Position numbers and translations under genes: made by a program. A DNA stretch of 26,368 nucleotides. It comes from a virus. Within the stretch, counting starts at the first letter, position 1. Each line of letters starts with the position of its first letter. This document shows positions 1 through 26,368 of this stretch, one piece after another. Where the stretch lies: positions 1 through 26,368 of the IMG/VR virus record IMGVR_UViG_3300029264_000309; one strand, written 5' to 3'. The notes beneath the pieces were generated by a model. It had not been told where the DNA came from. It worked only from the letters and a program-made list of their open reading frames with translations, and made no database searches.

Positions 1-26
1 ACGTAACACTCTTTTGAGGTTAGCCA

Positions 27-734
27 ATGCTATTGTCAGATCTATTTATGTACCTTGCTTATGGGGAGTTATCCCAGATGGCAATCGGCACTAATAATCG
101 TGGTGGAATAGACGAGTCTGATTACCCAACATTAATTAGCCACATTAATTTGGGACTCACAAATTTACATAGTCGCCTGCCTTTAAAACAGTCGCAGGTG
201 ATTATTACGCAGCAGTCAGATCGTGTTCTTTACCCATTAACATCCATTTATGCAATTACTTCTCCCTCAGTAGGAAATGATCGGTTTATTCTTGATTCTG
301 CTGCAGAGCCTTTTGTAGATAATGTATTAAAGATCGAAGAGATTTACACAGAAAGTAATGTCTCATTGCCTTTGAATGATTCAGCCAAAGACAATTCGTT
401 GTTTACGCCCTCATTCAACACACTTCAGGTGCCTACACCTGAGTCCAACAAACTACTTGCCGTACTTTACCGTGCAAACCACACGCAGCTGCCAGCTAAA
501 CGTGGGGTAGACATTAGTGCCATTGAACTAGATATCCCTGCAGTGCTTATTGAGCCTCTACTTACGTTTGTAGTTGGGCGTGTTGCTGCAGCAGGTAACA
601 ACCAGACCAGCATTCAAGAAGCAGCGGCTTATCAACAGAAGTATGAAGTGCAGATACAGCAAATTATTCAGTCTGGCGCGTTATCAGTGGATCGTCCCAG
701 TAACTTACGCATGAGGAGCAACGGATGGGTATAA
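27..734 (+). CDS. Head-tail adaptor-like virion protein
   Basis: A 235-residue soluble protein with no signal peptide or membrane segment. The N-terminal part, with the pattern YPTLISHINLGLTNLHSRLPL near residues 33-53, looks like the helical start of the phage adaptor proteins that sit between portal and tail; the middle contains LPLND and FTPSFNTLQVP, and the end is helical and rich in Ala and Gln. From memory this matches a family common in marine podoviruses, usually annotated as a head-tail connector or structural protein. The GAGG at 16-19 lies 7 bases before the ATG and supports this start. The gene overlaps the next one by 10 bases, so they are probably translated together. The adaptor role is an inference from pattern and place; the virion role is more certain than the exact position in the particle. 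Confidence 0.6.
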   Translation: MLLSDLFMYLAYGELSQMAIGTNNRGGIDESDYPTLISHINLGLTNLHSRLPLKQSQVIITQQSDRVLYPLTSIYAITSPSVGNDRFILDSAAEPFVDNVLKIEEIYTESNVSLPLNDSAKDNSLFTPSFNTLQVPTPESNKLLAVLYRANHTQLPAKRGVDISAIELDIPAVLIEPLLTFVVGRVAAAGNNQTSIQEAAAYQQKYEVQIQQIIQSGALSVDRPSNLRMRSNGWV

Positions 735-1114
735 CAGCTAATTTTGGGTTATCAGCCAGCACTGGTGGTGACGTTGCCTACGGTACGTTAGGTAAATACA
801 AATATGTACAAGGCGATACTGGCCCACAAATACGCTTTACCTTTTCTAGCCAAGACACAGGGGCACTCACTGACTTATCAGGCGGACAAGTACTTTTACA
901 CTTACGTCCAGTAGGCGGTAGCGTAATCTTGACCCGTGCGTTAGTGGTTAGTACACCTGCGACTAATGGCGTAGCCATTGTCGCTTGGGAGCCAGGTGAT
1001 TTAGATGTGGAAGAGGGTACTTACGAAGCTGAAATAGAAGTGATTCTTAGCAATGGAGTACGGGAAACTTTATTTGACATATTGGTTCTACAGATTCGAG
1101 CTGATTTTGCATGA
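725..1114 (+). CDS. Small tail protein with BppU N-terminal-like beta domain
   Basis: A 129-residue protein made almost wholly of predicted beta strands. It follows the pattern of the BppU N-terminal (Ig-like) domain found at the start of many phage baseplate and fibre proteins: GDTGPQIRFTF, then DLSGGQVLLHLRP, then a GTYEAEIEV strand with a short ending. The Shine-Dalgarno GAGGAG at 713-718, 6 bases before the ATG, fixes the start. Its stop overlaps the start of the repeat protein as ATGA, a sign of translational coupling. A second protein of the same kind begins the fibre module at 10649, so the domain probably acts as an attachment or adaptor unit for fibres. The exact partner is unknown. 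Confidence 0.6.
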   Translation: MGITANFGLSASTGGDVAYGTLGKYKYVQGDTGPQIRFTFSSQDTGALTDLSGGQVLLHLRPVGGSVILTRALVVSTPATNGVAIVAWEPGDLDVEEGTYEAEIEVILSNGVRETLFDILVLQIRADFA

Positions 1115-2538
1115 GCATCAATGGCTCAAATATAACGGGCTCCCTAGACGCGGCTATTAGTCGTCTTGGATTATCAGCAGCTATCAGCCCCATTGATAGG
1201 CTTACTGTTACTGTTCAGCTAGGTAACTTCATCCTTCAACGCAAGATTAGCGACAGTTTCACGTCTGTCGATGATCTTGTGATGGAGTTCTTTAAGAGCC
1301 TTACAGACAATGCTGAACTCGCGGACTATGTAACCACAGACTTCATGAAGGGTCTAAGTGATGCTGGTTTAGTAAGTGACATTCAAGTACTGGCTTTCTT
1401 CAAGGGCTTAACAGACACCGTTGCTTCCACAGATGCCCTTGTTACAAGCTCTTCTAAGCCCCTACAGGACGCTTCAGCATTAACTGACACATTCACCCTC
1501 CTAGCTAGTAAAGCGTTCTTAGACGGCTCTAGGTTAAGCGACCGTGACGTATTGTCAGTTGGCAAGAACTTACACAACTCTGCTTCCCTGGTTGAGCAGT
1601 TTAGTTACAATTTAAGCAGGGGCATTGCTGAGGGAGCGGCAATAGGCGAAGCCTATGCAGCCGCTATCAGTAAACCATTCCAAGATGGCATCAACTTAGG
1701 TGACGATCACGTCGATCTTTCTACTCAAAAAGTAAAAGAAGACCAGGCGTTTCTGACTGAGGTAATCACCCTTACTGCAGAGAAGCTGTTAAGTGACGGT
1801 AGTATCTCCAATGACCAGCTAGTGTGGCTTATTCGTAAGCCCTTTAAGTACGATGCCACTAGTTTTGAGGACTACGTTACTTTATCCGCCCAAAAGGTAC
1901 TAAACGAAGTTGCAGGCGCTTTTGACCGCATTAGTGAGTTTTATGTAGTTAAAGAGCTTGCTGACGCAACTGCTATTGGCTCACATCACGCTGTTACTCT
2001 GGCTAAAGCCACAGAGGATGTAAGTATTTTTGGTGATGCACACACAACCATTGTGCAAAAAAGCCTGAATGACACTTTAGTTACTGCAGACGCCATTGAC
2101 GGTTCGGCATCCATTGGTGATGACCAAGCATTCCAGACCATTAAGGGCGCTACTGATGTAGGTCGCATTACTGATTCCATACGCATCTCATCCACGTTTA
2201 GACGCGCACTCTCTGACACGAGTGCTGTATCTGAAGATACACAACTGCACTTAAGCAAGTCAGTTGTTAATGACGCTGTCACATTCTTAGAACAGCTCTC
2301 TTTTACCTCAAATAAGCAACTTGTTGACCTCTTCTCTGTTACAGAGTTAATCGGCAAAGCTGCTACTAAATCGTTTGCCGACGCATCCAGCGTCAGTGAC
2401 GAGTTCGCCAAGGTACCTACTAAGGTAGCTAGCGATACAACTGTGCTTGCCGATGGCATGGTTTTACTTTCCCAAGGCTACGTCAATGACGCCTTTTATT
2501 TTGCAGATGACTACACCGGTACATCTCGAACAGGTTAA
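1111..2538 (+). CDS. Tail rod protein made of 18-residue repeats
   Basis: A 475-residue protein. After a 44-residue N-terminal part, the whole rest divides into about 23 tandem units, most of exactly 18 residues. The unit begins Lys-x-(Leu/Phe)-x-Asp, has a hydrophobic residue at position 9 and Asp or Glu at position 11, for example KGLSDAGLVSDIQVLAFF and KPLQDASALTDTFTLLAS. One unit is stretched to 28 residues near 2050-2130. No membrane segment, signal peptide or enzyme motif is seen. Similar short D-rich repeats occur in structural proteins of marine phages, where the function is not established. The place between the adaptor-type genes and the fibres, with an ATGA overlap to the gene before, suggests a fibrous or rod-like tail part. 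The fold and role are inference. Confidence 0.7.
   Translation: MSINGSNITGSLDAAISRLGLSAAISPIDRLTVTVQLGNFILQRKISDSFTSVDDLVMEFFKSLTDNAELADYVTTDFMKGLSDAGLVSDIQVLAFFKGLTDTVASTDALVTSSSKPLQDASALTDTFTLLASKAFLDGSRLSDRDVLSVGKNLHNSASLVEQFSYNLSRGIAEGAAIGEAYAAAISKPFQDGINLGDDHVDLSTQKVKEDQAFLTEVITLTAEKLLSDGSISNDQLVWLIRKPFKYDATSFEDYVTLSAQKVLNEVAGAFDRISEFYVVKELADATAIGSHHAVTLAKATEDVSIFGDAHTTIVQKSLNDTLVTADAIDGSASIGDDQAFQTIKGATDVGRITDSIRISSTFRRALSDTSAVSEDTQLHLSKSVVNDAVTFLEQLSFTSNKQLVDLFSVTELIGKAATKSFADASSVSDEFAKVPTKVASDTTVLADGMVLLSQGYVNDAFYFADDYTGTSRTG
1243..2535 (+). repeat. Coding 54-base (18-residue) tandem repeat
   Basis: About 23 degenerate units encode the K-x-L-x-D repeat of the rod protein. Unit lengths in residues, read from the translation, are 17, then seven of 18, then 19, 18, 18, 19, 19, 18, 18, 28, 20, 18, 19, 18, 18, 18 and a final 20. 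The DNA copies are much diverged, so the unit is old and kept at protein level rather than recently duplicated. Confidence 0.8.
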
Positions 2539-2556
2539 ACAACTAAGGAATTACAC

Positions 2557-3018
2557 ATGATTAATGAAAAAATGAAATTGGCTGGGCACGTAAGCATCGT
2601 ATTACGCGATGCTTCTGGTCAGATTAAAGATGAACGAGAGATCAGAAACTTGATTGTAAACAAGGGCTTAGGCTACATCGCTTCTCGTATGGTAAATGCA
2701 GATAAGGGTATTATGACTCACATGGGAATCGGTTCTGGTACCGCAGCTGCTGATGCGGTTCAAAGCGATCTAGTGACCACTTTAGGTCAACGTGGTGCTC
2801 TAGCCTCTTCTACCATTGATGGCGATGCTGGTGAAAAAGTTGTGTACGTCGCTTCGTTTTCAGCAGGTGAAGGAACAGGTGCTGTAACTGAAGCAGGTAT
2901 CTTCAACTCTAATGCGAACGATGCTGACATGCTTTGCCGTACTACATTTGGTGTAGTCAACAAAGCACCTGATGACACAATGGCTATTGCTTGGACAATT
3001 ACTCTGTCTGCAGCTTAA
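2557..3018 (+). CDS. Small tail/fibre-associated structural protein
   Basis: A 153-residue protein with the run of motifs seen in a widespread phage structural family: an RNLIVNKGLGYIASRM helix, a HMGIGSGT turn, a long beta region with GEKVVYVASF, and the pair VTEAGIFN and AIAWTITL at the end. The same fold occurs alone and as the end part of longer tail fibre and tail-collar proteins. Start choice is supported by AAGGAA at 2545-2550, 6 bases before the ATG. It lies between the 18-residue-repeat protein and the long fibre with only short gaps, so it is probably part of the same tail operon. A role in fibre attachment or capping is likely but is inference. Confidence 0.6.
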   Translation: MINEKMKLAGHVSIVLRDASGQIKDEREIRNLIVNKGLGYIASRMVNADKGIMTHMGIGSGTAAADAVQSDLVTTLGQRGALASSTIDGDAGEKVVYVASFSAGEGTGAVTEAGIFNSNANDADMLCRTTFGVVNKAPDDTMAIAWTITLSAA

Positions 3019-3036
3019 TAAAATAAGGGGTGATTA

Positions 3037-6000
3037 ATGACTACAATTACAACGCGTAATGGTAAGGGATCACCCCTTACTTCTACTGAATTAGACGAAA
3101 ACTTTACTAACCTAAATACAGACAAGGCAGATAAGACACAGGTATTAACTGACGTACCCGAAGACGCTGTTTTTACAGACACTGTTGATGATGCGAATGA
3201 AATACTTAGAAAGCTTAAAACGGTTGATGGGGAAGGTAGTCGATTAGACGCTGATCGCCTTCAAGGTCAACGTGCGAGTGCTTTCCTAACACCTACTGGT
3301 GATGGGTCTCAATTAACTGGTTTACCTAGTTCTACTGGTGCGACTGCAGAACAAGTACTTGCAATCGAAGCTAACACAGATAAGGTGTCTAACGTAGATC
3401 ACCCTTTAGTTGAAACAGCAGTACCACTGAATGCTGTTTTCACTGACAACGATACAGTTTATGACGACTCTGCTTTAGCTGAAGCAGTTGCACTTAACAC
3501 TGAAAAATTAACCAACTCAACAGATGCCTCAGACCTAACTTCAGGTACGCTAGCAGACGGCATATTCCCAAGCACATTACCCGCTATTAGTGGTGAGAAC
3601 CTAACTAACTTGCCTTCATCTGGTGCTGCAACAACAAATGCTTCAGATTTAACATCAGGTACTTTACCAGATGGTAGATTCCCAGCTACGCTACCTACTA
3701 TGAGTGGCGAGAACCTGACTGACCTACCTAATATAAATGCCTCAGATATAAGATCAGGTACTCTGCGAAGTGGTAGATTCCCTGACACATTACCAGCTGT
3801 GAGTGGTGCCAATCTAACTAACTTACCTACTTATGATGACACTGCTATACTTCTTGCAATTGGCCTTAACACAGATAAGGTAAGCAACGTAGAGCATCCG
3901 CTAGTAGAAAAGGCGGTTCCTGACGACGCATTATTTACAGACACAACGTACGCTGTAGGCGACGGTGGTCTGACTACTAATGATTTTACTGATGATGATC
4001 ATACTAAGTTAAATAACATTGAAACCAATGCAGATGTGACAGATACAACTAATGTTGTAGCGTCTTTAACTGCAGGTAATAACATAACAATAGCCGCTGA
4101 CGGTACTATAGCTTCGACCAATACGGATACAGTTTATGATTCAACAGCTATAGATATTGCAGTTGGATTAAACACTGATAAAGTAAGTAACGTAGACCAT
4201 CCTTTAGTTGAGACTGCAGTGCCTACAGGTGCTTTGTTTACAGACACTACGTATACCTCTGCAAGCTTTACTCTTAGTGACTTACAAGGATTTAATGCAA
4301 ACGAGCACATAAACTGGGGTGCTGCTAGTCAAGGGACTATACACTCGACAAACCTTCCAGCAATAGCTATAACTTCTGTACAGACCGCCACCAACAGACC
4401 CACTCATCTAGCTTTAACGACTGAAGAAGGTGACGTAGTAATACGTACTGACCAGAACAAGACGTACATACGCAATGCTGGTCTCGTTGGGGATCTAACC
4501 GATTTTACAGAGATTATCAGTCCTACGGGCGGTGTTACATCTGTCGATGGAGTCTCAGGCGCAGTTTCTTTGGATCACGATACCTTAACAGGTTATGTCG
4601 CTGCGGAGCACGTAGACTGGGCTTTAGCTGCAACTCCCAACATACACACGAGCAACTACACTAATACAGTTTACGATGATACCGATATAGTTGAAGCGGT
4701 GAGGCTTAACACTCTCAAGGTCTCCAACATAGCCCACCCTACCGTAGGCGTTGAGGTACCAACTGATGCTGTGTTTACCGATACTGATACAATCTATGAT
4801 GACACGGCTTTAGCTTTGGCAGTCGGTTTAAACACCTCTAAAGTAAGCAATGTGGAACATCCTTTAGTCGAGACAGCAGTTCCAGATGGTGCTGTGTTTA
4901 CTGACACTGTATTTACAGATGCTGATGCAGTATCTGCAGTAGTAGCCTCAGACCTCGACATGGACGGTAACAAGGTACTGTTCGGTAACGTCTACTCTTT
5001 ATTGGAGAATCTCCCAGCTGCAGCTGACTACCACGGTATGTTCGCACATGTGCATAACACGGGTAGGGGCTACTTTGCCCACCAAGGCAATTGGGTAAGC
5101 TTAGCTAATGAGTCCGATCTAGCTGCAATTAACTCAGCTGTAGGGCTTAACTCCGCTAAGGTTACTAACTATGACCAATCTAAGGAAGACATTGAAGCTC
5201 TAGGCATAGCAGCAGACTCTATCACAGGTGCTTTACCTGCTATAGATGGCTCGGCTTTAACTAACCTACCTGATACGGGTACTACTTACGAAGTAGGTGA
5301 TGGTGGACTGACCCAAAAGAACTTTACTACAACACTGAATACTAAATTAGCCAGTATCGCTGACTCTGCTAACAATTACTCACTACCTGACGATGTAGTA
5401 CTTCAGGGTGAATTGATTGCGTGGGGCGGTGCGCTACACGCAACAGATGCCTTATCAATATCAGGTCATACTATTACGCTAAGGCGCGGCAATAGCGCTG
5501 TTGAGACCGTTATTGTTCCTGATAACGATACAACTTACTCGGTTGGCGATGGTGGACTAACCCAACATAATTTCACTACTGATGATCATAATAAGTTAAA
5601 CGGTATCGCTGCTTCTGCCAATAACTACTCATTGCCTGCGAGTGTTATTCATCAGACAGAATTGAGTGATAGCGTTAGTGATAACAGCACAACTGTTGCA
5701 GCTAACGTTAAAGGAGTTAAGGCTGCGTATGATCGAGCATGGCCTAACACTGTTTATAATGACACCGCTTTAACTACCTCTGTAGCCGGTAAGTTGCCAC
5801 TAACGGGCGGCAGTATGACTGGTCGCTTAAAGGTCTTAGATGTGAAAGAGACAGTCGTTGCCTTAACAGGAACTGCACCATCGCTTAATCCAGCAAACGG
5901 CACTATGCAAACGTGGACTTTACCTGGCACATCTAACCCGACATTTGATAGTGGCTTTGGTGATGGGGAAAGCATCACACTTATGATCTCTGATGGGTCA

Positions 6001-6138
6001 AGCCGCACAATCAGCTGGCCTGCCATTCAATGGGCTGGAGGATCACCTCCTGACCTAGCAACTTCTGGCTACACCGTCATTGTTCTATGGAGAGTCGGAA
6101 GCACTTTTTACGGGCAACATGCTGGGGATGTGTCTTAA
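3037..6138 (+). CDS. Long tail fibre with mosaic repeats
   Basis: A 1033-residue fibre. It opens with TTRNGKGSPLTSTELDENF, the signature start of many phage fibres, followed by NLNTD. The shaft is a mosaic of three short repeat types: five copies of a unit of about 26 residues with NTDKVSNV, HPLVE and AVFTDT; three full copies of a unit with ASDLTSGTL, FP and SGENLTNLP; and three copies of VGDGGLT followed by NFT. The C-terminal part (about residues 940-1033) is a beta domain with ISWPAIQWAGGSPP and GYTVIVLWRVGSTFYG, a known end domain of this fibre type. AAGGGG before the ATG gives the ribosome site. The fibre probably trims to a homotrimer and contacts the host surface; the receptor is unknown. 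The stop overlaps the next start as TAATG. Confidence 0.85.
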   Translation: MTTITTRNGKGSPLTSTELDENFTNLNTDKADKTQVLTDVPEDAVFTDTVDDANEILRKLKTVDGEGSRLDADRLQGQRASAFLTPTGDGSQLTGLPSSTGATAEQVLAIEANTDKVSNVDHPLVETAVPLNAVFTDNDTVYDDSALAEAVALNTEKLTNSTDASDLTSGTLADGIFPSTLPAISGENLTNLPSSGAATTNASDLTSGTLPDGRFPATLPTMSGENLTDLPNINASDIRSGTLRSGRFPDTLPAVSGANLTNLPTYDDTAILLAIGLNTDKVSNVEHPLVEKAVPDDALFTDTTYAVGDGGLTTNDFTDDDHTKLNNIETNADVTDTTNVVASLTAGNNITIAADGTIASTNTDTVYDSTAIDIAVGLNTDKVSNVDHPLVETAVPTGALFTDTTYTSASFTLSDLQGFNANEHINWGAASQGTIHSTNLPAIAITSVQTATNRPTHLALTTEEGDVVIRTDQNKTYIRNAGLVGDLTDFTEIISPTGGVTSVDGVSGAVSLDHDTLTGYVAAEHVDWALAATPNIHTSNYTNTVYDDTDIVEAVRLNTLKVSNIAHPTVGVEVPTDAVFTDTDTIYDDTALALAVGLNTSKVSNVEHPLVETAVPDGAVFTDTVFTDADAVSAVVASDLDMDGNKVLFGNVYSLLENLPAAADYHGMFAHVHNTGRGYFAHQGNWVSLANESDLAAINSAVGLNSAKVTNYDQSKEDIEALGIAADSITGALPAIDGSALTNLPDTGTTYEVGDGGLTQKNFTTTLNTKLASIADSANNYSLPDDVVLQGELIAWGGALHATDALSISGHTITLRRGNSAVETVIVPDNDTTYSVGDGGLTQHNFTTDDHNKLNGIAASANNYSLPASVIHQTELSDSVSDNSTTVAANVKGVKAAYDRAWPNTVYNDTALTTSVAGKLPLTGGSMTGRLKVLDVKETVVALTGTAPSLNPANGTMQTWTLPGTSNPTFDSGFGDGESITLMISDGSSRTISWPAIQWAGGSPPDLATSGYTVIVLWRVGSTFYGQHAGDVS
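3373..4908 (+). repeat. Fibre-shaft repeat units (NTDKVSNV...FTDT type)
   Basis: Five units of about 26 residues begin near 3373, 3868, 4171, 4708 and 4831. Each has the order NTDKVSNV, HPLVE, VP and FTDT, and the fourth is the most diverged (HPTVGVEVP). Between the first two lie three tandem ASDLTSGTL units, near 3526, 3640 and 3739. The repeats encode the fibre shaft and could be sites of recombination between fibre genes. Confidence 0.7.
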
Positions 6139-7265
6139 TGCTGACCCTTGCTAACAGACTTGGAAGCGTTGGTAATCCAGACGCTTCTATATTTAGTGTC
6201 ACTTGTGCAGACGAGCCGGGGAGTACGCTCATACCTTGGAATGCGTTCTGGCTGATGATGGCTAGAGATTGGAATAGATATAGTCTACAGGAGCATGGCC
6301 CTAACACCGAAACCTTTATAGCGACTCAACTTAGCAACGGTCGGCCTCAATTTGCTATAGATGCCGATATAGCGGAATTGCTTCGGGTAGGAGCTCAAAA
6401 CGGACACACTTTCCAAACCTCAAGTGGCGGTTTAAACACGACTTTCACACTGACGTTTCTTGGAACTGTTGATCAAAGTCTAACTATAGATTGGGGTGAT
6501 GGTTCTACAAGCGGCTACTCAGGTAATGAAGTATCACACACCTATGCTGGAGTCAGTGACGGAGACACTAAAACCATTAGTGTTACCTGTGCGAGTGAGT
6601 TCTATTCTTCTCACATGACAACACTCTATAACTGGGGAACCACGGCATTTTCTAGCGGTAATGCACTACCTGAATGGCTAAAGTTAATCCAAGTTGATGT
6701 GTCTACGGATGTGCCTACCTTTGCTGCTGGAGCCACATTCGGTAGCTTCTATGGCAACTTCAATCTCAATATAAACGCAGATTTAACAGGTTGGGACGTT
6801 AGTAATGTAACCAATATGCAACGTGCGCTAACTAGCAGAACCTTCAACCAAGACATAAGTGGTTGGGACGTTAGCAATGTTAGTAACTTTGCATCCATGT
6901 TTTGGGAGGCAAATACTTTCAACCAAGACATTGGTAGCTGGAACATGGGCAATGCAACAACTATGTACGCTATGTTTAATCATTGCTACGTTTTTAATCA
7001 AAATATTAGTAGCTGGAATACAGGCAACGTGACCAATATGAAAAGCGTGTTCTACTATGCTTACGCTTTCAGTCAAGACATTCGTAGTTGGAACGTGACT
7101 GGAATTTCAGGTGCTGGAGAGGGCGGACCTTCTGGTCATTCATTTCTCAATATTTTTTTCCGTGCTGACGCTATGAACAGTCGCTTTGGATTTTCAACAG
7201 GAGGCACACAGAATGGTCAAAATCTCCCATACGCCCCGATACTAGCTTGGTTTAACTCAGATTAA
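6138..7265 (+). CDS. PKD-like plus DUF285 repeat tail protein
   Basis: A 375-residue protein with three parts. Residues 1-95 resemble no family I know. Residues about 100-155 form a PKD-like beta domain with TIDWGDGST and VSHTYAGV. Residues about 218-322 carry five units of 24-25 residues of the DUF285 (BspA-like surface protein) type, with WDVSNVTNM and TFNQDI. DUF285 proteins are mostly bacterial surface adhesins, so this phage copy is probably a virion-surface binding protein. The ATG at 6138 overlaps the stop of the fibre gene (TAATG) and has GGGG 10 bases upstream; an ATG at 6087 lies inside the fibre gene without a ribosome site. Being directly after a fibre and before a fibre chaperone suggests it is a fibre tip or accessory adhesin. 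Confidence 0.75.
   Translation: MLTLANRLGSVGNPDASIFSVTCADEPGSTLIPWNAFWLMMARDWNRYSLQEHGPNTETFIATQLSNGRPQFAIDADIAELLRVGAQNGHTFQTSSGGLNTTFTLTFLGTVDQSLTIDWGDGSTSGYSGNEVSHTYAGVSDGDTKTISVTCASEFYSSHMTTLYNWGTTAFSSGNALPEWLKLIQVDVSTDVPTFAAGATFGSFYGNFNLNINADLTGWDVSNVTNMQRALTSRTFNQDISGWDVSNVSNFASMFWEANTFNQDIGSWNMGNATTMYAMFNHCYVFNQNISSWNTGNVTNMKSVFYYAYAFSQDIRSWNVTGISGAGEGGPSGHSFLNIFFRADAMNSRFGFSTGGTQNGQNLPYAPILAWFNSD
6789..7104 (+). repeat. DUF285-type tandem repeat (24-25 residues)
   Basis: Five tryptophan-led units. Four Trp-to-Trp distances of 24, 25, 25 and 25 residues can be counted. The first two units are nearly the same at DNA level around GGTTGGGACGTTAG (6789 and 6861), which points to a recent duplication. 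Confidence 0.75.
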
Positions 7266-7278
7266 AAGGAACACACTT

Positions 7279-7701
7279 ATGTATTTAAGATTAATTGAAG
7301 GGGTTCCTGAGACATATTCAGCGGCCCAATTGCGCAGGGACAACCCGAACACTTCATTCCCTAGAAGCCCGTCAAATGAACTACTGGAGTCTTATGGTCT
7401 TTTTAAGTATTCGATAACGCCACCTACAGGCAGTGCGGTTAACAGTATTAAAGGCACACCTGAGTTCGCTCTAGTGAATGGCAGTTGGGTGCTGGGAAGC
7501 CAGTACGTTCTCTTATCAGATGCACAGTTGGCTTCTCAGGCAAGGGCGACACGCACCCGTTTATTGGCTAATACAGATTGGACAGCCGTGAGCGATCTTA
7601 CAATGTCTGATGCTATGACAGCCTATCGTAGTGCCTTGCGTAATTTACCAGAGCAAGACAACTTCCCTGCAACAATTGTATGGCCCACACAACCGGAATA
7701 G
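7279..7701 (+). CDS. Tail fibre assembly chaperone-like protein
   Basis: A 140-residue protein. The C-terminal half has the pattern of the phage tail assembly chaperone family PF16778: RATRTRLLANTDWT, then a Tyr-Arg helix (AYRSALRNLP), then FPATIVWPTQP. Proteins of this kind are small, are encoded just after fibre genes, and help fold or trimerise the fibre C-terminus without always being kept in the virion. AAGGA lies 8 bases before the ATG. The N-terminal half (MYLRLIEGVPETYSAAQLR) is typical of fibre-linked proteins that begin with a short beta-rich tail part. Whether it serves the 1033-residue fibre, the DUF285 protein or both cannot be seen from sequence. Confidence 0.7.
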   Translation: MYLRLIEGVPETYSAAQLRRDNPNTSFPRSPSNELLESYGLFKYSITPPTGSAVNSIKGTPEFALVNGSWVLGSQYVLLSDAQLASQARATRTRLLANTDWTAVSDLTMSDAMTAYRSALRNLPEQDNFPATIVWPTQPE

Positions 7702-7730
7702 ATCACTAGAACCAGGAGTAAAAAAATAGC

Positions 7731-8009
7731 ATGAGTATAGAGTATAGCGGCGAAACCTTTTCTGGTTACAACAAGCCTAAGCGCACCCCTAAGCATTCTT
7801 CAAAGTCTCACGTAGTTTTAGCCAAAGAGGGATCTACCATTAAGATGATCCGCTTTGGTGAGCAAGGCGCTAAGACAGCAGGCGCACCCAAGGCAGGTGA
7901 GTCAGCAGCAATGAAAGCAAAACGTAAGTCATTTAAAGCAAGGCATGGTGCGAACATAGCCAAAGGTAAAATGTCAGCGGCTTATTGGGCCGATAAATCA
8001 AAATGGTAG
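7731..8009 (+). CDS. Small basic phage protein (DUF6321-like)
   Basis: A 92-residue basic protein with GETFSGYNKPKRTP at the start, a KEGSTIKMIRFGEQGA strand, and an end part with SFKARH, NIAKGKMSAAYWADK and a final Lys-Trp. From memory this is a family of unknown function (DUF6321) found in many marine podoviruses, often between tail and lysis genes. The nearest ribosome site, AGGAG, is 12 bases before the ATG, which is longer than usual. Highly basic small proteins can bind DNA or be packed in the head, but nothing in the sequence decides this. Another very basic small gene follows 9 bases later. Confidence 0.7.
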   Translation: MSIEYSGETFSGYNKPKRTPKHSSKSHVVLAKEGSTIKMIRFGEQGAKTAGAPKAGESAAMKAKRKSFKARHGANIAKGKMSAAYWADKSKW

Positions 8010-8018
8010 GAGTAACGT

Positions 8019-8144
8019 ATGGCTGTTAAAAAACCAGTTCCTAAAGGGTCTCACAAAATGCCTAATGGAAAGATCATGAAAGATTCTGCAATGCCTAAAA
8101 AAGGGGCAAAGAAAAAAGTAGCGATGAAAAAAGGCGGTTACTAA
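8019..8144 (+). CDS. Very small Lys-rich protein (41 residues)
   Basis: A 41-residue open frame starts at ATG 8019 with GGAG 6 bases upstream (8009-8013). The product is very rich in Lys, with the parts VPKGSHKMPNGKIMK and a final MKKGGY. Small Lys-rich proteins of this look, ending in a glycine-tyrosine type tail, are common next to the DUF6321-like gene in marine phages, which supports a real gene. Function is unknown; nucleic-acid binding is a reasonable guess from charge alone. It is flanked by genes on the same strand with gaps of 9 and 4 bases. Confidence 0.6.
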   Translation: MAVKKPVPKGSHKMPNGKIMKDSAMPKKGAKKKVAMKKGGY

Positions 8145-8148
8145 AAGT

Positions 8149-8508
8149 ATGGGTATTTTAAGTACGATTTTTGGTACAGGGGATGTCATTAGTAAAGGGC
8201 TTGACCTCATTGATGACATCCATAGCTCTGAGACTGAGCTAATCGAGGCAAAGTCCAAAGCAAAAACACAGCTTATGCAAAGTTATGCGCCGTTTAAAAT
8301 TGCACAGCGTTACCTTGCTTTGATGTTTGGTTTGTCCTATGTCACAGCATTTTGGCTGTGTATTGGATTGGTCTTTTTAGATAAGCCTATGGACCCTGTG
8401 ATCCAAGTTATGGAAGTGTTCAGCATATCTATGATCATGCTAATTATCGTCACTTTTTACTTTGGTGGCGGGCTTGCAGAAGGCGTTATAAGTAAGCGCA
8501 AAGCATAG
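8149..8508 (+). CDS. Putative holin
   Basis: A 119-residue membrane protein. The N-terminal 50 residues are an amphipathic and charged region (ISKGLDLIDDIHSSETELIE), then two clear membrane segments at about 55-77 and 87-108, split by a short DKPMDP loop, and a basic end (SKRKA). Length, charged ends and topology fit the phage holin families, most like the 3TM/GTA-type holins, though a third helix is not clear. Holins collect in the inner membrane and open it at the set time of lysis to let endolysin reach the wall. The M15 peptidase lies on the opposite strand 0.7 kb away, which agrees with a split lysis set. Ribosome site is weak: AAGGCGG lies about 12 bases before the ATG. Confidence 0.6.
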   Translation: MGILSTIFGTGDVISKGLDLIDDIHSSETELIEAKSKAKTQLMQSYAPFKIAQRYLALMFGLSYVTAFWLCIGLVFLDKPMDPVIQVMEVFSISMIMLIIVTFYFGGGLAEGVISKRKA

Positions 8509-8522
8509 CTACTCCCTTTCAC

Positions 8523-8543
8523 AAACCCACGTAAGTGGGTTTT
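8523..8543 (+). terminator. Hairpin terminator after holin
   Basis: An 8-bp perfect stem AAACCCAC (8523-8530) and GTGGGTTT (8535-8542) closes a GTAA tetraloop and is followed by only a short T run. It lies 14 bases after the holin stop and probably ends the first plus-strand tail operon. Confidence 0.6.
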
Positions 8544-8648
8544 GATTGCCTGACGTTCTATAACAAAGTCCTATGAAGGTAATTCGCCTTCCAAATACAT
8601 ATACTACATGTTGTTCCCCACCCACACATAACAGTTGAGTTGATAGGC

Positions 8649-8918
8649 ATGCTTGAGCAACGCTTTGACAGATTAGACGCGAAAGTCGATAAGATAGCGG
8701 ATGCTATGACTAAGCTTATTGAGCATGACACAAAAATAGAAGGGCTCGTTAGGCATAACACTGTACAGGATGACCGACTAAATAAGCATTCTGGGGAAAT
8801 TGATAATCACGCTATTAAGCTAGCGACAGTCACTAAAGCCGCTGGAACAAACGAATGGTTTATTCGTGTTTTGATTGCTGGTTTAGTGACTACCATGTTC
8901 TTTCTAGTAAGGGGCTAA
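8649..8918 (+). CDS. Coiled-coil, C-terminally anchored protein (XhlA-like)
   Basis: An 89-residue protein. The first 50 residues are a heptad-like charged helix (LEQRFDRLDAKVDKIADAM), then a linker, then one membrane segment at the very end (WFIRVLIAGLVTTMFFL). This is the arrangement of XhlA-type haemolysin/holin partners and similar phage lysis accessory proteins. A TTG at 8640 in frame would add three residues, but ATG 8649 is better placed after GTTGAG (8633-8638). It follows a terminator and a short gap without a clear promoter, and its stop is 5 bases from the stop of a gene on the other strand. A lysis role is likely from topology and place; no residue decides it. Confidence 0.55.
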   Translation: MLEQRFDRLDAKVDKIADAMTKLIEHDTKIEGLVRHNTVQDDRLNKHSGEIDNHAIKLATVTKAAGTNEWFIRVLIAGLVTTMFFLVRG

Positions 8919-8923
8919 CTAGA

Positions 8924-9127
8924 TCACTGCCTTGTTCTTCTTTCGATCCATCCGTTAATCGAATCTTCACAGACTAGTCCCGCCGACAACAATTCATTTA
9001 TAGAATCACAAGTCGCATCTATTTCCCAGCGCTCTTGGGTATAGACAGCTAGTTGAGTCTCACCTGAAATAGTAACCAGCATGTATGTCCGGATATCTAC
9101 AGTGTTTGTGATAGGGGTAACGTTCAT
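8924..9127 (-). CDS. Hypothetical 67-residue protein
   Basis: I do not recognise this small protein. It is acidic to neutral, with a beta-rich first half (TYMLVTISGETQLAVYTQE) and a helix around CDSINELLSAGL, and two Cys residues. It has no membrane segment. The start is well supported: on the minus strand GAAGG lies 11 bases before the ATG. It is the last gene of the minus-strand group and is separated from the M15 gene by 111 bases that hold a large dyad. Its stop faces the stop of the XhlA-like gene across 5 bases with no terminator seen, so transcripts from both sides may overlap. Confidence 0.55.
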   Translation of the reverse strand: MNVTPITNTVDIRTYMLVTISGETQLAVYTQERWEIDATCDSINELLSAGLVCEDSINGWIERRTRQ

Positions 9128-9197
9128 TTTAATATGACCTTCTTTGAGGTTTAATTAGTACACCCGACGTAACTTAGCTGAGATATTAAGGAATGCC

Positions 9198-9228
9198 AAT
9201 ATAATCTACTAAAATAGTTGATTATATT
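9198..9228. repeat. Long AT-rich dyad after the endolysin gene
   Basis: The arms AATATAATC (9198-9206) and GATTATATT (9220-9228) are perfect, and after one T-T mismatch the inner arms ACTA (9208-9211) and TAGT (9215-9218) continue the stem, so 13 of 14 positions pair over a 3-base loop. It starts 11 bases past the M15 stop on the minus strand. It could be a weak terminator or processing site for the PhoH-glutaredoxin-M15 transcript; there is no strong T run. Each arm also holds a TATAAT hexamer in one direction, but no fitting -35 box was found. Confidence 0.5.
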
Positions 9229-9238
9229 TCTTACACTT

Positions 9239-9592
9239 TTATGTCCCCCAACGCGCTTTAATCCCTCTGGTATCAATATGGGTAAAGGAGCTGTACTTAC
9301 CAATACCAAACTGACTGGGGTATAGGGTGTCTAAGTAAGTGTAAACGTCACCAGGTGTGGCTCCTTTTACAACAATGTCAGCTGCACGCCCATGCTTGTG
9401 CTGTGATCGAGGCGAGCCCCCTATGTGACTGTTGTGTGTCTCACAACGGGCTGAACTGTTAATGTTAACGGGAGCATCAAAATGCTTACGGAGAACCGTA
9501 AGCACCTCAATTAACTCTGCGTCCACTGTGTCAAAGCCACATCCGCACGAACATGCAAACTCACTTCTATCAAAGTAAGGTGAAATACTCAT
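9239..9592 (-). CDS. Endolysin, M15-type peptidase
   Basis: A 117-residue single-domain peptidase of the M15 type (Peptidase_M15_3 pattern). The zinc-binding set is complete: S63-x-H65-x-x-G68-x-A70-x-D72 and the final H105-I-D107, giving His65, Asp72 and His105 as metal ligands. The N-terminal part EFACSCGCG with Cys14, Cys16 and Cys18 is usual in this subgroup. Such enzymes cut peptide cross-links or stems of peptidoglycan and act as phage endolysins. There is no signal peptide, so it needs a holin to cross the membrane; the holin is encoded on the plus strand nearby. AAGGAG lies 5 bases before the ATG, and the gene begins directly after the glutaredoxin stop (TAAATG). Confidence 0.85.
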   Translation of the reverse strand: MSISPYFDRSEFACSCGCGFDTVDAELIEVLTVLRKHFDAPVNINSSARCETHNSHIGGSPRSQHKHGRAADIVVKGATPGDVYTYLDTLYPSQFGIGKYSSFTHIDTRGIKARWGT

Positions 9593-9820
9593 TTATGCTC
9601 CTTGGAGGGCTAGTTTAAGTTCAGTGAAACCACCAACGTGGTCATAGTTAAAGTAAATCTGCGGGACTTCTACGAATCCCGCATCTTTAATCATTGCTAG
9701 TGCATGTGCGTTCTCAGGTGAACGGACGTTCACATAAGTAAAGCTTTTGCCTTCAGTAGCAAGTAATTGGATGGCTTGTTTGCAGTAGGAACACTGAGTG
9801 TGCCCATAGACTTTGTACAT
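9593..9820 (-). CDS. Glutaredoxin
   Basis: A 75-residue glutaredoxin. The redox motif is C10-S-Y-C13 after YGHTQ, the conserved cis-proline is in V52-P53-QIY, and G63-G64 close the glutathione site region; the length is right for a minimal single-domain enzyme. It would pass electrons from glutathione to target proteins; in phages a common target is ribonucleotide reductase, which is not in this window. Its ATG overlaps the PhoH stop (TAATG), and the M15 gene follows at once, so the three genes are one transcript. Nothing in the sequence shows a special substrate. Confidence 0.9.
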   Translation of the reverse strand: MYKVYGHTQCSYCKQAIQLLATEGKSFTYVNVRSPENAHALAMIKDAGFVEVPQIYFNYDHVGGFTELKLALQGA

Positions 9821-10536
9821 TACATCACCCCTACTTCAGCAAAGCCCATAACAATTTCACGACAAATGTCTGAACGGACAATGTCGTCAAACTCATTAAA
9901 GTCAACATGCTGGACCATACGGGTTAAACGAGGAGACTTCTCACGGAGGTCTAGGAAATGACTTAAGCCAGAGCCCTGCGGTAGATCACATTGTGCTAAG
10001 TCACCACACAGCACAAGCGTAGAATTCTTACCAATACGGGTCACAATGGATATGAGTTCTTCCAGTGTGCAGTCTTCTGCTTCATCCACAATGATGAATG
10101 CGTTTGACCAGGAGTTACCCTTCACATTCTCAAGAGGTACGAAGTCAATCATGTGGATTTCTTCTTTGAGCATGTAACTAAGTTGCCCATGTGAGAACTC
10201 CTCACTCAGGGCCCCTAGAATCGGTCTGAGCCAGTGTTTCATCTTCTCCTCATGAGTGCCCTTGGCAAAGCCAACCGACCTAGAGGCGGACACTGCTGGA
10301 CGCATAAGGATGATTTGAGAGACAGCTGACTGTTTTAACCAGAGTGCGGCAATTCGTGCAGGGATATATGTCTTGGATGTACCTGGGTATCCGGTAGCAA
10401 AAGTAATGGGAGAACTCTTAATGTTGGTGATGTACTCAGCCTGTATTTGGTTAAGCGGCTCAAGAGGTGCAGCTGGTTGCCAGGTATTCTCAGCTTTTTC
10501 GGAACGACTAGCAGTTTTTCTAGCAGTTTTGCCCAT
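9820..10536 (-). CDS. phoH: PhoH-like P-loop ATPase
   Basis: A 238-residue PhoH-type ATPase. Walker A is G49-Y-P-G-T-S-K55-T56, where the usual Gly before Lys is Ser54. Walker B is I148-IVDE152. The PhoH-typical elements RPAVS, GF-x-KG-x-x-EEK, WLRP and LVLCGDLAQCDLP are all present in order. The first 30 residues are basic and probably disordered. I chose ATG 10536, with AAGGA 8 bases upstream; a TTG start at 10563 would add nine residues without a good ribosome site. PhoH proteins are phosphate-linked in bacteria and common in marine phages, where the role is not settled; RNA-related ATPase activity is suspected. It leads a tight minus-strand row with glutaredoxin and the M15 peptidase. Confidence 0.88.
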   Translation of the reverse strand: MGKTARKTASRSEKAENTWQPAAPLEPLNQIQAEYITNIKSSPITFATGYPGTSKTYIPARIAALWLKQSAVSQIILMRPAVSASRSVGFAKGTHEEKMKHWLRPILGALSEEFSHGQLSYMLKEEIHMIDFVPLENVKGNSWSNAFIIVDEAEDCTLEELISIVTRIGKNSTLVLCGDLAQCDLPQGSGLSHFLDLREKSPRLTRMVQHVDFNEFDDIVRSDICREIVMGFAEVGVM

Positions 10537-10648
10537 AGTTTTAGTCCTTAGATGCGTTAACAAGGTGGTGGAGTGCTTTCAATGGTGAAAGGTTCGGCAG
10601 GCATTTATATACTGGGTACGTTCATTTTTATTAGTGCAAAAGGTTTTT
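10537..10648. promoter_or_regulatory. Divergent intergenic region between phoH and fibre module
   Basis: The 112 bases separate genes that point away from each other, so starts of transcription in both directions are expected here. A perfect dyad CTTTCA-ATGG-TGAAAG lies at 10576-10591. On the minus strand TTGAAA (complement of 10577-10582) could serve as a -35 box for phoH, but no good -10 is seen 16-18 bases further. Confidence 0.45.
10585..10613 (+). promoter_or_regulatory. Candidate sigma70 promoter for second fibre module
   Basis: GTGAAA (10585-10590, 4 of 6 matches to the -35 consensus) and TATACT (10608-10613, 5 of 6 matches to the -10 consensus) are 17 bases apart. The likely start of transcription near 10620 would leave a leader of about 29 bases with AAAGG (10639-10643) before ATG 10649. 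The right arm of a dyad (10586-10591) covers the -35 box, so a repressor or activator site is possible. Confidence 0.45.
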
Positions 10649-10984
10649 ATGACTACATTGACTATTACCGCAGATAACCACTACACACTCAACATGGTTT
10701 ACAAAGATGAGGCGGGTTATGTGATCAATCTTGATGGTGCAACGGCTAAATTTGTAATGCGACGTTCAATGTACTCGCCGGTACTGATTAATCGCATTGC
10801 AGTGATTACTGGTGAGACTGGCTCAATTCTTATTGAGTTAACTCCAGCAGACACTGCTGAGCTACTTGATAAAGTAATTGAAGAGCAATTCGTATTTGGT
10901 GTCAGCCTAACGCAGGCAGATGGTACGAAAACCGTGATTACCTCTGGTGAAGTATCCCTTCAGCAAAATATTGCACGAGATTAA
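10649..10984 (+). CDS. Small tail protein with BppU N-terminal-like beta domain
   Basis: A 111-residue beta-rich protein of the same pattern as the one at 725-1114: an early strand YTLNMVYKDEAG, then NLDGATAKFVMR, then GSILIELTPADTAELL, then a strand with FGVSLTQADGTK and a closing GEVSLQQ. This fits the BppU N-terminal type. AAAGG lies 6 bases before ATG 10649; a GTG at 10634 in frame has no ribosome site and was rejected. It is the first gene of the second fibre module, only 3 bases before the 1024-residue fibre, and so is probably its attachment partner. The role is inferred from the domain type and place. Confidence 0.6.
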   Translation: MTTLTITADNHYTLNMVYKDEAGYVINLDGATAKFVMRRSMYSPVLINRIAVITGETGSILIELTPADTAELLDKVIEEQFVFGVSLTQADGTKTVITSGEVSLQQNIARD

Positions 10985-10987
10985 AGC

Positions 10988-13900
10988 ATGACTGATCAAT
11001 CACTGGACATAACGGTAAGCAATCCTACCGTTGTAGTTACCCCTGCTCAAAATAGCACAGTAACTATTAATGCAAACGATGCGACAGTGGTTGTGGCTGA
11101 GTCATCAAACCAACTGACCCTTTCTCCTACTGCCATACAAACAGTGGAAGTCTATGATCCAACACAGGGTTTAAAGTTTACGACTAACCCTAACAACCCG
11201 TTCTTGAGTACGGCAACGTGCAACGCAACAGTGGGTAACGTTGTCTCTGTAGCAGGCTTTTGTGCCATAACACTGCGGTGGGTTACCACAGGCGACAGTG
11301 CACACGTAAATATTTACCGTGCTACATCCACTAACTTTGCTCATGCTGAAAGGATTGGTGACAGTGACGAAGAAGCTCACACAGATACTGTTGAACCAGG
11401 GGTGGCATACACCTATTGGTTTGAGCCAGTGGACTACAATGGCACTACAGGGCCCCTATCCTTGCCTCACAGCGCTACAAGCGGTAATAACGCAATTGGG
11501 TTTGTAGAAGCGTTAGGTGATTTAACTGCAGCTCACCTTAGCCCAGAGCTAACAAACCTGCTTAACCAAATTATTGGTGATTCTGCAGATGAACAAGCTG
11601 CTTTGCGTGATGGTGCAATTAGCGACCAAGCCATCTACATTGATTCTCAATACGGGCAGCTACTACAATTTGTGAACCAATACAAAGCAGAGATGGATAC
11701 TGCTGATAGTTACTCTTTGGCTCAACTAGAATCCCAGTCCCTGTACTTTGCCACACAAACAATTGCACTAGCACAACAAATTAATGCTCTTTCTGCTTCT
11801 GTAGCTACGGATATTGCCGCAGCAAACGCTGCTATTACCCAAGAACAGACGACCCGTGCTAACGAGATTGAAGCTGTAGCGTTAACAGTAACCACATTAG
11901 ATTCGACATTTAGCACAGATCTTTCTGCTACCAATGCACTTATTAGTAGCGAGGCTGGAACGCGTGCCAACGCGGTGGAAGCCGTAGCAGGGGAGGTTAC
12001 CCGGTTAGAGACAGACTTTCAGACAGATCTTACCTCAACCCAATCACTACTGACACAAGAAGCCAGTACACGTTCTGCAGAGAACTTGGCTCTAGCACAG
12101 ACAGTTACCCAATTGTCTGCAGACCTTACGACCAACGAAAACAGTATTAACGCTTCACTGAGTAATCAGAACTCGACTTTAGCTACGCTTGATAGTGCTT
12201 TGGCTTCGACTCAGCAGTCGTTAGTAGCTAATTACGACACACTCAATGCGGGTATCACCTCAGAAGCCAACGTCAGGGCTTCAGCAGCGGGGGCGTTAGC
12301 AGGACGCTTAGATACGTTAGAAGCGGGGGATTCAACCACAGGATCTGTGGCGTGGGCAACGAATAACACACTGGTAACTGCTAACTCTTACGCTGATGAT
12401 ATCGCATCTGATGCAGCACAATCTTTAAGCGAATCAGTGGATACTTTTGGTTCCCAGCTAAGTAACCTACGTGTACAAGCGCGTCAGGGAAACAACCTGT
12501 TAGATATGTCTGTGTGGGTGCCTCAATCAATTGACGACAGTCTAGTGGGCGTCAACGGTGGTGAATGGATTCTTAACGGCTTACCGAGCGAGAACACTCT
12601 TTTACTGCACAGCGAAGGCCCAAGCGGGCACTCTGATGTGGTGTGGCAAGCTAAATCCATTAACGGCAATGCTGATGGTGGGTGGAATACAGGAAGCTTT
12701 GATGTTGATTCCAGTAAGACTTACCGGGCTGTTGTTTGGATTAAGAAGATGGATACCAATGATGGCACCACTTACTTTGGCTGCATGGGAAACATCCAGA
12801 AGAATCTGAATGGATCGGCTAACTTTAATCCGTACTTCTTCACTGGTGATGTACCGGAGCTCAATAAGTGGTACTTATTAGTGGGTATACTTCACGGCGC
12901 TAGCTATGAAGGGGGTTATTCAAGTGTATCGGGTGTCTACGACCCTACTACAGGCGAGAAAGTAGTAGATTGTACAGAGTTCAAGATGGACTCCAATACT
13001 ACAACGCAGTCGCACCGTAGCTACTTGTACAGCACAAATACTTGGGACGTTATCCAGTATTTTGCCTATCCCCGCTTTGAGGCAGTAGATGGTAATGAGC
13101 CTAGTCTTGGCGCATTAATGTCCACCAGTGATTTCGTCAATACTGTGTCAGTCACCAAGAGATCTGTTGATGGAATACTTGGTGAGTACGCTGTTAAGAT
13201 TGATGATAACAATCGTGTAGCAGGCTTTGGTTTAATCAATGGCTCAGGTACATCAGCCTTTGATATTGTGGCAGACAAGTTTTCTATAGCTAATCCAGAC
13301 ACACCCACCACTAAAGACTTTTACTACGATACCGTCGCTAATACATTAAAGTTCCGTGGGCAACTTATTCTCAGTAATGGGACAGGCGGCACGTATACTG
13401 TGTCTGACGTTAGTGATATTCAGGCTCAAGACGGTAGAGGCGTAGACTTTACAACTGAGCTGTACCAGAGAAGCTCATCTAATACTAGAGGATATTCGGG
13501 TTGGGGCACTTATGCAGACGCCCTCCCTTTAAGCGATACTGAACCTTTCTTGTGGAACAAGACTACCACTACTTACACTGATGGCACTGACTACACTAAC
13601 GTTAGGGTTATAGCGCAGAAAGGTGATAACGGTGAACCAGGCAATCCTGGTTCTGGCGGTGCAGGCTTTTACCGTTATGGGTCAAATACGGGTAATTGGC
13701 CTGGGAACGCCACAGTAAACACTCGCTTAGAGTCAGTTGCTGGGCGTCCACCCGTTCAAGATGACGTATTCACTATTTACAAGAACAGTGACCCCGCCGT
13801 AAGCAATACAAAACGCTATGATGGAAGCGCATGGGTTGCTGCAGCGCTGTTAATTGATGGGGATATGATTGCCACAGGCACTATCGCCGGTAATAGAATT

Positions 13901-14062
13901 GTAGCTGGATCACTTACAGTAGACACAGCCAATATAACTGGAAACCTAGAAGCAAATAGAATTAGTACGAGTACTGGTGCAAGCAGGATAGAGATAACTA
14001 ACACTGCTATTAATGTCTACAACAACGGTACGCTAAGGGTAAAGATAGGGAACTTGAGTTAA
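10988..14062 (+). CDS. Large tail fibre with lambda gpJ-like C-terminal part
   Basis: A 1024-residue multi-domain fibre. From the N-terminus: a Val/Thr-rich beta start; an FN3-like domain at about 85-165 (ITLRWVTTGDSAHVNIYRA and GVAYTYWFEPVD); a long helical coiled-coil stretch at about 180-500 that includes three 36-residue repeats at 281-388; a jelly-roll-like domain at about 504-700 (GGEWILNG, YRAVVWIKK, LNKWYLLVG), a type seen in fibres as possible sugar binder; a DUF1983-like gpJ-type segment at about 705-800 (FDIVADKFSI and LKFRGQL); a tiny collagen-like GEPGNPG; and a beta end part with GTIAGNRIVAGSL. Phages of the lambda type use such parts in the tail tip. Here the tip-building half of gpJ is absent. 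The stop overlaps the next start as TAATG. Confidence 0.8.
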   Translation: MTDQSLDITVSNPTVVVTPAQNSTVTINANDATVVVAESSNQLTLSPTAIQTVEVYDPTQGLKFTTNPNNPFLSTATCNATVGNVVSVAGFCAITLRWVTTGDSAHVNIYRATSTNFAHAERIGDSDEEAHTDTVEPGVAYTYWFEPVDYNGTTGPLSLPHSATSGNNAIGFVEALGDLTAAHLSPELTNLLNQIIGDSADEQAALRDGAISDQAIYIDSQYGQLLQFVNQYKAEMDTADSYSLAQLESQSLYFATQTIALAQQINALSASVATDIAAANAAITQEQTTRANEIEAVALTVTTLDSTFSTDLSATNALISSEAGTRANAVEAVAGEVTRLETDFQTDLTSTQSLLTQEASTRSAENLALAQTVTQLSADLTTNENSINASLSNQNSTLATLDSALASTQQSLVANYDTLNAGITSEANVRASAAGALAGRLDTLEAGDSTTGSVAWATNNTLVTANSYADDIASDAAQSLSESVDTFGSQLSNLRVQARQGNNLLDMSVWVPQSIDDSLVGVNGGEWILNGLPSENTLLLHSEGPSGHSDVVWQAKSINGNADGGWNTGSFDVDSSKTYRAVVWIKKMDTNDGTTYFGCMGNIQKNLNGSANFNPYFFTGDVPELNKWYLLVGILHGASYEGGYSSVSGVYDPTTGEKVVDCTEFKMDSNTTTQSHRSYLYSTNTWDVIQYFAYPRFEAVDGNEPSLGALMSTSDFVNTVSVTKRSVDGILGEYAVKIDDNNRVAGFGLINGSGTSAFDIVADKFSIANPDTPTTKDFYYDTVANTLKFRGQLILSNGTGGTYTVSDVSDIQAQDGRGVDFTTELYQRSSSNTRGYSGWGTYADALPLSDTEPFLWNKTTTTYTDGTDYTNVRVIAQKGDNGEPGNPGSGGAGFYRYGSNTGNWPGNATVNTRLESVAGRPPVQDDVFTIYKNSDPAVSNTKRYDGSAWVAAALLIDGDMIATGTIAGNRIVAGSLTVDTANITGNLEANRISTSTGASRIEITNTAINVYNNGTLRVKIGNLS
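11828..12151 (+). repeat. Three 36-residue coiled-coil repeats
   Basis: Three tandem units of exactly 36 residues (108 bases each: 11828-11935, 11936-12043, 12044-12151) share ITQE/ISSE/LTQE, then TR, then a Val/Leu-rich helix with VT-x-L and a DL or LT end. A fourth partial copy (AGITSEANVRASAAGALAG) lies near 12247. The unit builds the stalk of the 1024-residue fibre. Confidence 0.7.
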
Positions 14063-14343
14063 TGGCTTACGGACTTGAAACACGAGATAGCAGTGGTAAC
14101 GTAACTTTTTCATCATCAGATGTGACATGGAACCAAGTAGGATTCTTTGCAATTTATGGCGGTCAATCTGTCTCACGGTCATATCCTATTATTGCAGGAA
14201 GGCAAACACTTATCATGCAAGTACAAATAAATAGCCCACCTATGAATAGAAAGGCAATTGCATTCTCTACTAGCGTGAGTGGTGCAACTGTCTCTGTATC
14301 CGGTGGATCAGAGGACACATACATACTGGTGTTAATGAAATGA
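14062..14343 (+). CDS. Small tail protein with YG-D-SSGNVTFSS module
   Basis: A 93-residue beta-rich protein that starts with YGLETRDSSGNVTFSS and then a TWNQVGFFAIY strand, a GRQTLIMQVQI strand and a SGGSEDTYILVLM end. The opening module is common at the start of small phage tail proteins in marine and Vibrio phages and returns twice in the next gene. Its ATG overlaps the fibre stop (TAATG), and its own stop overlaps the next start (ATGA), so it is translationally coupled on both sides. It probably decorates or caps the fibre; the function is not known. Confidence 0.55.
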   Translation: MAYGLETRDSSGNVTFSSSDVTWNQVGFFAIYGGQSVSRSYPIIAGRQTLIMQVQINSPPMNRKAIAFSTSVSGATVSVSGGSEDTYILVLMK

Positions 14344-15263
14344 GTGATGGTTTTATTGCGTACAACGACAACAACGAAGTTCTTATATCTAGTGATAGCC
14401 GGAACTTACATTTTATACAGAAGAAAACAACGCCTACATCTACAGTATTTTCTCTTAGTAGATACGGGGGAATGCGTAAGTGGATCTATAGTATAACTAA
14501 TGTTAGCGTCACGCCTGTTCCGTTTATGTACATGCCTACGGAAGACTTTTACGCCGTTGACCGTATAGAGAACAAAGGGGGAGGTAACTGGGATATAGAA
14601 GTTATTCGCTCAGGCACTTCTTCCTCTACTCCCGACTTGTACATATTCGGTGATCCTCGTGCCAGTACGTCAACAGATAGCTATGGAATGATGGTGTACC
14701 AAGATGATGGTACTGCAGCTTTTGACAGCAGGCTACGCCCCTTAGCTATTACAGGGGGGTTAAGTGTATCTCACCCAAGTAACCCAAGACCAAGCATCGA
14801 TTCCTCAAACGTTAGTGCTAAGAATTGTGCAACTACGATGAGAAGTCACTTTGCCCCTAATCAATTTAACACCCAAGTGGTGTCTAGCCAGCCTACTAAG
14901 GCAATATTCTGTTTCCTAAGCCTAGCACAAGCAGAGCGACAGTTTACTGTTTCAGCGAGCGAGACTGTGTGCGACGGTGTCTCAGTGTACGGCAACTGCG
15001 TTGGCATACGTAGGGACTATGACTGGACCTCCACCTACTGGGCATTCTATCGAGGGGGTATCAGATGGACTGGATCAGTCATAGAGGCTGGGTGGATCAC
15101 GGTTGAGAAAGGGTGTAACTGGACCTACGATGTAGACAGTTACTTCGTAGGTATTGGTACCGGTGGGGATACAGGTACAGGCGGTAATTGGCCTTACAGC
15201 AACGAAACCATAAATACTTCTGCGGTTAGTGTAATTATCGCAGATGGGGCTAGATATGATTAA
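14340..15263 (+). CDS. Tail protein with two YG-type modules
   Basis: A 307-residue virion-type protein. The first part (DGFIAYNDNNEVLISS) is a diverged form of the module found at the start of the gene before; a second, clearer copy (YGMMVYQDDGTAAFDSR) is near residues 115-131. The second half has several aromatic and Cys residues (Cys in NCATTM, IFCF, ETVCDG, YGNCVG and KGCNW) and ends in a Gly-rich turn before a short beta stretch. No membrane segment or enzyme motif. The start ATGA overlaps the gene before. The order fibre, small YG protein, longer YG protein is a repeated layout in phage tail operons; I expect a fibre-linked or baseplate role but cannot show it. Confidence 0.6.
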   Translation: MSDGFIAYNDNNEVLISSDSRNLHFIQKKTTPTSTVFSLSRYGGMRKWIYSITNVSVTPVPFMYMPTEDFYAVDRIENKGGGNWDIEVIRSGTSSSTPDLYIFGDPRASTSTDSYGMMVYQDDGTAAFDSRLRPLAITGGLSVSHPSNPRPSIDSSNVSAKNCATTMRSHFAPNQFNTQVVSSQPTKAIFCFLSLAQAERQFTVSASETVCDGVSVYGNCVGIRRDYDWTSTYWAFYRGGIRWTGSVIEAGWITVEKGCNWTYDVDSYFVGIGTGGDTGTGGNWPYSNETINTSAVSVIIADGARYD

Positions 15264-15456
15264 GCCATTTAAGATTCTATCCACTGTCACAGAACCAGAA
15301 GGCAGTACTGGTGTTCACTTTGAGGTCACCAAAGGTGTTGTTGTGGACGAGCACAGGACACGTACCTTTAAGCTGCGGGCATACCTATCTGTCCCCGTAG
15401 ATGCAGACATAGACGCTGCTTTGTTTGCTTTTTTAGATGAGGGAGGTTGGGTATGA
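15256..15456 (+). CDS. Hypothetical 66-residue tail-operon protein
   Basis: A small protein with a beta-rich middle (GVHFEVTKGVVV and RTFKLRAYLSV) and an acidic helix at the end. I do not recognise the family. ATG 15256, with GGGG 6 bases upstream, is preferred; an ATG at 15244 has no ribosome site. It overlaps the gene before by 8 bases and the next by 4 bases (ATGA), so it belongs to the same operon and is probably translated in coupling with both. Confidence 0.55.
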   Translation: MIKPFKILSTVTEPEGSTGVHFEVTKGVVVDEHRTRTFKLRAYLSVPVDADIDAALFAFLDEGGWV

Positions 15457-16079
15457 CACACCAAGTAGCTGAGATTTACACTTCAGGTGAGCACATAAAG
15501 AAGACCTTCGCTTACACCGAGCAGCCAGAATATCTGTACGACCAATTAAGGGAAGTCTTCCCCTGGATCAATAGAGAGAACTACATTTCTATTTCCACCC
15601 CCACTTATCACGAAATTCTTGAAGAGCAAGTCATGACATGCTGTTTGCCACGGGGGTATTCTGTTGCCATGTTCGGGGAGAATACCATGCTAACCGCTAG
15701 AAAGTTTTGTATGGAGTCTGCGACTAGCTACATCAGGGCGTACTACCCATATACAGGGGATACACCAGATTGGCTCCCAGAGGGGTGCATTCTAATGTTC
15801 TACACAGAGAATGTGGCGGAGTACGGAAGACCTTTCACTGAACAGTCTGCTACCTTTGGTGATTACTATTTTAAAGGTGATCCGGGGGTTGTTGAAGCTG
15901 CTTTTGATTTACCGGAGAAACGAGGCGGTGAATCTACTTACTACGGGGTGACTATGGTTAATGACAACGTCACCCGTGTAAAGCAGTACTGTTACGATTC
16001 ACAGAGCACCTTCTTTAACTGGATTGCTTTGTACAATCTGGTCACAGGAGCGGATGGATCTACTGGCTGTAGACTCTAA
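15453..16079 (+). CDS. Hypothetical 208-residue tail-operon protein
   Basis: An acidic, aromatic-rich protein with many Tyr and seven Cys residues, among them CC in the segment VMTCCLPRGY. No signal peptide, membrane segment or known catalytic motif is seen. Some stretches (ESATSYIRAYYPYTGDTPDW, FGDYYFKGDP) look like a globular enzyme or adaptor fold, but I cannot name it. GGGAGG (15441-15446) 6 bases before ATG 15453 fixes the start; an in-frame TTG at 15447 was rejected. It is the last sizeable gene of the second fibre module, so a virion or assembly role is likely. Confidence 0.6.
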   Translation: MTHQVAEIYTSGEHIKKTFAYTEQPEYLYDQLREVFPWINRENYISISTPTYHEILEEQVMTCCLPRGYSVAMFGENTMLTARKFCMESATSYIRAYYPYTGDTPDWLPEGCILMFYTENVAEYGRPFTEQSATFGDYYFKGDPGVVEAAFDLPEKRGGESTYYGVTMVNDNVTRVKQYCYDSQSTFFNWIALYNLVTGADGSTGCRL

Positions 16080-16230
16080 TATGAGTGAAACCAGTAGAAT
16101 AGAGTTCTCAACCAAGTCCATAGAAATTGATAGCAGTGATGGCAACCTACTGGTTGAAGCAGTCACATTAGTTCTTGTGATCGCAGCCTTATACATCGGC
16201 AAGAAGATTGTTGATAAGTATTTTAATTAA
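16054..16230 (+). CDS. Small one-helix membrane protein
   Basis: A 58-residue protein with a polar, Ser- and Glu-rich front and one membrane helix near the end (LLVEAVTLVLVIAALYIG), followed by a basic tail KKIVDKYFN. It overlaps the gene before by 26 bases. AGGAG lies only 3 bases before ATG 16054; ATG 16081, one base after the stop of the previous gene, is an alternative that gives 49 residues. The type would suit a holin partner, spanin-like piece or a tail-tip membrane peptide, but the sequence does not decide. It closes the second fibre operon. Confidence 0.5.
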   Translation: MDLLAVDSNMSETSRIEFSTKSIEIDSSDGNLLVEAVTLVLVIAALYIGKKIVDKYFN

Positions 16231-16416
16231 GGAATACATTACTCCCCTATTGTCTAAACACAACATGTAGTGGTTAATTGTGCATTAAACCACAATATAT
16301 TGTATTTTTATAAAATAAACCGTTAGAATATAAGCACTTACCGGTTACCAAGTGCCTCGTCTTACTTTGGCTTCTATAATAGAAAGTCATCTCTCATCAC
16401 ATAGGTATCTCTCCAA
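16231..16416. promoter_or_regulatory. AT-rich intergenic region before the head module
   Basis: The 186 bases hold no gene. They contain a near-perfect dyad GTGGTTAAT (16270-16278) with ATTAAACCAC (16284-16293), which may end the fibre operon though no T run follows at once, then a very AT-rich stretch (16294-16320), then a second dyad GCACTT-N10-AAGTGC (16334-16355) next to a candidate promoter. Confidence 0.5.
16352..16380 (+). promoter_or_regulatory. Candidate promoter of the head module
   Basis: A perfect -10 box TATAAT (16375-16380) lies 17 bases after GTGCCT (16352-16357), which matches the -35 consensus at only 3 of 6 bases. The right arm of the dyad at 16334-16355 covers the -35 box, so an activator or repressor site is possible. 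Transcription would start about 30 bases before the portal ATG. Confidence 0.4.
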
Positions 16417-18552
16417 ATGAATGACTCTGCTATTAAAGTATCAGAGGTTGAGGCCAAGGGCTTAACAGGCTGGGCTAACGAACCTTCTGTTACAGACCTC
16501 AAACAAGATTTCACTGACGCTAAGAACGAGGCTGATACACATGTATCAGATGTTAATCGTTGGCTTGATAATCTAAATGTAACTGGTAGCGCTAAGATCA
16601 ACACCCCTGAAGGCAACTCAAAGTTACAGCCTAAACTAATCCGTAAGCAGGCTGAGTGGCGTTACTCCGCTTTATCTGAGCCTTTCTTAAGCACGCCAGA
16701 CGTATTTAACGTCGCTCCCGTTACCCATGAGGATCGGGAAGCTGCAAAGCAAAATGAGTTGGTTCTAAATAACCAGTTCAACACCAAGATTAATAAAACC
16801 CAGTTTATCGACGAGTACATTCGCACTGCAGTGGACGAAGGTACTGTTATCGTCAGAGTCGGATGGGACTATGAAGAACGTGAAGAAGTGCGCTCTAAAA
16901 CTGTCTATGACTATGTCCCTGCAAACGATCCCTCGACCTTTGCCCAGTATCAACAACTGGCTTCCCTTGCTCAGAGCAACCCTGAGTCCTTCGCATCTCA
17001 AGTCCCTGAACACTTGCAAGAGGCATTGCGCCTTTCAATGGAATCAGGACAGATGCTCGTTCCGGTAGAAGCAGGCACCGAAGAAGTCACAGAAACTGTG
17101 ACTGTTCGTAACCTACCTACATTGGAAATATGTGATTACCGGAATGTTGTTATCGACCCCTCTTGTGGCGGTGACTTCACGAAAGCACGCTTTGCTGTGT
17201 ACTCATTTGAAACGTCATTAGACGAGCTCAAACGAGATGGTAAGTACAAAAACTTAGAGAAGATTAACATTACCAACTCAACGATTCTGGGCAATCCAGA
17301 CCACGTTGCAAGTGACAATAGTTCCTTTAACTTCAATGATGAGCCACGTAAGAAGTTCGTTGCTCATGAGTATTGGGGCTACTGGGATATTGACGGTGAT
17401 GGTATTGTAAAACCAATCGTTGCTGCATGGGTGGGCGATGTACTGATCCGTATGGAAGATAATCCATTTCCAGATCAAGCCTTACCTTTTGTAGTCGTAC
17501 CTTATCTCCCAGTCCGTAAAAGTTTACACGGGCAACCTGATGGGGAATTACTGGAAGATAATCAGAAGATTATTGGAGCCGTTACTAGGGGTATGATTGA
17601 TATCCTAGGTAAGAGCGCTAACGGTCAAACCGGTGTTCGTAAAGATGCACTGGATTTAACCAACAAGCGTCGCTTTGATAAAGGGCTGGACTATGAGTTC
17701 AACGCTAACGTTGACCCTCGCCAAGCCATCTTCATGCATACTTATCCAGAAATCCCTAACTCCGCTCAAATCATGTTGCAGTTGCAAAATGCAGAGGCAG
17801 AGTCACTGACAGGCGTTAAAGCATTTAACACTGGTATCAGTGGTCAGGCTTTGGGAGACACCGCTACAGGCATCCGTGGGGCGCTTGACGCATCCTCTAA
17901 GCGTGAGCTTGGGATACTACGTCGATTGGCTGACGGTATTATTCAGATTGGTCGTAAGTTTATTGCGATGAATGCTGAATTCCTATCTGAAGAAGAAGTC
18001 ATTCGTATTACTAATGAAGACTTTGTGACCATTCGTCGTGATGACTTGGGCGGTAACTTTGACTTAAAGCTGTCTATTTCTACTGCAGAGGAAGACAACC
18101 AGAAAGCGCAAGAACTGGCATTCATGTTACAGACTATGGGTAACTCGATGGACCCATCAATGTCTAAGATGATTCTTTCTGACATTGCCCGTCTACGTAA
18201 GATGCCAGATCTTGCTAAGAAGATTGAAGACTATGAGCCACAACCAGACCCAGTTGCACAGCAAAAAGCCCAGCTAGAACTAGCCAAGCTACAAGCTGAG
18301 ATCCAGGAACTTCAGAGCCGTGCTCAAGAGAACCAGGCACAGGCGCAATTGGATATGGCTAAGGCAGGTGCTGAACAAGTGAAGGCCGGTAACGTACAGG
18401 CTGACACTGATATGAAGAACTTGGACTTTGTAGAGCAAGAGTCTGGCGTTAAGCAAGAACGTGATCTACAGAAACAAGGTGAGCAAGCTAAATCTAACGC
18501 CAAGTTAGAAATGGTTAAAGCATCTATTAACAGACCACAACAAACTAATTAA
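16417..18552 (+). CDS. Portal protein
   Basis: A 711-residue portal. Features in order: a helical front (VNRWLDNL), the region KLIRKQAEWRYSALSEPF with FLSTPDVF that is typical of podovirus portals of the N4/P22-like type, a central wing and stem region with CDYRNVVIDPS, PLPFVVVPY-like and GLDYEFN elements, the GALDASSKRELGILRRLADG helix, and a Gln/Ala-rich coiled-coil tail at about 610-705. Twelve copies form the ring at one capsid vertex through which DNA enters and leaves. It is the first gene of the head module and is followed by a hairpin terminator. The ribosome site is weak: TAGG lies about 11 bases before the ATG. The call is firm from length, pattern and the gene order portal, scaffold, capsid. 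Confidence 0.85.
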   Translation: MNDSAIKVSEVEAKGLTGWANEPSVTDLKQDFTDAKNEADTHVSDVNRWLDNLNVTGSAKINTPEGNSKLQPKLIRKQAEWRYSALSEPFLSTPDVFNVAPVTHEDREAAKQNELVLNNQFNTKINKTQFIDEYIRTAVDEGTVIVRVGWDYEEREEVRSKTVYDYVPANDPSTFAQYQQLASLAQSNPESFASQVPEHLQEALRLSMESGQMLVPVEAGTEEVTETVTVRNLPTLEICDYRNVVIDPSCGGDFTKARFAVYSFETSLDELKRDGKYKNLEKINITNSTILGNPDHVASDNSSFNFNDEPRKKFVAHEYWGYWDIDGDGIVKPIVAAWVGDVLIRMEDNPFPDQALPFVVVPYLPVRKSLHGQPDGELLEDNQKIIGAVTRGMIDILGKSANGQTGVRKDALDLTNKRRFDKGLDYEFNANVDPRQAIFMHTYPEIPNSAQIMLQLQNAEAESLTGVKAFNTGISGQALGDTATGIRGALDASSKRELGILRRLADGIIQIGRKFIAMNAEFLSEEEVIRITNEDFVTIRRDDLGGNFDLKLSISTAEEDNQKAQELAFMLQTMGNSMDPSMSKMILSDIARLRKMPDLAKKIEDYEPQPDPVAQQKAQLELAKLQAEIQELQSRAQENQAQAQLDMAKAGAEQVKAGNVQADTDMKNLDFVEQESGVKQERDLQKQGEQAKSNAKLEMVKASINRPQQTN

Positions 18553-18567
18553 TTCCTTCCCCCTGAT

Positions 18568-18594
18568 GCACCCCTTCCGGGGTGCGTCTTTCCT
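18568..18594 (+). terminator. Hairpin terminator after portal gene
   Basis: Perfect 7-bp stem GCACCCC (18568-18574), loop TTCC, GGGGTGC (18579-18585), then GTCTTTCCT. A second small hairpin CTCCC-ATTC-GGGAG (18601-18614) lies just before the ribosome site GGAG of the next gene. As no promoter is seen before that gene, read-through of the terminator must occur. Confidence 0.65.
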
Positions 18595-18627
18595 ACTTAA
18601 CTCCCATTCGGGAGGACACGGAGTACT

Positions 18628-18963
18628 ATGCCTACCAACATTGAATCACTAGAGTTGAACATTCGCGCTGCCAAAAAAACAGCAGAACTGGGTAAATCCC
18701 TTGATCGACTTACACACAACAACGACTTCAAATCCCTGATCATTGAAGGCTACTTTGAAAAGGAAGCCATTCGTCTGGTGTCCCTTAAAGGTGACCCAAA
18801 CATGCAGGACGCAGAGAGCCAAACCTCTTTGATTAAACAGATGGACGCTATTGGTGGCTTACGTCAGTACTTATCTGCGGTGCTACAACTAGCACGTATG
18901 TCAGAGAAAGCACTCATCGAGGACGAAGAAACCCGTGACGAGATCATGGCAGAAGAGGTGTAA
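18628..18963 (+). CDS. Small head protein between portal and scaffold
   Basis: A 111-residue, mainly helical and acidic protein with LGKSLDRLTHNNDFKSLI, EGYFEKEAIRLVSLKGDP and a long helix with GLRQYLSAVLQLA. Small helical proteins of this pattern sit at the same place, portal then this then scaffold, in many marine phages; the function is not established, with head assembly or portal-linked roles suggested by place. GGAG lies 4 bases before the ATG. The stop is followed three bases later by the scaffold start, so the two are co-translated. Confidence 0.6.
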   Translation: MPTNIESLELNIRAAKKTAELGKSLDRLTHNNDFKSLIIEGYFEKEAIRLVSLKGDPNMQDAESQTSLIKQMDAIGGLRQYLSAVLQLARMSEKALIEDEETRDEIMAEEV

Positions 18964-18966
18964 CTT

Positions 18967-20106
18967 ATGGATGACGAGCTGCTGAACGATGATAACTTGC
19001 TAGAATTGTCAGATGAAGAAATTCTGTCAATGGATGCACCTGATTCTATGAGCAGCGCTGATGCGGAAGTGGGTGAAACCCCTGAAGCAGACAGCGGTGA
19101 CGAAGTAGAACAAGCTGAGCCCGCTGAAACGAACGAAGAAGACACCTTAGAAGAACAGGAAGAACCTGTCGATGAGTCACAGCAAGACATGTTTGATAGT
19201 GATTCTATGGAAGAAGATTCATCTGAAGAAGAGGAGTCCTCAGAGGAGGATGATACTGATGAAGAAGACAGTACTTCTAATGAACTTGACTATAAGAAAG
19301 AATACAACAGAGTCATGGCACCATTCAAAGCGAATGGAAAAGAGCTGAAAATTGACTCGGTAGATGAGGCTATTCAGTTAATGCAGATGGGCGCTAATTA
19401 CGGCCAGAAGATGACTGCATTAAAACCAAACCTCAAACTACTGAAGATGTTGGAGAACAATAGCTTATTAACTGAAGCGAAGTTAAGCTATCTCATAGAT
19501 CTGGACAAGAAGAATCCAGATGCCATCAAACAACTTATCCAGGACAGCGGCATTGACCCACTGGATGTAGATACCTCTGATAACACCGACTACAAACCAA
19601 ACACTTACACTGTACACGACAAAGAAATTGAACTAGATGCGGTACTTGAAGAAATTCAAGACACTTCGACATACAGTAAAACTATTGACCTCGTAAGCAA
19701 CAAGTGGGATGAAGCAAGTCGCAAAATCGTTGTAGATAATCCGCAGATCATAAAATTAATCAATGAGCATGTGTCTAATGGCATCTATGCACAAATTGAT
19801 TCTACGATCCAAAGAGAGCGGATGCTCGGTCGGTTGAATGGGCTTTCAGATATTGAAGCCTATCGGCAAATAGGTGACCAGATTAATGCGAGTGGCGGCT
19901 TTGTAAATGATACACAAAAGCCCACCCCACAACCTATATCTACTCCTAAGCCGAAGAAACAACCTGACCCGAAAATGGCAAGTCGTAAGAAGGCCGCAGC
20001 ACCTACAAAGTCTGCACCTACTAAATCGACTCTTCCAGCCGACTTCAACCCACTCAATCTGAGTGATGAAGACTTTGAAAAACTCGTTTCTTCAAAATTT
20101 AGTTAA
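18967..20106 (+). CDS. Scaffolding protein
   Basis: A 379-residue protein. The first 105 residues are very acidic and of low complexity, with runs of Glu, Asp and Ser such as SSEEEESSEEDD. A conserved centre follows (FKANGKELKIDSVDEAIQLM, then QMGANYGQKM and LKPNLKLLKML), then helices, a Lys/Pro/Ala-rich linker at about 320-355, and a short C-terminal helix NLSDEDFEKLVSSKF. Acidic start, helical body and a charged tail helix that can hold the capsid protein are typical of scaffolds, and the gene lies directly before the major capsid gene. Scaffolds fill the procapsid and then leave or are cut. No protease gene is seen nearby. AGAGG lies 8 bases before the ATG. Confidence 0.75.
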   Translation: MDDELLNDDNLLELSDEEILSMDAPDSMSSADAEVGETPEADSGDEVEQAEPAETNEEDTLEEQEEPVDESQQDMFDSDSMEEDSSEEEESSEEDDTDEEDSTSNELDYKKEYNRVMAPFKANGKELKIDSVDEAIQLMQMGANYGQKMTALKPNLKLLKMLENNSLLTEAKLSYLIDLDKKNPDAIKQLIQDSGIDPLDVDTSDNTDYKPNTYTVHDKEIELDAVLEEIQDTSTYSKTIDLVSNKWDEASRKIVVDNPQIIKLINEHVSNGIYAQIDSTIQRERMLGRLNGLSDIEAYRQIGDQINASGGFVNDTQKPTPQPISTPKPKKQPDPKMASRKKAAAPTKSAPTKSTLPADFNPLNLSDEDFEKLVSSKFS

Positions 20107-20139
20107 ATTTATATTTATGTTTACTAGGAGTAAATAATA

Positions 20140-21306
20140 ATGGCACAAGCATATAATGATCCTGCTGGCGGAACAGCTTCCGACGTTGGAAGTCAAATCC
20201 GTACGGATTACCACGTTAAAAAAGCCCTGATTGAAACTGTTAAAGAACAGTATTTCTCTCAATTAGCCGATGTTACTGCAATGCCTAAGAACTTTGGCAA
20301 GAGCATCAAGCTATACCACTACCTTCCTTTGTTAGATGACCGCAACACAAACGACCAAGGCATTAATGCTTCTGGCGTTACAATTGATGATGGTAATCTC
20401 TACGGTGGTTCTAAGGACGTAGGCGCTATCCCCGGTAAGTTGCCTGCTCTTTCTGAGCAAGGTGGTCGTGTTAACCGTGTTGGTTTCAAGCGTGTAGAGT
20501 TAGAAGGCTCAATCGAGAAGTTTGGTTTCTTCGATGAGTACACTCAAGAGTCTTTGGACTTTGACACTGACGGCGAATTGATGATGCACATTAACCGCGA
20601 AATGCTTCGTGGTGCTAACGAGATCACTGAAGATGCTCTTCAGGTAGATTTGTTAAACGGTGCAGGCACTATCCGTTACGCAGGCGCAGCAACTTCTAAT
20701 GCTACTGTAGCTGAAGACATGTTGGTTACTTACTCAGACTTGATGAAGTTAGCCATCGACTTGGACAACAACCGTACACCTAAGCACACTAAAGTGATCT
20801 CTGGTTCACGTATGGTAGACACCAAGACCATCGCTGCTGCTCGTTGCATGTACATTGGTTCTGAGTTGATCCCAACTCTACGTGCTATGACTGACCTGCA
20901 CAACAACCCAGCGTTCGTTCCAGTACAGCAGTATGCTGATGCCGGTAACGTGCTAAACGGTGAGATTGGTTCTGTAGATCAGTTCCGTATCGTAGTTGTA
21001 CCAGAAATGATGAAGTTTGCTGGCGCTGGTGATGATGACGCAAATAGCGTTTCTCACACTACCAATGACAAAGTAGACGTATTCCCAATGCTAGTTGTTG
21101 GTGACGGTGCTTTCACTACTGTTGGTTTCCAAACTGACGGCAAATCTGTGAAGTTCAAGATTACTCACAAGAAGCCTGGTGAAGCGACTGCTGATCGTAG
21201 TGACCCATACGGCGAGACTGGCTTTATGTCAATCAAGTGGTACTACGGTTCTTTGATCTTACGTCCAGAGCGTATTGCTGTTATCAAGACTGCTGCTTCT
21301 TTGTAG
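20140..21306 (+). CDS. Major capsid protein, N4-gp56 type
   Basis: A 388-residue capsid protein of the N4-gp56 family. Family marks are in order: a [20 protein letters not shown] segment near 47-66 followed by [23 protein letters not shown] near 224-236; [17 protein letters not shown] near 275-291; and the end [20 protein letters not shown]. Length is normal for the family. The HK97-fold shell is built from many copies. TAGGAG 9 bases before the ATG is a strong ribosome site, and a strong terminator follows, both as expected for the most abundant virion protein. No cleavage site of the front part is evident. Confidence 0.93.
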
Positions 21307-21313
21307 TCTGACT

Positions 21314-21346
21314 GAAAGCCCTGCCTCTTGGCGGGGCTTTCTTTTT
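21314..21346 (+). terminator. Strong terminator after major capsid gene
   Basis: A 12-bp stem GAAAGCCCTGCC (21314-21325) with GGCGGGGCTTTC (21330-21341), one T-G wobble, loop TCTT, then five T. It is a typical Rho-independent terminator 8 bases after the capsid stop. Confidence 0.85.
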
Positions 21347-21375
21347 CCTTCCTTCCCTAATTTGAGTATCCCACT

Positions 21376-21921
21376 ATGACAGATGAAATAATCCAGGATG
21401 AGCTAAGTGTTTTAAAAGCACGCGCTGACCAAATGGGTGTTAGTTATAGCAGAAACATTGGTGCAGAAAAACTGCGTGCACGCATAGCAGATGCACTTAC
21501 TGATCAAGAACCTGTCGCTGAGGCTCCCAAGAAAGAAGCCGTAGAAACTGCAGGGCAACGTCGCAATCGCTTACGTAAAGAAGCTAGCGCACTGGTTCGA
21601 GTACGCATTACTTGCATGAACCCCAACAAGCGTGAGTGGCAAGGTGAAATCTTCACTGTCTCTAACGCAGTAGTCGGTACATTCCGTAACTATGTGCCCT
21701 TTAATATTGAGGATGGCTGGCATATTCCAGAGATCATTCTTCAACAAGTTAAAGCCCGTCAGTGTCAGATATTTAAGACAGTTAACGGCCCTCGTGGTGA
21801 GAAGCTCCGTAAAGGTACTTTGATCCCTGAGTTCTCTATTGATGTGCTTCCGCCATTAACAGAAAAAGAATTATCAGATCTAGCTAAGCGCCAAGCAATG
21901 GCTGGCAGCATCGAGGATTAA
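21376..21921 (+). CDS. Virion protein with SAP/HeH-like N-terminus
   Basis: A 181-residue protein. The front (LKARADQMGVSYSRNIGAEK and LRARIADAL) is a two-helix element of the SAP or HeH/LEM kind, a small fold often tied to nucleic-acid binding and common in small phage structural proteins. A beta-rich core follows (VRVRITCMNPNKREWQGEIF and GWHIPEIILQ), typical of a widespread family encoded after N4-gp56-type capsid genes. It has no membrane part. The ribosome site is weak (TTGAG about 10 bases before the ATG). Role: likely head completion or an internal head protein, inferred from its place. Confidence 0.6.
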   Translation: MTDEIIQDELSVLKARADQMGVSYSRNIGAEKLRARIADALTDQEPVAEAPKKEAVETAGQRRNRLRKEASALVRVRITCMNPNKREWQGEIFTVSNAVVGTFRNYVPFNIEDGWHIPEIILQQVKARQCQIFKTVNGPRGEKLRKGTLIPEFSIDVLPPLTEKELSDLAKRQAMAGSIED

Positions 21922-21923
21922 TT

Positions 21924-22940
21924 ATGGAAGTTGCTGATATTACATCAGGATCACTTAACGGCACGGGAGTCTTTGACTCCTTGATGCGTGCCGTAAAGGT
22001 GCATCTGGATCAGGAGTACAAGAAGAACCGTTTCTCTGGCGAAGACTACTCTACGCTTTATATGGGTGCGATGAACGCAGTACTGCAGCAATCCATTCAA
22101 TATGCGCTAACTAAAGAGCAGTCTGATGGACAGGCAGCACTGTTGGCGGCACAAGCCTCTAAGACTGCTGTAGAAGAACGGTTAGTCACTCAGCAGCTAC
22201 AGAACTTGGCTACTGAACAACTGAACCTAGTAAAGCAAGGTGCTCAACTAGATAAGCAGAATTTGTTATTGGATGAACAGGTTATTAAAGCAGTCGAAGA
22301 CACCGCTTTGGTTACCCAGCAAAAGCTTAACCTTGTTGCTGAGAAATCCAATACTAACTTAACTGGCCTTAAGATCTCTGCAGAGACTACTTACCTAGGT
22401 CTACAGCAAACCAAGTTAGGTTCTGACAAGTTATTGGTTGACCGGCAAACTGCTAATCTAACTCTGGATGCGGCGAATACCCCCTTACAAGGGAACCTAA
22501 TTAACAAGCAGATTGATAAACTGGCTGAAGATGTCATTGCATCGAGCGCACAGCGCACACAGTTAGCTAAGCAAGGTCTATTAGTTGATTCACAAACTAA
22601 TAAGACAACACAGGAAACAGCGGCTGTTATCGCTGGCATTAGTAAGATCAACAAAGAGGTTGAAGTTCTGGATCAGCGTAAAGCGACTGAGGAAGCACAG
22701 ATAGCCGATAACGTTGATGGTACTCCTGTAACTGGTGTTCTAGGTAAACAGAAGAGCTTGTATCAAGCTCAGACAGACGGCTTTGCACGCGATGCGGAGC
22801 AGAAGCTTGCTAAGACGTTCTTAGATATTTGGTCAGTGCAACGCACAACAGACGAAGGCTTTACTGTAGCGGGAACTGGTTTGTCGAACACAGAGATTGG
22901 TACAGTGGTGGCGAAAGCTAAGCAAGGCATTGGCGTTTAA
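21924..22940 (+). CDS. Coiled-coil virion protein
   Basis: A 338-residue protein. The first 75 residues carry VFDSLMRAVKVHLDQEYKKN and a helix with LQQSIQYAL, followed by a long Gln/Asn/Leu-rich stretch (about 75-270) with a helical, heptad-like pattern and repeats of the type LVTQQ, LNLV and KQGLLVDSQT. The last part has LAKTFLDIWSVQRTTDEGF. From memory this pattern is common in podovirus-like phages with N4-gp56-type capsids and usually annotated only as structural. GAGG lies 7 bases before the ATG, and a strong terminator follows. A rod- or ring-forming role inside head or tail is possible; I cannot choose. Confidence 0.6.
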   Translation: MEVADITSGSLNGTGVFDSLMRAVKVHLDQEYKKNRFSGEDYSTLYMGAMNAVLQQSIQYALTKEQSDGQAALLAAQASKTAVEERLVTQQLQNLATEQLNLVKQGAQLDKQNLLLDEQVIKAVEDTALVTQQKLNLVAEKSNTNLTGLKISAETTYLGLQQTKLGSDKLLVDRQTANLTLDAANTPLQGNLINKQIDKLAEDVIASSAQRTQLAKQGLLVDSQTNKTTQETAAVIAGISKINKEVEVLDQRKATEEAQIADNVDGTPVTGVLGKQKSLYQAQTDGFARDAEQKLAKTFLDIWSVQRTTDEGFTVAGTGLSNTEIGTVVAKAKQGIGV

Positions 22941-22965
22941 TGTTTAATCTTTTTTGGAAGGGATA

Positions 22966-22987
22966 GGGGGCGCAAGCCCCCTTTTTT
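22966..22987 (+). terminator. Strong terminator just before a start codon
   Basis: A 6-bp GC stem GGGGGC (22966-22971) and GCCCCC (22976-22981) with a GCAA tetraloop and six T (22982-22987). The next gene starts only five bases later, at 22993. Confidence 0.88.
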
Positions 22988-22992
22988 AGGTT

Positions 22993-25353
22993 ATGGGTTT
23001 TTTCTCTAGTAAACGTAAAGTCTCGGTTGCAGCTAACTCTGTTCCTATAATAGATCGTGAAGTTGATCTAATAGGTGAATCCCTTATGCGAGCTATCCTA
23101 CGGAAAGGTAACATTTCCTCTGGGATAGTTGAAGACATGGTTAACTCAAATGGGCGTAACATTGTACGCGCCTACAACTACGCTAAGAGCGATTATCACT
23201 ACGGGTTACCCAGTGGCACTACTGAGGTTGTAAACTACACTGAGAGTGCCTTAATAAGCGCTGTAGAGGCATCAACCGGTGACACAGTACTTGAACTGCG
23301 TGAAGTCTTACATGACAGTGGTAATCCGGGAATCGAAGCCACCTGGTATTTGGATACTGTACGCAATAGGTCTTTATTAACTGGCGAGCTAGCCACCTTA
23401 CCCCCTACTTTAATTACAGAAATAAATTCCATCTGGAATAATTGGGTCAATTCTTGTAGTAGCACACTTGCCGCTCACAAGAATGACATCGAAGCAGATT
23501 ACCCTTCTACAATGCTCTACGTTACAGAGAATGCTACAGACGCCAGTAACAACCCTTGTACAAAAAACATACAAGACGTTGTCAGCGTAGCGGCAGAGTA
23601 TTTCTATAATGACAGCCGTTCGCATAGTACTCAGGTAGATGACATTGATTATCTGGTAGACAGTACGGGCTACCCAACTGGGCATAGATACACTTATACA
23701 ACCCGTCAGCACTTCGCACTGACTGGTGTGGTTTCTTATGTACTAAGTACTGTACGTACTGTAACTCCTGAATATGCTGACGGAACCTTTGGAGCGCCTT
23801 ACACTGAGTTTGTTCCTGACAATCGTATCAACACTAACTACCCATTCAGTGATGTGTCGAACCATACTTTCACAGAAACCACAGCTCTTGCGGGCACTTA
23901 CGACTTTAGAGCCTTAAAGTATTACGTACAGTACGCATTAGCTGATGGTTCAGTTAAATCGTGGCTGTATGACACCAACAGTAATACTTACCCTGGCTTA
24001 GATTATACGGAGGCTGCTGGATCAGAGTCTCCTTTCTACCCGGTTGTCCCATTACGGTACGAGAACACAGACTACTGTCACGAAGACGAGTGGGACACAG
24101 TGCGTTACCTGACGAGTAAGAAATTACTTAGTATTATGGGTATGGATATACAAGCGTTACGTGAGGGTATTAACGAGAACCCTAACATTGATGACGTAGA
24201 CCATGCATATTTCATGTTTGGTGTGCAGCTCCAAGACGAAAGCAAGTCTGCTAAACGTTATCTGTGCGCTTTCTTTGAGCACATGGGTTCTTTACAGAGC
24301 CAAGCTATTCGCATTACAGAAGGTGGCATGGACATGCGGCTCTCTTGGGACAGTGTGGCTACCGTAATTCGTTCTGGGCGCATTGGTACCAAAGGCAAAG
24401 CTAATTCATCTATCAACTCAGCTGCAAACCAAATGGTTTTTCGTGTGCAGTTTGACGAGGACAGTTACAAAGAAGTCACTGTTACAGGGCTGCTTCACAC
24501 TAACTACGTCTACGAAGGTAAGACGGTTGAGACAACAGTGGCAGACACCTTAGAGGAGGGCGAGTACAACTTCATCATTCCCTTACACGCAGGTGTAGTA
24601 GAGAGCTTACCTACGATAGTACGGAACGAGCTTTACTTCGATGCAATGCAACTAGTGTTCTACAGCTACGAAGTGACTTATGTGGCTTGGTACCAGCAAG
24701 AGTGGTTCCTTAACTTAATTAAGATAGTGGCTGTAATCATTACTATTGCTTCAATTGGCACACTGGCAAGCGCGGGGTATGAGGCGTTTATTCTCGCCAC
24801 AGCTGCAGGTGCGAGCACCCTAGCTGCGCTAGGTGTTGCGGCGCAAGTACTCATCATGCAAATACTTGAAGGGATGATTACATCATTCATATTTAAGTTG
24901 GTCTTGTCTCAGGTTGACCCTGACTTTGCAATGATCATGGCGACCGTCCTGCTTGTCTACGGTGGAATTAAAGGCTTTAAGGCAGGAGGCATCGTAGAAG
25001 GGTCGAATGCGGAGATGCTACTGAAGCTGTCAACAGGCATTACTAGTGGTGTTCAACAAAACTTGGCTCAATCCACCTTAGATCTTAAAAGTGAAGTAGA
25101 CGCTTTCTCAAAAGACGCCGATGAAAAGATGGATGCGTTGGACGAGATTAATAAACAGTTTGCTTTAACAGGTATAATTGATCCAATGGAATTCATTATG
25201 TCTGAACCCATGATCAGTCTCAACGAGAGCCCTGAATCCTATTACTTCAGAACAATTCATTCGGGTAATGTTGGTGCAATGTCATATGACGCTATCACTA
25301 ACTACCACAACTTAATGCTGGACTTACCCCAACCCCAACATACGTATATTTAG
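22993..25353 (+). CDS. Large virion protein with hydrophobic membrane-type domain
   Basis: A 786-residue protein. The front MGFFSSKRKVSVAANS with the following DREVDLIGESLMRAILRKG matches a start pattern I recall from large marine phage structural proteins. Residues about 100-560 are globular and beta-rich with many Tyr and Asp. Residues about 571-665 are strongly hydrophobic (FLNLIKIVAVIITIASIGTL, then Ala/Gly-rich stretches and LLVYGG), enough for three or four membrane helices. The end is helical and polar. Encoded beside other likely internal virion genes, it may be ejected with DNA and form a path through the host membrane, as internal proteins of podoviruses do; this is inference. The ribosome site is odd: AGG lies only 2 bases before the ATG, right after a terminator. 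Confidence 0.6.
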   Translation: MGFFSSKRKVSVAANSVPIIDREVDLIGESLMRAILRKGNISSGIVEDMVNSNGRNIVRAYNYAKSDYHYGLPSGTTEVVNYTESALISAVEASTGDTVLELREVLHDSGNPGIEATWYLDTVRNRSLLTGELATLPPTLITEINSIWNNWVNSCSSTLAAHKNDIEADYPSTMLYVTENATDASNNPCTKNIQDVVSVAAEYFYNDSRSHSTQVDDIDYLVDSTGYPTGHRYTYTTRQHFALTGVVSYVLSTVRTVTPEYADGTFGAPYTEFVPDNRINTNYPFSDVSNHTFTETTALAGTYDFRALKYYVQYALADGSVKSWLYDTNSNTYPGLDYTEAAGSESPFYPVVPLRYENTDYCHEDEWDTVRYLTSKKLLSIMGMDIQALREGINENPNIDDVDHAYFMFGVQLQDESKSAKRYLCAFFEHMGSLQSQAIRITEGGMDMRLSWDSVATVIRSGRIGTKGKANSSINSAANQMVFRVQFDEDSYKEVTVTGLLHTNYVYEGKTVETTVADTLEEGEYNFIIPLHAGVVESLPTIVRNELYFDAMQLVFYSYEVTYVAWYQQEWFLNLIKIVAVIITIASIGTLASAGYEAFILATAAGASTLAALGVAAQVLIMQILEGMITSFIFKLVLSQVDPDFAMIMATVLLVYGGIKGFKAGGIVEGSNAEMLLKLSTGITSGVQQNLAQSTLDLKSEVDAFSKDADEKMDALDEINKQFALTGIIDPMEFIMSEPMISLNESPESYYFRTIHSGNVGAMSYDAITNYHNLMLDLPQPQHTYI

Positions 25354-25364
25354 TGAGGAACACA

Positions 25365-25877
25365 ATGCAAGACGATTCACAAAACCAAGGTACTCAGTCT
25401 AATCCTATTATGGATTTCATTAAGCAAATGACTGGCTGGGGCGGTAATCAAGATACTATGCCGCCTAATGCACTCCAACAACTTAACATGGTGCCTTATG
25501 CGCCGAAGGCACCCTCTTTTATGGATCAGGCGGGTATGCAAAACACTATGGGTAGCTATGGCTCAAACACAGGTTATCAGCCTACTTTAGGGGATAAATT
25601 GTTTGGCTACCAAGACGGTGACATGCAGTACGGTGCGATGGCCCCAGGGTTATTACAGGGTGCAGGCAGTATTGCACAGTCTATTCTTGGCTGGGGTCAA
25701 TTGTCTGAAGCTAAGAAGCAAAATGCCTTTACACAAGAAGCTTGGCAAAAGCAGTATGACAATCAAACCACACTGACTAACGCTAGCCAGCGTGATCGAC
25801 AGAGCGCACGCGTAGCAGCTGCCCCCGGTGCTTACCAATCTGTAGGTGAGTACATGCAACAGAATAAGGTGGGTTAA
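25365..25877 (+). CDS. Small internal virion-type protein
   Basis: A 170-residue protein rich in Gln, Met, Gly and Asn. The front is low-complexity; the centre has APGLLQGAGSIAQSILGWGQ, followed by a helix LSEAKKQNAFTQEAW, then RQSARVAAAPGAYQSVGEYM. This Gly-helix-then-charged-helix pattern recalls small internal or tail-linked proteins of marine podoviruses. GAGGAA lies about 5 bases before ATG 25365; a GTG at 25353 overlaps this ribosome site and was rejected. The gene lies between the large membrane-type protein and a further virion gene with short gaps, so it probably belongs to an ejected internal set. Confidence 0.55.
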   Translation: MQDDSQNQGTQSNPIMDFIKQMTGWGGNQDTMPPNALQQLNMVPYAPKAPSFMDQAGMQNTMGSYGSNTGYQPTLGDKLFGYQDGDMQYGAMAPGLLQGAGSIAQSILGWGQLSEAKKQNAFTQEAWQKQYDNQTTLTNASQRDRQSARVAAAPGAYQSVGEYMQQNKVG

Positions 25878-25880
25878 CAT

Positions 25881-26368
25881 ATGCCTATTACTTGGAAGAA
25901 CATTAACGCACCTGACTTTAGTAGCAGCAACGCTCTTATGAAATCTGGTGCAGAATCATTCACAGGTGGCTTAGACGCGTTAGGTAAAGCGGCAAAGACC
26001 TATGGCGATCAGCAAGAAGGCCAGCGTGTGGATTTACGTAATTCAAACACACAGCAGTTTCTTGATCAGATCGACCAGATGAAGAACATGGACAACTACA
26101 ACAACCAAGCTGGTCAGTTTAGTCAATCTGCTTTGTCAGGTCAGAATGTGGATGCCAGTAAAATAATGGGGGCTTACGGTCAGCAGAAGACAGATATTCG
26201 TAACTTGATAAAAGGTGACAATGCTTTTGATACCAGCCAGTATAATAACACTGAGCGTCTTATTGGCATTAACGAAAAACCAATATTAACTGAGTACAAC
26301 ACTATGGTTGCAAATGGCGACCACGCGGATGCACAGACGTTTTATGAAACTAATAAGGACAAGGTACG
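25881..26368 (+). CDS. Partial large virion protein, cut by window end
   Basis: An open frame from ATG 25881 runs without stop to the window edge, 162 full codons. It starts MPITWKNINAPDFSSSNALM and continues with ESFTGGLDALGKAAKTYGDQ, then a Gln/Asn-rich helical region. AAGGTGGG lies about 7 bases before the ATG, a good ribosome site. The start pattern (short beta opening with W-x-N-x-x-APDF followed by long Gln-rich helices) recalls large internal virion proteins in podovirus-like phages, some of which carry a wall-cutting domain further on. That part is outside this window, so only the virion class is suggested. Confidence 0.6.
   Translation, partial: MPITWKNINAPDFSSSNALMKSGAESFTGGLDALGKAAKTYGDQQEGQRVDLRNSNTQQFLDQIDQMKNMDNYNNQAGQFSQSALSGQNVDASKIMGAYGQQKTDIRNLIKGDNAFDTSQYNNTERLIGINEKPILTEYNTMVANGDHADAQTFYETNKDKV

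Follow-up and report, generated by a model that had tools for sequence, protein, structure and literature searches.

A gene for an 18-residue repeat protein beside a gp80-like gene in a viral tail-fibre region: a candidate rope for fibre beads

Gene order around the repeat gene

The window, by which we mean the whole stretch of 26,368 nucleotides that was analysed (IMG/VR record IMGVR_UViG_3300029264_000309), opens with a head-tail adaptor gene (27-734; + strand, as for all features up to 7701). Its product matches phrog_2125 at E 3.1e-63 and, weakly, SU10_adaptor (E 3.9e-5; 24.6 bits, the cut-off being 27), and homologues are found in 396 phage records, Schitoviridae among these. There follow a small Ig/BppU_N-like protein (725-1114), a candidate fibre-to-tail adaptor on the strength of its family's position before the repeat gene and of BppU_N matches within that family; the 475-residue repeat protein, here called the rope (1111-2538); a 153-residue gp80-like protein, here called the bead (2557-3018); and a tail-fibre protein of 1033 residues with N-terminal GKGSPLTSTELDENFTNLN (3037-6138; phrog_24456 tail fiber, E 2.1e-14). 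The repeat gene thus sits in the tail/fibre region, as the original prediction had supposed. The end of the long fibre gene is overlapped by a gene for a DUF285-repeat protein (6087-7265; PF03382, E 2.9e-33; autocorrelation lag 25, z 4.3), perhaps a distal, host-binding part of the fibre, and a tail assembly chaperone comes next (7279-7701; PF16778, E 1.9e-16). At 10634-14062, a small gene (116 aa; phrog_1084, E 2e-10) lies directly before that of a 1024-residue protein with a lag of 36 (z 4.5), and the pair may encode a further fibre together with an adaptor for it.

The order of adaptor, Ig-like, repeat and bead genes recurs at the IMG/VR loci L001, L003, L005, L006, L007 and L016, with the fibre gene next where the contig reaches, and the order of Ig-like, repeat and bead genes is also found in Achromobacter phage CF418P1, in Aeromonas phage phiA008 and in EBPR siphovirus 1, the Ig-like gene of the last being only 19% alike. 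By tblastn, the Ig-like gene of CF418P1 returned itself and two weak matches (E 5 and 2), and the CF418P1 rope returned itself alone. Among the matches listed, the gene immediately upstream of the ORF preceding the bead belongs to the Ig-like family at 78 of the 100 loci with sequence there, a count that keeps redundant loci and takes preceding ORFs of any lag. BppU_N was matched at E<=0.1 by 14 of 43 aligned members of this family (best 2.1e-7); the window's own Ig-like protein gave no BppU_N match at that threshold. In a PDB profile search with the family the best match was a cellulosomal scaffoldin adaptor protein (9.4e-5), and 8jou was absent.

An 18-residue period in the repeat protein

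The repeat protein begins with a part without repeats (1111-1242), in which the motif DAxIxRLGLSA ... LGxF is kept in four aligned relatives. This is followed by an array of 22 units (1243-2478) and by a C-terminal unit (2479-2535) whose YFxDDYxGxSRT tail is kept in five aligned proteins. The original prediction had placed about 23 units, most of exactly 18 residues, between residue 45 and the end of the protein, that is, at 1243-2535, and this is what we found: the coordinates are those of the repeat part of the ORF, and residues 45-475 divide into 23 units, with 16 of 18 residues, five of 19, one of 20 and one of 28. Its description of the period as nearly perfect fits the first eight units and is generous for those beyond them. 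Autocorrelation with BLOSUM62 from residue 45 onwards has its maximum at lag 18 (z 11.4), with further peaks at lags 36 (z 6.3), 72 and 6 (z 4.5 each) and 55 (z 4.4). The largest |z| over all lags in 500 shuffles of the protein was 4.2, which rules out chance or composition as the source of the period, and lag 18 was never the top lag in 15 other proteins of the window.

The copies had been described as diverged in their DNA, with unit length kept at the level of the protein, and both statements hold: a repeat search with a minimum length of 14 returned a single pair of 14-base copies in 1243-2535. With practically no DNA repeats in this stretch, recent DNA duplication is ruled out as the origin of the units. 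A search of Pfam with the repeat protein gave no match, the best PHROG match had an E of 0.19, and tblastn against 50,697 phage records gave nothing at E 0.01.

Length variation among relatives

Distinct full-length relatives of the repeat protein in IMG/VR measure 179, 233, 306, 627 and 655 aa, compared with 475 in the window (L001 and L002 are identical copies, L004 is close to L003, and L008 is cut by the contig end). In the alignment they have the N-terminal part and the C-terminal YFxDDYxGxSRT tail in common. The number of residues between two conserved anchors is 72, 126, 199, 520 and 520 in the relatives and 392 in the window, which on division by 18 gives 4.0, 7.0, 11.1, 28.9 and 28.9, and 21.8 for the window. 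The repeat protein therefore varies in steps close to whole units, and the rod of set length that had been envisaged does not hold among these close relatives. The bead is constant, at 154 aa in all five relatives and 153 in the window, and the relatives' bead proteins are 69-74% identical to the window's. Across the gene pair more widely, the coefficient of variation in length is 2.7% for the bead (n=74) and 59% for the repeat protein (n=75; the shortest length in this set, 22, is artificial, the first Met having been taken as the start).

The gp80-like bead protein

The bead gene was noticed through a weak tblastn match of the relative L005 to phage Simon (E 0.02), where a siphophage tail protein has a similar end to its C-terminus and the next gene encodes a homologue of the protein at 2557-3018. 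Simon's homologue weakly matches the Pfam family 'Podophage GP4 fiber I protein gp80', and the window's protein matches phrog_5417 (E 2.9e-21 over residues 7-149). The gp80 family (PF23140) was matched at E<=0.1 by 69 of 86 bead homologues, weakly, the bit scores being below the cut-off where shown; the window's own bead gave no PF23140 match.

From 86 aligned bead proteins, among them that of the window, a model with a pLDDT of 95.2 was obtained. Searched with Foldseek, its only match below 0.001 was to the tail of HFTV1 (9h4p_BD, E 7e-7), and 8jou_a, 'Fiber I and fiber-tail-adaptor of phage GP4', was returned with a probability of 0.90 and an E of 0.097. In VIA-align, where a Z below 8 can reflect a common arrangement, the six best entries were all proteins of tailed viruses, namely 9h4p_BD (Z 12.4), 9fko_A (phi812 arm segment, 8.7), 6hhk_B (A511 gp105, 8.6), 8jou_a (7.7 over 111 residues), 9mt4_L (6.3) and 5hx2_B (T4 baseplate, 5.9); the next entry was unrelated, with a Z of 4.3. 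The 8jou_a chain is present in 10 copies in the PDB. In HFTV1, an archaeal virus, the bead fold lies at residues 380-510 of 9h4p_BD, the baseplate hub protein gp44 (profile E 4.7e-8), with a weak second copy by profile. Unlike the bead of the window, it is a domain inside a 954-residue trimeric hub, and the available part of the description of that hub mentions no rope.

Linkage of the repeat gene to the bead gene

We queried IMG/VR by a DNA pattern made from the bead protein alone, which returned at least 120 loci. These are not a random sample, and since the pattern was built from beads that mostly lie beside ropes, it may favour rope-bead loci. Among the matches listed, the bead family is present in 118 of 120 loci, one of which (L105) is the window's twin. 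Among the matches listed, 97 non-redundant ORFs precede the bead, and lag 18 is the top lag, with z>=4, in 58 of them; other top lags were 19 (five ORFs), 38 (four), 24 and 29 (one each), and 28 ORFs had none. Among 445 control ORFs of the same loci, again among the matches listed, lag 18 or 19 occurred in none and lag 38 in one. When whole preceding ORFs were taken (n=106, among the matches listed), lag 18 was found in 66, lag 19 in seven and lag 38 in two, and no lag reached z 4 in 29; leaving out L105 gave lag 18 in 65 of 105. Fisher's exact test on 66/106 versus 0/445 gives 1e-57, a guide only, as two ORF definitions are mixed and the loci are related.

Near the window within the family the two genes are strongly linked; the linkage weakens among more distant members, since lag-18 neighbours are scarcer at 24 loci in bacterial genomes with more distant beads. 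At these loci six first-choice ORFs passed (five with lag 18, one with lag 36), and a second look found an adjacent lag-18 ORF in 8 of the 24, lying downstream of the bead in L172. The rope of L157 (lag 18, z 11.3) had been overlooked by the longest-ORF rule. Lag 18 occurred in 1 of 95 control ORFs, which is that same gene after the bead in L172 (1234-3072), and of two controls with lag 36, one is the antisense shadow of the L157 rope and the other the gene that follows the bead in L163. With all ORFs of at least 90 aa considered, antisense ORFs with rope lags were seen in L155, L157, L160 and L172, at coordinates that overlap the ropes. The L163 gene (4429-7089) has a very strong 36-residue period (z ~20), and its position is unrelated to the rope.

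Unit consensus, special units and C-terminal ends

A consensus was derived from 1591 units of 80 repeat proteins, with a profile trained on those same proteins. It has hydrophobic residues at positions 2, 8 and 14/16, D/E at 4 (79%) and 10 (88%), and K/R at 18 (67%), and the K/R, L, D and D/E positions of the original prediction were likewise borne out in the alignment of relatives. Spacings between units (n=1438) were 18 in 712 cases, 19 in 176 and 20 in 126. Spacings of the form 20-x-20 were observed 19 times, versus 11.1 in shuffles (3 in 1000); this is only suggestive of units working in pairs, since the excess is driven by a few repeat proteins and even and odd unit numbers are found in 38 and 42 proteins, respectively. 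In the repeat protein of L144, spacings of 20 and 18 alternate over ten consecutive spacings, as though its units were paired.

The motif TDD(L/V/I)(D/N)G..DDQ...F.K was found in 31 of 111 proteins from the gene position before the bead, versus 2 of 1442 other ORFs, and 26 of these 31 carriers have a copy at a distance of about 70, 90 or 145 residues from the C-terminus. In the window the motif is looser and is not counted among the 31; it belongs to the irregular 28-residue unit (2062-2145), which carries DGSASIGDDQAFQTIK, and lies 146 residues from the C-terminus, the distance also seen in L003 and L005. This special, conserved unit may serve as a specialised binding site. Among the matches listed, a D-Y-V-G-like C-terminal end is present in 71 of 106 ORFs preceding the bead gene. 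Another type of tail, with spaced FN/LN motifs replacing DYVG, was seen in L034, L056, L071, L083, L092, L098 and L146, where the proteins have lag 18 as well.

Interpretation and comparison with known fibres

We consider it likely, at a probability of roughly 0.6, that the repeat protein serves as a flexible rope on which gp80-like beads are organised into a tail fibre. The rope would be a scaffold chain with little fold of its own, and its 18-residue units would be docking segments along which copies of the bead protein, encoded by the neighbouring gene, would assemble, probably as dimers, as in fibre I of the Ralstonia podophage GP4 (PDB 8JOU). The Ig/BppU-like protein would fix the chain to the neck, with the large fibre protein as the distal payload or adhesin beyond the end that presumably points outward. 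The number of units would set the number of strung beads and hence the reach of the fibre. That each unit holds one bead, or each two units one dimer, is a more tentative proposal, with the odds somewhat against it.

Zheng et al. are said to have found in 2023 that in each GP4 fibre I an elongated rope protein links five dimers of gp80. As we read the comparison, the bead fold and the rope-linked fibre are already known from GP4, with which the window shares a bead of similar fold and, in its family, the weak matches to gp80, and the gene order of the window fits the GP4 plan of anchor, rope, bead and adhesin. The system of the window differs in its counts, for GP4 is reported to have five dimers per rope and the counts of D-anchors here range from 5 to 35 in one clade; we take it as a possible member of the GP4 type. 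The candidate for its rope is the repeat protein encoded directly before the bead. Sequence searches of the PDB with the ropes did not return the GP4 rope, a chain that may lack letters there.

Among the other readings, that of the original prediction is a self-folding beta-solenoid rod of set length, and 18 residues do fit one coil of a left-handed beta-helix. AlphaFold2, run on the monomer with the window's repeat protein and four relatives, gave no fold, with a mean pLDDT of 29.5, all 475 of 475 residues below 50, and low-confidence helices without strands. The alignment of five sequences is shallow, so this is weak evidence against a fold, and the absence of a fold in the rope alone is expected if the chain is ordered by its partner. 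It nevertheless counts against a solenoid, as AlphaFold2 tends toward confident beta-solenoids for perfect repeats according to the available part of PMC11795689. With lengths that run from 179 to 655 aa and units of 19, 20 and 28 residues among those of 18, we regard the solenoid rod as highly improbable. Three repeat proteins might instead be wound into a beta-structured shaft, which the gp80-like protein would join to the next fibre. The spaced hydrophobic positions and the secondary lag of 6 would suit such a shaft, and many phage fibres are trimers; the model without strands, a prediction for the monomer only, speaks against it, as does GP4 fibre I, which is not known to be a classic trimer, and the shaft appears improbable to us.

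A flexible tether, that is, an extended and mostly disordered linker from neck to fibre with units that bind no beads and a gp80-like protein forming the junction at one end, would account for the lack of a predicted fold, for the free variation in unit number and for the conserved C-terminal end. However, a mere spacer would need neither units set about 18 residues apart, with D/E and K/R conserved across 1591 of them (in a profile trained on these very proteins), nor linkage to a bead gene, and we hold the tether to be unlikely, if less so than the shaft.

If each unit does dock one gp80-like subunit, the more tentative proposal, repeat number would directly program the length and avidity of the fibre, phages would tune its reach by gaining or losing whole units with all other parts constant, and the 18/20 alternation in L144 would be the sign of paired units that together take one bead dimer. 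The bead-carrying rope would provide a sequence signature for a type of fibre known to us from one solved podophage, and a testable rule relating gene length to fibre length. Uncultivated viruses commonly carry gene pairs with the rope-bead signature. Protein engineers, too, would be interested in a scaffold of repeats combined with an invariant bead protein.

We found no description of 18-residue repeats with a gp80-like bead in the open-licence literature. A similar module is gp34-gp36 of Alishewanella phage LSH1, which, according to the available part of the paper (PMC13243795), includes a gp80-like dimer protein, an Ig-fold protein and one protein whose C-terminal part defies prediction, and differs in a lyase-like domain at the N-terminus of gp34. 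In the same part of PMC13243795, the GP4 protein is described as a dimeric fibril joining the adhesin to the collar, the collar is called Ig-like, and the authors wonder about 'some repetitive motif' in the unpredictable part, a domain that they leave open and that a rope may explain. In Slicko01, a phage related to LSH1, the two parts outside 50001-91999 gave no bead match and no lag 18.

Siphophage and myophage versions

A general fibre of beads on a coded rope in podo-, sipho- and myophages, with one gp80-like subunit per unit, is conceivable, though we would sooner doubt than assume it. In siphophages, homologues of Simon's phrog_384 protein, a tail protein, have the repeat part as their C-terminus; the N-terminal tail domain is absent from the window's protein. 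The phrog_384 profile was matched by 35 of 57 rope C-termini at E<=0.1 (best 2e-6), and the Achromobacter homologues have a C-terminal stretch ending in approximately YFAESYVG or YFAEDYFG with the bead gene next. A bead gene is next in each of five homologues with a longer C-terminus (Simon, BcepGomr, ART, phiAxp-1 and ewii_LB8). The tail of ewii has lag 18 at z 4.2 and that of phiAxp-1 lag 19 at 3.4; lag 18 was not significant in the tails of Simon, BcepGomr and ART.

In Knedl (275 aa) and Val-yong3 (190 aa) the homologues are short and lack repeats, and the stretch examined contains no bead gene. The protein of Pseudomonas phage Knedl (L149, 3004-3831) ends in GYFAEDYVE, so a YFAEDYV end is not specific to beads, and the tail motif of the Knedl type may bind something else.

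Among loci with a clear lag and no Ig-like gene, at least 6 of the 10 listed follow a baseplate gene that by eye looks like T4 gp6. The gp6-like gene of L069 and L132 matches phrog_219 'baseplate wedge subunit' (2e-146 and 8e-146, respectively), and the N-terminal part of the repeat-bearing protein there matches baseplate wedge. At these two myophage-like loci the repeat-bearing protein lies between the gp6-like gene and the bead, which is followed by a baseplate wedge gene (phrog_438).
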